Source of the DNA: Halobacterium sp. CBA1132
GTDB taxonomy: Archaea > Halobacteriota > Halobacteria > Halobacteriales > Halobacteriaceae
Assembly: GCF_001485535.1 (NCBI RefSeq)
Contig: NZ_BCMZ01000001.1
Location: forward strand, 1,736,001-1,800,000
Length of the DNA stretch: 64,000 nucleotides
Direction: 5' to 3'
Below are positions 1 through 64,000 of the stretch, in pieces. The notes under the pieces are model-generated. The model made no database searches, was not told where the DNA came from, and saw nothing but the letters and a program-made list of their open reading frames with translations. A program made the position numbers and the translations under genes. The stretch's first letter is position 1. The number at the start of each line of letters is the position of its first letter.

Positions 1-430
1 CGAGGTGGAACGCGACGGCCTCGAAGCCGTAGTTGATTGCGTTGAAGTGCGCGCCGGGGTTCGCGAAGTACGCGCCCGTGAAACTCTCCGCGAAGTAGCG
101 GACAATCCACCCGCCGACGACGCTGTAGAACGACAGCAAGACGATGCCGGCGAGCACGAAGACGTGGCCGAACGCCGACCAGTACTTCGACTCGGAGAGC
201 GCGGAAAGCGCGCCGACGGGGTTGCGTCGGGAGCGTCGCCCGATGACGAACTCGGCGAGCAGGCCGGGGACGCCGACGAGCAGAATGATGCCGAGGTAGA
301 CGACGAGGAACGCCGCGCCCCCGTTCTCGCTTGTCATCCACGGGAACCGCCAGAGGTTCCCGAGTCCCACCGCCGACCCCACGGCGGCGAGGATGAATCC
401 GATTCGCGTCTGCCAGGACTCGCGTGCCAT
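1..430 (-). CDS. Sodium:neurotransmitter-type symporter, N-terminal part (cut by window edge)
   Basis: Reading leftward from an ATG (complement of cat at 428-430) gives a protein beginning MARESWQTRIGFILAAVGSA, continuing through GLGNLWRFPW and a later EFVIGRRSRRNP. These are the signature TM1 sodium-site region and first loop of the neurotransmitter:sodium symporter (SNF/NSS) family; bacterial and archaeal members import amino acids with Na+. Only about 143 residues are in the window, so substrate residues and the C-terminus cannot be judged. The next gene on the same strand is a full-length paralog with a nearly identical N-terminus. About 140 nt separate the two genes, so they may be independently transcribed. 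Confidence 0.9.
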   Translation of the reverse strand, partial: MARESWQTRIGFILAAVGSAVGLGNLWRFPWMTSENGGAAFLVVYLGIILLVGVPGLLAEFVIGRRSRRNPVGALSALSESKYWSAFGHVFVLAGIVLLSFYSVVGGWIVRYFAESFTGAYFANPGAHFNAINYGFEAVAFHL

Positions 431-569
431 TGTCACGCCGTAGCAACCCCCCGCATTTGAGCGTTCCGTCTGAGGAACCGTCAAATCGCGGAGAACACGG
501 CCGAAAGCCCCTGAACGACCGTTATAGAAGTGAAGTCGGTGCGATATTTGCCGCCCGAGCCGACGATTC

Positions 570-1913
570 CTAACCGAGGATGACCGCGGCTTCGAGCACG
601 CCGGCCTTCACGAGCAGGTCCTGCACGCCGAGGACGAGCGTGAGACCGATGCCGACGGGGATGACGAGGCGCACCCACCAGAGCCAGAGGGTGGCGAAGC
701 CGTCGCCCAGCGACGTGCCGAGCTGCAGTTCCTCGCTCGAGGAGTCGTAGGCGACCCAGCCGACGAACAGCGCGAACAGCAACACGACCAGCGGCAGCAG
801 AAGGCTGAACACGATGGCGTTGTACCAGCTGAGCGTACTCGTCGACAGCGCCGTCGGTACGCCGAGCAGGAAGATGATTCCGCCGAGGACGCCCGCGACG
901 GTCTTGCGGCTGTAGTCGTATCTGTCGACGATGTACGACGTCGGCGTCTCCAGTAGGCTGATGGCACTGGACAGCGCGGCGAGCAGCAACACGACGAAGA
1001 ACACGACGCCGAGAAGCCTCCCGCCGGGGAGTTCGCCGAACGCGGTTGCGAGGCTGACGAACGTGGTCGGGATGCCGCCGGAGCCCGGGTCGATGCCGTT
1101 GGCGAACAGCACGGGGAAGACGACGAAGCCGGCGAGCAGCGCGACGAGCGTGTTGATGACGACGATGGCGCCGCCGTCCGCGGGGAGGCTGTCGTCGCGG
1201 CCGAGGTAGGACGCGTACGCTATCATCACGCTGAACCCGAGCGACAGCGTGAAGAACGCCTGCCCGACGGCGGACGGGATGATGGACGCGAGGTTGTCGG
1301 CGATGTAGCCGAAGTCGGGCGACAGGTAGTACGTGTACGCCGCGCTGGCGCCGTCGAGTGTCGTCCCCCAGACGCCGAGGCCGAGGAGCAGCACGACGAT
1401 GGCGGGAATCATGACCTTGGTCGCGCGCTCGATGCCGTTCTCGATGCCGAACGCGACGATGGCGATGGTGACGGCCATGAAGACGGCGTGCGTGCCGACG
1501 GCCAGCGGGCTGGCGGACACGGAGCCGAAGAAGCCACCGGCGTTGCCGAAGTACGCGCCGGTTGCGCTACCGGCGATGTAGCTGAGTACCCAGCCGCCGA
1601 TGACGCTGTAGAACGCCAGCGTCACCATCGACGAGACGACGCCGAGCGTCCCCGCGAACGACCAATTGCCGAAACCGAGTTCGCGGAACGCCGAGATTGG
1701 GTTCTGGTTGCTGCCGCGGCCGATGACGAACTCCATGAGCATCGCCGGGAAGCCGAACAGGAGTACGATTGCGAGGTAGACGACGAGGAACGCGGCCCCG
1801 CCGTTCGACCCCGTCTGGAACGGGAACGACCAGATGTTCCCGAGCCCCACCGCCGAACCCACGGCGGCGAAGATGAATCCGATTCGCGTGGTCCAAGTCT
1901 CTCGTTCTGCCAT
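570..1913 (-). CDS. Sodium:neurotransmitter-type symporter (SNF/NSS family)
   Basis: A 447-residue integral membrane protein with about 11-12 hydrophobic segments. The start MAERETWTTRIGF is followed by GSAVGLGNIWSFPF, the NSS TM1 unwound sodium/substrate-binding stretch, and later by SLLETPTSYIVDRY, a typical bacterial NSS segment. Function inferred from family: Na+-coupled uptake of an amino acid or related amine; the substrate is not predictable from what is visible. ATG at 1913 was chosen over an upstream start because it matches the paralog's N-terminus and because a TTTTTTAAC-like AT-rich box lies about 30 nt upstream of it. The longer frame would translate through that promoter. Confidence 0.92.
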   Translation of the reverse strand: MAERETWTTRIGFIFAAVGSAVGLGNIWSFPFQTGSNGGAAFLVVYLAIVLLFGFPAMLMEFVIGRGSNQNPISAFRELGFGNWSFAGTLGVVSSMVTLAFYSVIGGWVLSYIAGSATGAYFGNAGGFFGSVSASPLAVGTHAVFMAVTIAIVAFGIENGIERATKVMIPAIVVLLLGLGVWGTTLDGASAAYTYYLSPDFGYIADNLASIIPSAVGQAFFTLSLGFSVMIAYASYLGRDDSLPADGGAIVVINTLVALLAGFVVFPVLFANGIDPGSGGIPTTFVSLATAFGELPGGRLLGVVFFVVLLLAALSSAISLLETPTSYIVDRYDYSRKTVAGVLGGIIFLLGVPTALSTSTLSWYNAIVFSLLLPLVVLLFALFVGWVAYDSSSEELQLGTSLGDGFATLWLWWVRLVIPVGIGLTLVLGVQDLLVKAGVLEAAVILG

Positions 1914-2215
1914 GTTGTACCACGCCGTACCCGCGCCGCCAGTTAAAAAACGTACGGTCTGCGGGAGGAGCCACCCCACCGGCCCGCGAATGTCCCCGCT
2001 CCGCGACACTGCAGTGGTGGCCCCTTGACGCGCGGCGTCGCCGCCGTCGCGTTCGACGTTCCGTGGATAGCCGGATCCGGCCCGCGAGAGCGGCGCCGAA
2101 ATCGCGGGATAGCAGCGCCCTCACGGTCCTCGTTCGACCCGACCGCAGGAAAGCGGCGGGGGTGAGTGAGAAGGGTTGGCTTTATGCGAACCCGCGACAG
2201 CGTTTCGAGTGCAAA
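1914..2215. promoter_or_regulatory. Divergent promoter region between symporter and sucC
   Basis: A 302-nt gene-free stretch between divergent genes. On the minus strand, a run TTTTTTAAC (near 1943-1951) sits about 30 nt before the symporter ATG. On the plus strand, GGCTTTATGCG (near 2178-2188) sits about 30 nt before the sucC ATG. Both are placed as haloarchaeal TATA elements for leaderless or short-leader transcripts. No conserved reading frame or RNA gene is apparent between them. Confidence 0.55.
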
Positions 2216-3364
2216 ATGAAGCTCCACGAGTATCAGGCGAAGCAGGTCTTCGCCGAGGCGGGCATTCCGACCCCCGGGTCGACGCTCGCCACGTCCGTCG
2301 ACGAGGTCGTCGAGGCAGCGAATGACCTCGGCTACCCCGTCGCGGTGAAGGCCCAAGTACACGTCGGCGGCCGCGGGAAGGCCGGCGGCATCAAACTCGC
2401 CGAGAACGAATCCGAAGCCCGCGAGGCCGCCGAAGACATCCTCGGCATGGACCTCAAAGGCTACACCGTCGACAAGGTTCTCGTCGAGGAAGCGGTCGAC
2501 TTCACGAACGAACTGTACGTCGGCGTCACCATGGACCGCGGCGAGGGCAAGCCCGTCGTGATGGTCTCCGAGAAGGGCGGCGTCAACATCGAGGAAGTCG
2601 CGGAGGAAGACCCCGAGGCAATCGCCCGCGAGCACGTCGACCCCGCGTTCGGCCTCCACCCCTTCCAAGCGCGGAAGGTCGTCTACGACGCCGGCATCCC
2701 CCGAGAGGTCGCCGGCGACGTCGCCAGCATCCTCACGACGCTGTACGACCTCTTCGAGGACCGCGACGGCAGCGACGTGGAAATCAACCCCCTGATGGTC
2801 ACCAGCGACGACGAAGTCATCGCCGCGGACGCCGTCATGAACATCGACGAGGACGCGCTGTTCCGGCAGCCCGAACTCGCCGAGATGGAGGAGGAAGCCG
2901 CCGAGGACGACCTCGAAGCCAAGGCCAACGAGTACGGCTTCGACTACGTGCGCCTCGACGGCAACGTCGGCATCATCGGCAACGGCGCCGGGCTCGTGAT
3001 GACGACGCTGGACCTCGTGGACTACTACGGCGGGAAGCCCGCGAACTTCCTCGACATCGGCGGCGGTGCGAAAGCCGAGCGCGTCGCGAACGCCCTCGAC
3101 ATGGTGTTCAGCGACGAGAACGTCGACAGCGTCGTGTTCAACATCTTCGGGGGCATCACCCGGGGCGACGAGGTCGCGAAGGGCATCAACGCCGCGCTCG
3201 AACAGTTCGACGAGATTCCCAAGCGCGTCGTGGTTCGGCTCGCCGGCACGAATGCCGAGGAGGGCCGCGAGATTCTCAACGACGAGCTGGTGACCGTCGA
3301 GGAAACGCTCGAAGGCGCCGTGCAGCGCGCCGTCGAATACGCTGACACGGAGGCAGAACAATGA
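2216..3364 (+). CDS. sucC: Succinate-CoA ligase (ADP-forming) beta subunit
   Basis: A 382-residue ATP-grasp protein starting [20 protein letters not shown], the characteristic SucC N-terminus. It contains [15 protein letters not shown] (nucleotide-binding lid), EINPLMV (metal/ATP site) and the C-terminal NFLDIGGGA plus FNIFGGITR segments of the CoA-ligase domain. It works with SucD in the TCA cycle to interconvert succinyl-CoA and succinate with nucleotide phosphorylation. The internal ATG at 2216 gives the family's normal length; the open frame extends 51 codons upstream, but through the promoter. Its stop overlaps the sucD start (ATGA), indicating translational coupling. Confidence 0.97.
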
Positions 3365-4230
3365 GCATTCTAGTCGACGACGACACCCGCGTCGTGGTAC
3401 AGGGCATCACCGGCGGGGAAGGAAAATTCCACGCCGAACAGATGATGGAGTACGGGACGAACGTCGTCGCGGGCGCGGTGCCGGGCAAGGGCGGCCAGGA
3501 GGCCGCCGGCGTCCCGGTGTACGACACCGTCCACGACGCCGTCGCCGAGGAGGACGCCGACGCCTCGGTCATCTTCGTGCCGCCGGCGTTCGCTTCGGAC
3601 GCCATCTTCGAGGCCCTCGACACGGACCTCGACCTCGCGGTCGCCATCACCGAGGGCATCCCCACGCAGGACATGGCGAAGGTGAACAAGCGCCTGCAGG
3701 AGACCGACACGCGCCTGCAGGGGCCGAACTGCCCGGGCATCATCACGCCCGGCGAGGCGAAACTCGGCATCCTCCCCGGGAACATCTTCTCGGAGGGGAA
3801 GGTCGGGCTCGTCTCCCGCTCCGGCACGCTGACGTATCAGGTCGTGGACTCGCTCACGCAGCGCGGCATCGGCCAGACCACCGCCATCGGCATCGGCGGC
3901 GACCCCATCATCGGGACGGACTTCATCGACGCCCTCGAACTGTTCGAGGCCGACCCCGAGACCGAGGCCGTCGTGATGTGCGGCGAAATCGGCGGCGAGG
4001 ACGAGGAGGACGCCGCCGAGTACATCGCGCAGAACATGGACACGCCGGTCGCCGGCTTCATCGCGGGCCGCACCGCGCCGCCGGGCAAGCGCATGGGCCA
4101 CGCGGGCGCCATCGTCTCCGGCAGCGGCACCGGTACCGCCGAATCCAAGATCAACGCGCTCAACGAAGCGGGCGTCTCCGTCGGCGACACCCCCGAGGAA
4201 GTCGCGGACGACATCGAAGACCTGCTGTAG
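3361..4230 (+). CDS. sucD: Succinate-CoA ligase (ADP-forming) alpha subunit
   Basis: A 289-residue subunit carrying the Rossmann CoA-binding domain ([18 protein letters not shown] near the N-terminus), [14 protein letters not shown], and the phosphohistidine loop [13 protein letters not shown] near residue 245. That histidine shuttles the phosphoryl group between the nucleotide site on SucC and succinyl-CoA. Length and order are typical of the family. It follows sucC with a 4-nt overlap and is the last gene of the operon; a T-rich tract follows about 10 nt downstream. Confidence 0.97.
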
Positions 4231-4235
4231 CGGAC

Positions 4236-4256
4236 ACCGCCGTTTTTCTTTCGCGG
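4236..4256 (+). terminator. T-rich transcription end after sucCD
   Basis: A pyrimidine run GTTTTTCTTTC (around 4242-4252) begins about 12 nt after the sucD stop. Archaeal termination commonly uses such oligo-T tracts with no required hairpin. It is the only such tract close to the operon end. Confidence 0.45.
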
Positions 4257-4350
4257 GCCGCGCGACCGAGAGCCGCGGCTGCGTGCGGAGAAACGTGAGG
4301 ACGGAGCGCAGGTCGCTGCGCGCTCGGACACCCCTGACCGAGCCACGCGA

Positions 4351-4377
4351 CCAGCGTGCTAACGCACACCACGCTGG
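4351..4377. repeat. Perfect 8-bp inverted repeat
   Basis: CCAGCGTG and CACGCTGG flank an 11-nt loop in the sucD-zinc ribbon intergenic region (about 290 nt with no gene). It could be a transcript-end hairpin or a protein site; nothing distinguishes these. Downstream, a TTTAC box near 4488-4492 is at promoter distance from the next gene. Confidence 0.5.
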
Positions 4378-4519
4378 CAGTTAGGTCCAACGCTCTCGGC
4401 CAGCAGTTCTGGTTCCGCGGTGGTCGAGCAGTAAACCGTCCTAACTCGGGTTAAACGGCGTAAAACCGAGGCCACTGAATCCCCCATTTACGGGCTAGCC
4501 GGGCGACCGCACGAACACG

Positions 4520-4717
4520 ATGACCACCGCCAGCCCCGACTCGAAGCTCCGGGAGTTCTGTGAGGACTGCGAGCGAACTACCCGCCACGCAGTCCGCATC
4601 GAGCTCCGCGTCGAGAACGCGGCCGTCGACAACCCCGGCTGCTCGCGGGAGCCCTACCGCGTGAGCCGGTGTCTGGTCTGCGAGACGACCGACGCGAGCC
4701 GGATGAGTGACGCCTGA
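4520..4717 (+). CDS. Small zinc-ribbon protein
   Basis: A 65-residue acidic protein with two cysteine pairs, CEDC near residues 14-17 and CLVC near 51-54, consistent with one structural zinc site (beta-ribbon). Such small haloarchaeal double-CxxC proteins are widespread but functionally uncharacterised. There is no enzyme domain. It starts with ATG about 30 nt downstream of an AT-rich box and stands alone, 44 nt before the methylase gene. Confidence 0.75.
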   Translation: MTTASPDSKLREFCEDCERTTRHAVRIELRVENAAVDNPGCSREPYRVSRCLVCETTDASRMSDA

Positions 4718-4761
4718 CGCCAGCGAAACGACTACGTGTCGGCGCGCGGACGACTGAGTGA

Positions 4762-5787
4762 ATGGAGACCACCCACCGCGTCCACGCCGGGGACGCCCGC
4801 GACCTCCCGCTCGCCGACGACTCCGTGGACCTCGTGGTCACGTCGCCGCCGTACCCGATGATAGAGATGTGGGACGACGTCTTCGCCGCGCTCGACCCCG
4901 CGGTCGGTGACGCGCTCGACGACGGCGACGGCGACCGCGCCCACGACCTGATGCTCTCCGTGCTGGACGACGCGTGGGCGGAACTCGCGCGCGTGCTCAC
5001 ACCTGGCGGCATCGCCGTCGTCAACGTCGGGGACGCCACGCGCAACCTCGGGCGCTTCCGCGTGTACGACAACCACGCGCGCATTACTGATGCTTTCCAG
5101 TCGCTGGGCTTCGACCCGCTGCCGGGCGTGCTCTGGCGGAAACCCGCCAACTCCGCTGCGAAGTTCATGGGCAGCGGGATGGTGCCGCCGAACGCGTACG
5201 TCACGCTCGAACGCGAACACCTCCTCGTCTTCCGGAACGGCCAGCGCCGCGAGTTCGAACCGCGCGCTGACCGCCGCTACGAGGCCGCGTACTTCTGGGA
5301 GGAACGCAACCGCTGGTTCTCCGACGTCTGGGACGACCTCAACGGCGAGCACCAGACGCTCGCCGAGCCCGAGTTGCGCGAGCGCTCGGCGGCGTTCCCG
5401 CTCGCGCTCCCCTATCGCCTCGTGAACATGTACTCCGTCTACGGCGACACCGTCCTCGACCCCTTCTGGGGGACCGGCACCACGAGCCTCGCCGCCGCCA
5501 TCGCAGGCCGGCACTCCGTCGGCGTCGAACGCGACGCCGGCCTCGCGGACGCCTTCGACGACCGCATCCGCGACGCCCCCGCGCTCTCCCGCGAATTCGC
5601 TGCCGACCGCCTCGCCGACCACCGCGCGTTCGTCGACGACACTGACGACGACTTCGAGTACACCGCCGACCACTACGACACGCCCGTCCGCACGAAACAA
5701 GAGCGCGGGATTCGCTTCTACGAAGTCACCGACATCGAACCGACGCTCGACGGCTGGGAAGCGACGCACGAACCGTACGAGGAGTAG
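4762..5787 (+). CDS. zim: Site-specific DNA methyltransferase, beta class (zim-like, probably N4-cytosine)
   Basis: A 341-residue amino-methyltransferase with circularly permuted motif order. Catalytic motif IV TSPPYPM is at residues 27-33, and the SAM-binding motif DPFWGTGTTSLAAA is near 233-246, with HSVGVERD after it. This beta order with SPPY is usual for N4-cytosine enzymes. Haloarchaea carry an orphan CTAG modification methylase (Zim) of this type; the match here is from recalled family resemblance and from its position next to sucCD, so CTAG specificity is inference. No restriction endonuclease gene is adjacent, which suggests a solitary, epigenetic methylase. Confidence 0.82.
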   Translation: METTHRVHAGDARDLPLADDSVDLVVTSPPYPMIEMWDDVFAALDPAVGDALDDGDGDRAHDLMLSVLDDAWAELARVLTPGGIAVVNVGDATRNLGRFRVYDNHARITDAFQSLGFDPLPGVLWRKPANSAAKFMGSGMVPPNAYVTLEREHLLVFRNGQRREFEPRADRRYEAAYFWEERNRWFSDVWDDLNGEHQTLAEPELRERSAAFPLALPYRLVNMYSVYGDTVLDPFWGTGTTSLAAAIAGRHSVGVERDAGLADAFDDRIRDAPALSREFAADRLADHRAFVDDTDDDFEYTADHYDTPVRTKQERGIRFYEVTDIEPTLDGWEATHEPYEE

Positions 5788-5811
5788 CTGGGGTTCAATC
5801 GAAGCGAGACG

Positions 5812-5957
5812 GTCGGGGCGGAGTTGAACCGGAAGAAGACGGTCGCCTCGCTCCGCTCGGCGCTGCGTCTGCTAGGGTTCAACTCCGCGGCCCACCCACG
5901 GCAGTTATCTCACGCGAAGCGACACACGCGTCGCTTCGCGGTGCGAGTATCAGAGGA
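5812..5957. repeat. Tandem tRNA-end unit 1 (decayed tRNA-Val 3' copy plus hairpin)
   Basis: The unit opens with GTCGGGGCGGAGTTGAACC, identical to the complement of the T-arm and 3' acceptor strand of the adjacent tRNA-Val. An inverted partial copy GGTTCAACTCCGC lies at 5876-5888. A perfect 11-bp hairpin follows at 5913-5940 (CGCGAAGCGAC, 6-nt loop, complement). There is no anticodon arm, so it is not a functional tRNA. The next unit starts 150 nt later. Confidence 0.8.
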
Positions 5958-6101
5958 GTGGGTCGGGGCGGAGTTGAACCGGAGCGAGACGTGCTCGCTA
6001 CGCTGCGCGCGACTCGCAGGGTTCAACTCCTTCCGACCGCACACACCCTCGAACGACGCGAGCGACACGCTGGTCGCTCGCGGTCGTTGTTTCGGTAGAA
6101 G
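5958..6101. repeat. Tandem tRNA-end unit 2 (decayed tRNA-Val 3' copy plus hairpin)
   Basis: It has the same plan as the preceding unit. GTGGGTCGGGGCGGAGTTGA copies the tRNA-Val 3' end at 5958, an inverted GGTTCAACTCC lies at 6020-6030, and a 10-bp hairpin (CGCGAGCGAC, 6-nt loop, complement) lies at 6057-6082. The real tRNA gene begins with the same sequence 143 nt further on. The hairpin arms differ in sequence from unit 1 by compensated changes, so the structure appears to be kept. Confidence 0.8.
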
Positions 6102-6176
6102 TGGGTCGGGGCGGAGTTGAACCGCCGACCTGCTCCGTGTGAAGGAGCCGTCATAACCGGACTAGACCACCGACCC
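6102..6176 (-). tRNA. tRNA-Val (anticodon CAC)
   Basis: The reverse complement folds as a 75-nt cloverleaf. The acceptor GGGTCGG pairs with CCGACCC and discriminator A; there is a D arm with GTC/GAC stem; the anticodon stem GCTCC/GGAGC encloses TTCACAC (anticodon CAC, reading GUG); a 5-nt variable loop follows; the T arm GGCGG-TTCAACT-CCGCC completes it. No intron is present and CCA is not encoded. An AT-rich box (CTTAATGG on the minus strand) lies about 30 nt upstream of the 5' end. Confidence 0.96.
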
Positions 6177-6412
6177 GTACACCAAGTAGTACCCGCAGGC
6201 CGCCATTAAGACTTGCGTTTAGTCGTCGCGGGGGCGCGAGCACGAAACCACGCGGCGATGCCCGCCACCGATAGATTTTAGTTGTTTTGGGGTAACCTAA
6301 AACTCGTGCGGCGGACGCCGCCGGCCGTCCGACCGCGTCTGTCCCAGCCTGTCACCCGTCGGCACAACCACGTCCCGCACCGGGACGAAGGCATCATCTC
6401 GTCCGCACGTCG

Positions 6413-6949
6413 TCAGTAGGACGGCGACTCCTCGCGGACACCCGCTCTCAGATTCGCCAGCCGCGCGAACACGAACAGCGCGTCCGAGAGCCGGTTCAGG
6501 TACGCGATTGCGGTCTCGTTGACCTCGTCCTCGTGGTCGGCGAGCGCGACCGCCCGGCGCTCCGCGCGCCGGCAGACCGCTCGCGCGTGGTGGAGGCTCG
6601 CGCCCGCGTCGCTGCCGCCCGGCAGCACGAACGACTCCAGCGGCTCCAGTTGTTCCTCGCAGGCGTCGATCCACGCCTCCACCTCGTCGACGTGTTCGTC
6701 GTCGACGACAGGGTCGCCCTCGTCGGGTTCCGGATTAGCGAGGTCCGCCTGCACGACGTGGAGGTGGTTCTGCGCGGCCTCCAGGTACTCGTCGAGTTCG
6801 TCGACGCCAGTCGGTCGAACCGTCCCAAGCAGCGCGTTCACCTCGTCGACGGTGCCGTACGCCTCGATGCGGGGACTGGTCTTGGACACCCGCGTCATGT
6901 CACGGAGGTCCGTCTGCCCGCTGTCGCCGCGGCGCGTGTAGATTTTCAT
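6413..6949 (-). CDS. pduO: ATP:cob(I)alamin adenosyltransferase, PduO type
   Basis: A 178-residue protein beginning MKIYTRRGDSGQTDL, the PduO/MMAB ATP-binding N-terminus, followed by RIEAYGTVDEVNALLG, FVLPGG and the RAVCRRAERR helix that closes the active site. It adenosylates cob(I)alamin to make coenzyme B12 and also serves salvage. The ATG overlaps the stop of the upstream glutaredoxin gene (ATGA), so the two are likely one transcript. The chromosome also carries a structurally unrelated CobA/BtuR adenosyltransferase about 26 kb downstream. No copy of the cobalamin operator-like element is seen upstream of this pair. Confidence 0.93.
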   Translation of the reverse strand: MKIYTRRGDSGQTDLRDMTRVSKTSPRIEAYGTVDEVNALLGTVRPTGVDELDEYLEAAQNHLHVVQADLANPEPDEGDPVVDDEHVDEVEAWIDACEEQLEPLESFVLPGGSDAGASLHHARAVCRRAERRAVALADHEDEVNETAIAYLNRLSDALFVFARLANLRAGVREESPSY

Positions 6950-7185
6950 GCGAGCGTTCGTTCGACGTACGTCAGGATGTTCTCGCTCTCGGCCATCGTC
7001 ACGCCGTGGTCGTCGTCCACGAGCACGGGGACGCCGCGCTGGCCGCTCACGCGCTTGACCTCGTTGCGCTCGGAGTGCATCGCGTCCACCCACACCGTCT
7101 CGTAGTCGACGCCCGCGTCGTCGAGCGCGTCCGCGGCCTTCTCGCAGTACGGGCAGCCGTCCAGTTCGTAGAGTGTCAGACCCAT
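6946..7185 (-). CDS. Glutaredoxin-like protein
   Basis: A 79-residue thioredoxin-fold protein with redox motif CPYC at residues 11-14, a cis-proline segment RGVPVLVDDD and a C-terminal ILTYVERTL helix, as in glutaredoxins and NrdH-like redoxins. Likely a cytoplasmic thiol-disulfide carrier. Haloarchaea use gamma-glutamylcysteine rather than glutathione, so the reductant is uncertain. It is translationally coupled to the downstream adenosyltransferase, which requires cobalamin reduced to Co(I); a redox partnership is possible but unproven. Confidence 0.88.
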   Translation of the reverse strand: MGLTLYELDGCPYCEKAADALDDAGVDYETVWVDAMHSERNEVKRVSGQRGVPVLVDDDHGVTMAESENILTYVERTLA

Positions 7186-7260
7186 ACCTATCCCTTGGCG
7201 GGGCGGCGGGAAAGTAGTTGGTCCCGAACCGTTTTGGCCCCCGGCGTCGTGGCCTCGGGC

Positions 7261-7584
7261 GTGCCATCGAACCTCTTCGAGACGACGTTCGCCGTCGGCG
7301 AAGTCGTCGCCGCCGAACCGTTCCCGGACGCCCGCAAACCCGAACTCGCGAAACTCGAAGTCGACCTCGGCGACGAAGTCGTCCAGTCGGCCGCTCAGAC
7401 GGGCTACAACTACGACCCCGAGGACCTCGTCGGCCGACAGGTGCTGTGCGCGACGAACCTCGGCACGGTCAACATCGCCGGGTACGAGTCGGAGGTGTTG
7501 ACCGTCGGCGTGCCGGACGCGGACGGCAACCCCGTGCTCGTCGGGCCGGACGAGGACGTGCCGCTGGGCGGCGAACTCTACTGA
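7261..7584 (+). CDS. tRNA-binding OB-fold protein (CsaA/EMAP-II-like)
   Basis: A 107-residue single-domain protein starting VPSNLFETTFAVGEVVAAEP and containing KLEVDLGD, GRQVLCATNLG and GVPDADGNPVLVGPDEDVPLGG. This is the Trbp111/CsaA-type tRNA-binding OB fold found alone or appended to methionyl- and phenylalanyl-tRNA synthetases. It probably binds tRNA or acts as an export chaperone; the sequence does not decide. GTG at 7261 was preferred; another in-frame GTG lies 12 nt upstream. Confidence 0.82.
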   Translation: MPSNLFETTFAVGEVVAAEPFPDARKPELAKLEVDLGDEVVQSAAQTGYNYDPEDLVGRQVLCATNLGTVNIAGYESEVLTVGVPDADGNPVLVGPDEDVPLGGELY

Positions 7585-7633
7585 CAGCGGAGGTGACTCG
7601 GTGCCGCTGGGTTCTCGACGCCGACCGAACCGC

Positions 7634-10600
7634 TCAGCCGGCGACGCGGCGCCCCAGAACGAAGACGAGCAGCGCGGTCAGGAGCGCACCAAGCATCGCT
7701 TCCCCCGCCGCTAGGAGTCTCGCCGCCGTTCCGACAGGGCGAACACCCCCGAATCCGAGCGTGGAGAACGTCACTACGCTGAAGTAGAGGTTCTCCACGA
7801 AGACGCTCGCTCCCTCCGGCGTCGCCAGTGCCGACCACTTCGACACGCCGGGCGTGTTCAACTGATTCCCGCCGCTGATTCCCGACAGCGCGGTGTAGAA
7901 CACCGCCCAGAGCGTGACGACAGCGGCCGACGCCACGCCAACGCGACTAAGTTTGTGGCCGTACCCCGTCGTCGCACCCATCAGCCAGTTCCCCGCCCAC
8001 CGGCCGGCCGCCCGCCCTCGCTCGAACAGTCCCCCGTCACCGTCTACGGCCGCCTCCCCGTGCCGCCGGCGTCGGTACCGCATCTCGTTGATGAAGAATC
8101 CGCGGCGGGCAGTGAGGTCGCCGGCGCCGGCTGCAGCGTTCCGTGCCTTCAGGTACGTGTTCTCGAGGATGGACGGGGTTTCCTCACGCGGCGACTCGGT
8201 CGGTGTCTCGGGGTCGATCAGCGGCCCCATCCCGGCCTCCGCGAGTTCCTCGACGGTCTCCGCGGAGAGGTCCTCGGAGTCGTCCGCCACGAGCGATTCG
8301 ACAGCCTCTACCGGGACGTTCAGTTCGTCCAAGAGGCTCTCCAGAATATCCTCCCGGTAGTTTATCGGTTTGTCCTCGGTCAAGGCCCCGAACAGCTCGC
8401 GGAGTTCCGCGACGCGGTCCGCGGGCTCCGTCTCCGGACGCTGCAGGTCCACCGCCGTTTCGTGGATGCGCCACTGGTTCGCGGTCAGTTCGTCCTTGAA
8501 CGGACCGAAATCGAACCCCTCGTAGCTCGTGTTCATGAGCTTCACGTGGTCGAGCACCGTCACCGAGGGCGCTTCGGTCCAGATTCGTACCGTGCCGAGG
8601 GTCGCTTCGGTGAAGTCGAAGGCGGGCGTGTTCGATCTCGGTAACCGGATGTCTCCGTCGTCGACAGTCGCGCCGACGGCGTCGAAGTACCCGCTGTCAC
8701 CCGTCGTGCTGGTGTCGAGCGCGCTCAGCGACGCTATCGACGCCTGCCTGATGTCCACGTAGGACTCGAACGTGGATTTGTCGAGCAGCAGGCCGTCCCG
8801 GCAGGTGCTCCCGTAGAAGGACGTCTCGCCGGTGACGGTGCAGCGAAGGAGCACGCACTCGCCGAGGAGGTCCGCGGCCTCGAACGTGAGGGGGCCGCGG
8901 AACTCGGTAGCCATCACAGACATTCCCCGGACTGTCGACTGCTCGAACGTGACTTCGCCCTCGAACGTCGCGTCCGGTGCGTGGACGGCGTCGTCTACCG
9001 AGATGTCGTAGCAGTTCAGTTCACCGGCGACCGACGCGTCGCCGAGGTTGAACACGCCCTCGACACGCGAACTACTCACGTCGACGTCCCCGTGGAAGGT
9101 GCACCCGAAGAAGCTGAGCGTGTCCCCGAAATCGGCCGCGTCGAAGTCCGCGTCCTCGTGGAAGGTCGCGTTCTGGTAGAGCAGGCTCCCCTCGGTCGTG
9201 ACGTTGAAGAACTCCACGTCCTCGTAGAACTCGGCGTCGGTGAACAGCCCGCTGTCGTCAAGCGTCAGCCCCGAGAACTCCGCGTGGTCGTAGAACGTCG
9301 CGTCTGAGGCCAGTAGCTTCCCGCGGATGGTCGCGTCGTAGAAGTCGACTGCACAGAGTAAGTCGGCGTCCGAGAACTCCACCCGGTTGCGCGCGAGCAC
9401 GTCCCGGAAGGACGCCGCCGTGAACGCGAACGCGTCCGTCAGCGTCACCGTGTCATCGAACGTCGCGCCGTCGAACGTGAACGAGACGGCGCTGGCGCCG
9501 TCGAAGTTCGCGGTACTCCCGAAGTCGGCGTGGCTGAAGTCCGCGCCGAACAGCGTCGCGTCGGCGAACGAGACGGCATGCTCGAAGCGGGTTTGCGTGA
9601 AGTTACACTGTCCCAGCACGTGGACGCCCCGAAAGTCGAGGGGGCGCTGGCTGGCGGTGTCGAGGGTAAGATACGACAAGTCGAGGCGTTCGAAGCGCGA
9701 GCCGACGAACCGCGGAGTGTTATCCGACTCGTTGAGTTCCCCGAGGAGGGCCTCCCGGACGTCACTGTGGGACTTCTCGGTCACGCTCGCGTGGAAGATG
9801 CAGTACTCTGATTCGCCGTGGGTCGACCGGTCGCAGTTCCAGCGGCCGTCGACGTCGGGGTGGTCGCAGGCATACCGGCACTCGTCTCCGTCGCGTTCGT
9901 CGACCGGCTCCGGGTGGCTCCACCCGTGCGTTTCGGCGTTCAGCCGCCCGTTGAGTACGTCGACGATGCGTCGGGCCTCGGTGGCGAGCTGGGCCGGGAG
10001 CGGCGTGTCGGTGGCGTCGTCGAACGTGCGCCGGAGTTGGTCCGCTGCCTCGTCCCCGAGCGGCGGGTCGTCAAGGGGTGGGTCCTGTCCCTCGAAGTCA
10101 CGCAGGTGTTCCAGTACCTCGTTGATAGCGTCCACGAAGTCGTTGACAGCGTTGGCGCCGGTAGTGCCCGTCAGTTCGCCAATGAGGTCGTCGACATCGC
10201 TGGTCGCGTCGACGGAGGGATACGCGTCGGAGATTGCCTCACGGACGCGCTCGGGGTCGGCCTCGGCGACGCGTTCGAGGGCAGTTACAGCGGCGCCGCT
10301 CGCGCGCTGTCCACCGTCGCGAGCGACCGCCACGAGCGCGTCGAGAAGGGAGTCCGGCGCGTCCTCCGGCGGGAGGTCGGCCGCCGCTCGCGCCGCGTAA
10401 TACTTGGCGTGTGGAGTGCCGCGTTCGAGCCGCGAGGCGAGCGCGGGCGCGTACTCGGCGACTCTGTCGGGGTCGTGGACCGCGAGCTTGTTGAGAAGGT
10501 TCAGCACGGCCTCTCTGGCCTCGTCGTACTGCTCTTCCCCCGGGTCGACGCGGGCCGCGATGCGGTCGAGAGCGTCGAGTGCGGGCGCCGGATGCCCGGC

Positions 10601-10864
10601 GTCGGCTAAGTGTTGGAAGCCAAGTAGCGCGTTGTAGCGCACGACGTTGTTCGGGTCCTCCACCCGGTCGAGCAGGGCCGACGCGTGCTCACCGACCCGC
10701 TCCGGGTACTCCGACGCGAGTCGGCTGTAGGCCCTGACGGCGAGATTCCGCTCGGCAGCCGTCTCGGCGTCCAGTGCGTCGGCAAGTTCGTCGAGCGCCT
10801 CGACAGCCGACGCCGGATTCTGTTCGGCCGCTTGGACGATGGACTGGAGTTCGGCTTCGTCCAT
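7634..10864 (-). CDS. HEAT / Cys-motif / pentapeptide-repeat / pore-loop ion channel fusion protein
   Basis: A 1076-residue multidomain protein. Residues 1-210 are helical HEAT-like repeats (AVEALDELADAL, RVGEHASALLDRV, RVAEYAPALASRL). Near 325-360 a Cys/His cluster CRYACDHP...WNCDR...YCIFH suggests zinc binding. About 385-740 is a long pentapeptide-type beta-helix (recurrent A-[DN]-[LF]-x-x and FDGATFDD, FYEDVEFFN). The C-terminus has TM1 (about 975-997), a pore loop SVVTFSTLGFGGV (about 1031-1043) and TM2 (1046-1070), resembling a two-TM K+ channel filter with GFG in place of GYG. ATG at 10864 is preferred because TTTATTA (complement of 10901-10907) sits at promoter distance and overlaps the longer start. 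Ligand and ion are unknown; the cytoplasmic repeats probably gate the pore. Confidence 0.85.
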   Translation of the reverse strand: MDEAELQSIVQAAEQNPASAVEALDELADALDAETAAERNLAVRAYSRLASEYPERVGEHASALLDRVEDPNNVVRYNALLGFQHLADAGHPAPALDALDRIAARVDPGEEQYDEAREAVLNLLNKLAVHDPDRVAEYAPALASRLERGTPHAKYYAARAAADLPPEDAPDSLLDALVAVARDGGQRASGAAVTALERVAEADPERVREAISDAYPSVDATSDVDDLIGELTGTTGANAVNDFVDAINEVLEHLRDFEGQDPPLDDPPLGDEAADQLRRTFDDATDTPLPAQLATEARRIVDVLNGRLNAETHGWSHPEPVDERDGDECRYACDHPDVDGRWNCDRSTHGESEYCIFHASVTEKSHSDVREALLGELNESDNTPRFVGSRFERLDLSYLTLDTASQRPLDFRGVHVLGQCNFTQTRFEHAVSFADATLFGADFSHADFGSTANFDGASAVSFTFDGATFDDTVTLTDAFAFTAASFRDVLARNRVEFSDADLLCAVDFYDATIRGKLLASDATFYDHAEFSGLTLDDSGLFTDAEFYEDVEFFNVTTEGSLLYQNATFHEDADFDAADFGDTLSFFGCTFHGDVDVSSSRVEGVFNLGDASVAGELNCYDISVDDAVHAPDATFEGEVTFEQSTVRGMSVMATEFRGPLTFEAADLLGECVLLRCTVTGETSFYGSTCRDGLLLDKSTFESYVDIRQASIASLSALDTSTTGDSGYFDAVGATVDDGDIRLPRSNTPAFDFTEATLGTVRIWTEAPSVTVLDHVKLMNTSYEGFDFGPFKDELTANQWRIHETAVDLQRPETEPADRVAELRELFGALTEDKPINYREDILESLLDELNVPVEAVESLVADDSEDLSAETVEELAEAGMGPLIDPETPTESPREETPSILENTYLKARNAAAGAGDLTARRGFFINEMRYRRRRHGEAAVDGDGGLFERGRAAGRWAGNWLMGATTGYGHKLSRVGVASAAVVTLWAVFYTALSGISGGNQLNTPGVSKWSALATPEGASVFVENLYFSVVTFSTLGFGGVRPVGTAARLLAAGEAMLGALLTALLVFVLGRRVAG

Positions 10865-10993
10865 GCAGGTACACTCAGATAGTCTACAGTTCTGTGGTGT
10901 AATAAACACACCTGCCGCGGGGCGTCGCTCGTCCGAAACGGCGAGGGAGCGGGCACCAGAATCCAGCGAAAGTCGCGGGCGACAGTTCCCCGG

Positions 10994-11806
10994 TCAGTCC
11001 TCGCCGGCTTCGACGACCTCGTAGCCGACGTTGCGCTCGCGCAGCGGGTCGGTGTGTTCGGAGAGCCGGTCGGTCGTCGCCACGAGCAGCACGGACAGTC
11101 CCTTGCTGGCGGCTTCCGGGACGGCTTCGGCGGTGCCGAAGCGGATGTCAGGTTCGACGCCGGCGTCCCGCACGGCGACGAGCGCTTCGACGCCCGCAGC
11201 AGCCACGCGGTCGTGGTCCGCGAGGCGGACTTCGACGGTGCCGTCCGCGACCGCGCGACTCCCGCCCTCTCGGACGGCGGGGACCGAGAGCACGGTGACC
11301 TCGCCGGGCTGGTAGTCGAGCATCCCCTCGAACTCCGCGGCGCCGACGTCCTGCCCGGGTTCCGCCGAGGTGACCGCGACGGCGGTGGCGCTGCCGACGT
11401 CGCCGGGCGTGGCGTGCATCACGCCGTCCTGCATCGCGAGCGATACCCGTTGGCCTTCCTCGATTGCGGCGGTCGCGATAGCGGTGTCGACGTCGACCTC
11501 CTCGATGACGTTCTCGGAGACGTACTCCACGAACGACCGGAGGTCGTCGGTCTGTGAGATGAGCCAGTCGACGCCCTCCTTGGTGACCTCGTAGCGACCG
11601 CGGCCGTGCTTGCGCACGTGGCCGTCCTCGACGAGGTCGCCGAGGTAGTCGCTGACGGCTTGGGCGGTGACGCCGATTGCTTCCGCGATTTCGCGCTGGC
11701 TGACCGCTGGCTGGCGTTCGGCGATTTCGACGAGTATCTGGTAGCGCGTGGCGTTCCGCTTGCTCCGGAGAACCCCCAGCTCCCCGACGGTGCTCGAATC
11801 GCTCAT
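10994..11806 (-). CDS. HTH transcriptional regulator with C-terminal sensor-like domain, candidate cobalamin regulator
   Basis: A 270-residue protein with an N-terminal winged helix-turn-helix (ATRYQILVEIAERQPAVSQREIAEAIGVTAQAVSDYLGDLVEDG, residues 18-60), then a roughly 200-residue alpha/beta domain with no motif I recognise. It reads divergently from the cbi operon across about 150 nt. Two copies of the inverted-repeat element shared across the cobalamin locus lie in that gap, one 20 nt from each start codon side. This makes it the best local candidate to bind that element, sensing cobalamin or cobalt; that role is inference from position. Predicted cytoplasmic. Confidence 0.8.
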   Translation of the reverse strand: MSDSSTVGELGVLRSKRNATRYQILVEIAERQPAVSQREIAEAIGVTAQAVSDYLGDLVEDGHVRKHGRGRYEVTKEGVDWLISQTDDLRSFVEYVSENVIEEVDVDTAIATAAIEEGQRVSLAMQDGVMHATPGDVGSATAVAVTSAEPGQDVGAAEFEGMLDYQPGEVTVLSVPAVREGGSRAVADGTVEVRLADHDRVAAAGVEALVAVRDAGVEPDIRFGTAEAVPEAASKGLSVLLVATTDRLSEHTDPLRERNVGYEVVEAGED

Positions 11807-11826
11807 TACTGCTACCTGAGCCGTCC

Positions 11827-11846
11827 CTAATTCAAGTATCTTTGTG
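11827..11846. promoter_or_regulatory. Cobalamin-locus operator-like element, site A
   Basis: CTAATTCAAGTATCTTTGTG, an imperfect inverted repeat of form TTCAA(S)-N4-(K)TTG. It lies 20-40 nt upstream of the regulator's ATG (minus strand) and shares its flanking CCTAAT with sites B and C. Confidence 0.6.
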
Positions 11847-11908
11847 TAAACTTCGCTCTCGCTTGCGCTACCGGCCGTTTCCCGGCACCTAACGAAAACC
11901 CACTTTCC

Positions 11909-11927
11909 CTAATACAACCAAAATTGT
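11909..11927. promoter_or_regulatory. Cobalamin-locus operator-like element, site B
   Basis: CTAATACAACCAAAATTGT, matching site C at 15 of 19 positions (18 of 22 when three flanking bases are added). It ends 29 nt before the cbiT ATG, so its right half overlaps the likely TATA region TTGTTTTAG. Confidence 0.65.
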
Positions 11928-11956
11928 TTTAGGCGCTACTGCTGTTGTGTTCGGTG

Positions 11957-12523
11957 ATGTCACAGACCCGACTCCCCCACGACGCCAAAGCGGGACCCAC
12001 CAAATCGGAGGTGCGAGCCGTCCTCCGGGCCAAACTCGCGCTCGGCCCGGACGACCACTTCGCCGAAGTCGGCTCCTGTACGGGTGCAGTCACGGCCGAC
12101 GCCGCCCGCGACGCTGGCCGCGTCACCGCCGTCGAGCGCAAGCGCGAGCGCGTCGAGACCACCGAACGGAACCTCGCGGCGAACGGCCTCGCGGACGCCG
12201 TCGACGTCCGCCACGCCGAAGCCCCCGACGGCCTCCCCGAGGCCGCCGACGCGCTGTTCCTCGGCGGCAGCCGGAACTACGAGGCCGTCCTCGACTACGC
12301 CGTCGACGCGGGCGTCGAGACGGTCGTGATGAACGTCTCCCGGCTGGAGGTCGCGGGCGCTGCCACCGAAGCGTTCCGCGAACGCGACCTCCTGGAGGAG
12401 GTCGTCCAGTTCCAGGTGAGCCACGGCTACGAGCTCGCTGGCGCGACCTCCTTCGACTCCCAGAACCCCGTCTACATGCTCGTCGGGAGCGCCACCGAGG
12501 ACGCCGCGGAGGGCGACCGATGA
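11957..12523 (+). CDS. cbiT: Cobalt-precorrin-6B C15-methyltransferase/decarboxylase
   Basis: A 188-residue class I SAM methyltransferase. GPTKSEVRAVLRAKL precedes motif I EVGSCTGAVTADAA (residues 37-50), then VTAVERKRERVETTERN, LFLGGSRNYEAVLD and VMNVSRLE. This fits CbiT, which methylates C15 and decarboxylates the C12 acetate of cobalt-precorrin-7/6B. The first gene of the cbi operon; ATG at 11957 is favoured over an upstream TTG by promoter spacing. Its stop overlaps the cbiL start. Confidence 0.93.
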   Translation: MSQTRLPHDAKAGPTKSEVRAVLRAKLALGPDDHFAEVGSCTGAVTADAARDAGRVTAVERKRERVETTERNLAANGLADAVDVRHAEAPDGLPEAADALFLGGSRNYEAVLDYAVDAGVETVVMNVSRLEVAGAATEAFRERDLLEEVVQFQVSHGYELAGATSFDSQNPVYMLVGSATEDAAEGDR

Positions 12524-13248
12524 CCCTCTACGGCGTCGGCCTCGGCCCCGGCGAAGCCGACCTCGTGACCGTGCGCGGGAAGCGCGTCCTCGAAACCGCG
12601 GACGTCGTCTACTCGCCCGGCCGGCTCTCGCGAACGGTCGCCACCGAACACGTCCCCGAGTCGCGCATCGGCGACCTCGACTTCCCGATGACCCGCGACC
12701 CAGAGGAACTCCGCGACGCGTGGCGGGACGCCGCCACGGAGGTCGCGCCGCGTGCCCGCGACGGGGACGCCGCGTTCGTGACGCTCGGCGACCCGAACGT
12801 CTACTCGACGTTCGGTCACCTCCGCCGCACGCTCGACGCCTTCCACCCCGACGTGGACGTGGAGGTCGTCCCGGGCGTCAGCGCGGTCACCGCGTTCGCC
12901 ACCGCGCTCGGCGTGGAAATCGACGCGGGCGCGGGGCTCGCGCTCCGCGAGGCCGCACAGGGAAACTCCCCCACCGGCCCGGACCGCATGATTCTGTTCA
13001 AGGTCACGGACGCGCCCGCGACCCACGAAGGCCTCGCGGACGCCGGCTACGACGTGACCTACGGCCGGCGGCTGTTCATGGAGCAGGGCGAGGAGCGCGT
13101 GACGAGTGACCCCACCGAAATCGCGGACCGGGACTACTACACGCTCGCGTACGCCGAGCGCGCCGACCTAGAGAAGCACCGCCCGACGGCCTTCGAGGAC
13201 GCCAGCGACGGCGCGGACGACGCCAGCGGGGTGGTCGGCGGTGACTGA
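12520..13248 (+). CDS. cbiL: Cobalt-factor II C20-methyltransferase
   Basis: A 242-residue tetrapyrrole methylase (class III SAM fold) with N-terminal GVGLGPGEADLVTVRG, central FVTLGDPNVYSTF, and VEVVPGVSAVTAFATALG. The length and YSTFGHL segment fit CbiL/CobI, which adds the C20 methyl early in the anaerobic route. Overlaps cbiT by 4 nt and cbiF by 8 nt, so the operon is tightly coupled. The acidic Ala/Asp tail is typical of halophilic versions. Confidence 0.92.
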   Translation: MTLYGVGLGPGEADLVTVRGKRVLETADVVYSPGRLSRTVATEHVPESRIGDLDFPMTRDPEELRDAWRDAATEVAPRARDGDAAFVTLGDPNVYSTFGHLRRTLDAFHPDVDVEVVPGVSAVTAFATALGVEIDAGAGLALREAAQGNSPTGPDRMILFKVTDAPATHEGLADAGYDVTYGRRLFMEQGEERVTSDPTEIADRDYYTLAYAERADLEKHRPTAFEDASDGADDASGVVGGD

Positions 13249-14116
13249 CGCGACCGACCCGCAGGACGCCATCGACGCCGCCAGCGAGCGCCGCGAGCGC
13301 GAACGCGACGAGCGCGTGTACGAACACACTGCGGGCGACGTGCAGGACGGCGTCCCGTTCGTCGGTGCCGGACCCGGCGACCCCGGCCTGCTCACGGTGA
13401 CCGGGAGAGACCTGCTCGCGGACGCCGACCTCGTGGTGCACGCGGGGTCGCTCGTGAACAGCGAACTCCTCGACGACTACTGCGCGGACGCCGAGACCGT
13501 CTCCTCCGTGGGGAAGGATCTCGAAGAACTGGTGCCGCTAATGGGTGACGCCTACGAGTCCGGGAAGACGGTCGTCCGCCTGCACAGCGGCGACCCCGCA
13601 ATCTACGGCGCCGCGCTGGAGCAGATGGACGCCCTCGAACAGGAAGGCGTCCCGACGTACATCGTCCCCGGGGTCACGTCGGCGTTCGCGGCGGCGGCGA
13701 CGCTGCGCACGCAACTCACGCTGAACGGCACCGCGAACCACGTCGCGTTCACGCGGCCGCAGGGCCGCACGCTGGACGCCGACGACGACCACATCTCGGA
13801 GTTCGTGGAGATGGGCGACGTGACGACCTGCATCTACCTCGGCACGCACGCCATCCCGGACGTGATGGACCGCCTTCTCGACGACGGCCACGACCCCGAC
13901 ACCCCCGTAACGGTCGTCTACCACGCGTCGTGGCCGGACGAAGACGTCATCGAGGGCACCGTCGACACCATCGGGGAGAAAGTCGAGGACGCGGGCTATC
14001 GAGCCTCCGCGCTCGTCGTCATCGGCGACGCCGGCGCGGGCGCGAACTACGACCGCTCGTACCTCTACGGCGACTGGGCGAACCGCAGCGGCAGCGAGAG
14101 CGAGGCAGACGACTGA
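13241..14116 (+). CDS. cbiF: Cobalt-precorrin-4 C11-methyltransferase
   Basis: A 291-residue tetrapyrrole methylase with a roughly 35-residue charged N-terminal extension, then PFVGAGPGDPGLLTVTGR, VVRLHSGDPAIYGA, VPGVTSAFAAAA and ASWPDEDVIEGT. The SGDPAIYGA and trailing YHASWPDE segments are CbiF/CobM hallmarks. It methylates C11, preparing ring contraction products for CbiG. GTG start within the end of cbiL. Confidence 0.93.
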   Translation: MTDATDPQDAIDAASERRERERDERVYEHTAGDVQDGVPFVGAGPGDPGLLTVTGRDLLADADLVVHAGSLVNSELLDDYCADAETVSSVGKDLEELVPLMGDAYESGKTVVRLHSGDPAIYGAALEQMDALEQEGVPTYIVPGVTSAFAAAATLRTQLTLNGTANHVAFTRPQGRTLDADDDHISEFVEMGDVTTCIYLGTHAIPDVMDRLLDDGHDPDTPVTVVYHASWPDEDVIEGTVDTIGEKVEDAGYRASALVVIGDAGAGANYDRSYLYGDWANRSGSESEADD

Positions 14117-14118
14117 CC

Positions 14119-15087
14119 ATGAGCACTGACAGCAACGACGACACTGGAGCGCACTGTTCGACGCCCGACTCCGACGGCGAAGTAGCGGAGGACATCGCCA
14201 TCGTGGCGTTCGAGCGCAAGATGAGCACCGCCGAGGACATCGTGGCGGGCATCGGCGACCGCTACGACTCCATCGAGATTCTGGAGTACCACGGCGACGT
14301 CTTCGAGGAGTACTGGGGCGAGTACGACTGCTTCGTCGGCCTGATGGCTTCCGGCATCGCGATGCGAAAGACCGCGGGGCTGCTCGACGACAAGTGGGAC
14401 GACCCCGCGGTCGTCGTGGTCGACGAGGAACTGACGTGGGCGATTCCGCTCACGGGCGGCCACCACGGCGCGAATCAGGTCGCCGACGACCTCGCGTCGA
14501 TGGGCGCCGTCCCGGCGATGACCACGGCCAGCGAGGCCGCGGGCAAGCAGGGCGTCGAGGAGCGCGCGAAGGCCCTCGACGCGCACGTCGTGAACGGCGA
14601 CTCCACGGTCGCGACGAACCTCGCCGTTCTCGACGAGAACCTCGGCCCGGTCGCGCGCCTCGACGGTCCCGCGGCCGTCCTCGCTGACGACGACGTGACC
14701 GTGTTGCAGCGCAACGGCGACGACGGCGTCGTCCTCGGCACGGGCAGCGTCTCCGGCGCGGCCAAAGACCAGTTCCTCGACGCGTGGGAGGCGAGCCTCG
14801 AACCCACGGACTACGACCTCGACGACGTGGAGTTCGTCGCGACGGGCACCCGGAAGGAAGAGGAAAACGGGCTGCTCGCCGCCGCCGAGGAACTCGATTT
14901 GGGCGTCGTCTCCTTCGAGAAGGAGACCCTCGAAGACCACGAGGGCCCGACGCCCTCCCGGTCGAAGGAACTCATCGGCTGGCCCGGCATCGCGGAGGCG
15001 TCGGCCATCGCGGGCGGCCGCGAGCACGACCTGCTCGTCGAGAAGGAGCGCTACGACGAAGCGGTCACGGTGGCGGTGGGACGATGA
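14119..15087 (+). CDS. cbiG: Cobalt-precorrin-5A hydrolase
   Basis: A 322-residue CbiG. An N-terminal domain with [51 protein letters not shown] (the conserved GGHxGAN loop), a linker, and a C-terminal domain with [21 protein letters not shown] and [17 protein letters not shown]. The enzyme opens the delta-lactone of cobalt-precorrin-5A, releasing acetaldehyde. ATG begins 2 nt after the cbiF stop. Confidence 0.95.
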
Positions 15088-15944
15088 GCGCTGATACATC
15101 TACTGACAGCGACGCCGCCACCGCCACGGACACCAGCGACTACGGCACGCTGTACGTCGTCGGCATCGGCCCGGGCCTCCCGGGCGGGATGACCCAGCGC
15201 GCGAAAGACGTGGTGCGGACGGCGGACTGCGTGGTCGCGTCGAACCTCTATCAGGAGTTCCTGCGGCGCGACGGCACGCTGCCGCCGGAGGACTCCGGCG
15301 AGCGTCCCGACCAGGAAATCGTGCGGTCGACGATGGGCCGGCAGGTCGAACTCGCGCGCGAGGCGTTCGAGCGCGTCCGCGACGGCGAGGACGTCGCGCA
15401 CGTCTCCGGCGGCGACCCGAACGTCTACGGGAAGTCCGACTTGGTCTACCTGATGGCCGAGGAGGACGAAGCCTACGACGTCCCCATCGAAATCGTGCCG
15501 GGCGTGACGGCGGCGCTGGGCGGCGCGGCGAACCTCGGCGCGCCGCTGTCGAACGACTTCTGCACCATCTCCCTCTCGGAGAAGTGGCGCGGCTGGGAGG
15601 AAATCGAGGAGAAGCTCCGGGCGGCCGCCATCAGCGGGTTCGTCGTCGTCCTCTACAACTGCTGGCGGGACTACGAGCGCGCCGTGGGCGTGCTCCGCGA
15701 GGAGCGCGCGGACGACGTGCCCGTCGCCATCATCAACGACGCGGGACGCGGCGACGCCGGCCGGAACGCGGACGGCGAGACACACACCGTGACGACGCTC
15801 GGGGAGGTCACTGACCACGACGAGAAGGTCGGCGGCATGGGCACCTCGATTCTCGTCGGGAACCACGAGACGGAGGTATGGACCAACGACCACCGCGAAC
15901 ACCTCGTCACCCCGCGCGGCGGGCGTGACGTGGAGGACTTCTGA
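15084..15944 (+). CDS. cbiH: CbiH-like C17-methyltransferase, divergent copy
   Basis: A 286-residue tetrapyrrole methylase: YVVGIGPGLPGGMTQRAKD, VSGGDPNVYGK, IVPGVTAALGGAANLGAPLSNDF and LVTPRGGRDV. It clearly belongs with CbiH/CobJ (LGAPLSNDF...ISLS), which methylates C17 and contracts the ring. However, the canonical YNPRSR-like motif is replaced by YNCWRDYERA. Immediately downstream is a second, more canonical CbiH. Either the two divide the ring-contraction step or this copy has moved to another reaction. Coupled to both neighbours by 4-nt and 1-nt overlaps. Confidence 0.87.
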   Translation: MSADTSTDSDAATATDTSDYGTLYVVGIGPGLPGGMTQRAKDVVRTADCVVASNLYQEFLRRDGTLPPEDSGERPDQEIVRSTMGRQVELAREAFERVRDGEDVAHVSGGDPNVYGKSDLVYLMAEEDEAYDVPIEIVPGVTAALGGAANLGAPLSNDFCTISLSEKWRGWEEIEEKLRAAAISGFVVVLYNCWRDYERAVGVLREERADDVPVAIINDAGRGDAGRNADGETHTVTTLGEVTDHDEKVGGMGTSILVGNHETEVWTNDHREHLVTPRGGRDVEDF

Positions 15945-16951
15945 TGAGCACTGACGACACCACCACCGAGACGGACGCATCGAGCAGCAACTGCGGCGCC
16001 ACCTCGACGGAGGCGTCGACGAGCGAGTCGAAGTGCGGCGCGTCCTCGACGGACGACGCCAGTTCGTCGAGCTGTGGCGCGTCCTCGAAGTCGGAAGGTT
16101 CGTCGAGTTCCTCGAAGTGCGGCGCGTCGGACTCGACGGAGGAGAAGGTCGGCTCGACTGCCGACGACTTCGACGCCGACCCCGGAGCGCTGACCGCTGT
16201 GGGTCTCGGTCCCGGCCAGCCCGAGGGAATGACCGAGCGCGCGAAGGCCGCGCTCGCGGACGCCGAACACATCGTCGGGTACACGACGTACATCGACCTC
16301 ATCCCGGACGACATCACCGACGACGCCGAGGACATCTACGACACGCCGATGTGCGGCGAGGTCTCCCGCACGGAGGAGGCCATCGACCGCGCGCTCGCGG
16401 GCAACGACGTCGCCATCGTCGGGAGCGGCGACCCGAACGTCTACGCGCTGGCGGGGCTCGCGCTCGAAATCGTGGAGTCGAAGGGTGCGACCGCCTCCGC
16501 ACTCGACTTCGAGGTCGTGCCGGGCGTCCCCGCGGCGCAGTCCTGCGGGGCGCGGCTGGGCGCGCCGCTCGTCAACGACTCCGTCAGCGTCTCGCTGTCG
16601 GACCACCTCACGCCGATGCCGGAAATCGAGTCGCGACTGCACGCCGTCGCCGGTGAGGGGTTCACCATCTCCATCTACAATCCGTGGAGCCGGAAGCGCC
16701 GCGAGAACTTCCAGAAGGCCTGCGAGATTCTGCTCGCGCACCGCGACGAGGACACGCCCGTCGGCATCGTCCACGGCGCGGGCCGCGAGGACGAGGAAGT
16801 CGAACTCACGACGCTGGGGGAACTGGAGTCGTACGGCGAGACCGACCTCGTGGACATGACGACGACTGTCGTCGTCGGCAACGAGGACACGTACGTCTTC
16901 GACGACCGGATGGTCACCCCGCGCGGCTACGAGACGAAGTACGACTACTGA
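15944..16951 (+). CDS. cbiH: CbiH C17-methyltransferase with N-terminal Cys-Gly-Ala repeat extension
   Basis: A 335-residue protein. Residues 1-70 are a low-complexity Ser-rich segment with four evenly spaced Cys-Gly-Ala motifs (SNCGATS, SKCGASS, SSCGASS, SKCGASD). After that comes a canonical CbiH: AVGLGPGQPEGMTERAK, VGSGDPNVYALAG, VVPGVPAAQSCGARLGAPLVNDS, and IYNPWSRKRRENFQ in the position of the family's YNPRS. It probably does the C17 methylation/ring contraction. Four cysteines could bind an Fe-S cluster or cobalt; Bacillus CbiH60 carries an Fe-S ferredoxin-like domain at its other end, a suggestive parallel. The next gene is a ferredoxin. Confidence 0.9.
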   Translation: MSTDDTTTETDASSSNCGATSTEASTSESKCGASSTDDASSSSCGASSKSEGSSSSSKCGASDSTEEKVGSTADDFDADPGALTAVGLGPGQPEGMTERAKAALADAEHIVGYTTYIDLIPDDITDDAEDIYDTPMCGEVSRTEEAIDRALAGNDVAIVGSGDPNVYALAGLALEIVESKGATASALDFEVVPGVPAAQSCGARLGAPLVNDSVSVSLSDHLTPMPEIESRLHAVAGEGFTISIYNPWSRKRRENFQKACEILLAHRDEDTPVGIVHGAGREDEEVELTTLGELESYGETDLVDMTTTVVVGNEDTYVFDDRMVTPRGYETKYDY

Positions 16952-17220
16952 TGTACCGCGTTACTATCGACCGCGAGGCCTGCGACGGCGTGTTCGCGTG
17001 CCTGACGCGGGACCCACGGTTCGTCGAGGACGACGACGGTATCGCCACGCTCGACCCGAGCGCGGACCCGGCGCCCCCGGAGGACAGCGACGACGGCGCT
17101 ATCGAGCAGACGAACGAGACCGTCGTCGGAACGTTCGACGACGAGCGCGTCGCGGACGCCGAGGACGCCGCGGCGGCGTGCCCGTTCGACGCCATCACCG
17201 TCGAGGAGGTGGACGGATGA
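16951..17220 (+). CDS. Three-cysteine ferredoxin, [3Fe-4S]-type pattern
   Basis: An 89-residue acidic protein with C-x5-C (ACDGVFACL, residues 11-17) and a distal AACPFDAITVEE. The middle cysteine of the usual CxxCxxC is a valine, giving the C-x5-C-xn-C-P pattern of [3Fe-4S] or three-ligand ferredoxins; an about 50-residue acidic insert separates the halves. Placed between cbiH and the orphan gene with 1- and 4-nt overlaps, it is probably an electron donor or cluster partner for a corrin step. Both CbiH and the missing precorrin-6 reductase are possible clients; this is inference. Confidence 0.82.
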   Translation: MYRVTIDREACDGVFACLTRDPRFVEDDDGIATLDPSADPAPPEDSDDGAIEQTNETVVGTFDDERVADAEDAAAACPFDAITVEEVDG

Positions 17221-17912
17221 GCGCCGACACCCTGGTCGACGCGCCGGCGTCCGCGCTCGCCGCGCACCCGGAAACCGCGTACTTCTGGGGGCACGTCGCG
17301 GGCGCGGGTCGGCTCACCGACTCCTGTGTGACCGTCGAGACGAGCGACGAGGACGCCGCGGACAAACTCGCAGCCATCGCCGGCGGCGAGCGCACCGGCC
17401 ACCGCGTCGAGGAACGCGAGTACGCCCACGACACGTCGGTGACGCGCCGCGAGGACGAGTACACGGTGCAGGTGTTCGGCGGCCTCGCGGCCCGCGCGGC
17501 GGCCGCGTTCGGCCTGCCGCTGGACGGCGACGCGGGCGGCTACCGGCTGGACGCGTTCCGCGACCACCCCCGCCACCTGCTGCGCGGCCTCGTCGAGTCC
17601 TGCGGCACCGTCTGTTTCAAGTCCTCGTCGGGGACCGTCGGCCTCTCGTTCGTCCACGAGGACCGCGCGCTCCTCGACGCGATTCGGTCGCTGCTCGACG
17701 ACGCGCCCGTCGACGCGCCCTACGGCGAGGTCTCGGAGGCGTCGTCGGGGTACTACTTCAGCGTCGAGGACGACGCCGTGCCGGAACTCGGCGCGTGGCT
17801 GTACGAGGACAGCGAGGCATCGGGGCTGTTCGCGCCGTCGCGCCGCCGGAAGCTCCGCCGGAGCCTCGAACAGTCGGAGGGCGTGGAGTCCGTACCGGGT
17901 GGTGAGCCGTGA
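17217..17912 (+). CDS. Orphan cobalamin-operon protein with LAGLIDADG-like repeats
   Basis: A 231-residue cytoplasmic protein of no known function. Two segments resemble the LAGLIDADG helix and following strand: AYFWGHVAGAGRLTDS (about residues 20-35) and HLLRGLVESCGTVCFK (about 119-134), each followed by a strand-loop-helix stretch (DEDAADKLAAIAG; DRALLDAIRSLL). That is the two-repeat layout of monomeric homing endonucleases and WhiA-type domains. The catalytic acids are replaced (GAG, SCG), so nuclease activity is unlikely; a DNA-binding or recruited structural role is possible. Overlaps both neighbours by 4 nt, so it is expressed with cbi genes. Confidence 0.7.
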   Translation: MSADTLVDAPASALAAHPETAYFWGHVAGAGRLTDSCVTVETSDEDAADKLAAIAGGERTGHRVEEREYAHDTSVTRREDEYTVQVFGGLAARAAAAFGLPLDGDAGGYRLDAFRDHPRHLLRGLVESCGTVCFKSSSGTVGLSFVHEDRALLDAIRSLLDDAPVDAPYGEVSEASSGYYFSVEDDAVPELGAWLYEDSEASGLFAPSRRRKLRRSLEQSEGVESVPGGEP

Positions 17913-19132
17913 GTCGCACCGACAGCCCCACAGGGAGCCTGAACGACGAAGCCGTGCTGCTAGTCGGCCACGGTTCTCGGCGCGAGGAGTCCAACGAACA
18001 GGTGCGGACGCTCGCCGCCGACCTCGAAAGTCGACTCGGCGTCCCCGTGGACGCGGGCTTCCTCGAACTCGCGGAGCCCTCCATCGGGGACGCCATCGAC
18101 GCGCTCGCGCCCGCCGTCTCGAGCATCTCGGTGGTCCACCTATCGCTGTTCGCCGCCAGCCACGTCAAGACCGACGTGCCAGCGGCGCTCCGGCAGGCGC
18201 GCGCCGACCACCCGGACATCGACTTCGACAACGGCTCGCATCTCGGCGTCCACCCCGCCATCGTCGACCTACTGGACGACCGCGCGGCGAGCGTGGAAGC
18301 CGATCTCGGCGTCGACCGAACCGACGACGACGTGGCCGTCGTGCTGTGCGCTCGGGGGTCCAGCGACCCGGACGCGAACGCTGACGTCCACAAGCTCGCG
18401 CGCCTGCTCCACGAGGGTCGCGAGTTCTCCCGCGTGGAGCCGACGTTCATCGGCGTGACCGAACCCACACTGGGCGACACGCTCCACGACGTCGCCAAAC
18501 ACCGCCCGGACGCCGTAGTCGTCCTGCCGTACATGCTCGGCGACGGCGTGCTCACGGGCCGCATTCGGGACGGCGCCGACGACTTCGACGCCGAGTACCC
18601 GTACGTGGAGGCGGCCTGCGGCGACCCGCTGGGCACGGACTCGCGACTATTGGACGTGCTCGCGGACCGCTGGCAGGAGGCGCGCACGGGCAGCGTGGAG
18701 ATGTCCTGTGACACCTGCAAGTACAAGGTCGAACTCGACGGCTACGAGGAGGACGTCGGGGGCGCGAAGGCGATGCTGCGCGCGCTCGACCACCGCGAGA
18801 CCCACGCCGACCGCGAGAACGTCGCCGACGACCCCCATGCCCACGACGCCCCCGACAAACACGTCGCCGTCTGCACGAATCAGACGTGCGCTGCCGACGG
18901 CGCGCCCGCGGTGCTCGAACGCCTCCGGCAGGCCGCGCGGGACGCCGACGACGGAAGCGTGCGCGTCACGCGCTCGTCGTGTCTCGGCCAGTGCGGCGAC
19001 GGCCCGAACGTCGCCGTCTACCCGGACGGCGTCTGGTACCAGCGCGTCGCTCCCGACGACGCCGACCGCATCGTCTCCTCGCACCTCGACGCGGACCGCA
19101 TCGTCGCCGACCTCGACGCCCAACTGCTATGA
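17909..19132 (+). CDS. cbiX: Sirohydrochlorin cobaltochelatase (double CbiX) fused to an Fe-S ferredoxin domain
   Basis: A 407-residue protein. The first CbiX half (residues 10-120) has the metal-chelating His in LLVGHGSRREESN; the second half (135-250) has VLCARGSSDPDANADV and FIGVTEPTLGDTL. A CxxC (SCDTCKYK, near 266) precedes a thioredoxin-like [2Fe-2S] ferredoxin domain with CTNQTC (near 321-326) and SSCLGQC (near 354-360), then GPNVAVYPDGVWYQ. It inserts Co2+ into sirohydrochlorin at the entry to the cobalt-early pathway; the Fe-S part may sense or supply electrons. GTG start overlaps the orphan gene. Confidence 0.93.
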   Translation: MSRTDSPTGSLNDEAVLLVGHGSRREESNEQVRTLAADLESRLGVPVDAGFLELAEPSIGDAIDALAPAVSSISVVHLSLFAASHVKTDVPAALRQARADHPDIDFDNGSHLGVHPAIVDLLDDRAASVEADLGVDRTDDDVAVVLCARGSSDPDANADVHKLARLLHEGREFSRVEPTFIGVTEPTLGDTLHDVAKHRPDAVVVLPYMLGDGVLTGRIRDGADDFDAEYPYVEAACGDPLGTDSRLLDVLADRWQEARTGSVEMSCDTCKYKVELDGYEEDVGGAKAMLRALDHRETHADRENVADDPHAHDAPDKHVAVCTNQTCAADGAPAVLERLRQAARDADDGSVRVTRSSCLGQCGDGPNVAVYPDGVWYQRVAPDDADRIVSSHLDADRIVADLDAQLL

Positions 19133-19500
19133 CCTGCCACGAACTCGAAGCCCTACGACTCGGATTGATGAACGTCCTCGGCACCGACGACCGGAGCGCC
19201 CGCGAGCACGCCGAGAAGGAACTGGAAGGACACCTCGACGGCCCCATCGAGGGGCTGGCGAACGCGGAGTCGCTGTCCGCGCTCCAACGCCACCTCGACG
19301 CCGCGCTCGTGGACCTCGAAGAACAGGTCGCCGCGACCGACGACAGCGACCCCGAGTACGACTACCTCCGCGGCCGCCTCGTCGCGGTGCGGGACGCCGA
19401 GCGGTCGCTGGCGCGCGTGGCGAATCACGGCGACTCGCTGCTCGCGGACCTCGGCGAGACCCACCACTCGCTGCACGACGCGTTCCCCGGCGACGAGTAG
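19129..19500 (+). CDS. DUF3209-family protein, last gene of the cbi operon
   Basis: A 123-residue, mostly helical acidic protein: MTCHELEALRLGLMNVLG, then a charged region, EYDYLRGRLVAVRDAERSL and HHSLHDAF. I recognise it as the DUF3209 type that recurs in haloarchaeal cobalamin clusters; no function is known. One Cys and several His (CHE, NHG, THHS) could bind a metal. ATG overlaps the cbiX stop, so it is co-translated. No membrane segment. Confidence 0.78.
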   Translation: MTCHELEALRLGLMNVLGTDDRSAREHAEKELEGHLDGPIEGLANAESLSALQRHLDAALVDLEEQVAATDDSDPEYDYLRGRLVAVRDAERSLARVANHGDSLLADLGETHHSLHDAFPGDE

Positions 19501-19611
19501 CGGGACCCTCTCTTTTCGCGGTCGTCGCTACGTAGGACGAGCACGCCTGATACTGGTGCGCTCGAATCGGTGAGTAGGTCTGCGCACCGAGCGATGGAAA
19601 CTCAATCAGTC

Positions 19612-19944
19612 CTATCCCGTGACTGGAGTCTTTCGCTGCTCGTCGGTTGCGATGAGGAGAGCAGAAACAACGAAGATAGCGATAACGGGGAAGATGTACA
19701 CCCAGAGGGCAGCCTGCAAGAACCCCATCAGGAGCAGGGCGCAGGCCCCACCGACCGCAATCAGTTCCCGCTGATAGAATACCCCGGCCGTTCCTACGAC
19801 TGCCAGTCCGCCGAGAACCACGAACAACGCCAGTCGGGTCCACGTGAAGCCCGGCTGGCCCAAATAGTAGCTTAACACACCAAGAAACGCCACCGTACAC
19901 ACGACAGACAGCCCACGGGCGATAGAAACTCTCGTGTCTGTCAT
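19612..19944 (-). CDS. Small four-TM membrane protein
   Basis: A 110-residue hydrophobic protein with about four membrane segments (LSVVCTVAFLGVLSYYL, LALFVVLGGLAVVGTAGV, LIAVGGACALLLMGFLQ, YIFPVIAIFVVSALLIA) and a short basic tail. No family recognised. It is convergent with the cbi operon and upstream of the NicO gene. Local base composition (19.6-19.9 kb) is lower in GC than the flanks, hinting at a later arrival. ATG at 19944 or 19947 are equally possible. Confidence 0.7.
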   Translation of the reverse strand: MTDTRVSIARGLSVVCTVAFLGVLSYYLGQPGFTWTRLALFVVLGGLAVVGTAGVFYQRELIAVGGACALLLMGFLQAALWVYIFPVIAIFVVSALLIATDEQRKTPVTG

Positions 19945-20044
19945 CATATATTAGATTTCAGGAGCCTGCCACGTAAGTCTTCCCGCTGAACGTGACGGCT
20001 GTTTCGGACGATACGCTCAACGAAGAGAACGCATCGACGACTGC

Positions 20045-20755
20045 TCAGGCGACCAGTTGGACGGCGAACGCGAGCACGACGACGCTCGCGGTGAGTTCGA
20101 CGGCGGCGTGGGCGTGCCGGCCGCGCTGGCGCGCCGCCGTGAACGCGCTCCCCAGTCCGGTGCCGACGACGACCATCGTGACGGTGAGCGCGACCGCGTA
20201 GACGCCGACGCTGGCGGCGGTCGCGGAGAGGCCCGCGGTCGGGAGGACCGCGGAGACGAGCGCGAGCATGCTCACGGGCGGCGAGAGGGCGAACAGCGAC
20301 CCGACGACGCCCGTGCGGAGGTAGTCCGCTCGCGTCTCGTGGCTGTGGCTGTGGAGGTGGACGTGCAGCCGGGAGAGCAGTCGGCCGACGAGGTTCGACG
20401 CGTCCTCGGGGGTCGGGCGCGCGGACCGCCCGCGGAGCCGGCGCACACCCGTCACCGCGAGCAGGGCAGCGACGGCGACGAGAATCCCCGCGGCGACGAG
20501 GTGGCCGAACTCGTCGACGACCGCGGGCACCGCGCTCGCGGCGGTGCCGAGCAGCGTGAGGCCGGCGACCCACGCGACCACGACCAGAACGTGCCCGACG
20601 GCGAAGCTCCCGCCGACGAACGCGGCGTGCGTCCAGCGGTCCGCGTCGCTCGTGAGCGCGGAGATGCCGGCGGCGTGGTCGGGTTCCAGCGCGTGCGTGA
20701 CGCCCAGCACCGCGGCCGCACCGAGGACACCGAGGCCAGCGCCGAGTCCGCTCAT
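20045..20755 (-). CDS. NicO/HupE-like nickel-cobalt transporter
   Basis: A 236-residue membrane protein with about six TM helices. TM1 carries HALEPDH (residues 21-27), the HX4DH metal signature of NiCoT/NicO permeases, and a His-rich cytoplasmic loop LHVHLHSHSHE lies near 128-139. It overlaps the stop of the chelatase gene by 4 nt, so transporter and cobaltochelatase subunit are coupled. Cobalt uptake for corrin synthesis is the natural inference; export (RcnA-like) cannot be ruled out from sequence, though export would be odd in this operon. Confidence 0.85.
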   Translation of the reverse strand: MSGLGAGLGVLGAAAVLGVTHALEPDHAAGISALTSDADRWTHAAFVGGSFAVGHVLVVVAWVAGLTLLGTAASAVPAVVDEFGHLVAAGILVAVAALLAVTGVRRLRGRSARPTPEDASNLVGRLLSRLHVHLHSHSHETRADYLRTGVVGSLFALSPPVSMLALVSAVLPTAGLSATAASVGVYAVALTVTMVVVGTGLGSAFTAARQRGRHAHAAVELTASVVVLAFAVQLVA

Positions 20756-22863
20756 CGGCCGTCACCCCGCGCGGCGGAGACCGCGCCGTCGATTCGCTCG
20801 GGCGTCAGCGCGTCCAGCGGAACGCGCTCGCCCTCAGACGCTCGCACCACGTCGCCGACGAGGCTCGCGCGGTCGCCGTCCCCGGCGTCCACGACGAGCA
20901 CTTCCGCGCCGCGGTCGGCGAGCGCGCTCGCGGCCTCGCGCGTGTCACTGGTCGGGGCGTCTGTCCCGGCGTTCGCGCGGCCATCCGTGACGACCACGAC
21001 GACGGCGGCGTCCGGGTCCGCGCGCGCCAGCACGTCGTCAGCGGCGCGCAGGCCCGCAGGCAGCGGCGTACGGTCGCCCGTCGGCAGCGACTTGAGGTGT
21101 CGGGCAGCGAGCGTCACACTGTCCGTCGGCGGCAACACCACGTTAGCGTCCTCTCCCGCGAACGTCACGACCGCTACCTCGTCGCGGCGCTCGTAGGCGT
21201 CCCGCAGCACGTCCAGCGCGACGCCTTTCGCGGCGCGCATCGGTCCGCGCATCGACGCGCTGGCATCCACCGCGAACACCACCAGCGCCGACGCCGACCC
21301 AGCGCGCACGGACTGCCGGAGGTCCCGGGATTCGACGGTCTCGCTGCCGCGCGCGGCGGCCGCCCGCACCGACGCCGCGGCGTCCACGCTGTCCGTCGCG
21401 GACGCGCGCTCGGTCCGCACGCGCGGCCCGCGACTGTCCGCGCTCGGGGTCGCCGCCGCGCGTCCGCTCCCGGAGTCTCGCTCGGCGTCCGGCGTCTCCG
21501 TCTCGGGCGCGCGCCCAGCACCGGGTTCGACCGTCTCGGCGCGCGACTGGCCCGGGACGAGCGGCGCAGCCGCCTCGTCGTCGCCGTCCGATTCTGCGTC
21601 GTTCTCTCGGTCGTCACCCGACTCGTCCTCACTTCCAGAGTCGCTGTTGGACGCGTGCGCGCCCTCCGGGACGCCGCCAGCTCTCTCGTCGTCGTCCGCT
21701 TCGCCACCAGATTCGGGTTCGCGTTCGTGCTCGGAGTCCGAGTCGGAGTCGTCCGCTTCGTCACTGGACTCGGCGTCCGGGTCGTCACTCGCGTCTCCGT
21801 TCGTCTCGCCGTCAGTCGGTTCGTCCTCACTCCCGGATTCGTCCTCGAAGTGGTCGTCCACCACGTCCTCGGGGTCGGGCGCGTCCTCGAACGGCCGCGA
21901 CTGGAGGCGGTGGGGGAGCGCGAACTCGGCGGCGCGCTGCACGTCTGCCTCCGTGACCGTCGGCCGGCCGTCGAGGGCGGCGAGCGTACGCGCGGCGCGG
22001 GCCGTCGCGACGTCCGCGCGGTGGCCGTCGACGCCCGCGTCCCGGCAGAGTTCGGTGATGTCGCGGACCAGCGACTCGGGCAGGTCGACGTCGGAGAGGC
22101 GCTCGCGCGCGTCGAGCAGGCGTTCGCGGACGCGCTCGGTCGCCTCGGCGTAGTCGCCGTCGAAGCCGTCGAGCGCGCGCGAGACGATTTCGGCGCGCTC
22201 GTCGAGGTCGTCGCTGCCCGCGACGTCGACGTGGAGCGCGAAGCGGTCGCGGAACTGCGGGCGGAGGTCGCCCTCCTCGGGGTTCATCGTGCCGACGAGG
22301 GTGAATTGGGCGGGGTGGGTGACGCTGACGCCGTCGCGTTCGACGCGATTGACCCCGGAGGCCGCGGCGTCGAGGAGGACGTCGACGAGGTGGTCGTCGA
22401 GGAGGTTCACTTCGTCGACGTAGAGGAACCCGCGGTTCGCTCGCGCGAGTAAACCAGGGTTGAACTCGGCGTCACCGTCGAGAGCGTCCGGCACGGAGAG
22501 CGACCCGACGACGCGGTCACGGGACGCGCCCAGCGGGAGCGTGACGAACGGGACCGGCCGGGACTCGACTGGCGGGTCGTCGCGTTCGCGGCAGTCCGCG
22601 CACTGGTGGTCGGGGTCGTCGGGGGGACAGCCGTACGGACAGTCGGCGACGGCGCGCTGGTCGGGGAGTAGGTCGGCGAGCGCGCGTGCGGTCGTGGACT
22701 TGGCGGTGCCCTTCTCGCCGGTCGCGAGGAGACCGTCGAGGGAGTCGTTGGCGGCGACCGCGAGGAGCGCGTCCTTGAGGTCGCGCTGGCCGACGACCGC
22801 GGGGAACGGCGCCGCGGCGCGTCGCCCGGGCGACACCTTTTTGCCGCTTCCTAATTCAACCAT
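20752..22863 (-). CDS. Cobaltochelatase I/D-fused AAA+ and VWA subunit (ChlID/CobST-like)
   Basis: A 703-residue partner for CobN. Residues 20-340 form an AAA+ domain: VVGQRDLKDALL, Walker A GEKGTAKST (49-57), a four-Cys cluster CPYGC...CADC (75-91) that may bind zinc, VDEVNLLDDHLV (Walker B) and GTMNPEEGDLRPQFRDRF. An extremely Asp/Glu/Ser-rich linker (about 345-470) leads to a VWA domain with MIDAS DASASM (near 530) and VVTDGRANAG. ATP hydrolysis by this subunit drives metal insertion by CobN. ATG at 22863 lies inside operator-like site C; a GTG 30 nt upstream is the alternative start. Confidence 0.9.
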   Translation of the reverse strand: MVELGSGKKVSPGRRAAAPFPAVVGQRDLKDALLAVAANDSLDGLLATGEKGTAKSTTARALADLLPDQRAVADCPYGCPPDDPDHQCADCRERDDPPVESRPVPFVTLPLGASRDRVVGSLSVPDALDGDAEFNPGLLARANRGFLYVDEVNLLDDHLVDVLLDAAASGVNRVERDGVSVTHPAQFTLVGTMNPEEGDLRPQFRDRFALHVDVAGSDDLDERAEIVSRALDGFDGDYAEATERVRERLLDARERLSDVDLPESLVRDITELCRDAGVDGHRADVATARAARTLAALDGRPTVTEADVQRAAEFALPHRLQSRPFEDAPDPEDVVDDHFEDESGSEDEPTDGETNGDASDDPDAESSDEADDSDSDSEHEREPESGGEADDDERAGGVPEGAHASNSDSGSEDESGDDRENDAESDGDDEAAAPLVPGQSRAETVEPGAGRAPETETPDAERDSGSGRAAATPSADSRGPRVRTERASATDSVDAAASVRAAAARGSETVESRDLRQSVRAGSASALVVFAVDASASMRGPMRAAKGVALDVLRDAYERRDEVAVVTFAGEDANVVLPPTDSVTLAARHLKSLPTGDRTPLPAGLRAADDVLARADPDAAVVVVVTDGRANAGTDAPTSDTREAASALADRGAEVLVVDAGDGDRASLVGDVVRASEGERVPLDALTPERIDGAVSAARGDGR

Positions 22864-22869
22864 AGTTGT
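22851..22869. promoter_or_regulatory. Cobalamin-locus operator-like element, site C
   Basis: CTAATTCAACCATAGTTGT, with CAAC/GTTG arms. It lies between the divergent chelatase subunit and cobN, ending 28 nt before the cobN ATG (the same spacing as site B to cbiT). It covers the probable chelatase start codon, so one protein could control both directions. Confidence 0.65.
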
Positions 22870-22897
22870 AATACTGCAATGTGGGTTTAACACACTT

Positions 22898-25800
22898 ATG
22901 CCTCAAATTGCACTCTACACCGCGACCGAGAACGAGCTCGGCTCGATTCAGGCGGCCGCCGAGCGCGTCGAGGCCGACGTCCTCGCGCGCTCGGAGAGCG
23001 ACCTCGACGACGACACCGACGTCGAGGCGTTCGTCGACGCCGCCAGCGACGCCGACGCCGCCGTGTTCTGGCTGCACGGCGCCGAGGACAGCATGCCCGG
23101 CTACGACCGCGCAATCGACCGCCTCCGGGAGGCGGGTGTCCCGCTGGTCGTCAAGTCCACGGGCGACGCTTACGCCGTCGAAGACACCACTGTCGCCGCC
23201 GAGGACCGCGACACCGTCTACGAGTACCTCGACCGCGGCGGCACCGCGAACGTCGCGAACTGCCTGCGCTTCCTCGTCGACCGCTACTCCCCCGCCGAGC
23301 GCGCGTACGACGACCCCGTCGCGCTCCCCACGGAGGGCGTCTACCACCCCGACCACCCGGGCGCCGAGTACGACGAACTCCGCGCGACCTTCGACCCGGA
23401 CGCACCCACCGTGGCGGTCTGGTTCTACGAGTCCCACTGGACCCACGAGAACACGCGCTACGTCGACAGCATCGTGCGCGCGCTGGAAGAACAGGGCGCA
23501 AACGCCCTCCCGATTTTCTGTAATCCAGCCACGGACACCGACGAACAAGAAGACGCCGAGTGGGTGACCGACACGTGGCTCTTAGAAGACGGCGAGCCAG
23601 TCGTCGACGCCGTGCTCTCCTCGTTCATGTTCTCGCTGTCGATGGACGAGCGCGGCCGCTCGGCCTCCGACGAAGGCGATTCGGCCGAGGACGTCTTCCT
23701 CGACCGCCTCGGCGTGCCCGTCCTCCAGACGGTAACGACGATGCGCTCGCGTTCCCGCTACGACTCCGCGGACACGGGCGTGATGGGATTCGAACTCGCG
23801 CTCTCGGTCGCACTCCCGGAGTTCGACGGCAACGTCATCACGCACCCGATTTCGGGGAAAGAGCGCACCGACGACGACGCGGGCATCGGCACCGCGCCGA
23901 AGCAGCACTTCCCCATCGAGGACCGCGTCGACCACGCCGCCGGCCTCGCGGTGAACTGGGCGCGCCTGCGCCACCTCGACAACGACGAGAAGCAGGTCGC
24001 CGTCGTGCTCCACAACTACCCGCCCAGCGACGACGGCATCGGCACCGCGTTCGGCCTCGACACGCCCGAGAGCACGGTGAATCTGCTCGACGAACTGGAC
24101 GCACGCGGGTACAATCTCGGTAGCGAGGCGCGAAGCGCCTCGGCACAGTCGAGCGGGGAGCGGAGCGACCCGCGAGACGGCCAGACGCCCCCCGAGGGAC
24201 AGGCCCTCATCGAGCGACTGACGAGCCAGCTCACGCTGGACGACCGCTGGGTCGCGCCCGAGGACGTCCGCGCGAGCGAAGCGAGCGTGGGCTCGTCAGA
24301 CGCGTCTGGCGGTGTGCGCGAACACAGCGTCGACGTGGTGTCGCCCGAGGAGTACGCAGACTGGTGGGCGGACGCCGACTCCGAGTTCCGCGAGAACGTG
24401 GTCGAAGAGTGGGGCGACCCACCCGAGCGTCCGTTCGCGATTCCGGGCGTGGAGTTCGGGAACGTGCTCGTGACCGTCCAGCCGCCGCGCGGGTTCGGGA
24501 TGGACCCGGAGAAGGTCTACCACGACAGCGACCTCCAGCCGCCACACGACTACTACGCGTTCTACGCGTGGCTCCGAAACGACTTCGACGCGGACGCCGT
24601 CGTCCACCTCGGCACGCACGGCAGTCTGGAGTGGCTGCCCGGGAAGACCGTCGGCCTCGACTCAGCGAGCGCGCCGGACGCGCTGCTCGGCGACCTGCCG
24701 AACGTCTACCCGTACATCGTCAACAACCCCGGCGAGGGCACGCAGGCCAAGCGCCGGTCGTACGCCGCGGTCGTGGACTACCTCACGCCCGTGATGAGCA
24801 ACGCCGGCGCGTACGACAACCTCGCGGAACTCGAAGAACTCGCCTCGCGCTACCGGGAGGCCGGAACGGGAGTCGGCGCGGACTCCGAGGACCACCTCGC
24901 GGACCGCATCCGCGAGCACGTCGACGACCTCGACCTCGCGGTCGAACTCGGCATCGAGGGCGAGATTTCGGAGAAAGCGGACGTTCGCGGTCCCGACGAA
25001 GCAGGCACGTCGCTGGCAGAAGGTAGCGTATCGGGCGACGACGTGGACATCGAGGAACTGGTCGAGCGTGTCCACGAGTACGTGACGGACGTGAAGACCA
25101 CGCAGATTCGGCTGGGACTCCACACGATGGGCGAACCGCCGGAAGGCGACCGCCTCGTGGAGTACCTCGTCGCGCTCACGCGCCTCGAAAACCCAGGCGC
25201 GCCGTCGCTGCGCGAGTCGGTCGCGGGCGTCCTCGGCGTGGACTACCAGACGATGCTGGACTCCCCGGGCGCGTACAGCGAGGAACTGGGGATGACGTAC
25301 GCCGAGGCCGCCGACGAGGTGTACGAAACGAGCGTCGACCTCGTGGAGACGCTCGCGGCGGAGGGCTTCGACGTGCCCGCGTCGAACGTCGAGAGCGACA
25401 GCGAGGTGAACATGAACCTCCTCGTGGTCGACATCGACACGCTCGGGGACGCGCGGGCGAAGTCGGGCGCGCACGACGACCTGCGCGACGTGCTGGCGTT
25501 CATCTGCGAGGAGGCGGCGCCGCGCGTGTTCGGCGCGGAAACCGAGATTCCCCAGACGGCGGACGCACTGAACGGCGAGTACGTCGAACCGGGCGGGAGC
25601 GGCGCGCCCACTCGGGGCGGCGTCGACCTGCTGCCGACGGGCCGGAACTTCTACACGCTGGACCCGCGGAAGGTGCCCGCCAAGCCCGCGTGGGACGTCG
25701 GGCGTGAAGTCGCCGAGGGCGTCGCGGAGCGGCACTACACGGAGGAGGGCGAGTACCCCGAGGAAATCGGCGTGGTCGCGTGGGGGACACCCACGGTTCG

Positions 25801-26884
25801 CACGCGCGGCGAGACCATCGCGCAGGTGCTCGGGCTGATGGGCGTGCGCCCGGTGTGGACGGACGCCGGGCGCGTCGACGACGTGGAGCCGATTCCGCTG
25901 GACGAACTCGGGCGGCCGAGAATCGACGTGACGACGCGCGTCTCCGGATTGTTCCGTGACGCGTTCCCGCAGGCGGCGGGCGTGATTCACGACGCCGTGG
26001 ACGCCGTCGTCGCACTCGACGAGCCACACGACCGGAACTACGTGAAGAAGCACGTCGAGGAGGACGCCGAGCAGTTGGCCGAGGAGGGCGTCGACGACCC
26101 CGAGTCCGCCGCGAAGCACCGCGTGTTCACGACGCGTCCGGGCGGCTACGGCGCGGGCACGAACAAGGCCGTCGACGAGGGCGAGTGGGAGGACCGCTCG
26201 GACCTCGCGGACGTCTACGTCCAGTGGGGCGGCTACGCGATGGGGTCCCGGGGGAAGGTCTCGGAGGCCCACGACGCGTTCGAGCGCCGCCTCGGGAACG
26301 TCGAGGCGACCGTGAAAATCGAGGACACCGCCGAGCAGGACGAGTTCGACTCCTCGGACTGGTACGCGTTCCACGGCGGCTTCATCACCGCCGTCGCGGA
26401 GGAGTCCGGCGAGGAGCCGGCGTCGTACGTCGGGGACTCCAGCGACCCGGACAACGTGGACGTGTACACGAACGAGCAGAAGGTGCGGAAGGCGATGCGG
26501 GCGCGGGTCCTCAACCCCGAGTGGCTCGAATCGATGGAGGAGCACGGCTACAAGGGCGCCGGCGACCTGTCCTCGACGGTCGACGTGACGCTCGGGTGGG
26601 ACGCCACCACCGGCATCGTCTCGGACCACCTCTGGAGCGAGGTCGCCGAGAAGTACGCCTTCGACGAGGACCGCCAAGAGTGGCTGCGGGACGTGAACCC
26701 GTGGGCGCTGGACTCCATCACGGACACCCTTCTGGAGGCCATCGAGCGCGGCCTCTGGGACGCCGACGACGACACCGAAGAACGGCTGCGAGACCTGAAT
26801 CTGCAGGTGGAGGGCGACCTCGAAGCGCGCTCGTCGCGTGAATCGACTGCTGACCCAACGGAGGTGCCCTCGGATGACGACTGA
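22898..26884 (+). CDS. cobN: Cobaltochelatase large subunit CobN
   Basis: A 1328-residue chelatase subunit. Family blocks seen: WFYESHWTHENTRYVDSIV, VVLHNYPPSDDGIGTAFGLDTP (about 370), AVVHLGTHGSLEWLPGKTVGL (about 570) and YPYIVNNPGEGTQAKRRSYAAVVDYLTP (about 608), and the C-terminal GYKGAGDLSSTVD...GWDATTGIVSDHLW. It binds corrin and cobalt, with ATPase work done by the divergent I/D subunit. Two Ser/Ala/Glu-rich inserts (about 408-430 and 458-475) are encoded by palindromic repeat DNA and look like tolerated surface loops. Having both CbiX and CobN gives two cobalt insertion routes on paper. Confidence 0.95.
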   Translation: MPQIALYTATENELGSIQAAAERVEADVLARSESDLDDDTDVEAFVDAASDADAAVFWLHGAEDSMPGYDRAIDRLREAGVPLVVKSTGDAYAVEDTTVAAEDRDTVYEYLDRGGTANVANCLRFLVDRYSPAERAYDDPVALPTEGVYHPDHPGAEYDELRATFDPDAPTVAVWFYESHWTHENTRYVDSIVRALEEQGANALPIFCNPATDTDEQEDAEWVTDTWLLEDGEPVVDAVLSSFMFSLSMDERGRSASDEGDSAEDVFLDRLGVPVLQTVTTMRSRSRYDSADTGVMGFELALSVALPEFDGNVITHPISGKERTDDDAGIGTAPKQHFPIEDRVDHAAGLAVNWARLRHLDNDEKQVAVVLHNYPPSDDGIGTAFGLDTPESTVNLLDELDARGYNLGSEARSASAQSSGERSDPRDGQTPPEGQALIERLTSQLTLDDRWVAPEDVRASEASVGSSDASGGVREHSVDVVSPEEYADWWADADSEFRENVVEEWGDPPERPFAIPGVEFGNVLVTVQPPRGFGMDPEKVYHDSDLQPPHDYYAFYAWLRNDFDADAVVHLGTHGSLEWLPGKTVGLDSASAPDALLGDLPNVYPYIVNNPGEGTQAKRRSYAAVVDYLTPVMSNAGAYDNLAELEELASRYREAGTGVGADSEDHLADRIREHVDDLDLAVELGIEGEISEKADVRGPDEAGTSLAEGSVSGDDVDIEELVERVHEYVTDVKTTQIRLGLHTMGEPPEGDRLVEYLVALTRLENPGAPSLRESVAGVLGVDYQTMLDSPGAYSEELGMTYAEAADEVYETSVDLVETLAAEGFDVPASNVESDSEVNMNLLVVDIDTLGDARAKSGAHDDLRDVLAFICEEAAPRVFGAETEIPQTADALNGEYVEPGGSGAPTRGGVDLLPTGRNFYTLDPRKVPAKPAWDVGREVAEGVAERHYTEEGEYPEEIGVVAWGTPTVRTRGETIAQVLGLMGVRPVWTDAGRVDDVEPIPLDELGRPRIDVTTRVSGLFRDAFPQAAGVIHDAVDAVVALDEPHDRNYVKKHVEEDAEQLAEEGVDDPESAAKHRVFTTRPGGYGAGTNKAVDEGEWEDRSDLADVYVQWGGYAMGSRGKVSEAHDAFERRLGNVEATVKIEDTAEQDEFDSSDWYAFHGGFITAVAEESGEEPASYVGDSSDPDNVDVYTNEQKVRKAMRARVLNPEWLESMEEHGYKGAGDLSSTVDVTLGWDATTGIVSDHLWSEVAEKYAFDEDRQEWLRDVNPWALDSITDTLLEAIERGLWDADDDTEERLRDLNLQVEGDLEARSSRESTADPTEVPSDDD
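24123..24176. repeat. Double-hairpin repeat element inserted in frame in cobN
   Basis: Two adjacent stem-loops: CGAGGCG-CGAAG-CGCCTCG (24124-24142), then GCGGG...CCCGC around GAGCGGAGCGA. The 54-nt unit aligns with an intergenic copy at 50133-50192. It adds about 18 codons of Ser/Ala/Arg/Glu to CobN without a frameshift. Confidence 0.72.
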
Positions 26885-27569
26885 CGGTAATTTCGAGTCG
26901 TACGCCGACCTCGGGGCGACCACCGAGAACGCGATGGACATCGCGGAGACGAGCATGGACCGCGTGCGCGAACTCGTGCCCGACGAGACGCTCGCGGACC
27001 GCGTGCGACAGAAGTCCGTGCACGCGACCGGCGACCCCGAGTTCCAGCACCTCGTCCGGTTCACGGGCGGCGACGACAGCGAACCGGTCAGGGAGGGCGC
27101 TCGCGCGGTACTCGACGAGACGCCAATCGTGACGGACATCACGATGGTGAAGGCGGGCGTGACGGGCCGCGGTCACGACTGCGAGGTGCGGAAGGCCATC
27201 GGGAACGGCGCCGAGTTGGCGGCCGAGACGGGGATGACGCGGACCGCCGCGTCGGTCCTCGAACTGGACAAGGAGGGTGTCTACGACGGCGCTATCGCGG
27301 TCGTCGGGAACGCGCCGACAGCGGCGCTCGCGCTCGCGGACTGCATCGAGGACGGTACCCGGCCCGCGGTCGTCGTCGCGACGCCCGTCGGCTTCGTGAA
27401 GGCCGCCGAGAGCCGGCAGCGCCTCCGCGAGGCCGCCGCCGCGAACGGCGTCCCCGCGATTACGAACGTCGGGCGACGCGGCGGCAGCGGTCTCGCAGCG
27501 GGCCTCACGAACGAACTGGTTCACGTCGCCAGCGACGCCCGTGACGGCGACGTCGACTTGGAGCCGTGA
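26874..27569 (+). CDS. cbiC: Cobalt-precorrin-8 methylmutase
   Basis: A 231-residue CbiC/CobH: an N-terminal helix MDIAETSMDRV, RVRQKSVHATGDPEFQHLVRF (containing the catalytic His region), TPIVTDITMVKAGV, AVVGNAPTAALALADCIEDG and PVGFVKAAESRQRL. It moves the methyl group from C11 to C12 to give cobyrinate. ATG at 26874 overlaps the end of cobN by 11 nt; an upstream in-frame ATG would add residues unlike the family. Confidence 0.94.
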   Translation: MTTDGNFESYADLGATTENAMDIAETSMDRVRELVPDETLADRVRQKSVHATGDPEFQHLVRFTGGDDSEPVREGARAVLDETPIVTDITMVKAGVTGRGHDCEVRKAIGNGAELAAETGMTRTAASVLELDKEGVYDGAIAVVGNAPTAALALADCIEDGTRPAVVVATPVGFVKAAESRQRLREAAAANGVPAITNVGRRGGSGLAAGLTNELVHVASDARDGDVDLEP

Positions 27570-28315
27570 GCGACGACTACGACCTCGATTCGGGGCCGGA
27601 CCCGGCGGCGTTCGCGGCCAGCGGTCCCGAAGCAGCGGCGGACGGTCAGCGAGTCGTCCACGCGGTCGGCGTCGGCCCCGGGAACCCGGAGTTCCTGACG
27701 CCGCGCGGCGAGCGCGCGATACGCGAGGCGGGCGTCGTCGTCGGGTTCGAGACGGTCGTGGAGTTCGTCGCTGACCACACGGACGCAGACCTGCTGACGT
27801 GTGGCTACCGCGACGAGGGCGAGACGTTGGCGACGTTCGCGGAGCGCGTCGCGGCCGGCGAGCGCGGGACGGCGGTGCTGATGGGCGACCCGAACCACTC
27901 GGGCTACCAGTTCCTCGGGAAGGTCGAGCGTGCGGTGGAGCGGCCCGTGCGCGTGATTCCGGGCGTCTCGTCGCTGCAGGTGGCGGCGAGCCGGGCGCGC
28001 ACGCCGATGGAGGACACCGAGTTCGTCACGCTCCACAAGAGCGGCGACCTGACCGACGACCTCGCGCGGCTCCGCGAATCTGTGGGCGAGCGCCACCTGC
28101 TCGTGCTGCCGCGGCCGTTCGACTTGATGCCGGGTGACGTCGCCGCCGACCTGGTGGACGCGGGCGCCGACCCCGAGTTGCCGGCGCTCGTGCTGGAGAA
28201 GTTGACTCACGACGACGAGGAGATAACGCGAACGACCCTCGCCGACCTCGCCAACTACGCCGGCGAGGAGACGCCGTTCTCGGACCTCTCGGTGCTGGCG
28301 GTCCGCCGACCGTAG
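27566..28315 (+). CDS. cbiE: Cobalt-precorrin-7 C5-methyltransferase
   Basis: A 249-residue tetrapyrrole methylase with a 30-residue acidic leader, then AVGVGPGNPEFLTPRGERAI, VLMGDPNHSGYQFLG, VIPGVSSLQVAASRARTPMED and FVTLHKSGDL. The PGNPEFLTPRG and SSLQVAASR segments are typical of CbiE (N-terminal half of CobL). It acts with CbiT, which is at the head of the other operon. GTG start overlaps cbiC by 4 nt; last gene of the cobN-cbiC-cbiE operon. Confidence 0.92.
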   Translation: MSDDYDLDSGPDPAAFAASGPEAAADGQRVVHAVGVGPGNPEFLTPRGERAIREAGVVVGFETVVEFVADHTDADLLTCGYRDEGETLATFAERVAAGERGTAVLMGDPNHSGYQFLGKVERAVERPVRVIPGVSSLQVAASRARTPMEDTEFVTLHKSGDLTDDLARLRESVGERHLLVLPRPFDLMPGDVAADLVDAGADPELPALVLEKLTHDDEEITRTTLADLANYAGEETPFSDLSVLAVRRP

Positions 28316-28323
28316 CGCGCCGT

Positions 28324-28521
28324 TCAGAGCGCGCCGGCAATCGCTTCGAGCGCGGCGAGCACCCGCCACGCGTAGTAGCCGACGCCGACCAGTAGCGTGG
28401 GGAGCAGGCCGAGCAGCAACTGGTGGACAATCAGCACCGAGTACGCGAACGCGGCCGCGAGGAGGGCGACGAGGGCGACGGTCCACGAGCGGGGGAGCGA
28501 GGGGGGCGAGTAGTCGGACAC
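28324..28521 (-). CDS. Small two-TM membrane protein
   Basis: A 65-residue protein, MSDYSPPSLPRSW then two hydrophobic helices (TVALVALLAAAFAYSVLIVHQLLLGLL; LLVGVGYYAWRVLAALEAIA). No family recognised. It converges with cbiE and may belong with the next small membrane gene on this strand. Nothing ties it to corrin chemistry beyond location. Confidence 0.65.
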   Translation of the reverse strand: MSDYSPPSLPRSWTVALVALLAAAFAYSVLIVHQLLLGLLPTLLVGVGYYAWRVLAALEAIAGAL

Positions 28522-28581
28522 ACGCGCAGTTCCCGGAGAAGTGACGTAATAGTTACGCGTAGTCGCAGCGCGCGCGTCGGG

Positions 28582-28911
28582 TCACGCGAACACCGCGACG
28601 CCGACCACGCCCGCGAGCGCGAGCGCCAGCGAGAAGCAGATGAACAGCAGGCGGCGCGGTCCGCCGGCCTCGGTGGGCGGGGACAGTGTCTGGTCGCCGC
28701 TGGCCACGACGTCGGGCGTCTCGGAGTTCTCGTTGATGCTGCTGGTGCCGGCGAGCAGCGCGACGGCGGTGAGGCCGCCGAACGCGTAGACGAACGCGGG
28801 CATGGTGAGCGGGAGCGACTGCGAGGCCGCGACGGCGTAGCCGAGCGCGGCGACGACGGCGGCCGCGACGCCGCCGTAGAGGGCGGGCGAGACGAGGGGG
28901 CGGAGGTCCAT
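28582..28911 (-). CDS. Small three-TM membrane protein
   Basis: A 109-residue protein with hydrophobic stretches YGGVAAAVVAALGYAVAA, MPAFVYAFGGLTAVALLAG and LFICFSLALALAGVVGVAVFA; a soluble acidic loop (NENSETPDVVASGDQT) separates the last two. No family recognised. ATG at 28911 was chosen; a TTG seven codons upstream is less likely. Cobalamin clusters of haloarchaea often hold small membrane proteins that could assist metal uptake, but no metal-binding residues stand out here. Confidence 0.68.
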   Translation of the reverse strand: MDLRPLVSPALYGGVAAAVVAALGYAVAASQSLPLTMPAFVYAFGGLTAVALLAGTSSINENSETPDVVASGDQTLSPPTEAGGPRRLLFICFSLALALAGVVGVAVFA

Positions 28912-28983
28912 ATCTCCGGGAAGAAACGTCAACGCAAAAAGAATTGCGTGGGAGGGCGGCTCACTGCGTCCGGCGGGCGGCCC

Positions 28984-29754
28984 CTACCGGCCGTCGCCGT
29001 CGGCGGCGAACGCGGCGGCATCGGCGGTCAGCGACGCTTCGAAGGTGACGCCGTCGTGGCCAGCGAGCACGCGCTGCTGGGCGAGTTGGGCTTCGACGGC
29101 GTCCGTGAGCCGCGGGTGGGCGCCGAGCGGGTCAGCGTACGAGAGGCCGCCGCGGTCGAGTTCGAGGCGGTCGGGGATGTCGCGGTCGGTGGCGTCGCCG
29201 CCCGCGACGAACAGCGGGACGGCGACGGCGTCGTCGGCGTCGAGGTTGTAGCGCAGGCACTCCGCGGCGGGGTTCTGGACGAGATAGCTGGTGGTGACGT
29301 CGTCGTAGTCGCCGTTCGCGCGCAGGCGGGCGGCGTGGTACTCCGCGACCTGTCGGTGGTAGGGCCGAGAGCTGGAGCCGAGCGCGACGAGGCCGAGCGC
29401 AGCGGGGGTGCCGTCGGCCGCAGCGGTGGCGCGGTCGCGGAGCGCGTCCGTGACCGCGGGGCTGCGACAGACGGGCTCGCAGTAGTGGACCGCGGCGTCG
29501 AGGCGGTCAAGCGCGGCGGGGACGCCGACGGTGGTTTCGCGGCCGTGCGCGGCCGTCATCGGGACGGCGAACGCGCGGTCGGCGTCGACGGCCGCCAGTT
29601 GGTCGCGGAGGTCCCGCCGCGGCTCGTGGCGGAAGTGGCAGGCGTGGACCGCGTCCGCGACGCCGCGGTCGCGCAGGCGGCTGGCGTGGGTGGCGAGCGT
29701 TTCGCGGGCGTGGGGCGTGTCCCGGCCGAGCAGGACGAGAGCGTCGCGTGTCAT
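28984..29754 (-). CDS. Degenerate CbiX-like protein
   Basis: A 256-residue protein with two CbiX-like halves: LVLLGRDTPHARETLATHASRLRDRG at the start and LGLVALGSSSRPYHRQVAEYHAARLR in the middle, plus VPLFVAGGDATDRDIPDRL. The family's chelating His in GHGSR is replaced by Arg (LGRDT), so it probably does not insert cobalt the usual way; other His residues (HACHFRHEP) could bind metal. It faces cobT across the element-bearing gap of sites D and E. A cobalt-handling or regulatory role is inference. Confidence 0.78.
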   Translation of the reverse strand: MTRDALVLLGRDTPHARETLATHASRLRDRGVADAVHACHFRHEPRRDLRDQLAAVDADRAFAVPMTAAHGRETTVGVPAALDRLDAAVHYCEPVCRSPAVTDALRDRATAAADGTPAALGLVALGSSSRPYHRQVAEYHAARLRANGDYDDVTTSYLVQNPAAECLRYNLDADDAVAVPLFVAGGDATDRDIPDRLELDRGGLSYADPLGAHPRLTDAVEAQLAQQRVLAGHDGVTFEASLTADAAAFAADGDGR

Positions 29755-29763
29755 GATAGTAAA

Positions 29764-29784
29764 GTTGGATTGTTCTAATCCAAC
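29764..29784. repeat. Perfect 8-bp palindrome at the cbiX-like/cobT promoter
   Basis: GTTGGATT and AATCCAAC separated by GTTCT. The right arm is shared with the left half of operator-like site D, so two overlapping inverted repeats sit 10-40 nt upstream of the minus-strand start codon. Confidence 0.65.
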
Positions 29785-29793
29785 TCGGGTTGT
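29775..29793. promoter_or_regulatory. Cobalamin-locus operator-like element, site D
   Basis: CTAATCCAACTCGGGTTGT, CAAC-N4-GTTG arms like sites B and C. It is 20-39 nt upstream of the cbiX-like gene's ATG on the minus strand, the same spacing as site A to its gene. Confidence 0.62.
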
Positions 29794-29872
29794 GTAACGT
29801 CGCGTGCGCACTCCCCTAATAGCTTGCGCTGGCCGCGCCGAACGAAGCCACTTCTGACGAACCCGACCGCTG

Positions 29873-29890
29873 AATTAAAGTCCATTTGTG
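29873..29890. promoter_or_regulatory. Cobalamin-locus operator-like element, site E
   Basis: AATTAAAGTCCATTTGTG, a weaker match to site A (AATTCAAGTATCTTTGTG, 13 of 18). It ends 14 nt before the cobT GTG start and overlaps the likely TATA element. Confidence 0.5.
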
Positions 29891-29904
29891 TTCTCTCCGC
29901 GAAC

Positions 29905-30924
29905 GTGACTGACACGCCCGAGACGCTGTTCGCGCTCGTTGCCGGCTCCACGGAGACGGCGGCCATCGACGGCATCAGCGCCGCCGGCGCCGACCCCGCG
30001 CTGATGGCGCACACGCCCAGCGCGGACGCCGAAATCATCGCGTACGGCCGCCCCGTGCGCGCCCCCGTCGTCCCCGTCAGCCCCACCGGCTGTCCGACTC
30101 CCGCGGTCGTCACGCGCGCCGCACGCGAGCGCGTCGACTTCGAGAGCATCGTCGTCGACGCCGGCCTCGCCGAACCCACGGGCGCGCCCACCGTCGATGT
30201 GGGCGCGGCGCGCGGCGGCGACGTGCGCGACCCCGAGCCAGTCCCGGACGCGGGTTCGATTTTCGCTGCCGCGCGCCGGTTCGGCGCCGACCTCCCCGCC
30301 GACCGCCTCGTGCTCGCGGAGACGATTCCCGGCGGCACCACCACCGCGATGGGCGTCCTCGCCGCGCTCGGCGAGCGCCGCGCGGTCTCCTCGTCGCTCC
30401 CCGAGAACCCCCTCGAACTCAAGCGCGAGGTCGTCGAGGAGGGGTTGGCCACCAGCGGCCTCGACCGCGGCGACCTCGCCGGCCAGCCGACCGCCGCGGT
30501 CCGACAGATGGGCGACCCCGTGCTCGCAGCCGTCTCGGGGCTGGCGGTCGGCGCGCTCGAAGCCGACACGGAAGTCGTGCTCGCGGGCGGTACCCAACTC
30601 GCTACCGCGGGCGCGCTCGTCCGGCACGCCGGCCTCACGGATGGCCTCGAACTCGCGACCACGTCGTTCGTCGCGGCCGACGACTCCGCGGACGTGCGCG
30701 CGCTCGCCGCCGACAACGACCTCGCGCTCACCGTCACCGACCCGGGCTTCGAGCGACGCGACGACCACCCCGCGATGGCGGCGTACCTCGCGGGCGAAGC
30801 GAAGGAAGGCGTCGGGATGGGCGGCGCGCTCGCGCTCGCCGACGAAGCCGGCGTCGGGATGGACGCCGTCCGGGAGGCCATCGTGGCCGTCTACGACCGC
30901 GTGACCGGGGAGGCAACGCCGTGA
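29905..30924 (+). CDS. cobT: Archaeal nicotinate-nucleotide:dimethylbenzimidazole phosphoribosyltransferase-like protein
   Basis: A 339-residue protein of the archaeal CobT-like (UPF0284) type: [84 protein letters not shown], and the C-terminal [15 protein letters not shown]. It should activate the lower-ligand base as alpha-ribotide for nucleotide loop assembly. GTG at 29905 matches the family N-terminus; first gene of the cobT-cbiA-cobA-cbiP operon, with operator-like site E just upstream. Confidence 0.88.
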
Positions 30925-32219
30925 GAGGCGTCGTTCTCGGCGGCACGGCGTCGGGCGTCGGGAAGACCGTCGCGACGCTGGCGGTCCTGCGCGCGCTCGA
31001 AACCGCCGGCTACGACCCGCAGCCGGCGAAGGCCGGCCCGGACTTCATCGACCCGAGCCACCACGAGCCAATCGCGGGGAAGCCCTCGCGCTCGCTGGAC
31101 CCGTGGCTCTCGGGCGAGGAGGGCGTGCGCCGGAACTACTACCGCGGCGACGGCGACGTCTGCGTCGTCGAGGGGATGATGGGGCTGTACGACGGCAGCG
31201 TCGCCAGCACCGCGCGCGTCGCCGAACTGCTGGACCTCCCGGTCGTGCTCGTGGTGGACGCCAGCGCGGGGATGCAGAGCGTCGGCGCGACGGCGCTGGG
31301 CTTCCGCGAATACGCCGCCGAAGCAGGCTTCGACGTGGACGTGGTCGGCGTGCTCGCCCAGCGCGCGCACGGCGGCCGCCACGCCGACGGTATCAGGGAC
31401 GCACTCCCCGAGGGCGTCGCGTACCTCGGGCGCGTGCCGCCGGACGACCGACTGGAGATTCCCGACCGCCACCTCGGCCTCCACATGGGCGACGAGTCGC
31501 CCGTCGACCCCGAGGCCGTCGACGCCGCCGCCGAACACGTCGAGGCCGAACAGATTGCCACGCTCGCACGCGAACCGCCGCGACCCGAGCCCAGCGAGGA
31601 CCGGCCCGAGACCGAGAAGCGCGTGGCGGTGGCGTCGGACGCGGCGTTCTGCTTCGCGTACCCCGCGACCCGGGAGCGACTCCGCGAGCGCGCGGACGTG
31701 GTGCCGTTCTCCCCCGTGGCTGGCGACGCCCTCCCCGACTGCGACGGCGTCTACCTGCCCGGCGGCTACCCGGAACTACACGCCGAGGCTCTCGCCGAGT
31801 CTCCTGCGCTCGATTCGCTCTCCGAGCAGGCGGCGGACGGCCTCCCCGTGCTCGGCGAGTGCGGCGGCCTGATGGCGCTCGCGGAGTCGCTGACGACGAC
31901 CGACGGCGAGACGCACGAGATGGCGGGCGTGCTCCCCGCGAACGTGACGATGCGGGAGCGCTACCAAGCCCTCGACCACGTGGAACTGCGCGCTCGCGGC
32001 GACGCACTCACCGCGAGCGCGGGCCAGCGACTGCGCGGTCACGAGTTCCACTACTCCGAAGCAGCGGTCGCGAGCGACGCGCGGTTCGCGTTCGACGTCG
32101 AGCGCGGAACCGGCATTACCGACGAACAGGACGGCCTCACCGAACACCGGACGCTGGGCACGTACGCCCACGTCCACGCCGACAGCGGCGCCTTCGACGC
32201 GTTCATCCAGAACCTATGA
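30921..32219 (+). CDS. cbiA: Cobyrinate a,c-diamide synthase
   Basis: A 432-residue enzyme. The N-terminal P-loop [19 protein letters not shown] is followed by [12 protein letters not shown] and [11 protein letters not shown] (ATP-dependent activation). The C-terminal class I glutaminase domain has the nucleophile in [14 protein letters not shown] and a final HEFHYSEAA. It amidates the a and c side chains. GTG overlaps the cobT stop by 4 nt. Confidence 0.96.
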
Positions 32220-32905
32220 CAGACGAACACGGCGACGACGAGCGGGACGACCAGCACGCGCGAACGCCCGGGAAAGGCCGGACGCCGACAGCGCGCGAAA
32301 TCACGCCGAGCGCGCCCGAGGAGTTCGGGCTCGTCCAATTCTGGTACGGCGACGGGAAGGGCAAGACCACCGCCGCGCTCGGGATGGGGTTCCGGGCGGC
32401 CGGCCACGGCCACCGCGTCCACCTCCTCCAGTTCATGAAGGGCGGGACCGCCAGCGTCGAGGACGTGCGCGGCGAGTACAACGCCATCGCCGAGATGCCG
32501 GGGTTCACGTACGAGAACTCAGGGCACTACGGCTGGCACGGCTTCCTCGACGGCAGCGACGACGACGAACACGGAGCGCGCGCGCAGGGCGGCCTCGCCC
32601 GAGCGCGCGAACTCGTCGACGCCAGCGACACCGACGGCGACCTGCCGCTGGACGGCCCGGCGGACGACGGCGTCCACATGCTGATTCTGGACGAGATTCT
32701 GTACGCCGCGAACCGCGGCCTCGTCGACCCCGAGGACATCGTCGCGCTCATCGAGAACAAACCCGAGAACCTCGAACTCGTGCTGACGGGCGGCCACGAC
32801 GAACCCGCGTACGCGACCGAGCGCGCGGACCTCGTGACCGAAGTCCGCAAACAGACGCACCCAATCGACGCGGGCCAGCGCGCCCGCAAGGGCACCGAGT
32901 ACTGA
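32216..32905 (+). CDS. cobA: Cob(I)yrinate a,c-diamide adenosyltransferase, CobA/BtuR type
   Basis: A 229-residue protein with a roughly 35-residue charged N-terminal extension, then [25 protein letters not shown] (P-loop), [55 protein letters not shown] and a final KGTEY. It adds the 5'-deoxyadenosyl upper ligand during de novo synthesis, right after CbiA. Overlaps cbiA by 4 nt and cbiP by 1 nt. Non-homologous to the PduO-type enzyme elsewhere in this window. Confidence 0.95.
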
Positions 32906-34410
32906 TGGCCGACGCGCGGACGCTGCTCGTCGCGGGGACGGCCTCCCACGTCGGGAAGAGCACCGTCGCCGCCGGGCTCTGCCGGTACCTCGCCGATGCG
33001 GGGGTGTCGGTCGCGCCATTCAAAGCCCAGAACATGAGCAACAACGCCCGCGCCGTCCCGGTAGCCGACGACGCCGCAGATAGCGCGTGGGGCGAAATCG
33101 GCGTCTCCCAGTACGTGCAGGCCCGAGCGGCGCGCGTCCCCGCGACCACCGACCACAATCCCGTACTGTTGAAGCCGCGCGGGGACGCCGAGAGCCAACT
33201 CGTCCTCGACGGGCAGGCTGTCGGCCACTACGCCGCGGGCGACTACTACGACGACCACTGGGCGGACGCGCGCGAGACCGCCGAAGCCGCCCACGAACGC
33301 CTCGCCGCCGCCCACGACGTCGTCGTCGCGGAGGGCGCGGGCAGCATCGCGGAGGTCAACCTCCACGACCGCGACCTCGCCAATATCGAGACCGCTCGAC
33401 TGGCTGACGCGGACGTCCTCGTCGTCGTGGACATCGAGCGCGGCGGCGCGTTCGCCAGCCTCTACGGCACGCTCGAACTGCTCCCCGAGGACGTCCGCGA
33501 GCGCGTCGTCGGCGCCGTCATCACGAAGTTCCGGGGCGACCCGTCGCTGCTCGACGCCGGCATCGAGGAAATCGAGGAGCGCACCGGCGTCCCAATCGCG
33601 GGCGTGGTGCCGTACGACGACCCCGGACTTCCGGAGGAGGACAGCCTCTCGCTCCCGGACGAGGACCAGCGCACGGTCTTCGGCGACGACGACGGCGCGA
33701 CTGAGGACCGAGCGGTCACCGTCGCAGTCCCTCGGCTACCTCGCATCTCGAACTTCACCGACCTCGAACCGCTCGCGCGTGTTCCGGGCGTCCGCGTAGC
33801 GTACGTGCCGCCGGGGGCCGGCCTCGACGACGCCGACGCGGTGGTCCTCCCGGGGACGAAGAACACGGTCGACGACCTCCGTGAGTTGCGCGCGGCCGGA
33901 TTCGGAGAGGCGCTTCGAGCGTTCGATGGCCCCGTCGTGGGGCTCTGCGGCGGCTACCAGTTGCTCGGCGAGCGCGTCGCGAACGCCGGCGTCGAGTCCA
34001 CCGACGACGTGGACGAATTCCCGGGGTTCGGACTGCTCCCCGTCGAGACCGAGTTTCGGGAGGACAAGCGCGTCGAAGCGGTCACTCGCGAACTGGACGG
34101 CTCCGGCCCGCTGGCGGACGCCTCCGGCGAGGTTTCGGGCTACGAGATTCACATGGGTCGGACGAGCGTCCCGAAGTCGCTCGCGAACCCGGTCGGTCCG
34201 ACGAGCGCCGCGACCGACCGCGCGCTCGGCACGTACCTCCACGGCCTCTTCGAGAACGAGGCGGCGCGCGAGGCGTTCGTGAATGCGGTCTACGCGCACG
34301 TTGACCGGGAGCGTCCGAGTGTCGCGACCGACCGCGAGTCGCCCTACGACGCGGCCGCGGCCCTCGTGCGCGAGCACGTCGACCTTGCCGCGCTCGACCT
34401 CCCGGCGTAG
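32905..34410 (+). CDS. cbiP: Cobyric acid synthase
   Basis: A 501-residue amidotransferase: [26 protein letters not shown] (P-loop), [57 protein letters not shown]; glutaminase nucleophile in [15 protein letters not shown], and HMGRT near the end. It amidates the b, d, e and g side chains of adenosylcobyrinate diamide. The last gene of its operon; 43 nt before the next gene with an intervening operator-like site F. Confidence 0.96.
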
Positions 34411-34422
34411 GCCCACCGACCG

Positions 34423-34440
34423 ATTCAAGTCTACTTGCAG
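34423..34440. promoter_or_regulatory. Cobalamin-locus operator-like element, site F
   Basis: ATTCAAGTCTACTTGCAG, with CAAGT/ACTTG arms forming a perfect 5-bp inverted repeat around CT. It ends 13 nt before the GTG of the HAD gene, close to the spacing of site E to cobT. Confidence 0.55.
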
Positions 34441-34453
34441 TAAGTAAACTACA

Positions 34454-35074
34454 GTGCCAACGTCGTTCGACCTCTTCGGGACGCTGGTCGCCGCCGAGCG
34501 CCCCGACGACCCCGCGAACGCCGTCGCGGACGCCCTCGCGGCCCGCGGCGTGCCGGTGCCCGACGACTGGGCCGCGGCCTATCGCGAACCCCACGGCCCC
34601 GTGCCGGAGGGCGCCGAGCAACCGCTTCCCGGCCACGTCGCGGCCACACTGGAGAGCCGCGGCGTCGACGCCGAGAGAGCCGTCGTCCGCGACGCGACGC
34701 TGGCGGCGTTCGACCGGCCCGTACAGCGCCGCGAGGGCGCGCGAGCAGCGCTGGACGCGGCGCGCGACCGCGGCGCGGTCGCCGTGCTCTCGAACTGCAG
34801 CGTCCCCGGCCTCGTCGAACGCGCGCTCGACCGCGCCGGCCTCGACATCGCTATCGTCGTAACGAGCGTCGGTTGCGGCTGGCGGAAGCCCGACCCGCGC
34901 ACGTTCGAGGCCGCCGCGGACGCCCTCGGTGCGCCCCCCAGCGCGCTCGTCCACGTCGGAGACGACGCCGCGACGGACGGCGGCGTCGAAGCCCACGGGG
35001 GACGCGCGATTCTCCTCGACGAAACGCCGCTCCGCGAGGTCCCGGCGGCACTGGAGGCGATACCGTGTCGCTGA
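34454..35074 (+). CDS. HAD-superfamily hydrolase in the cobalamin assembly operon
   Basis: A 206-residue HAD protein. Motif I is SFDLFGTLV (Asp at 6), with Phe where phosphatases usually have the second Asp; motif II VAVLSNCSVPG (about 112-121), motif III GWRKPDPRTFE and motif IV VHVGDDAATDG. It leads the HAD-cbiB-cobS-cobY-cobD-cbiZ operon, overlapping cbiB by 10 nt. The pathway here lacks a recognisable alpha-ribazole-phosphate (or cobalamin-phosphate) phosphatase, so it is a candidate. The D-x-F-G-T form also occurs in haloacid dehalogenases, so the reaction stays open. Confidence 0.82.
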   Translation: MPTSFDLFGTLVAAERPDDPANAVADALAARGVPVPDDWAAAYREPHGPVPEGAEQPLPGHVAATLESRGVDAERAVVRDATLAAFDRPVQRREGARAALDAARDRGAVAVLSNCSVPGLVERALDRAGLDIAIVVTSVGCGWRKPDPRTFEAAADALGAPPSALVHVGDDAATDGGVEAHGGRAILLDETPLREVPAALEAIPCR

Positions 35075-35967
35075 CCGCAGTCGCGGCCGTCGCGCTCGCG
35101 TTCGGCCTCGAAACCGCGCTCGCGGAGCCACCGACGCGCGTGCACCCCGTCGCGTGGTTCGGGCGCGCTGTCGCGCCGTTCGACCGCGAGTTCGCGCACC
35201 CACACGCGGTCGGCGCGCTCGTGGCTGTCGTGCTCCCGCTGGCCGCCGCAGGCGCCGTGAGCGCGCTCGTCGCATTCGCGGGAAGCGTCGACGTCGCCGC
35301 GGCGGCAGTCGCGGGCCTCGCGCTGTTCTCGACGACCAGCCTGCGGATGTTACTCGGCGAAGTGCGCGCCGTCGTCGCGGCCACTGACGCGGACCTCGAC
35401 GCTGCCCGCGAGCGCCTGCTGTCGCTGGCGGGACGCGACGCCAGCGACCTCTCGGCGGGCGAACTCCGGAGTGCGGCCGTCGAGAGCGCCGCCGAGAACC
35501 TCGCGGACGGTCTCGTCGCGCCGCTGTTGGCGTTCACCGCGGGCGCGGCCGTCTCGCTGCCGGTCGCCGCTGGTGCGGCGGCGTGGGTGAAGGCGGTGAA
35601 CACGCTCGACTCGATGCTCGGCTACCGCTCGAAGCGCGTCGGCACCGCGAGCGCGCGCCTCGACGACCTCGTGATGTGGCTGCCCGCGCGCCTGAGCGCC
35701 GCACTCGTCGCTATCGCTGCGCTCGACGTCGGGTCCGTAGTCCGCACCCGCGAGCACGCTGCCGCGCCGCCATCCCCGAACTCCGGGTGGCCGATGGCGA
35801 CGCTCGCCGCCGCGCTAGGCGTCCGCCTCGCGAAATCGGGCGTCTACGATCTGCCGCTCGGCACCGACTTCCCCAGCGTCGCGGAGAGCGAGCGCGGCGT
35901 CCGCGTCGTCGGAGCGGCTGGCGTGCTCGCGTACGCGCTCGCGGCGGGGGTGGTCGCGTGGTCGTGA
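35065..35967 (+). CDS. cbiB: Adenosylcobinamide-phosphate synthase
   Basis: A 300-residue membrane protein: LEPPTRVHPVAWFGRAVAPFD-like N-terminal block (seen as AEPPTRVHPVAWFGR), SLRMLLGEVRAVVAA, AAVESAAENLADGLVAPLL (family signature), and WVKAVNTLDSMLGYRSKRV. It attaches aminopropanol phosphate, made by CobD, to adenosylcobyrate. About five hydrophobic segments place it in the cytoplasmic membrane with CobS. GTG inside the HAD gene; overlaps cobS. Confidence 0.94.
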   Translation: MSLTAVAAVALAFGLETALAEPPTRVHPVAWFGRAVAPFDREFAHPHAVGALVAVVLPLAAAGAVSALVAFAGSVDVAAAAVAGLALFSTTSLRMLLGEVRAVVAATDADLDAARERLLSLAGRDASDLSAGELRSAAVESAAENLADGLVAPLLAFTAGAAVSLPVAAGAAAWVKAVNTLDSMLGYRSKRVGTASARLDDLVMWLPARLSAALVAIAALDVGSVVRTREHAAAPPSPNSGWPMATLAAALGVRLAKSGVYDLPLGTDFPSVAESERGVRVVGAAGVLAYALAAGVVAWS

Positions 35968-36710
35968 CCGCGCTCCGGGGCGCGCTCGGGTTCCTGACGC
36001 GACTCCCCGTCGGCCACACCGAGAGCGCGTGGGAGCGATTCCGGGAGTCGCCGTGGGCGTTCCCGCTCGCGGGCTACGCCGTCGGCGCGCTGCTGGCCGT
36101 CCCGTTCCTCGCGGCGGACGCGCTCCCCGGGGGGACCGTCGCGCTCGCGTACCTCGCGGTCGTCTTCGCCGTCACGGGCGTCAACCACCTCGACGGCGTT
36201 GCGGACGCCGGGGACGCGCTCGTCGTCCACGGCGACAGTGAGGAGCGAACGCGCGTGCTCAAGGACACGAAAGTCGGCGTGGGCGCGGTCACAGCGGTTG
36301 CTGTCATCGTCGCGGGTCTCGCGCTCGGGGCGCTCGGCGTCGCGGGGTTGCCGACGCGCGCCGCGCTCGCGGTCGTCGTCGCCGCCGAAGTCGGCGCGAA
36401 AACCGGAATGGCGAGCGTGGCCTGCCTCGGCACCGCCGCCCACGAGGGACTGGGGTCGCAGTTCACCGAGCGCGCGAACGCCCGAGCCCTGCTCCCTGTC
36501 GCGCTCGTCGCCGCGCCCGCCGTCGTCCTCTCGTGGCCGACGCCGGCGGCCGCTGGCGCGCTCGCCGGCGCCATCGCCGCCGCTGCGTTCGTTCTGTGGC
36601 GGCTCCGTGCGCTGCTCGGCGGCGTGAACGGCGACGTCTTCGGCGCCGTCAACGAACTCGCGCGCGTCGCCGGACTCCACGTGGGGGTGGTCGTGTGGAC
36701 GCTCTACTGA
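35964..36710 (+). CDS. cobS: Adenosylcobinamide-GDP ribazoletransferase (cobalamin synthase)
   Basis: A 248-residue polytopic membrane protein: ALRGALGFLTRLPVGH, SPWAFPLAGYAVGALLA, the CobS signature VNHLDGVADAGDALVVHGDSEERTRVLKDTKVG (metal-binding DGxxD-type), and ARTLL-like C-terminal helices. It joins AdoCbi-GDP and alpha-ribazole(-phosphate). GTG at 35964 gives the usual GTGA overlap with cbiB; another in-frame GTG lies 6 nt upstream. Confidence 0.94.
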   Translation: MTALRGALGFLTRLPVGHTESAWERFRESPWAFPLAGYAVGALLAVPFLAADALPGGTVALAYLAVVFAVTGVNHLDGVADAGDALVVHGDSEERTRVLKDTKVGVGAVTAVAVIVAGLALGALGVAGLPTRAALAVVVAAEVGAKTGMASVACLGTAAHEGLGSQFTERANARALLPVALVAAPAVVLSWPTPAAAGALAGAIAAAAFVLWRLRALLGGVNGDVFGAVNELARVAGLHVGVVVWTLY

Positions 36711-37288
36711 TGTGTGGCGGCCGCGGGACGCGCCTCGACAGCGACTCCGAGAAGCCGCTGTTCGAAGTCGCGGGCCGCCCGATGGTCGACCGCGTGCGTG
36801 ACGCGCTCGCCGAGAGCCGCGTCGACACCACGTACGCCGTCGTCTCACCGAACGCGCCCGAGACGCGCGCGCACCTCGACGGCGACCTCCCGCTCGTCGA
36901 GACGCACGGGGACGGCTACGTCGCGGACCTGACGACCGCGCTCGAATCCGTCGAAACGCCCGTGCTGACGGTCGCAGCCGACCTCCCGCTGCTCGACGGT
37001 GCGGTGGTCGACACCGTACTGGACGCGGCCGACGGCTCCACGAGCGTGCGCGTCCCGACCGCGCTGAAGGACGCGCTCGGCGCGAGCGTCGATGGGGAGG
37101 ACGAGTGGGCGCCGACCGGCGTGAACGTCGTCGGCGAGGGCGAGGACTCAGTGTTTTGCAGCTACGACGCTCGCCTCGCGGTGAACGTCAACCGCCGCGC
37201 GGACGCCGCGCTCGCCGAGCGCCTGCTCGCGCCGCGAACCGACGCACCGAACTGCCGCGGGAGCGTGGAGGGAGACGATGGAACCTGA
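36695..37288 (+). CDS. cobY: Adenosylcobinamide-phosphate guanylyltransferase
   Basis: A 197-residue nucleotidyltransferase. Starting at GTG 36695 (inside the end of cobS) restores the first beta strand before the nucleotide loop, reading VDALLMCGGRGTRLDSDSEKP; the internal ATG would delete it. FEVAGRPMVDRVRDAL, VLTVAADLPLLDG and PTGVNVVG follow. This is the archaeal non-CobU enzyme that makes AdoCbi-GDP from GTP. Confidence 0.92.
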   Translation: MDALLMCGGRGTRLDSDSEKPLFEVAGRPMVDRVRDALAESRVDTTYAVVSPNAPETRAHLDGDLPLVETHGDGYVADLTTALESVETPVLTVAADLPLLDGAVVDTVLDAADGSTSVRVPTALKDALGASVDGEDEWAPTGVNVVGEGEDSVFCSYDARLAVNVNRRADAALAERLLAPRTDAPNCRGSVEGDDGT

Positions 37289-38288
37289 CGCCGTCCGCGA
37301 CGCCGGCCGCGTGCCCCACGGCGGCAGCAACGACCCCGACGTGCTGGACTTCTCCGCGAACGTCAACCCCCGGACGCCGCCGGGCGTCCGCGAAGTGTAC
37401 GAGGGCGCGCTCGACGACGCCGCGCGCTACCCGAACGACGACTACCCCGAATTCCGCGAGGCGGGCGCGGCGTACGTCGACTGCGCCGCCGACCGAGTGG
37501 TGCCGACGCCGGGCGGCCTCGCGGGCATCCGCCTCGCAATCGAGACGCGGGTCGAACCCGGCGACAGCGTGCTCGTTCCGTACCCGAGTTTCGGCGAGTA
37601 CGCGCGAGAAGTCGAACTACAGGGCGGCGACCCCGTCTTCGTCCCGCACGACGAACTCCTCGCCGCCGACCCCAGCGAGCACGCGATGGCCGTCGTCTGC
37701 AACCCCAACAATCCGACCGGAGAGCTGTCCGACCCGGACGCGCTCCGCGAGTTCGCGCGGCGCTGCCGGGACGCCGACACCGAACTACTCGTCGACGAGG
37801 CGTTCCTCGGGTTCACCGACGCCCCGTCGCTGGCCGGGACGCCCGGCGTCGTTGTCGCGCGCTCGCTCACGAAACTGTTCGGGTTACCTGGACTCCGTGC
37901 GGGCTTCCTCGTTGCGACCGGCGACCGTCTCGGCGACCTGCGGACGGCGCGGCGTGCGTGGAACCTCGGCACGCCCGCGTCGGCCGTCGGCGCGCACGCG
38001 ATGCGCCAGCGCGAGTTCGTCAGCGAGACCCGCGAGCGCGTCGCCAGCGAACGCCGCCGGATGGTGGACGCGCTCGCCGGCGACTTCGACGTGTTCGACT
38101 CGCACGCGCCGTTCCTCCTTCTGGACGTCGGCGACCGCGACGTGAGCGCGCTCTGCGAGACCACCGAATCCCGGGGCGTCGCAATCAGGGACGCGACGAC
38201 GTTCCGCGGATTGGACAGCCACGTGCGCGTCGCCGTCCGCACGCCTGCGGAGAACGACCGCTTGCTGGCGGTGCTCGGCGATGTTTGA
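37278..38288 (+). CDS. cobD: L-threonine-O-3-phosphate decarboxylase
   Basis: A 336-residue fold-type I PLP enzyme: VPHGGSNDPDVLDFSANVNP, PTPGGLAGIRLAIE, VVCNPNNPTGELSDPD, LVDEAFLGFTD, and the PLP-lysine segment ARSLTKLFGLPGLRAGFL. It makes (R)-1-amino-2-propanol phosphate for CbiB. Overlaps cobY by 11 nt and cbiZ by 8 nt. No C-terminal zinc-type extension is seen. Confidence 0.94.
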   Translation: MEPDAVRDAGRVPHGGSNDPDVLDFSANVNPRTPPGVREVYEGALDDAARYPNDDYPEFREAGAAYVDCAADRVVPTPGGLAGIRLAIETRVEPGDSVLVPYPSFGEYAREVELQGGDPVFVPHDELLAADPSEHAMAVVCNPNNPTGELSDPDALREFARRCRDADTELLVDEAFLGFTDAPSLAGTPGVVVARSLTKLFGLPGLRAGFLVATGDRLGDLRTARRAWNLGTPASAVGAHAMRQREFVSETRERVASERRRMVDALAGDFDVFDSHAPFLLLDVGDRDVSALCETTESRGVAIRDATTFRGLDSHVRVAVRTPAENDRLLAVLGDV

Positions 38289-38988
38289 CGCGACCACGCG
38301 TGAGGGCGTTCTCGAACTCGAACGCGAGCGGACGCGCTGGCTGTCGACCGGCTGGGACGGCGGGTTCGCGGACGCCGACCGCGCGTTCAACGTCACGGTG
38401 CCGGAGGGCTGGAACCCCGCCGACCTCGACGCGTACGTCCGCGAGCGCCTCGCAGAGGCGAGCTTCCAGTCCACGAGCGCGGCTCCTGTGTTGCTCACGG
38501 GCGTCGCCCAGCGCCACGCCCGGGGCGCACGCCGTGGCCCGGTCGAAGCCGTCGCGACCGTCGGCGTCTCGAACCCCGCGGCGCTCCCGATAGAACCCGA
38601 GGGCGGGGCGCTCCCCGAGGAACCCGAGGCCGTCGCTGGGACGGTGAACGTGTTCGTCGGGACGACGCGCGCCCTCGACGACGCCGCGCTCGCGAATCTC
38701 GTCGCCGTCGCCGCCGAAGCGAAGGCGGCGACCCTGCTCGACGTCGCGGGATTCCCGGGGACGACGACAGACGCCGTCGTCGCAGCCACCGACCCCACGG
38801 GCGAGGACGCGGCGTTCTCCGGGAGCGCCACGCGCGTCGGCGCCGCCGCTCGGGCTTGTGTGCGGGACGCACTACAAGCGAGCTACGCGAGCCGATACCG
38901 CGACGACGACCCGCCCGAGTCCGTCGCGGACGCCAGACACGGCGTCCGGACTGACGCACGCGGGGACGTGTTCGTTCCCGGCGAGTGA
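38281..38988 (+). CDS. cbiZ: Adenosylcobinamide amidohydrolase
   Basis: A 235-residue CbiZ: WLSTGWDGGFADADRAFNVTVPEGW near the N-terminus, VLLTGVAQRHARGARRGPVEAVATVGVSNPA, TVNVFVGTTRALDDAALANLVAVAAEAKAATLLD, and ATDPTGEDAAFSGSATRVG. It removes the aminopropanol side chain from salvaged adenosylcobinamide to give cobyric acid, the archaeal salvage step feeding CbiB. Last gene of the operon; convergent with dabA, 18 nt apart. Confidence 0.95.
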   Translation: MFDATTREGVLELERERTRWLSTGWDGGFADADRAFNVTVPEGWNPADLDAYVRERLAEASFQSTSAAPVLLTGVAQRHARGARRGPVEAVATVGVSNPAALPIEPEGGALPEEPEAVAGTVNVFVGTTRALDDAALANLVAVAAEAKAATLLDVAGFPGTTTDAVVAATDPTGEDAAFSGSATRVGAAARACVRDALQASYASRYRDDDPPESVADARHGVRTDARGDVFVPGE

Positions 38989-39006
38989 GAAGAACGTGAG
39001 TGCGGG

Positions 39007-41403
39007 TTAGTCGTCTGCGACCGCTGGCGCGCGCTGTTTCTCGGCCTCTGGTTCTTCCGGCTCGACGGCGGGCGTCCACGAGAGGTCGCGCTCGTACTCG
39101 AACGCGCGGTGGTCCCGCGTCGGGTCGACGACCGTCAGCGAGAGCCAGTCGTTGTCCAACAGCACCTGCAGTTGCTCGTTGTCCGCGAGCACGGCCTCGG
39201 TGCGTTCGACGGGCGCGTGGACGACCGTGGAGAGGCGCAGCGGCTGGTGGTACGACTCGTCGGCAGCGGTCGTCAGCGACTGCAGCGGGAGGCCCGTCAT
39301 CAGGTCGCCGCCGTTCCCCTGGTAGACGCCGAGGTTGCCGACCGGGTTGTGCGTGATCTTCGACCCGCTGCCGTAGACGGCGTTGTCGACCGTCGAGAAG
39401 TAGTACTGGGTGTTTATCCACTGCGTGACGACCATCGGCCCCGTGAGTATCGCGGCCAGCGCGTCGCCGTCCGGGTCCGTCGAGTGGTCGTAGGAGTGGA
39501 GGAACGCGCGGCCGTCGAGGTCGAGGTCGCTGGTCAGTTCGCGGGGGCCGACGACGAACCCGGCGTTGCCGGCCAGTCCCAGCTCGGGGCGCGTCTCCGC
39601 CCAGTCGGCGGCGCGGCGCTCGGTCTCGCTGACGGCCGCGCCGTCGCCCCCCATCGACTCGACGCGCTCGGCGGCCGCGCCCTCGCGGGCGGTCGCGAGG
39701 TCCGCGCGCAACCGTTCGAGGTCGGCGGCGTGGCTCTCGGGGACGTCGCCGTCGTAGAGTTCGATTTCGTCGGTGGTCGTGTTGTGCTCGGCGGCGAGGA
39801 AGACGGTGTCCTCGGGGATATCGAAGCCGCGCTCCCGGAGCGCGTCCGTGACGGCGTCGTCGCTGCAGATGGCCGCAAGCACGCGAGCGTTCGGGCCGCC
39901 GGGGTTGCCCGCGCAGGCGCCGCAGTCCAGACTCGACCCGTAGGGGTTGTTCGCGGTCTCGCTGGCGTGGCCGGTGAAGACGACGAGGCGGCCGAACTCC
40001 TCGAAGCCCATCAGCTCGAAGGCGTTGGCCGCGTACTCGACGCGCTCCTCGGTCGTCAGCCCGGACGGGAGCGCGCCGTCGCGGTGTTCGTGGTCGAGTG
40101 CTGGCTCACAGAACTCGTGGACGCCGGGCACCTGCTCGCCGGCGGCACCAGCGAGGGTGCGGACGCGCTGGGGGACGAGCGTGCGGGCCGCGAGCGCGAG
40201 TCCGTAGCCGCTGCCCGCGCTCTCCACGAACCCGTAGGCGGTGGCGGCGTTGGCCTCCAGCGTCTCCACGACCTCGGTGGCGGCCTCGCGGAGGCCCGTC
40301 CAGCGGTCGCGGCTTGCCCGCCGGTCGTCGTCGGTCGGCGTCTCGGTGACGCGGTGTTGGGGGTCGACTATCGGCGGGCAGGCGTCCACGGAGACGTCAG
40401 CGTCGTAGCCCTCGTACTCGATGGGGACGCCGAAGAACCCCGCGTACCCGTGGGTCTCGTAGTCGCCGGTGGCCTCGACGTGCCGGCGGATAATCTCCGA
40501 GCGCGTGTCGATGCAGAAGACCAGTTGGGCGTCCGGGCGCCTCGACGCCTCGTCGTCGGCCAGCGACTCGCTCTCGGCGGCGACGGCGCTCACGAGGTCG
40601 TCGCGGTAGGTCGCCTCCCACGCGCGCAGGAACGCCGCCGCGATTTCGTCCGCGGGGTCCGGGTCGGTGTCACCCGCGGGCGAGAGGTCGACGCCGTGGG
40701 CGTCCAGCAGCGCCAGCCGCGCCGCGAGGTAGCCCGCAAGCGAAATCGGGTGCGCCGACTGCCACTCGCCGTCGTCCTCGACGCGGCGGTTCACGAACCA
40801 CGTCCAGCCCGGGAGCGCGGCCAGTTCCGCCTCGAAGATTCCCTTCCACTCGTCCTCGGGGTACGGCTCCAGCACCGCGGCGATGGTCTCGATCGGCGAC
40901 TCCGGCAGGTCCGCGGCGACGCCGTCGTTCGGGATTTCGCCGTCGTGGGCGGCGACCTCGCGGAACGCGGTGTAGAAGCCGGCCCCGCGGTTCGGCATCG
41001 ACCAGTGCGCGCTCCCCTCGTCGAGGAACGCGGACAGCCACTTCGACAGCACGCGGTCGACGCGCTCCGTGGCGTCGTCAGCAGCGGTGTCGTCGGTGGT
41101 GGTCGCGTCGGCCACGCGGTCGAGCAGCGCCTCGGGGTCGTCGTCGTAGCCGGCCGCCGCGAGTTCCGCGTCGAGGGCGTCGCGGTCTATCTGCCGGCTG
41201 TCCAGCGCCGCACGGAGCGCTTCCGCGCTCGGGTAGCCGCGCCCGCCCAGCAGGTCCGAGGCGCGCGCGACCGCTTGCTCGAAGGGCTGGTCCTCGAAGC
41301 CGGCCAGCGGGTTCGCCGTCACGAACGAATGGACGGGCCACAGGGAACCGACGACGCCGGCCGCCTCCTCGATGCTGTCGTGGATAGCTGTCTCAGTTGT
41401 CAT
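39007..41403 (-). CDS. dabA: Inorganic carbon transporter subunit DabA (DUF2309)
   Basis: A 798-residue soluble protein of the DAB bicarbonate-accumulation complex. It carries beta-carbonic-anhydrase-like ligands in the family order: C297 and D299 in VFCIDTRSE, H479 in FTGHASE and C494 in LDCGACAG. The C-x-D and 15-residue His-to-Cys spacing match those of the characterised bacterial enzyme. Other blocks: VHSFVTANPLAGFEDQPFEQA at the N-terminus, and GQNLGVYQG-like NLGVYQGNGGDLMTGLPLQSL near the C-terminus. It is thought to hydrate CO2 vectorially using an ion gradient passed by DabB. ATG overlaps the dabB stop. Confidence 0.93.
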   Translation of the reverse strand: MTTETAIHDSIEEAAGVVGSLWPVHSFVTANPLAGFEDQPFEQAVARASDLLGGRGYPSAEALRAALDSRQIDRDALDAELAAAGYDDDPEALLDRVADATTTDDTAADDATERVDRVLSKWLSAFLDEGSAHWSMPNRGAGFYTAFREVAAHDGEIPNDGVAADLPESPIETIAAVLEPYPEDEWKGIFEAELAALPGWTWFVNRRVEDDGEWQSAHPISLAGYLAARLALLDAHGVDLSPAGDTDPDPADEIAAAFLRAWEATYRDDLVSAVAAESESLADDEASRRPDAQLVFCIDTRSEIIRRHVEATGDYETHGYAGFFGVPIEYEGYDADVSVDACPPIVDPQHRVTETPTDDDRRASRDRWTGLREAATEVVETLEANAATAYGFVESAGSGYGLALAARTLVPQRVRTLAGAAGEQVPGVHEFCEPALDHEHRDGALPSGLTTEERVEYAANAFELMGFEEFGRLVVFTGHASETANNPYGSSLDCGACAGNPGGPNARVLAAICSDDAVTDALRERGFDIPEDTVFLAAEHNTTTDEIELYDGDVPESHAADLERLRADLATAREGAAAERVESMGGDGAAVSETERRAADWAETRPELGLAGNAGFVVGPRELTSDLDLDGRAFLHSYDHSTDPDGDALAAILTGPMVVTQWINTQYYFSTVDNAVYGSGSKITHNPVGNLGVYQGNGGDLMTGLPLQSLTTAADESYHQPLRLSTVVHAPVERTEAVLADNEQLQVLLDNDWLSLTVVDPTRDHRAFEYERDLSWTPAVEPEEPEAEKQRAPAVADD

Positions 41404-42883
41404 CGTACTCCTCCGTGGACGTCAAGACGGTCGCCGGCGACGGCCGACTGGCGTTCTGCAGGGCGACGTAGAGCCACCGACTGCGCTCGTGGACGCCGGT
41501 CTCGATGGCGAGGTAGATTGCAGCGAACGCGGCGGCGACGGCGGCGTGGAGAACAGTCAGCTCCGTCGGCGCCGCCTCGACCGGGAGCAGTCCCGCGACG
41601 CCCTCGTACACCGCGGCGTAGACGAGGATGGCGGGGAAGAACACCAGCGGGACGGCGACGTAGCGAGCGGCTGCCGACAGCGACGTGTGGCCAATCGCGT
41701 CGCGGGCCGCGTGCATCGTGGTGAACACCACGAAGACGGTCAACAGGAGGCCGCTGTCGACGTGCATCCCCTTCCCGGTCAGCACGGCGAACAGCGCGCC
41801 GCCCGCGAGGCCGGTGAGCAGCGTCACGGCGGCGCCGGTGACGCTGGGGAGGCCGTCCGCGGTGTGCGGGGTTCCCTCGGTCGGGCTGGTGGGTTCGACC
41901 TGGCCGCCGGAGCCGAGGAACTGGTAGGCCTTGTAGAAACCGTGCAGGATGAGGTGGGTGACGGCGGCGGCGAAGAACCCGAGGCCCGCCTGCATTATCA
42001 TGAACCCCATCTGGCCGACCGTCGAACAGCCGAGCTTGCTCTTGACGTCGGTCTGGACCGACTTCAGGAGCTTCCCGCCGGCCGCGCTGACCGCGCCGAC
42101 GGCGACTATCGCGAGCATCAGCGTGGCGTCGACGGTGACCACGGGCGCGAAGCGCGCCAAGAGGATGCCGCCCGCGTTGACGAAGCCCGCGTGCATCAGC
42201 GCGGACGCCGGCGTCGGCGCGGTCATCGAGGAGAGCAGCCACGTCTGAAACGGCACGAGCGCGGACTGAATCATCGCCGCGAGCACGAGTGCGACGGCCG
42301 CGGCGAGCCACACCGGGCCGCCGAGCGCGTCGGCGTTCGCGGCGACGCCGGAAATGGTCGTCGCGCCGGTCGTCCACCACAGCGCCGTCAGCGCGACGCC
42401 CAACAGCGCGCTGCTGGCGAGGAAGTGCTTGCGGGCGACTGAGGCGGCGGCTCTCGCCTGCGGCCAGCCGTCGACGGTGCCGACGAGTTCCGCCATCACC
42501 AGTCCCATCGCCAGCCAGAGCACGCCGAAGAGGGCGACGTGGTCGGCGGCGACCAGCGCCATCACGACGAGCGTGAACGCGAATATATTCGCGAAGAACG
42601 CCGTCTCGTGTGCGCTCCCCGCGACGTAGCGCCGCGAGTAGCTGTGGACGACGCCGCTGAAGAAGGCGACCACCGCCCACATCAGCACGGTCAGTCCGTC
42701 GACGGAGACCACCCCGCTGAACTCCCACGCGCCCGCGGTTCGCGCTCGAACGACGAGCGCGCCGACGCTCGCGGCGAACAGCGCCCACACGAGCCACGTG
42801 AGTGCGGCGGGCGCGAACGGCGACTCCGCCGTCGCGTCCGGGAGTGGTCCGACCGTCGTCGTCGTTGTGTCCTGTCCCGACAT
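41393..42883 (-). CDS. dabB: Inorganic carbon transporter subunit DabB (NuoL/MrpA-like)
   Basis: A 496-residue polytopic membrane protein of the proton-conducting complex I-type antiporter family: FFSGVVHSYSRRY, VPFQTWLLSSMTAPTPASALMHAGFVNAGGILLARFAPV (the signature proton-translocation helices with HAG), KLGCSTVGQMGFMIMQAGLG and HLILHGFYKAYQFLGSG. Its shortness (no full Nuo/Mrp operon nearby) and coupling to DabA identify DabB. It supplies the cation current that drives DabA. The upstream 260 nt is unusually AT-rich. Confidence 0.93.
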   Translation of the reverse strand: MSGQDTTTTTVGPLPDATAESPFAPAALTWLVWALFAASVGALVVRARTAGAWEFSGVVSVDGLTVLMWAVVAFFSGVVHSYSRRYVAGSAHETAFFANIFAFTLVVMALVAADHVALFGVLWLAMGLVMAELVGTVDGWPQARAAASVARKHFLASSALLGVALTALWWTTGATTISGVAANADALGGPVWLAAAVALVLAAMIQSALVPFQTWLLSSMTAPTPASALMHAGFVNAGGILLARFAPVVTVDATLMLAIVAVGAVSAAGGKLLKSVQTDVKSKLGCSTVGQMGFMIMQAGLGFFAAAVTHLILHGFYKAYQFLGSGGQVEPTSPTEGTPHTADGLPSVTGAAVTLLTGLAGGALFAVLTGKGMHVDSGLLLTVFVVFTTMHAARDAIGHTSLSAAARYVAVPLVFFPAILVYAAVYEGVAGLLPVEAAPTELTVLHAAVAAAFAAIYLAIETGVHERSRWLYVALQNASRPSPATVLTSTEEYDDN

Positions 42884-43143
42884 GGTTCGGTCTGCAACCG
42901 ATTCGGCCCGAGCCTACTCGGAGACCGGTCCGGTCGCGTCTATGCAGACAAGAGAACAGTTCGTCTATTAAAGTTGGCTATTCTCACAAATTGTTCGTTA
43001 GAAGTAGATGATAGAACATTATGTTTATTCGCTCCGCGTCCGAGAGGACTGTCCAGTGGCCGCAGTCGTTCGTCAGGTCGAGAGCAGAGTTCACCGAGCG
43101 CGATTGAACGTCACGCGCCCTCGGACGCACGCGGCTGGAACAA
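42884..43143. promoter_or_regulatory. AT-rich promoter region upstream of dabB
   Basis: A 260-nt gap between dabB and the Lrp-type gene, both reading leftward. 42950-43030 is markedly AT-rich for this genome and holds TATTAAAG (near 42965-42972), and a spaced pair of GTTCGT repeats (near 42959 and 43004). It probably contains the dabBA promoter and regulator sites; the exact elements are not resolved. Confidence 0.45.
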
Positions 43144-43617
43144 TTAGCGTCCGTTCTCCGGGTCGAAGCCGCCGAACGGCGTCGTCTCGTGGCTCCGGAC
43201 GAGCACCTCGTCGGCGACGGTCAACCCCATGTCGAGGAGTTCCTGCGCGACCGACGTGATGTCGTCGTCCGACTCGCCGACGGCCGTGACGAGGAGGTTC
43301 TCGTCGCCGGTGACCAACTCCTGCACGGAGACCACGCCGTCGATCGCCAGAATCTCGGGAATCAGGTCGCCGCGCTCGGGAATCGACGCCGTGCAGTAGA
43401 GCAACATCCGGAGCGGGTACCCGGACTGCTGGTAGTCGACGCTCGCGCTGTACCCCTTGACGACGCCGCTGTCCTCCAGTCGCTGGATGCGCTTGCGGAC
43501 GGTGCTGTCCGACGTCCCCGTTCGCTCTGCGATGTCTCCCGACGACATGTTCCGGGCGTCCTCCTGGAGCGCGTACAGGATGGCTCGGTCCACGTCGTCG
43601 ATGTCGTCGTCGGCCAT
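43144..43617 (-). CDS. Lrp/AsnC-family transcriptional regulator
   Basis: A 157-residue regulator: an N-terminal HTH, DDVDRAILYALQEDARNMSSGDIAERTGTSDSTVRKRIQRLEDSGVVKGYSASVDY (residues 8-63), then an RAM/ACT-like ligand and oligomerisation domain (LLYCTASIPERGDLIPEILAIDGVVSVQELVTGDENLLVTAVG). It lies upstream of and co-oriented with dabBA, so it may control inorganic carbon uptake; ligand unknown. ATG at 43617 gives the family's usual N-terminus. Confidence 0.9.
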   Translation of the reverse strand: MADDDIDDVDRAILYALQEDARNMSSGDIAERTGTSDSTVRKRIQRLEDSGVVKGYSASVDYQQSGYPLRMLLYCTASIPERGDLIPEILAIDGVVSVQELVTGDENLLVTAVGESDDDITSVAQELLDMGLTVADEVLVRSHETTPFGGFDPENGR

Positions 43618-43757
43618 ACCGCATGTCCGCGACAGAGCCACTTGACCCTTGCACCACGGGCTGACCCTCGAACTTTGTATCGTCGTATTTGGTTTACCTG
43701 TGGTGCGTGGTCCGGAAAACCAGTACGTTGAATGGTGTGGCCCGCAGAACAGCGCGT

Positions 43758-43928
43758 ATGGCTCGCGAACTCGAACACGACTGTCCGGAGTGCGGCGACG
43801 AGCAGACGTTCTACCGCGCTGCGGCCACCGAACTCCACCTCGGACAGAAGACGAAGTGGTACTGCCCCGACTGTAACTACGGGTTCGTCCGCATCGACGG
43901 CGACATCGACTCCTCGGCCTCCGCGTAA
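43758..43928 (+). CDS. Small zinc-ribbon protein
   Basis: A 56-residue protein with CPECG (residues 9-13) and CPDCNYGF (36-43), a classic two-knuckle zinc ribbon as in many haloarchaeal small proteins and RNA polymerase or ribosomal ribbons. No other domain. Divergent from the Lrp-type gene. Function unknown; nucleic-acid or protein binding is the usual guess for this fold. Confidence 0.8.
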   Translation: MARELEHDCPECGDEQTFYRAAATELHLGQKTKWYCPDCNYGFVRIDGDIDSSASA

Positions 43929-44504
43929 TCGACCGTTTCGCACTCACTCCTCGACTCTGCTTCCCGATCCGCGAACCCCGCACCACGCGGAGAATGTGAC
44001 ACCATCTACGCGCGCCGGCGATTACACAGTTTCTGCGGGGACGTGCAGTCGATGAGTGAATCAGCCACCCGACTATCATTCAGAAGCCCGTACCTCGAAG
44101 CAGACAGCGTAGCGAGGCGCTGACGGCTCGCTCGCGACTGCTTCGCCCGTGTGCTCCGATTGCCGTTCGACGCAATCGTGTAGCCGCTGGACCGGGCGCG
44201 TCGCTGCGCGCCCGCCCACCAAGTAGATTCGAGTGAAGAGAATCTGTCGCCGGTCGTAACTCCGACACGGCCACCCCCGAGCGCCCTCGAACACCTGCGC
44301 GTGGCTTCGGTTCGACTGACTGAGGCAGTCGTGACGGGACCCAATTCATTGGTTGCTGTAGCCATCTTACCGCAGTAATCTATCGTTGATAACCAAACTG
44401 GGGTGGTCGAAGGGCGTTTCTTTGGTTCTCTAGTCGGGCTTATCTCCCTAATCCGCCTACAGACACCAAAACGATTAACCGGCGACCGCGAGACGGTCCA
44501 CACC
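43929..44504. other. Gene-free stretch with eroded reading frames
   Basis: Nearly 580 nt without a convincing gene. A minus-strand open frame spans most of it, but its translation is Arg/Ser-rich and lacks the acidic bias of real neighbours. Local structure includes GAAGCAG...CTGCTTC arms near 44093-44148 and AGATTC...GAATCT around 44225-44243. It could be the remains of a lost gene or mobile element; I cannot name one. A TTAACC box near 44474 is the likely promoter of the next gene. Confidence 0.4.
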
Positions 44505-44879
44505 ATGACCGAGGACGTGAAGCTCAACGTCGCCGTCCCGCGACACCAGCGCGAGGTCTACGACGAGGAAGCCGAGCAGATGGGGTTCGCCAGCCGCGCC
44601 GCGTACGTCCGGTCGATGGTCAACGCTGGACGGCGTGATTTCGGCCTCGACCCCCAGGGTTCAGACGCCGAAGACACCACTCTAGCGGACTTCGTCGAGC
44701 GGCGAATCGTCGACGTCATCGACGACGCCGACGGCGCCAGTCGCGACGCCGTCGTCGAGGAGATCTCCGGCGACATCGAGCAGACGGTCACGGACTGTCT
44801 GGCTCGCCTCGACGACGACGGCCGAATCGACTACGACATCCAGCAGGACGGCCTCGTCGTTCGCTCGGAGGACGACTGA
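44505..44879 (+). CDS. DUF5805-like DNA-binding protein paired with a recombinase
   Basis: A 124-residue acidic protein. An N-terminal part LNVAVPRHQREVYDEEAEQMGFASRAAYVRSMVNAGRRDFGL resembles a ribbon-helix-helix (beta strand, helix, turn, helix); a C-terminal half, RRIVDVIDDADGASRDAVVEEISGDIEQTVTDCLARLDDDGRIDYD, resembles a small winged helix. The gene ends 2 nt before the recombinase start, so they are co-transcribed, which suggests an accessory or regulatory role in recombination. ATG at 44505 follows a promoter-like box by about 30 nt. Confidence 0.78.
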   Translation: MTEDVKLNVAVPRHQREVYDEEAEQMGFASRAAYVRSMVNAGRRDFGLDPQGSDAEDTTLADFVERRIVDVIDDADGASRDAVVEEISGDIEQTVTDCLARLDDDGRIDYDIQQDGLVVRSEDD

Positions 44880-44881
44880 CC

Positions 44882-45937
44882 GTGTCACTAGACACAACGA
44901 ACGACTCCGTTGACGGCCCCGTTCGGACGTTCCTCGACGAGATGGAGTTGTACGGCCGCTCGTCCAGTACCATCGCGGACTACCGGACGACGCTCCGCCA
45001 GTTCCGTGCATTCCTCGCCAGCCGCGAGACGCCGATCGACGACGCGACCCGGAGTGACTGCCTGAAGTGGATTCAGTCGCTGCGCGAGGCCGACTACGCG
45101 CCAGGGTCGATTCGCACGAAGGCCGTCCACGTCAACCGCTTCTACGGGTACATGGTCCAGACCGGGGAGTTCGACGAGAACCCGATGGTCGTCGTGATGG
45201 AGGAGATGAGCGAGCGCGGGGACTCCTCGCCAACGCGGCGGCGCATCGCGGTCAAGGAGATGCAGGAGTTCGTCGGCGCGATTCGGAACCCGCTGTACCG
45301 CGCTATCGTGGTGGTGCTGGCGAAGACCGGTATCCGCGTCGGCGAACTGTGCAATCTGGACTTGCGTGACGTCAATCTCTCTCACTCCGCGATAGCCCAG
45401 CACTACGGCGTCCAGCCGCGAGCGGCCGTCAGCGACCGCGAGAACACACTGTTCGTCACCAGCGACATCGACGTCGGAGACACCGTCAACGGCGGGAAGC
45501 GGACCGAGGGGAACAAGCGCCACCGCGACACGCGCATCCCCGTCGACGAGGAAGTCGAGCGCGAGCTGGTGGAGTGGCTGGCAATCCGACCGGACGTGGA
45601 GTCGCCGGCTGAGCCGCTGTTCGTGAACGTCTCCGAGAGCTACGGCGAGCGGCTGACCAGCGAGATGGTGCGGGCGTACGTCACAGACTTGGCGCGCGAG
45701 CAGGGGTGGTACGCGACCGGCGCGGGCGTCGAGGAGAACGTCACCCCGCACTACTTCCGGCACTTCTTCACGACGGAGCTGCGCCAGCGGACCGACGACG
45801 GCTACCTCGTGAAGTACCTGCGCGGGGACGTCGGCGACGTGATGGACCGCTACACCCACAACTGGCAGGAACTGGTAGCCGAGCCGTACAGTCGGTCCAT
45901 CTACCAACTGAGTGCGCGTTCGAGCGGTAGCGTGTAA
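44882..45937 (+). CDS. Tyrosine site-specific recombinase (XerC/D-like)
   Basis: A 351-residue recombinase. A SAM-like core-binding domain (residues 10-115, FLDEMELYGRSSSTIADYRTTLRQFRAFL) is followed by a catalytic domain with Arg in TGIRVGELCNLDLRDV (about 151), H-x-x-R in TPHYFRHFFTTEL (about 288-292), and the nucleophile Tyr in MDRYTHNW (about 323). All expected catalytic residues are present, so it should be active. It may be a chromosomal Xer enzyme or an element integrase; no flanking att duplication is visible around it. Confidence 0.92.
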   Translation: MSLDTTNDSVDGPVRTFLDEMELYGRSSSTIADYRTTLRQFRAFLASRETPIDDATRSDCLKWIQSLREADYAPGSIRTKAVHVNRFYGYMVQTGEFDENPMVVVMEEMSERGDSSPTRRRIAVKEMQEFVGAIRNPLYRAIVVVLAKTGIRVGELCNLDLRDVNLSHSAIAQHYGVQPRAAVSDRENTLFVTSDIDVGDTVNGGKRTEGNKRHRDTRIPVDEEVERELVEWLAIRPDVESPAEPLFVNVSESYGERLTSEMVRAYVTDLAREQGWYATGAGVEENVTPHYFRHFFTTELRQRTDDGYLVKYLRGDVGDVMDRYTHNWQELVAEPYSRSIYQLSARSSGSV

Positions 45938-46043
45938 ATCATATACCGCTATATCAAATTCCGTCGGGTCACCGGCTGTTTCTGGGAGGAGCCAAACGCC
46001 TAACTACCCGCCCGGCGTCGGCGGACGTGTATGGCAGAGACCA

Positions 46044-46310
46044 GTGGTCGTTTTTGCCGACGGTAACGACGCATCGCCGACTCCCGACAGCGACGCCCTG
46101 ACGGACCTGCCGCCGAGCGCGAAACTCGTCTACAAGGTTCTCGAGTACGACTCGCCGCTCACGCAGGCCGAACTCCGCGACCGGACGCGGCTCTCGAAGC
46201 GCACCACCCGCCACGGGCTCGCGTTGCTGAAAGACGCGGCGCTAATCGAGGAGCGCGTCTACATTCCGGACGCCAGAAAACGCATCTACGAGCCGCGGGT
46301 GGTCGACTAG
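46044..46310 (+). CDS. Winged-helix regulator (MarR-like, single domain)
   Basis: An 88-residue protein: an acidic leader, then [65 protein letters not shown], a compact winged helix with the recognition helix at [12 protein letters not shown] and a wing [11 protein letters not shown]. This is a common haloarchaeal single-domain regulator. The start is uncertain: GTG at 46044 is in frame, while a nearby ATG at 46031 is out of frame and hits a stop after 11 codons. Convergent with nikR; the ends overlap by 4 nt. Confidence 0.78.
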
Positions 46311-46732
46311 CGCTCGGCCAGCGGCGTGAAGCCGTCGACGGGTATCACCGAGTAGTCGACCGTAATCGTGTCCTTCGTGGCGCGCACGCGACCCACGAAC
46401 TCCGAAATCTCGTCGAGCTTGCCTTCGAGGATGAACAGCTCCATGCAGTAGTGGTCGCCGACGTGGTTGTGAACGTTGCTCGTGACGAGGCCCTCGTACT
46501 CGTGGCGGAGGTTCATCATGCGCTCCTCGACGGTGGAGTTCTCGTAACTGAACAGGACGGTGACCACGCCGATGAGCGGGCGGTCCTCCAGTTGTTTGTC
46601 CTCGAACTCGCCGAGGAGGTTGCGCGCGGCCTCTCGGACGACCTCGCTGCGGCCGGTGTAGCCGTGGTCCTCGGAGAACTCGTCGAGTCGTTCGAGGAGT
46701 TCGTCGGGCATCGAGACGCTGACGACGGTCAT
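46307..46732 (-). CDS. nikR: Nickel-responsive regulator NikR
   Basis: A 141-residue CopG-type regulator. The N-terminal ribbon-helix-helix [38 protein letters not shown] is followed by the ACT-like metal domain with the nickel ligands in [18 protein letters not shown] (His-x-His and Cys). It should repress nickel or cobalt uptake genes when metal-loaded. Whether it controls the NicO-type transporter at 20 kb is open. TTATTACTC about 29 nt upstream on the minus strand is a good TATA element, and a spaced inverted repeat overlaps it. Confidence 0.93.
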
Positions 46733-46761
46733 GTATTAATCGACGGCGCTTTGAGTAATAA
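46733..46761. promoter_or_regulatory. nikR promoter with NikR-like spaced inverted repeat
   Basis: GTATTA and TAATAA are separated by 17 nt, starting immediately upstream of the nikR ATG and ending in its TATA box (TTATTACTC on the minus strand). The well-known enterobacterial NikR site is GTATGA-N16-TCATAC, so autoregulation is plausible but the match is partial. Confidence 0.45.
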
Positions 46762-46796
46762 GGATTGGCTAAAAGTCCGCGCTCAGCGCCGCTGCG

Positions 46797-48218
46797 TTAG
46801 TCGAGGTCGTGCCACGACAGCCGCGGGTTCCGCGCGGCTGCCGTCTGGTCGATTCGCCGGGCAGTCGTTCGATTCGGCGCGGATTCGAGGGTCTCGTCGT
46901 CCTCGCCGGCGACGGCGTTGAACGCGTCCGCGAGGTCGTCGAGGTTGCTCTTCGTCTCGACCTCCGTCGGTTCGGTCATCAGCGCCTCGTCGACGAGGTC
47001 CGGCCACTTCGTCGTCGGCGGGTGGACGCCGTAGTCGAGCATGCGCTTGGCGACGTCGGCAGCGTCCTGGTCGCCCGCGCTGGCGACGAACTCGTGGTGG
47101 AACGGTCCCAGTGGCACGTCGTAGTCGACCTGTTCGGCGAGGTAGTTCGCGTTCAGGACGGCCTTCGCGGAGGCGTCGCCGAGGCCGTCGTCGCCGAGGC
47201 GGTCGATGTACGCGAACGCCTTTATCAGGACGAGCCAGTTCCCCGAGAAGCCGTGGACCTTCCCGACGGAGTGCTCGGGGGTGTAGCGCTCGTAGCTACC
47301 GCCGTCCGTCTGTCGAATGTGGGGTTCGGGGAGGAACGCCGCAAGGTCGTCGGTGACGCCGACCGGACCCGCGCCGGGGCCGCCGCCGCCGTGGGGCGTC
47401 GCGAACGTCTTGTGGACGTTGAAGTGCATGACATCGAAGCCCATGTCGCCGGGGCGCGCGCGGCCGAGCAGGGCGTTGAGGTTCGCACCGTCGTAGTAGA
47501 GCAGGCCGCCCGCGTCGTGGACCATGTCCGCGATTCGCTCGATGTCGCGCTCGAAGAGGCCGAGCGTGTTCGGGTTCGTGAGCATCAGCGCGGCGGTGTT
47601 CTCACCGAGCGCGGCGTCGAGGGCGTCGATGTCGACGCGGCCGTCGTCGCCGGACGGAATCTCGACGACGTCGTACCCGCCCAAGGCCGCCGACGCGAAG
47701 TTCGTGCCGTGCGCGGCGTCCGGGATGACGACTTCGTCGCGGTGACCCTCGCCGTTGGCCTCGTGGTAGGCGTCCGCGAGCAGGATGCCCGCGAACTCCC
47801 CGGCTGCGCCAGCGGGTGGCTGGAGCGTGACGGCGTCCATTCCGCCAATGCGTCCGAGGTAGTCTTGCAGGTCGTACTGGAGTTTCAGCGTTCCCTGCAC
47901 GCTCTCGGCAGAGCGGTCAGGGTGGACGCTCGCGGCGTCGAGCGCGGCGATGTCCTCCGTGAAGCGGGGGTTGTACTTCATCGTGCACGAGCCCAGCGGG
48001 TACGGCCCGGAGTCGACGCCGTAGTTCTGCTGGCTGAGCCGGACGTAGTGGCGCGCGAGTTCGGGTTCCGCGAGGCTCGGCAGTTCGAGTTTGTCCCGCG
48101 TCAGCTCGTCGGGCAGCGACGACTCGACTTCCGTGGTCGTCTCGTCTTTCTCCGAGAGCAGCGGCTCGTACTGGTCGCCGTCGGCCTGCTCGTAGGCGGC
48201 TTGGTCGTAGTGCTCCAT
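46797..48218 (-). CDS. gcvPB: Glycine dehydrogenase (decarboxylating) subunit 2
   Basis: A 473-residue PLP subunit, the C-terminal half of the split P-protein: LYPLGSCTMKYNPR-type block (YPLGSCTMKYNPRFTEDIAAL), TLQPPAGAAGEFAGILLADAY, PDAAHGTNFASAAL, the PLP-lysine segment FNVHKTFATPHGGGGPGAGPVGV, and HEFVASAGDQDAADVAKRMLDYGVHPPTTKWP. It decarboxylates glycine and loads the aminomethyl group on GcvH. Start ATG overlaps the gcvPA stop by 1 nt. Confidence 0.96.
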   Translation of the reverse strand: MEHYDQAAYEQADGDQYEPLLSEKDETTTEVESSLPDELTRDKLELPSLAEPELARHYVRLSQQNYGVDSGPYPLGSCTMKYNPRFTEDIAALDAASVHPDRSAESVQGTLKLQYDLQDYLGRIGGMDAVTLQPPAGAAGEFAGILLADAYHEANGEGHRDEVVIPDAAHGTNFASAALGGYDVVEIPSGDDGRVDIDALDAALGENTAALMLTNPNTLGLFERDIERIADMVHDAGGLLYYDGANLNALLGRARPGDMGFDVMHFNVHKTFATPHGGGGPGAGPVGVTDDLAAFLPEPHIRQTDGGSYERYTPEHSVGKVHGFSGNWLVLIKAFAYIDRLGDDGLGDASAKAVLNANYLAEQVDYDVPLGPFHHEFVASAGDQDAADVAKRMLDYGVHPPTTKWPDLVDEALMTEPTEVETKSNLDDLADAFNAVAGEDDETLESAPNRTTARRIDQTAAARNPRLSWHDLD

Positions 48219-49600
48219 CAGTGGGTCACCTCCTCGAACGCGGCGACGAGGCGGTCGGCGGCGTGCTCGTTGGCGTCCGTGACGCAGACCTGCAGCCGGT
48301 GGTCGCCGACCGCGTGGACGGCGAACCCGTCGGCTTCGAGGTCGCTGGCGATGGCAGGCGCGGGCTGGTCGGTGTGCGCGAGGAACTCCCGGAAGTGGTG
48401 GCGGTCGTGGACGGGCGCGCGGACGCCCGTGATGGCGTCGAGGTCGGCCGCGAGGTCGCGCGGGAGTTCGACCATGCGCTCGGCGAGGTTCACCAGCCCC
48501 TCGGAGCCCAGCGACGCGGCGTGGATGGCGGCACGGAGCGCGACCCACGCCTGGTTCGTGCAGATGTTCGACGTCGCGCGCTCCTTGCGGATGTGCTGTT
48601 CGCGCGTCTGGAGCGTGAGCGTGTACGTGCGGTTTCCGCCCGTTTCGGCGGCTTCGCCGCCTCCACCTCGCGCCCCCTCCGGCGGCGCGCTGTCCTCGCT
48701 CGCGCCGACGAGCCGGCCCGGGACTTGTCGGAGGAAGTCCTCCCGGCACGCGAACACGCCCAGTCCCATCCCGTAGCTCGTGGGGAGGCCGAGGACGCTG
48801 GCGTCGCCGACGACCACGTCCGCGCCGACGTCGACGGGGCGCTGGAGGAGGGAGAGCGCGACCGGGTCGGAGCCGAGGCAGAACAGCGCGTCGTGTTTGT
48901 CCGCGAGGTCACCGACGGCGTCGAGGTGCTCCTCGACTGCGCCGGTCGTCGTGGGGTTCTCGGCGTACACCATCACGACGTCGTCGTCGATGGCGTCGGC
49001 GAACGCGTCGGTGTCGACGTTGCCGGCGTCGGTGCCGTAGCGTTCGACGACGACTTCCGCGCCCTTCGTGTAGTTCTGGAGGACGCTGACGTGGCCGTCG
49101 CGGACGTACTCGGGGACGAGCACGCGGTCGCCGTCAGCGGCGCGCACGCGCTTGGCGAGCAGCGCGGCCTCCGCGAGCGCGGTCGCCTCGTCGTACATCG
49201 AGCAGTTCGCGACGCCAAGTCCCGTGAGTTCCACGAGCATCGACTGGTACTCGAACAGCGCCTGCAGGAACCCCTGCGTGACCTCGGGCTGGTACTGCGT
49301 GTACGACGTCAGGAACTCCGAGCGCTGGGCGAGGTGGTCGACCAGCGACGGCACGTAGTGCTCGTAGTGGCCGCGCCCGAGGAACTCGGTCAGGTCGTCG
49401 TTGCGCCGCAGGCGCTTTCTCGTCTCCGTGACGGCTTCCTGCTCGGACTTGGCATCGATACCGAAGTCGTCGTCGAAGCGCACCGAGTCGGGGATGTCGA
49501 ACAGCGCTTCGACGTCGGCCACGCCGACGGCGTCCAGCATCGCTTCGGTCTCGGCGTCGGTGTGTGGCGCGTACGGGCTCCCGCTCTCGCGCCCGCTCAT
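48218..49600 (-). CDS. gcvPA: Glycine dehydrogenase (decarboxylating) subunit 1
   Basis: A 460-residue N-terminal half of the split P-protein: [94 protein letters not shown], and RRPVD-type C-terminal blocks. A Gly/Glu/Ala-rich insert ([19 protein letters not shown], about residues 304-322) is encoded by two palindromes and interrupts the normal G(R)LVG[30 protein letters not shown] region; the latter is intact. Forms a heterotetramer with gcvPB. Confidence 0.95.
48647..48689. repeat. Two palindromes inserted in frame in gcvPA
   Basis: GGCGGC-TTC-GCCGCC (48647-48661) and CGCGCC-N9-GGCGCG (48669-48689) sit side by side inside the coding sequence, where family members have no such loop. The arrangement (two hairpins in tandem, in frame) mirrors the element in cobN, though the sequences differ. 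Confidence 0.6.
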
Positions 49601-49789
49601 GGTCGTCCTCCCGGCGACGGACCGCCATCGAATCCAGACATACGCGGGACTTGCGGAGCGGACAACCAAGATACCCCCGGTTCCGGAACACCACCGACCG
49701 GAGAAGTGTGCGCGAACGTGCTACGATAGTCAGTGTCGAACGTCGAAATGGTCACGAACGAGGTGGTATAGTGGCAAGCGTTGCGAGTG

Positions 49790-50068
49790 TCAGTCCTCGC
49801 GGAGCGCCTCCGCGACGGCTTCGAGGTCGGCCTTCCGGAACGACCCGCCGGCTTGCTCGGAGTCCGCTTCGTCGGCCAGCCCGACGCGCGCCCGAATCTC
49901 CGCGCGCATCACGGACTTCGACGGGAGACTCCCCTTCTGGACGTCGTACCCCAGCGCCCCACAGATGGCCGCCAGCGCCTCCTTCGTGAAGCCAGTAGAC
50001 TCGACGCGCGTGTACCGCCCGACGGACTCTCGAATCTCGTTCCGCAGGTCGTCGACAGTCGGTGCCAT
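49790..50068 (-). CDS. Small protein with internally duplicated helical domain, inside gcv cluster
   Basis: A 92-residue protein made of two similar halves: LRNEIRESVGRYTRVESTGFTKEALAAICGALGYDV and MRAEIRARVGLADEADSEQAGGSFRKADLEAVAEAL (shared pattern xRxEIRxxVG...F-x-K-x-x-L-x-A-(I/V)-x-x-AL). The half-repeats look like SAP- or LEM-like helix-turn-helix units. No known function. It lies between gcvPA and gcvH on the same strand, about 190 nt from gcvPA. ATG at 50068 was chosen over an upstream TTG/ATG in a Cys-rich leader. Confidence 0.65.
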   Translation of the reverse strand: MAPTVDDLRNEIRESVGRYTRVESTGFTKEALAAICGALGYDVQKGSLPSKSVMRAEIRARVGLADEADSEQAGGSFRKADLEAVAEALRED

Positions 50069-50132
50069 TCGAGAACGGTCACACCGGCACGACAAGAACG
50101 TTCGGCAGGAAAAGCCAGCATCCGCGAGCGGC

Positions 50133-50192
50133 GCGAGGCGCGAGGGACGAGCGCCTCGGTCTGCGCGAACGGGGAGCGTAGCGACCCGTGAG
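50133..50192. repeat. Double-hairpin repeat element, intergenic copy
   Basis: GCGAGGCGCGA...GCGCCTCGG followed by CGGGGAGCGTAGCGACCCG. It aligns across two stems with the copy in cobN; loops differ. It is one of several palindromic segments filling the 293-nt gcvH to small-gene gap, which otherwise has no gene; more arms (GCGAG/CTCGC types) continue to about 50340. Confidence 0.7.
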
Positions 50193-50361
50193 CGGTCCGC
50201 AGGACCCGGAAGGTCGCCGGTTCACCGCGCGAGTGAGCGCAGCGAGCGAGCGCGGGCCGACGAGCGACTAAGCGCCGGAGGCGCGCTGGAGCGAGGAGTG
50301 CTTTTTCACCACGTTTTTGCAAGCGAGCGGCCGGAGGCCGCGAGCGCTGGAAAAAGTGGCT

Positions 50362-50736
50362 TCAGGCGATTTGCTCGGCGTACTCGTCGGCGTCGAGGAG
50401 TTCGTCGAGCTCTGATTCGTCGAAGTCGAGTTCGACGAGCCAGCCGTCGCCGAAGGGGTCGTCGTTGACGAGTTCGGGCTGGTCTTCGAGGGCGTCGTTG
50501 ACGTCCGTGACTTCGCCGGAGACGGGCGCGTAGATGTCCGAGACGGCTTTGATGGATTCGACGACGCCGAGCTCGGCCTCCTGCTGGAGGTCGTCGCCGA
50601 CGGCGGGGAGTTCGACGAAGACGACGTCGCCGAGTTCGTCCTGCGCGAAGTCCGAGATACCGACGCGGCCGGTGTCGGGGTCTATCCATTCGTGCGATTC
50701 GAGGTAGTACAGGTCTTGGGGAACGTCGAAGCTCAT
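50362..50736 (-). CDS. gcvH: Glycine cleavage system H protein
   Basis: A 124-residue lipoyl carrier: [40 protein letters not shown], the lipoylation lysine K63 in [19 protein letters not shown], and [18 protein letters not shown]. It shuttles the aminomethyl group between P-protein and GcvT and is reoxidised by dihydrolipoamide dehydrogenase (not in this window). ATG overlaps the gcvT stop by 4 nt. Confidence 0.97.
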
Positions 50737-51827
50737 GAGTCGATGAAAGGTGTGGGGGTGATGGTTGCTCGTTTGCCGGTGCCGCGGACGACGACCTCCA
50801 CGCTCGTGCCGTCGTCGGCGTAGTCGGTGTCGACGTACCCGAGGCCGATGGGTTCGTCGAGCGTGGGACTCATCGTCCCGCTCGTGACTTCGCCGACAGT
50901 CTCGCCGTCCTTCCGGATGTCGTAGCCGTGCCGGGGGACGCCGCGCTCCTCCAGGACGAAGCCGACGAACTCCTCGTCGACGCCCGACTCGTTCTGGGCG
51001 GCGAGGCGGTCGCGGCCGACGAACTCGGTGTCGAGGTCGACGACGAAGCCGATGCCGGCCTCGTAGGGCGTGCGCGGGTTCTCCTCGGGGTGGAAGTCCT
51101 GCCCGGAGAGGAGGAGGCCGACCTCCAGTCGGAGGGTGTCGCGCGCGCCGAGCCCGCAGGGCTGGCAGTCGTTGGCGAACGCGTCCCAGACCGCGCCGGC
51201 GCCGTCCGCCGGGAACACGACCTCGAAGCCGTCCTCGCCCGTGTAGCCGGTGTTGGCGACCCAGCACTCGACGCCCGCGACCGCCGCGTACTTCGCCTCG
51301 AAGCGCCCGAGGTCGAGCACGGAGTCGTCGGCGCGCGCCGCGACGAGTTCCGGTGCGTCGGGGCCCTGCACGGCGACCATGCCGTACTCGCCGGTGACGT
51401 TGTCGACGGTCGCCGTGAGGTCGTGGTCGTCGCGGTAGCCGGTCCACCGGTCGTACATCTGTTCGTCGTGGCCGGCGTTGGGCACGAACAGGAACTCGGC
51501 GTCGTCGCCCTCGGGAAGCCGGTAGACGACGGTGTCGTCGAGCATGACTCCCTCGTCGTCCGTAATCGCCGAGTACTGGGCGTCACCCGGGTCGAGCGCG
51601 GTGACGTCGTTGGTCGTGAGCCGCTGCATCAGCAGTTCGGCGTCCGGGCCGCCGACTTCGATTTCCCCCATGTGGGAGACGTCGAAGACGCCGGCCGACT
51701 CCCGCACCGCGGCGTTCTCGGTCCGGATGGAGTCGAACTCGACGGGCATCTCCCACCCGCCGAACTCCGTGAACTGCGCGCCGCGGTCGTCGTGGCGACC
51801 GTACAGCGGCGGCGTTCGGAGAGCCAT
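50733..51827 (-). CDS. gcvT: Glycine cleavage system aminomethyltransferase (T protein)
   Basis: A 364-residue T protein: [58 protein letters not shown] at the N-terminus (folate-binding), [24 protein letters not shown] and the C-terminal barrel [22 protein letters not shown]. It transfers the methylene to tetrahydrofolate (or the archaeal equivalent in use) and releases ammonia. First gene of the gcvT-gcvH pair; no glycine riboswitch-like structure is visible upstream. Confidence 0.96.
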
Positions 51828-51924
51828 ACTCGACGCGTCGGCGGCCGGCAAGTAATGTTTTCGTATCCCGGGCGACGCGAGCAACTTCCGGCACGCTCTT
51901 GTCCGGTCACCCCCGAACGCGGGT

Positions 51925-52374
51925 ATGCAGCGACTCAGCGGCCTGTTAGACGAAGACGCCGACGGCGGGGTGGCGCTGTTCGTCGACGGCCCGAACGTCC
52001 TCCGCGAGGAGTTCGACGTGGACTTAGACGACGTGCGGGACACCGCCGAAGCGGCCGGGCGACTGGCGGTGACGCGGCTGTACGTCGACGAGCACGCGAC
52101 CCCGGAGTTGATGCAGGCCGCGGAGGCCCGCGGCTACGACGTCCGCGTGACCAGCGGCGACGTGGACGTGAAACTCGCGGTGGACGCGACCGAACTCGTC
52201 GTGGAGGGCGGCGTGGACGTGCTCGCGGTCGCCTCTCGCGACACGGACTTCAAGCCCGTGCTGGAGACGGCGGCGCGGCGCGGCGTGCGCACGCTCGCCA
52301 TCGCGCCCGGCGAGCACGGGCGGTCGGACGCGCTCCGGAACGCCGCCGACGACGCAGTGGTTCTCGACGAGTAG
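51925..52374 (+). CDS. NYN/PIN-like domain protein (LabA/DUF88-type)
   Basis: A 149-residue NYN-domain protein: VALFVDGPNVLREEF (Asp of the metal site), YVDEHATPELMQAAEARGYDVRVTSGDVDVKLAVDATEL, VDVLAVASRDTDFKPVLETAARRGVRTLAIAP. Three acidic positions (VDGPN, DVKLAVD, SRDTDF) match the PIN-like nuclease active site, so RNA processing or decay is the likely role. Divergent from gcvT; 97 nt apart. Confidence 0.88.
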   Translation: MQRLSGLLDEDADGGVALFVDGPNVLREEFDVDLDDVRDTAEAAGRLAVTRLYVDEHATPELMQAAEARGYDVRVTSGDVDVKLAVDATELVVEGGVDVLAVASRDTDFKPVLETAARRGVRTLAIAPGEHGRSDALRNAADDAVVLDE

Positions 52375-53079
52375 TCAGATGTCGACGGTGAACCCGCCGT
52401 CGTCGTCGCCGGCGGTCGGCAGTGATTCTGCGATGGCGCTCGTGAACGTGTCGAGGCCGCGGGTCTGGTACCAGAGGGAACCGGGGCCGTCGAACTCCAT
52501 GACGATGCCTTCGCCGCTGAGCAGCGTGGACTTCAGGCCGCCGACGCGGCGCGCGTCGAACGACACTGACTCCTCCCACGCAACGACGTGCTCGTTGTCC
52601 ACGACGTAGGACTCGCCGTCGTCAAGATCGACGCGCTCGATGCCGCCGAACGCTTCGAGGAAGACGCTGCCCGTGCCCGACAGCGCCAGCGGCGTGATGC
52701 TCGCTCCCGCGAGCAGCGACTTCAGCCCGCCGAACTCGGAGTCGACGTCGATTGCCGGGTCGGATGCGAGGAACGCGCCGTCGACGGCGTAGAGGGTCTC
52801 GTTCTGGAGTTCGTGCTCCTGCACGTCGCCGGGCGTCGGCGGCGCGAACGTCACGGTTCCGGGGCCGTCCTCGGCGACGAACTCGTTGGCGAACAGCGAC
52901 TCGCCGCCGAGCACGGACTTCGCCGAACCGAGGAGGCCGCCGCGGGTGGACGACGTTTCGATGCTGACAGTGGGGTCGTGGCTGACCATCGCGCCGGGTT
53001 CGGCGAGAATCGACTCGCCGACGTCGAGGTCGACGACGAGGTGAGCGTACGACGGCCGGTGGGTGATGGCTACCTGCAT
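52375..53079 (-). CDS. AIM24/TIGR00266-family protein
   Basis: A 234-residue beta-rich protein: YAHLVVDLDVGESILAEPGAMVSHDPTVSIETS, GGLLGSAKSVLGGESLFANEFVA, GTVTFAPPTPGDVQEHEL, and GTGSVFLEAFGGIERVDLDDGESYVVDNEHVVAWEESVSFDA. This is the double-stranded beta-helix AIM24 family, of unknown biochemical function. It is convergent with the NYN gene: the stop codons abut exactly. Cytoplasmic, no signal peptide. Confidence 0.88.
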   Translation of the reverse strand: MQVAITHRPSYAHLVVDLDVGESILAEPGAMVSHDPTVSIETSSTRGGLLGSAKSVLGGESLFANEFVAEDGPGTVTFAPPTPGDVQEHELQNETLYAVDGAFLASDPAIDVDSEFGGLKSLLAGASITPLALSGTGSVFLEAFGGIERVDLDDGESYVVDNEHVVAWEESVSFDARRVGGLKSTLLSGEGIVMEFDGPGSLWYQTRGLDTFTSAIAESLPTAGDDDGGFTVDI

Positions 53080-53195
53080 AGTGGTCAGGACGGTGGGTCC
53101 ATACTGAACTGCTGCGTCGTCCGGGATAACGGTTCGGCTCGGTCGCGGCGCGTGAGACGAACAGCTTTTCGAGGACGACGCGCCAACCCCGAGCC

Positions 53196-54041
53196 ATGAC
53201 CGACCTCGGGACGCCCGTACTCGACAATCACCTCCACCTCGACGCCGACAACCGTGGCATCGACGCCGTCGAGGACTTCGTCCACCTCGGCGGCACGCAC
53301 TTGCTCGTGGTGAACAAGCCGTCATGGCACCACGGCATCGAAGTCGAGGACGGCGAGGACTTCCGCGCCGTCTTCGAGGAGACGCTCCGCCTCGTCGACG
53401 AGGCGACCGAGGTGCTGCCGGGGCGCGCGTGGCCCGTACTCGGCGTCCACCCCGGACTGATTTCGCGACTGGTGGACGACCGCGGGTTCGCGCCCGAGGA
53501 CGCGGGTGAACTGATGCGCGCGGGCATCGACGTCGCGGCGGAGTACGCGAGCGACGGCCACGCGGTCGCGCTGAAGTCCGGTCGTCCACACTACGACGTC
53601 AGCGATGCGGTCTGGGAGGCCTCGAACGAGGTCATCCGACACGCGTGCACGCGCGCCGCCGAGACCGGGGTCGCGCTCCAACTCCACACCGAATCGACCG
53701 AGGACCTCACGGACGTCGCGGAGTGGGCCGAGGCCGCGGGGCTGCCGCCCGAGCGCGTCGTGAAACACTACGCGAGCGGCGAACTCGACGGCGTCACGAA
53801 GAGCGTGATGTGCGACAAAGAGTACCTGGAGACCGCCGTCGAGGTCGGCGAGCCGTTCCTGATGGAGACGGACTTCGTGGACGACGCCGACCGTCCGGGC
53901 GCGGTGATGGGGCCGAAGACGGTGCCGCGACGCGTGCGCTGGCTCCAAGAGCAGGGCCACGACGACGCCGTCCGTATCGCGCACGTCGAGACCCCCGAAG
54001 CCGTCTACGGCATCGACACCCGCGGGACGCTCGACGAGTAG
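53196..54041 (+). CDS. TatD-related metal-dependent hydrolase
   Basis: A 281-residue amidohydrolase-fold protein: VLDNHLHLDADNRGIDAVEDFVHLGGTHLLVVNKPSW (metal-binding HxH), VLGVHPGLISRLV, VAEYASDGHAVALKSGRPHYDV, ALQLHTESTEDLTDVAEWAEAAGL, VVKHYASGE and PFLMETDFVDDADRPGAV. Ligands for a divalent site (HxH, H, H, D) are present. Probably a DNase or phosphoesterase like TatD; the archaeal subgroup has no assigned substrate. Confidence 0.88.
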   Translation: MTDLGTPVLDNHLHLDADNRGIDAVEDFVHLGGTHLLVVNKPSWHHGIEVEDGEDFRAVFEETLRLVDEATEVLPGRAWPVLGVHPGLISRLVDDRGFAPEDAGELMRAGIDVAAEYASDGHAVALKSGRPHYDVSDAVWEASNEVIRHACTRAAETGVALQLHTESTEDLTDVAEWAEAAGLPPERVVKHYASGELDGVTKSVMCDKEYLETAVEVGEPFLMETDFVDDADRPGAVMGPKTVPRRVRWLQEQGHDDAVRIAHVETPEAVYGIDTRGTLDE

Positions 54042-54121
54042 CGAGCGCGGACCGTGCGGACGCGTGACTCGCCGCTCCGGTGAAGGAAAGGCCTTTGTCT
54101 CGGGCGGCCGGCGTACGGAGT

Positions 54122-54700
54122 ATGAGTGCCCCCGAGGAGGAGTTCTACTCCGAGGAACGCTGGCAGAACTGGCTCGACCGTCTACGCGACGAGGACATCG
54201 ACCCCGAGGACGAGGATTCGGCGCGCCTGCTGTTGAACCTGCAGGACGACGTCGCCATCGCGGTCGCGAAAATCCTGAAGGCCTACGACAACGACGCAAT
54301 CGACGACGAGGAAGCCCTCGACGAACTCACGGACATCCGCGAGGTCGTGCTCTCCGAGCCCGACTTCGAGGACGAGGACAAGCTCATGCTCGTCGACGGC
54401 GTCCAGACGAGTCTGGTCTGCGTGTTCTACAGCGCCGAGCAGTACCTCGCCGACGGCGTCGCCGACGAGACCGACGTCACCGGATACGTGCAGGCGGCCG
54501 TCGAAGCCGAACAGGAGGAGGACCTCGACCGCGCGCTCGGCCTGAGCGCCTGCGCCGGCACGCGCGTCGTCGACGGCGAGGACCTCGACATGGACGTACT
54601 CGACGACGTCGAGTACGGCCTCGTCACGGAGTGGGTCAACGGCCTCGACAGCCTCCAGAGCGCGCTCTCGGACCCGGAAGTCATCGAAGACGACGACTGA
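54122..54700 (+). CDS. DUF2150-family protein
   Basis: A 192-residue very acidic, helical protein: EEFYSEERWQNWLDRLRDEDID, SARLLLNLQDDVAIAVAKILKAYD, EALDELTDIREVVL, VQTSLVCVFYSAEQYL, and TEWVNGLDSLQSALSDPEVIEDDD. I assign it to DUF2150, a euryarchaeal family with no known function. It stands alone after the TatD gene with 80 nt between. No membrane or metal motif. Confidence 0.8.
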   Translation: MSAPEEEFYSEERWQNWLDRLRDEDIDPEDEDSARLLLNLQDDVAIAVAKILKAYDNDAIDDEEALDELTDIREVVLSEPDFEDEDKLMLVDGVQTSLVCVFYSAEQYLADGVADETDVTGYVQAAVEAEQEEDLDRALGLSACAGTRVVDGEDLDMDVLDDVEYGLVTEWVNGLDSLQSALSDPEVIEDDD

Positions 54701-54790
54701 CGGCCGCGAGCCAGCTCTCGGCGGGCTGTCGCCGGCGACGCCGTGGTAGGCGTCGCGTTTATGGCGCTGCCCGCCCGAGTCCACACAACC

Positions 54791-56920
54791 GTGCGTTTCA
54801 GGGACGACAACCGAGCGCAGTCCGTCCAGGTCGGGGCGATACTGCTGTTCGCTACGCTCGTTATCGCGCTCTCTATCTACCAAGCGACGGTCGTCCCCTC
54901 GCAGAACGCCGACGTCGAGTACAAGCACAGCCAGACCGTCCAGAACCAGATGACGGACGTGCGGAATGGAATTCTGCGGTCTGCTGCGACTGGCAACGCA
55001 CAGCCAGCCTCGGTCACCCTCGGCACGCAGTACCCGTCTCGGGCCTTTCTGATGAACCCGCCGCCAGCGACGGGAACGCTGCGAACCGGGAGCTACGAGA
55101 ACAACACGATTCGCGTTTCGAACATCAACGCGACGAACGACGAAACCAAAGACTTCCTGAACGGGAGCTGGACGGCGTCCACGAAGTACCTCGAGTACGA
55201 GCCGGACTACAACGAGTACGACAACGCGCCGAATCTCCTCTACGAGACGTCGGTGCTCTCGAACTTCTACCCGGACACGAACAACGGCACCGCGATTCCG
55301 CTCACCGACCAGATGCTCGTGGACAACGAGACGCGGACCATCACGCTGGTCACGCTCAACGGCTCGTTGAGCACGTCGCGCGCGAGTTCGGTGACCGTGA
55401 GCCCGGAGACGCTGAGCGCGCCCTACCAGCGCGTGCAGGTCCAGCCGAACCAGACCGGTGAGCCGGTGAACGTCTCTGTCCCGACGCGCCTCTCGGCGAG
55501 TCAGTTGGAGAGTCGGACTGACCTCGGCAGCCACCCCGGCGTCATCGACGTCGTCGACGTTCCCAACGAGGACCGCGTGGTCGCCGTCGTGGAGTGGTCC
55601 GGGGAGTTCACGCTGCAGACGGCGCGCCTCGGCGTCGGCAGCGGGACGGAGAATCCGCCAGCGCACTACCTGACGCTCGTGGAGAATCGTGGCGACCGCG
55701 TGACTGTGGAAGCTCGGGACCGGTTCAATAATGCGGAGAGTGGGGTGAAGGTGAACGTCAACGAGTCAACTGTCGCGAATATCTTCGAAAACCAACACCG
55801 CGTCACCAATCAGAACGGACAGACGACATTCGTGGTCAACGGAGGTAAGCAGGGCAGCGTGACGCTCGCTATTTCGGCGAACGAAAATGCGCGTGAGAAC
55901 GTAACCGTAGACGTTGACGCTACTGACAGTGGTGGTAGTGATGATGAAGACAGCCCATCCACATTCGAGTCGAAAATTATCGACCAGGGTCAGACCGGGT
56001 CACTCGCGAGGTACGAGACGTCCTACGACGCGACTGGCGTCACAGACTTCGACCGCGTCGAGGTGACGTACGAGAATCTCGACTCGGGCGGCGCCGACCA
56101 GACATACGCGAGCTTCGAGCCGCGGAACAATATTGACGACTACGGTTGGGAAGACGAGTACGGCGGAACTGGTGGGGACGAGTACGAGATTACCATCGAA
56201 GTCTTTAATGAGAGTAGTGGCAACCCCGTGGCGAAACGAACGGTCACGGACACCGCCGATAGCGAGGACCCGAGTGGGAACGACGACCTCTCGGAGAGTG
56301 ACAGCCCGACGCTGGCCTCTTCGAGCTTGATCGATACCACGGAGAACAACAACGCTCGCTATACTGTGGACTACGACGTGAGTGACTCGGCCGGGAAGTT
56401 CACCGAGACGGAAGTCTTGTTCCTCAACGAGGACAGCGTGTACGTGACCGACCAGAGGACAATCACCGGGACCACGGGGACCGCGTTCTACTCCGCTGGT
56501 GGCGCGGAGAACGACCAGTACCAAATCCTCGTCCAAGTACAAGACGACGACGGCATCGTCGTAGACCAGCGCCTGATTTCGGACGTAGCTAACGGATCCG
56601 TCGACGGAAGTTCGTCAAGTGCGACATCCACACAGGTCAACAACTTCGGTAAGAACGCGGGCCAAGACAGGTTCACAGCGCAGGTACAGTCTCAGGACAC
56701 CGACGGGGACAACGACATGGATAGAATTGAGTACGTAGTCGTGGACAGTGACGAGAATGTCGTCGCGACGGCGACACGAACGGGGAGTGGTCAACAGATT
56801 CAACCAGGGACAATTACGATTCAATCCGACGCAAACATTCAGGGCGGCGAGACGTACACTCTACTGGCCGTCGGCTACGACCAAGACGGGAACTACGACT
56901 GGGCGACTGGGTCTGCATAG
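54791..56920 (+). CDS. Pilin-like surface protein with C-terminal Ig-like repeats
   Basis: A 709-residue exported protein. The N-terminus VRFRDDNRAQSVQVGAILLF has a basic stretch and QS followed by an unbroken hydrophobic helix, a class III (type IV pilin-like) signal. Residues 35-300 are rich in N-x-S/T sequons. After a 60-residue Big-1-like segment (VTVEARDRFNNAESGVKVNVNE...), three repeats of about 100 residues follow (starting near SKIIDQGQ, SSLIDTTE and TQVNNFGK), each an Ig-like strand pattern. From about 55.7 kb the DNA is clearly poorer in GC. GTG at 54791 sits about 33 nt after TTTATGG. Adhesin or pilus-tip role is inference. Confidence 0.8.
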   Translation: MRFRDDNRAQSVQVGAILLFATLVIALSIYQATVVPSQNADVEYKHSQTVQNQMTDVRNGILRSAATGNAQPASVTLGTQYPSRAFLMNPPPATGTLRTGSYENNTIRVSNINATNDETKDFLNGSWTASTKYLEYEPDYNEYDNAPNLLYETSVLSNFYPDTNNGTAIPLTDQMLVDNETRTITLVTLNGSLSTSRASSVTVSPETLSAPYQRVQVQPNQTGEPVNVSVPTRLSASQLESRTDLGSHPGVIDVVDVPNEDRVVAVVEWSGEFTLQTARLGVGSGTENPPAHYLTLVENRGDRVTVEARDRFNNAESGVKVNVNESTVANIFENQHRVTNQNGQTTFVVNGGKQGSVTLAISANENARENVTVDVDATDSGGSDDEDSPSTFESKIIDQGQTGSLARYETSYDATGVTDFDRVEVTYENLDSGGADQTYASFEPRNNIDDYGWEDEYGGTGGDEYEITIEVFNESSGNPVAKRTVTDTADSEDPSGNDDLSESDSPTLASSSLIDTTENNNARYTVDYDVSDSAGKFTETEVLFLNEDSVYVTDQRTITGTTGTAFYSAGGAENDQYQILVQVQDDDGIVVDQRLISDVANGSVDGSSSSATSTQVNNFGKNAGQDRFTAQVQSQDTDGDNDMDRIEYVVVDSDENVVATATRTGSGQQIQPGTITIQSDANIQGGETYTLLAVGYDQDGNYDWATGSA

Positions 56921-56982
56921 TTCGTCACCCGTCGAAAACCACCATCGACAAACCCATATGACCGTTTCGCGTAGACGAGCGC

Positions 56983-58320
56983 ATGACTAGCGTCGGCATC
57001 GACGCCATCGAAGTGCGAACGGGGCGGCTGAAACTCGACCTCGCGGAGACGTTCGCGCCCGAGCAGGGCGACGACCCCGAGAAGTACACGAAGGGACTGG
57101 GCTTGTTCTCGTCGTCGTTCCCGGACGCCTACGAGGACATCGTGACGATGGGTGCGAACGCGGCGCACCGCCTGATGGAGCGCAAGGGCCTCGAACCCGA
57201 GGACGTCGGGCGCATCGACGTCGCGACGGAGTCGTCGTTCGACAACTCGAAGCCGGTGTCGACGTACATCGCCGGGTGTCTCGAACAGGTCTACGACGGG
57301 GACTTCCACCACGCGAACAAGGGCGAGCGGAAGTTCGCGTGCATCGCGGGTACGCAGAGTCTCGACGACGCCGTGAACTGGATTCTCGCCGGGCGGAATC
57401 GCGGGCGCGGCGCAATCGTCGTCGCGACCGACACCGCGCTGTACGCGCGTGACTCCTCCGGGGAGGCGACGCAGGGCGCGGGCGCCGTCGCGATGTACAT
57501 CACCGAGGACCCGGACCTCGTCGAGTTGTCGACCGAGCAGGGGTACGGCTCCGCGGACGAGACGGACTTCCTGAAGCCGAACCAGCAGTTCCCGAGCGTG
57601 GACGGCAAGCGCTCGGTGCAGGTGTACCTCGCGCGGATGCGCGAAGCGCTGGAGGACTTCGAGCGCGCCGCGGGCGAGACCCACCCCGACGACTACGCGT
57701 TCATCCCGTTCCACACGCCGTTCCCCGGCATGGTGCGGAAGGCCGCGGTGCTGGGCTACCGGCACATGATTCGCGGGACGGACGTCGAGGACGCGCTCGC
57801 CGACGATATCGGCCGGCAGCCGCGCCGCGACGACTTCGACTCCCGCGAGGCGTTCGAGGAGGCCACCCGGTCGTACGTCGACGACCTCAAGGAGACCGAC
57901 GCGTACCGCGAGTGGTACGGCGAGGCCATCGACCCGACGCTTTCCATCTCCAGTCAGGTCGGGAACTGGTACACGGGCTCGGTCCACATCGCGCGCGTCA
58001 GCGCGCTCAAGCACGCCGCCGAGCAGGGCCGTGACCTGTCCGGGGAGAAGCTCCTCGTGGCGTCGTACGGCTCCGGCGCGCAGGCCGAGATTCACGAGGA
58101 GACCGTCCAGCCCGGCTTCGAAGAGGAGGTCGCGGCGTTGAACGTCGACGAACAGGTCGAGCGCCGCTACGACCTCTCCTTCTCGGAGTACGAGCAGATT
58201 CACGACCGGCACAACCACGAGAAGTCCGTCGAACTGGAGCCGTTCACGCAGCCCGACGAGGAGTTCGTCTTCGACGGCTGGGGCCCGATGAACGAGCGCC
58301 AGTACACGTACGTCGAGTAG
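56983..58320 (+). CDS. hmgB: Hydroxymethylglutaryl-CoA synthase
   Basis: A 445-residue HMG-CoA synthase: VGIDAIEVRTGRLKLDL, VATESSFDNSKPVSTYIAG, the catalytic Cys in KFACIAGTQSLDDAVNWI, AIVVATDTALYARDSSGEATQGAGAVAMYI, FIPFHTPFPGMVRKA (catalytic His), SSQVGNWYTGSVHIARVSAL and YGSGAQAEIHEET. It condenses acetyl-CoA with acetoacetyl-CoA for the mevalonate route to archaeal lipids and carotenoids. An ACCCATATG box about 31 nt before the ATG fits a leaderless promoter. Confidence 0.97.
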   Translation: MTSVGIDAIEVRTGRLKLDLAETFAPEQGDDPEKYTKGLGLFSSSFPDAYEDIVTMGANAAHRLMERKGLEPEDVGRIDVATESSFDNSKPVSTYIAGCLEQVYDGDFHHANKGERKFACIAGTQSLDDAVNWILAGRNRGRGAIVVATDTALYARDSSGEATQGAGAVAMYITEDPDLVELSTEQGYGSADETDFLKPNQQFPSVDGKRSVQVYLARMREALEDFERAAGETHPDDYAFIPFHTPFPGMVRKAAVLGYRHMIRGTDVEDALADDIGRQPRRDDFDSREAFEEATRSYVDDLKETDAYREWYGEAIDPTLSISSQVGNWYTGSVHIARVSALKHAAEQGRDLSGEKLLVASYGSGAQAEIHEETVQPGFEEEVAALNVDEQVERRYDLSFSEYEQIHDRHNHEKSVELEPFTQPDEEFVFDGWGPMNERQYTYVE

Positions 58321-58500
58321 TCAGCGGTCTTCGAGCGCGAGCGCGGTGCCGACGGCGGCGAGCGCGCCGGCGAGCACGCCCGCCGGCACACCCAGCACTG
58401 CGGACGGCCAGATAACCTCGTCGAGCAGCGCGGTGACGCCGACGGCGACGACGAGGAAGACGACAGTACCGACCGCCAGCGACGCAAGTGCTCGTTTCAC
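58321..58500 (-). CDS. Small two-TM membrane protein
   Basis: A 59-residue protein, VKRALASLAVGTVVFLVVAVGVTALLDEVIWPSAVLGVPAGVLAGALAAVGTALALEDR in overview, read here as two helices (VGTVVFLVVAVGVTALL; VLGVPAGVLAGALAAVGTAL). GTG at 58500 gives a conventional KR-start; the longer frame upstream is Arg-rich and unlikely to be translated. Convergent with hmgB, stop codons adjacent. Function unknown. Confidence 0.68.
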   Translation of the reverse strand: MKRALASLAVGTVVFLVVAVGVTALLDEVIWPSAVLGVPAGVLAGALAAVGTALALEDR

Positions 58501-58617
58501 GCGTTCCCAGTGGAGGGGCGGTGGGTTAGCAGTTGCGGAGGAGCGGCGTCGCTGCAGTGGAGGAGCCCGGAGAAGCCACCGCGTAGCGAACACCCGGCGA
58601 AAATCCGACGACGGCAA

Positions 58618-59154
58618 CTACGAGCGTTTCAATCGGTCGAGCCACGGGCTCCCCTGTTCGTGAAGCTGGAAGCCGATGGATAGCAACAGCGCGAGGAGCG
58701 CGCCCGACGAGTAGGCGGCCGGGTCGAGTGTCGCCAGCACCGGCGTGCTGGTGTAGCTGGCGAGCGCCGTGACGAGTCCGAGTACGACGACGCCGAGGTA
58801 GTACTCGGTCCAGGAGAGTTCACTCCGTTCGACGACTTCGAGGTAGATGTCGATTTCGTCCGCGCGGCTGTCCAGCTCGACCATCTTGGACGTGTCGTCG
58901 TACTGGACGATTCCCAGGGAGTCGAGTTTCGGCAGGTGGTTCTGGTGGAGCGTGACGTAGACGCTCTGTCGGGCCTGTCGCGGCGCCGGCGACTCCCCGG
59001 ATTCGGCGGCCGCGATGTCGTTCGCGAGCGAACGCAGGTCTCGTGGCTCGTCGTCGCCGAGCAGTTCGAGAACGCGCCACCGCCGGTCGTTGCTCAGTAC
59101 GTCGTGAATTTCCGCTCTGTCCAGTGGTTCGTCCACATCTCGTTCTGTGAGCAT
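58618..59154 (-). CDS. Membrane-anchored HTH protein (DUF7344-like)
   Basis: A 178-residue protein. The N-terminal half is a winged helix: DVLSNDRRWRVLELLGD, LANDIAAAESGESPAPRQARQSVYVTLHQNHLPKLDSLGIVQYDDTSKMVEL. The C-terminal half has two membrane helices (YYLGVVVLGLVTALASY; SGALLALLLSIGFQL). This haloarchaeal class is thought to regulate from the membrane; target unknown. Divergent from the next regulator across about 190 nt holding a long-spaced inverted repeat. Confidence 0.85.
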   Translation of the reverse strand: MLTERDVDEPLDRAEIHDVLSNDRRWRVLELLGDDEPRDLRSLANDIAAAESGESPAPRQARQSVYVTLHQNHLPKLDSLGIVQYDDTSKMVELDSRADEIDIYLEVVERSELSWTEYYLGVVVLGLVTALASYTSTPVLATLDPAAYSSGALLALLLSIGFQLHEQGSPWLDRLKRS

Positions 59155-59262
59155 ACGTGTCCCCCTCTCGTGGCCCCGGCCTGCGAAACTCCCCCGTTCC
59201 ACGTCACCGAGGACCACACAAACAGTGTGCCACAGTGGAAGGTATAGTTAATTGACGACAAT

Positions 59263-59300
59263 CGTCCCAGAACGTGAATATTTCCGCACATCCTGGGACG
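59263..59300. promoter_or_regulatory. Long-spaced inverted repeat between two divergent regulators
   Basis: CGTCCCAG and CTGGGACG are perfect 8-bp arms separated by 22 nt. Each arm is flanked by a TAATTGAC direct repeat (near 59249 and 59301). The 190-nt gap is AT-rich relative to the flanks and likely holds both promoters; the repeat is 47-84 nt upstream of the plus-strand ATG. Confidence 0.55.
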
Positions 59301-59346
59301 TAATTGACACGAATCACTATTGTTACACACAGTATGTGTTCGATTC

Positions 59347-60138
59347 ATGGGGGTGGACCGTGACGAAGCCGACGTTCTCCGCACCGCTATCAGTCGGCAA
59401 CGGGTCTTTCGGGTGTTCGAGGACGGGGGTGCGACGCGGTCGGACGTGCAGATGGCACTCGACGTGTCGCGTTCGACCGCCCACCGCGTCGTGAAAACGT
59501 TCGAATCGCTGGGAATCGTCGAGCGGCAGAACGGCTCCTACGAACTGACACCGTTCGGTCGTGTGGTCCAGGAGGAGACCGAGCGCGCGACCAGCACGCT
59601 GCGCGTCGCGCGCATGCTGGCACCGCTTCTGAGTACGCTCAAAGCGACCGACGAACCACCCGACCTCCACGCGTTCGAAGGTGCGACCGTGACCGAGCCC
59701 GAGGCCGGCGACCCCTACAGACCGATACGGCGGTTGCTGACGCTCGTGACGGAGTCTTCGAGAATCCGGGAGTTCGCGCCGACGACGCCCGACCCCGCCT
59801 ACCAGCGCACCCTCTACGACCGGGTGCAGGCCGAGCTTCAGGCCGAGATACTCTACCCGGCTACGGTCGTCGACCACCTGCGACGCGAGAGCGCCGACGC
59901 GCTCGAACGCGCCATCGACGACGGCTCGCTGGACGTCTGCGTCGGCGACCCGCCGGCCTTTCGGTTGGTTATCGCGGACAAACGCGTCTACCTCGGAGGG
60001 TACAACGAGGAGGCGTCCCAGCTCCAAATCGTCGCCGACACCGCGGACGACAACGCCGTCGAGTGGGCCACGCGCTGTTTCGAGAACCACTGGGAGCGCG
60101 CGACGCCGTACGACGCGTACCTCGACGGGAAGCAGTAG
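59347..60138 (+). CDS. Winged-helix transcriptional regulator with C-terminal effector domain
   Basis: A 263-residue protein. N-terminal HTH: ISRQRVFRVFEDGGATRSDVQMALDVSRSTAHRVVKTFESLGIVERQNGSYELTPFGRVVQEE (residues 16-80), with a recognition helix SRSTAHRVVKTFES. The remaining 180 residues (including IRRLLTLVTESSRIREFAP, VDHLRRESADALERAIDDG and FRLVIADKRVYLGGYNEEASQLQIVADTADDNAVEWA) match the haloarchaeal DUF1724-like effector region. Target genes unknown; the inverted repeat upstream may be its own site. Confidence 0.87.
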   Translation: MGVDRDEADVLRTAISRQRVFRVFEDGGATRSDVQMALDVSRSTAHRVVKTFESLGIVERQNGSYELTPFGRVVQEETERATSTLRVARMLAPLLSTLKATDEPPDLHAFEGATVTEPEAGDPYRPIRRLLTLVTESSRIREFAPTTPDPAYQRTLYDRVQAELQAEILYPATVVDHLRRESADALERAIDDGSLDVCVGDPPAFRLVIADKRVYLGGYNEEASQLQIVADTADDNAVEWATRCFENHWERATPYDAYLDGKQ

Positions 60139-60167
60139 GTCGGCCCGACGACGAACGCTCGCGGCAC

Positions 60168-60683
60168 TCACTCCTCGGCCGTCGTCTCGCTCCGGGTCGT
60201 CGTCGAGAACGAAGACATCGGCGTACTCGTTGGCGTCGACGTGGCTGTCGCAGTCTCGTTCTGTTCCGTCGTCGTTGCTTCCGTCGACGTCTGTGTCGTG
60301 GTGGTCGTCTCGTTCACGACTGAGGTCGTCGTCGTGGTTTCGGTCTGCTCCGGCGTCGTTTCGTTCTCGGTCGTGGTCCCGTTCTGTTCCGGGGCCGTCG
60401 TCGTCTCGTTCTGCGCTGGAGTGGTGGTCGTACCGTTCCGTCCCTGAGTGGTGCCGTTGCCCGGCGAGGTGGCGGTCGGTGCGATCGTCGTGTTGTTCGC
60501 GGTCGTTCCCGGCTGTACGGTCCCGTTCGCGTTCGAGACAGTCACGCGCTCGCTGTGGTTGTCGACGCTGATAGACACGCCGACAGTCTCGGTGTCGGCG
60601 AGCGAGGCGACGGCGATGCCGCCGGTGAATCCCGCCAGTAGGGCGGCCACGACCATCACGACGATGCCGACTTCACGCGTCAC
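60168..60683 (-). CDS. Thr-rich, sequon-dense membrane-anchored surface protein
   Basis: A 171-residue protein. A single N-terminal hydrophobic helix, VGIVVMVVAALLAGFTGGIAVASLA, is followed by a 140-residue Thr/Glu/Asn-rich stalk with many N-glycosylation sequons (NTT, NGT, NET, repeated) and no stable fold. GTG at 60683 lies inside the end of the signal peptidase gene (11-nt overlap), tying it to the secretion locus. Likely a heavily glycosylated stalk or spacer on the cell surface; it could anchor or nucleate the fibre-like proteins upstream. Confidence 0.75.
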   Translation of the reverse strand: MTREVGIVVMVVAALLAGFTGGIAVASLADTETVGVSISVDNHSERVTVSNANGTVQPGTTANNTTIAPTATSPGNGTTQGRNGTTTTPAQNETTTAPEQNGTTTENETTPEQTETTTTTSVVNETTTTTQTSTEATTTEQNETATATSTPTSTPMSSFSTTTRSETTAEE

Positions 60684-61569
60684 TGTCCTTACCTCCGTCG
60701 GACACGTCGCCGCCGTCGGGAATCTCGCGGCCGCCCGGTCGGTCGCTGCGCTCGGGGGACTCCTCGCCGGCGGCGAACACGACGGTGACGAACGCGACGA
60801 TCAGTACTGCGCCGGCGAACACGCCGACACTCACCGGTTCGAGGTCGCGGTAAGCGACGTACCCACTGTAGACCGCGAGCACGCCAAATCCCGCGGAACT
60901 CAGCTTGAGGTCGCGGGTCGTAATCGTGAACGCGTCGCCGCTGACGGTTTCGTGCGTCGACCCGGGCGGCGACGGGAGGTCGCCGACCCGGTCCATCCCT
61001 CTCGGCTTGCCGAGTTCCCCGACTGGCCGAGTGACGGTGACGTCGTTCGCCTCTCGGTCGTTCGTCGAGTCGCCGCGCGCGAACGCGTAGAGTTCGGACG
61101 CGACGAACGCGAGAATCGGCAAGCCGACGAGCACCGCGAGGCCCGTCGGCGTGTTCGCGAACAGCACCACGTGGCCGACGTACGGAATCGCGAACCAGAC
61201 CTCGCCCGTCACACTCGATGCGGGTACGAGTGCGGGGTCGGGGTCGTCGTTGGCGTCGCCCTGCGTGCGGAACGCCAGCCCGTCCTCGCGTTCGACCACC
61301 TCGACGACGCGGTGCGTGACGGGCGTCGACTCCTCGGAGCGCACAAACGTGATGACGTCGCCGGCTTCGAGCGTGGCCGGGTCGACGTCGTTGACGACGA
61401 CGGCGTCCCCGGGTGAGAGCGACGGCTCCATGCTGCTGGAGAGGACGACGTAGCTGGAGTCCGCGCCGACTAGCCACGGCGCCGCCTGAATGACGAACAG
61501 GGCGACGACGAGGACGGCGAGCACGGTCGCGACGGCGCTGACAGTGCGGCGGAGCGTGATGGACGTCAC
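60673..61569 (-). CDS. Type I signal peptidase, ER/SipW type
   Basis: A 298-residue protein. TM1 (TVSAVATVLAVLVVALFVIQAAPWLVG) precedes the catalytic Ser46 in VLSSSMEPSLSPGDAVVV; His86 in STPVTHRVVEV replaces the bacterial Lys, so it is of the archaeal/ER Ser-His class; GDANDDPDP is the Asp-containing box. There is a second TM near 150 (VVLFANTPTGLAVLVGLPILAFV) and, unusually, two more near 225-265 before an acidic tail. It is coupled to a Thr-rich protein and follows camelysin/TasA-like substrates, as SipW does in Bacillus. Confidence 0.9.
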   Translation of the reverse strand: MTSITLRRTVSAVATVLAVLVVALFVIQAAPWLVGADSSYVVLSSSMEPSLSPGDAVVVNDVDPATLEAGDVITFVRSEESTPVTHRVVEVVEREDGLAFRTQGDANDDPDPALVPASSVTGEVWFAIPYVGHVVLFANTPTGLAVLVGLPILAFVASELYAFARGDSTNDREANDVTVTRPVGELGKPRGMDRVGDLPSPPGSTHETVSGDAFTITTRDLKLSSAGFGVLAVYSGYVAYRDLEPVSVGVFAGAVLIVAFVTVVFAAGEESPERSDRPGGREIPDGGDVSDGGKDSDA

Positions 61570-61621
61570 CGCGACCACCCCGTGGTTCTGCGGGCGAGCG
61601 GCGACATCGTGGAAAGTATCG

Positions 61622-62668
61622 TTACTGCCATGGGTTCGTTGGGTCGGTGTGGCGGCACTGGCTGGCGAACAGTTCGAGCACGAACGACAGCGACTCGCCG
61701 GCCGCGTCGGGCGTCTGGAGCGTCCAGTCCAGCGTGAGACACGCCGGCTCACAGCCGACGCAGCCGTCGTCGTCCGTGCAACCGTAGACGACGAAGTGGC
61801 TGAGGCCGCTGGGCTGGCCGCCGGGGTTCGTGCCCGCGAGCACGGCCGTCGCGGCGGACGCGCAGTCCCAGCGGTGTGTCACGAGGCCCGGTTCGTTCCC
61901 GCTGGCGCCGTTCCCACCGCCGGCGTGCGTCGGTTTGCCACCGCCCTTGACGTTCACGCGGCAGAACTCGACGTCGTCGGCGGCCAGGTCGACGCCACGG
62001 ACTTCGTCGCCGTCGTCCTTCCAATGGACGCCCGTGATTTCGAGAGTGGTCGAGCCGTCGAGGGCCAGCGAACCCGGGACGTCGCCGACGGCCAGCGAGT
62101 CACCGGTCTCCTCGGCGACGAACGCCCCTCCATGGAGTTCGACCTTCCCGAGTTCCCGGCAGCCGCCGGCGCCGAGCCGGACGCCACCGTCGAACTCGTC
62201 GAGGAGCCCGGTCAGCGAGCCCTCGAAGATCGTGGCGCTGGCGTCGCCGCAGGTGGACGCGTATGCGAGCGTAACGTCGACCTCGTCGGCGAGCGCCGAC
62301 GCCGGGCCGTCGGCCCGGAGCCAGACGCGACCGGGGTTGTCGCAGACGCGGAACGCGACGGTCGCCGAGCCAGACACCGGCCCGCTCGCCGGATCGACGT
62401 CGCGGAACGAGAGCGTGACGTCGGTCTCCTCGGCGAACGACGCGGGGAACGCCGCCGGGTCCTGTCGGGGCGTCGTCGTGACCTCGCCGTTGGACTCGAC
62501 CAGCGTCGCGACCTGGAGGTCGAGCGACCCGGACGCCACGTCGTTCCCCGGGAACAGCTGGCCGTCCGTGAGGAACGCGTGCGTCCCGACGCCCGCTGCG
62601 CCGCCGACGCTCGCCGCGCCGGCGAGCGTGACACCACGAAGCAGTGCGCGCCGCGAGACGTCAGGCAT
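61622..62668 (-). CDS. Camelysin/TasA-like secreted protein 1 (Tat-type leader)
   Basis: A 348-residue exported protein. Leader SRRALLRGVTLAGAASVGGAAGVGTHAFLTD has a twin-arginine motif. Early strands include VASGSLDLQV (as in SipW-dependent proteins) and PVSGSATVAFRVCDNPGRVWLRAD. About eight cysteines, including CTDDDGCVGCEPAC, suggest disulfides or metal. It is longer than its two neighbours because of an inserted domain (VELHGGAFVAEETGDSLAVGD...). A candidate fibre or matrix component; family membership rests on the N-terminal third. Confidence 0.75.
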   Translation of the reverse strand: MPDVSRRALLRGVTLAGAASVGGAAGVGTHAFLTDGQLFPGNDVASGSLDLQVATLVESNGEVTTTPRQDPAAFPASFAEETDVTLSFRDVDPASGPVSGSATVAFRVCDNPGRVWLRADGPASALADEVDVTLAYASTCGDASATIFEGSLTGLLDEFDGGVRLGAGGCRELGKVELHGGAFVAEETGDSLAVGDVPGSLALDGSTTLEITGVHWKDDGDEVRGVDLAADDVEFCRVNVKGGGKPTHAGGGNGASGNEPGLVTHRWDCASAATAVLAGTNPGGQPSGLSHFVVYGCTDDDGCVGCEPACLTLDWTLQTPDAAGESLSFVLELFASQCRHTDPTNPWQ

Positions 62669-62779
62669 CGCCGGTTCCCCCCGTTCCCGTTCGGGACACG
62701 ACTGGAACCACGCCCACGGCAAGCATACTTATTGACGCGCTTAGGCGTTCAAGGACCGCCTTAATCCGGCTTGGAATGG

Positions 62780-63463
62780 TCACGGTCCATCACACGATTC
62801 GACGGTGAACGACAGCGACGTCCCGGCGCTGTCGCCCTGTATTCGGTTGCCAGTCGACGCCGCCAACGACCACGAGAGGCCGACGCAGACCGCGCTGTCC
62901 GGGTCGATGCAGTCGCCACCGAGTTGGACGCCCTCGGCGAGCGCGGCGTCGGCTTCGACCAGCGACCCGTTCACCAGCGTCGTCTCCGCGGCGTCGAGGT
63001 CGCCGTCGCAGCCGCCGAACCCCAACAACCCGAGCGTTCCGGTGTCGTACCAGACCGCGACGTCGAGCGCGTCGGCGAGCTCGCCGCGGTCGCCCGTCGT
63101 ATCGCCGGCGGCGCGCTCGGGCTCGTTCCGGCCGTTCTCACTGTTCTCGGTGAGCGCGAGCGAGAACGACACGCGTGCGCTCTGGGTGGTGTCGGGGGTC
63201 ACGCGGAACGCCACCGTCCCCGAGTCGCCCGGCTGGGCGTTCCCGACGCCGAGTACCGGGCCGTCTTGCTCGTCGCCGTCGTCGACGACCGCGCCGTTGT
63301 ACGTCTCTCGCCAGTCCACGCGAACCGACGGGTCGCTGCCGACCGTCGTCGACGACTGGTAGGCGACCGCGTCAGAAGTGAGCGCTGTGAGGCCCACGAA
63401 CGACGCCGCGCCCACGGTGGCGGCGGAACCGAGGAGTCGCCGGCGGCTCAATCCCACAGTCAC
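62780..63463 (-). CDS. Camelysin/TasA-like secreted protein 2 (Tat-type leader)
   Basis: A 227-residue protein. Leader VGLSRRRLLGSAATVGAASFVGLTAL carries SRRRLLG. The mature part has NAQPGDSGTVAFRVTPDTTQSARVSFSLALTENSENG, the N-x-(K/Q)PGDSG strand typical of TasA/camelysin proteins, then ALDVAVWYDTGTLGLLGFGG and TTLVNGSLVEAD and a final SLSFTVESCD. GTG at 63463 overlaps the stop of the upstream homolog by 4 nt, so they are co-expressed. Confidence 0.8.
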   Translation of the reverse strand: MTVGLSRRRLLGSAATVGAASFVGLTALTSDAVAYQSSTTVGSDPSVRVDWRETYNGAVVDDGDEQDGPVLGVGNAQPGDSGTVAFRVTPDTTQSARVSFSLALTENSENGRNEPERAAGDTTGDRGELADALDVAVWYDTGTLGLLGFGGCDGDLDAAETTLVNGSLVEADAALAEGVQLGGDCIDPDSAVCVGLSWSLAASTGNRIQGDSAGTSLSFTVESCDGP

Positions 63464-64000
63464 CCCTCCGTGAACGGGTTCGTCGTCCCGTCGTTGTTCC
63501 GACACTGGACCGCGGCGAACGTGAGGTCGAAGGTCACGCTATCGCCCTGCACGACGTTCCCGACACTCGCGGGGAGTTCCCACTCGAAGCCGACGTACCG
63601 GACCTGCTCGTCGCCTGGCTGGTCCTGCGGGAAACAGTCACGGCCAGCCGTTCCGGGGTCGCCATCCAGCGGTATTCCGTCGTCGACCGTTGCGAGCAGG
63701 CCACCGAGCGTGCCCTCGAAGACGAGCGGGCGCTCGGGCGGCGTCTCGTCGCTCTCGCGGGTCTCGTCGCCGTCGTCGTACCAGAGCGTCACCTCGACGG
63801 CGTCGAGGAGTTCACCCGCGCTGGAGCCGTCGCCAGGGTCGTCCTCGGCCGCGGCGTCGAGCTCCGGCTCCGTGACCGCGCCCTCGCTGTTGTCGTCCAA
63901 CGAGCCGCCGAGCCAGACGTAGCCGGGCTCGTCGAACAGGTGGACGCTGTAGGCGACCGACCCCGAGTCGCCGGGTTTCACGTCGTCGAGGTCGATGACC
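63460..64000 (-). CDS. Camelysin/TasA-like secreted protein 3 (cut by window edge)
   Basis: At least 179 residues, N-terminus outside the window. The visible start VIDLDDVKPGDSGSVAYSVHLFDEPGYVWLGGSLDDNSEG is a close match to the same PGDSG strand in the two downstream paralogs; LLDAVEVTLWYDDGDE, LVFEGTLGGLLATVDDG and VQGDSVTFDLTFAAVQCRNND follow the same order. It is the first visible gene of the apparent 3-paralog-plus-peptidase operon. Confidence 0.8.
   Translation of the reverse strand, partial: VIDLDDVKPGDSGSVAYSVHLFDEPGYVWLGGSLDDNSEGAVTEPELDAAAEDDPGDGSSAGELLDAVEVTLWYDDGDETRESDETPPERPLVFEGTLGGLLATVDDGIPLDGDPGTAGRDCFPQDQPGDEQVRYVGFEWELPASVGNVVQGDSVTFDLTFAAVQCRNNDGTTNPFTEG

Follow-up and report, generated by a model that had tools for sequence, protein, structure and literature searches.

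Haloarchaea keep a very high cytosolic K+, and a K+ channel with a large sensor therefore bears on the control of K+ and membrane potential in these organisms. KirBac3.1, KcsA and MthK share the arrangement TM1-pore helix-T-x-G-[YF]-G-TM2, and 2TM K+ channels carry a C-terminal Kir or RCK control domain. Another ion channel, Hailong HalA, is regulated by DNA and acts in defence. Membrane-stress modules have been described in which spermidine-synthase-like genes, DUF2617 or K+ channels are combined in one operon (Ravi et al. 2024, PMC11237479). In a window of 64,000 nucleotides from Halobacterium sp. CBA1132 (the whole stretch of DNA that was analysed), we found a gene whose product has the pore arrangement of these channels but in which an N-terminal HEAT region and beta-helix stand instead of the C-terminal control domain. 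The pore is thus of a known kind, and the order HEAT-Cys-beta-helix-pore is, as far as we found, apparently undescribed: in the open part of PubMed Central we found neither this order nor, among papers on pentapeptide repeats and channels, a description of the family. We consider it probable that the protein is the subunit of a homotetrameric K+-selective 2TM channel and that the N-terminal repeats control this channel from the cytosol.

The gene starts on the minus strand with an ATG at 10864, reads without interruption until its stop codon (7634-7636) and encodes 1076 amino acids, and the plus strand of the same interval holds many stops. A longer start is offered by a GTG at 10909, but the ATG is favoured because TTTATTA, a putative promoter element resembling a TATA box, lies at 10906-10900. 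A chance ORF on the wrong strand was ruled out by the Pfam matches, conservation and structural models. The preliminary description of one 1076-residue chain, in which two repeat scaffolds precede a 2TM pore that has a GFG filter, is borne out by the ORF, Pfam, profiles, AlphaFold and orthologues; an artefact of two genes was ruled out since the reading frame is continuous here and three other genomes also encode the fusion in a single ORF. The parts of the gene and its surroundings are given in Table 1.

Table 1. Features of the gene and of the segment that holds it (positions in the window).
Feature	Residues	Positions	Strand	Basis
Insertion of 3,409 bp that separates two convergent genes and contains only this gene		7585-10993		Four same-genus genomes
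Whole gene, HEAT - Cys motif - pentapeptide-type beta-helix - coupler - 2TM K+ pore	1076 aa	7634-10864	minus	Pfam, single-ORF orthologues
TTTATTA resembling a TATA box, some 40 nt upstream of the ATG		10900-10906	minus	Sequence
HEAT-type alpha-solenoid	1-214	10223-10864	minus	HEAT_EZ, orthologues, AlphaFold helical hairpins, Foldseek
Acidic, mostly disordered linker	215-326	9887-10222	minus	Composition, low pLDDT
Cys/His motif C329, (C333), C344, C355, H358	327-360	9785-9886	minus	Family motif
Pentapeptide-type right-handed beta-helix rod	385-765	8570-9712	minus	Pentapeptide_3, AlphaFold
Acidic helical segment after the rod	766-895	8180-8569	minus	AlphaFold, composition
Conserved helical coupler	896-971	7952-8179	minus	Family conservation, AlphaFold helices
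TM1	972-993	7886-7951	minus	Hydropathy, AlphaFold (972-992)
Pore helix and predicted K+ selectivity filter TLGFG		7748-7819	minus	Ion_trans_2, profile alignment to KirBac3.1
TM2, ending ...GRRVAG	1046-1075	7640-7729	minus	Hydropathy, AlphaFold

Exactly two TM segments are seen in the hydropathy profile (975-993 and 1051-1069); they flank TLGFG (residues 1035-1039, positions 7748-7762), and no cytosolic domain follows TM2, whereas about 970 residues, largely made of presumed protein-binding repeats, precede the small pore. Ion_trans_2 (PF07885) was matched with an E-value of 5.6e-10 (39.4 bits vs a cut-off of 22.5; 45.2 bits in the genome scan), and a profile of ten C-termini matched solved K+ channels, with KirBac3.1 as the best (E=3.8e-7) and Shaker, Kv1.3 and KcsA among the others, the TLGFG region being aligned with TIGYG of KirBac3.1. 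The pore helix was modelled at residues 1016-1033 by AlphaFold; the full-chain model, built from an alignment of 16 rows, has a mean pLDDT of 76, and a separate model of residues 860-1076 agrees with it. Foldseek superposes the C-terminal model on KirBac3.1 with a deviation of about 2-2.5 A across 102-107 columns, at E-values of only 0.01-0.1. A selectivity filter at the C-terminus, as first proposed, is thus predicted by the filter sequence, Ion_trans_2 and the modelled pore fold together.

The coupler, with helices modelled at residues 897-966, is conserved better than any other soluble region in the family and is recognised by ENTYLKARN..., an R/K-rich helix and NWL..TTGYG before TM1. The [TS][TC]GYG motif in this last stretch (query residues 962-969) is conserved in the family and resembles a K+ filter, yet it lies before TM1 and outside the pore. 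Between the coupler and the rod, helices were modelled at low confidence (787-876), and Asp and Glu make up 30% of residues 807-895.

For the rod itself, Pentapeptide_3 was found in eight stretches (E=8.4e-20, 71 bits vs a cut-off of 27), and no other protein of the genome carries this domain. AlphaFold models a beta-helix from about residue 385 to 763, with pLDDT of 92-97 over much of the rod and a rung period of 11 residues. A simple period-5 score for Phe and Leu was no better than that of shuffled rods, and the maxima of Phe-Phe spacing fall at lags of 5, 6 and 11 (z of 2.5-3.0); together with the 11-residue rungs, these lags indicate that the rod alternates steps of 5 and 6 residues. The pentapeptide helix of the preliminary description therefore stands as a modelled beta-helix matched by Pentapeptide_3, but not as a strict pentapeptide repeat. 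The DNA mimicry that had been suggested for it finds no support, since a sequence search with the rod returned none of the solved structures of Qnr/MfpA type, the pentapeptide DNA mimics, and its Phe spacing alternates between 5 and 6.

In the N-terminal half, HEAT_EZ scores just below its cut-off in the query (E=6e-5, 23.9 bits vs 27), but HEAT_EZ, HEAT and HEAT_2 are well over theirs in the orthologues (E=1e-9 to 1e-18), whose N-termini share 34-42% identity with that of the query. Helical hairpins were modelled at residues 3-214 in the full chain, and the solenoid model resembles those of importin-alpha, Pds5 and adaptin type (Foldseek, E-values of 0.004-0.04). The linker that follows has a pLDDT of 45-58 over most of its length, with disorder around residues 235-322, and Asp and Glu account for 26% of residues 216-340. 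Beyond it, C329, C344, C355 and H358 fit the signature C-x-[YF]...WxC...CxFH, which is present in 51-53 of the 90 family members found, and C333 falls outside these four; the motif may form a Zn site.

The family is widespread. Some match to the query was found for 62 of 117 relatives and in 251 of the 391 genomes of the class, many of these matches being confined to the pore or to the HEAT part, and a model of coupler and pore (A2) gave 86 matches at E-values of 2.2e-49 or better in the 391 genomes. The query itself scores E=1.1e-67 with A2 in the genome scan; it is also a row of that model, and independent support therefore comes from the cross-matches and not from this score. The single protein, used as query against the genome contigs, gave no match, and the broad family alignment gave no usable search pattern. 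A typical member, labelled at NCBI only as 'pentapeptide repeat-containing protein', holds the Cys motif, beta-helix, coupler and pore within 700-860 amino acids, and across the family the Cys motif and the coupler are separated by a rod region of about 210 to 1118 residues. An apparent N-terminal extension of 340 residues at locus L096 was rejected as a domain, being an Arg-rich open frame without an ATG.

The fusion of HEAT to the channel was found only in the query and in four other genomes. In three Halorubrum-type genomes (Halorubrum sodomense, Halorubrum sp. GN11 and genome G118) it is a single ORF within a conserved neighbourhood, and the copy of Halomicroarcula sp. SYNS111 is frameshifted. 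A quick coupler-pore tree with weak support places the query near the HEAT-fused and 1100-1400-aa Halorubrum-type members and away from a branch linked to spermidine synthase. The earlier remark that a channel tied to such a sensor would be unusual is thus right for the HEAT addition, which is rare, but not for the beta-helix and channel, which are widespread in haloarchaea. In Halorarius halobius (locus L106), a separate, divergently encoded HEAT protein of 1143 amino acids (3392-6820, minus strand) lies 143 bp from a HEAT-less channel gene (6964-9534, plus strand), and its HEAT region has no BLAST match to that of the query.

The genes that flank the query gene, ending at 7584 and 10994, are only 2-10 bp apart in four genomes of the same genus (G002, G004, G011 and G012), at about 88-93% flank identity with the query genome, which points to a clean and recent one-gene insertion of about 3.4 kb; gain in the query genome is a simpler reading than loss. 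The G+C content of the gene (0.65-0.70) is similar to that of its surroundings. The upstream neighbour is a winged-helix regulator (Pfam), and the neighbours are read as core genes, with cobalamin synthesis past this regulator and, on the opposite flank, a cobalamin adenosyltransferase and tRNA-Val. The window also holds an N6/N4 DNA methylase (4762-5784, plus strand) that is conserved in the genus, and a homologue of it lies near a channel gene of Halorarius halobius (L107:10737-11735).

Sequence and prediction show the single ORF, the domain order, the filter sequence, the predicted pore fold, conservation and the one-gene insertion, and in the K+ channel reading we infer the tetramer, K+ selectivity in practice, N-terminal gating, a ligand and a physiological role. 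Since there is no C-terminal cytosolic domain, control should come from the N-terminal side. The HEAT solenoid and the Cys/His motif would bind a partner or ligand, the beta-helix could serve as a rigid arm, and the conserved helical coupler would transmit the movement to TM1, by which the gate would open; a conserved coupler at a variable distance from the Cys motif is what would be expected if a rod or spacer acted on a gate that is itself conserved. K+ would then leave down its gradient and the membrane potential would be held near the K+ equilibrium, which in a salt-in organism might release K+ for stress or volume control. Given a K+-type filter, the open channel should fix the membrane potential and let K+ out rather than collapse all gradients, and the general ion leak that had been envisaged is not upheld, since TLGFG predicts a K+-selective flux.

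In regards to function, the gene could alternatively be a polyamine-linked membrane-stress channel that belongs to the same system as the operons of speE and DUF2617 on another branch of the family, its HEAT region replacing partners that are supplied there by neighbouring genes. A cluster of four genes, in the order Tat-signal protein, spermidine synthase (PF01564), DUF2617 and DUF3060-like protein, adjoins the pentapeptide channel in 20 of the 90 loci (L054, L055, L129, L134 and 16 others), a count in which a few loci appear twice because they come from two collections, and its position beside that branch suggests membrane or osmotic stress. Parallel operons occur in bacteria, where polyamine- and PspA-linked types with a ligand-sensing K+ channel bring together, in related arrangements, a spermidine-synthase-like gene, a K+ channel gene and DUF2617 (PMC11237479). 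However, whereas the haloarchaeal relatives show this same association of speE, DUF2617 and channel, the query stands alone: spermidine synthase and DUF2617 are absent next to it, the cluster is missing from its branch, DUF2617 is absent from its genome, and the spermidine-linked members branch elsewhere on the tree. We consider this explanation possible but unlikely for the query.

Somewhat less likely still is a single-gene immune effector, in which the repeats would sense an invader or its damage and the opening of the pore would stop the growth of the infected cell. An accessory one-gene insertion with a patchy distribution would suit such a role, as would three relatives. At L098:6765-10052 (minus strand, genome G148), an Mre11-like phosphoesterase domain that retains its metal motifs (DTH, GD, GSHD, GHRH) takes the place of HEAT before the Cys motif, the rod and a 2TM end, close to an SF1 helicase with a match to MkoA, a defence protein (E=1.8e-83); this member, however, has lost its filter. 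Inside a prophage at L102, a distant pentapeptide and K+-channel gene with TLGFG (7972-9354, plus strand) is carried as opposite-strand cargo between an integrase gene and lysozyme/tail (lysis) genes. In Halocatena marina, a STAND NTPase with TPRs (L119:2491-5847, minus strand) lies near a resolvase-like gene and a tandem pair of channel genes that lack the filter. The nuclease domain of the L098 protein shares 34-37% identity with haloarchaeal Mre11-type proteins, which are present in 143 of 145 genomes; a weak match to a type IV restriction enzyme is also found near this gene, and the L102 prophage is alphaproteobacterial-looking.

Among the listed structural matches of the coupler-pore model, Hailong HalA (PDB 9nyi) has the highest TM-score by query length (0.44, Foldseek E=0.11), a weak fold likeness that we treat as a lead only, HalA not being among the best 60 of 119 sequence matches to solved chains. 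The CRISPR effectors Cam1 and Cap1 likewise fuse a soluble sensor to TM helices, with a tetrameric pore proposed (PMC10808066), but Cam1 has a CARF sensor, one TM helix per subunit and no reported K+ filter (PMC10808066), and its fold is unlike that of the query. Against an immune role, no defence gene lies beside the query within the window, its HEAT orthologues sit in a conserved neighbourhood, and no specific defence match was obtained for genes near other family loci. The best match of the query in PADLOC-DB, to OloA (E=0.007, 13.7 bits), is confined to the HEAT region and insignificant; nothing similar was found in 50,697 phage records, nor in viral contigs searched with a subgroup alignment. 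A K+-selective pore, moreover, need not depolarise the cell. For this gene we favour stress or K+ control over immunity.

A GYG-type filter is missing in 23 of the 90 family loci (about a quarter; e.g. L053, L037, L039, L068 and L119), a count that leaves out L054, where a longer tail caused a false call, and these members keep the coupler and TM helices, from which it follows that selection keeps more than pore function. This, and the very large repeat rods, would agree with a membrane-anchored scaffold whose TM pair is simply an anchor and whose repeats assemble proteins at the membrane, but we regard that as improbable, for T-L-G-[YF]-G and the pore helix are retained in the query and most close relatives, and the filter-less members cluster on the tree, as would be expected of a derived state (in a scoring that counted the filter-less L037, L040 and L154 as intact through the TGYG before TM1). 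Tandem same-strand channel genes occur at L103 (Halorubrum sp. GN11; 5860-9549 and 10397-14416), L113 (4896-6077 and 6154-9561) and L091 (5296-9303 and 9942-14105), each pair with one TLGYG and one degenerate TLEYV. The degenerate copies form one supported clade and stand in tandem with intact ones, which suggests heteromeric channels.

Beyond the K+ channel subunit proposed here, it is conceivable, though speculative, that the family represents modular haloarchaeal K+ channels gated by stress or invasion, in which exchangeable N-terminal sensors (HEAT, an Mre11-like DNA-end nuclease or a bare Cys motif) would drive the conserved coupler and pore by way of a beta-helix lever whose length varies, and filter-less tandem paralogues would assemble with intact subunits to tune conduction; the ideas of exchangeable sensors and filter-less partners are drawn from few loci. 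The beta-helix lever, if true, would be a gating design that we did not find described among K+ channels, and the natural variants (HEAT-less, Mre11-fused and filter-less) make the mechanism testable, all the more as the family is present in tractable species such as Haloarcula hispanica. The protein HISP_RS16945 of this species (WP_014030774.1, pHH126) shares with the query the Cys motif, the beta-helix and the 2TM K+ pore, and members of its type have a TYLKAK coupler and a CGYG before TM1 as counterparts of those in the query. They differ from it in that they are without HEAT, are 700-860 amino acids long, carry a TIGYG or TVGYG filter and often lie beside spermidine synthase and DUF2617.
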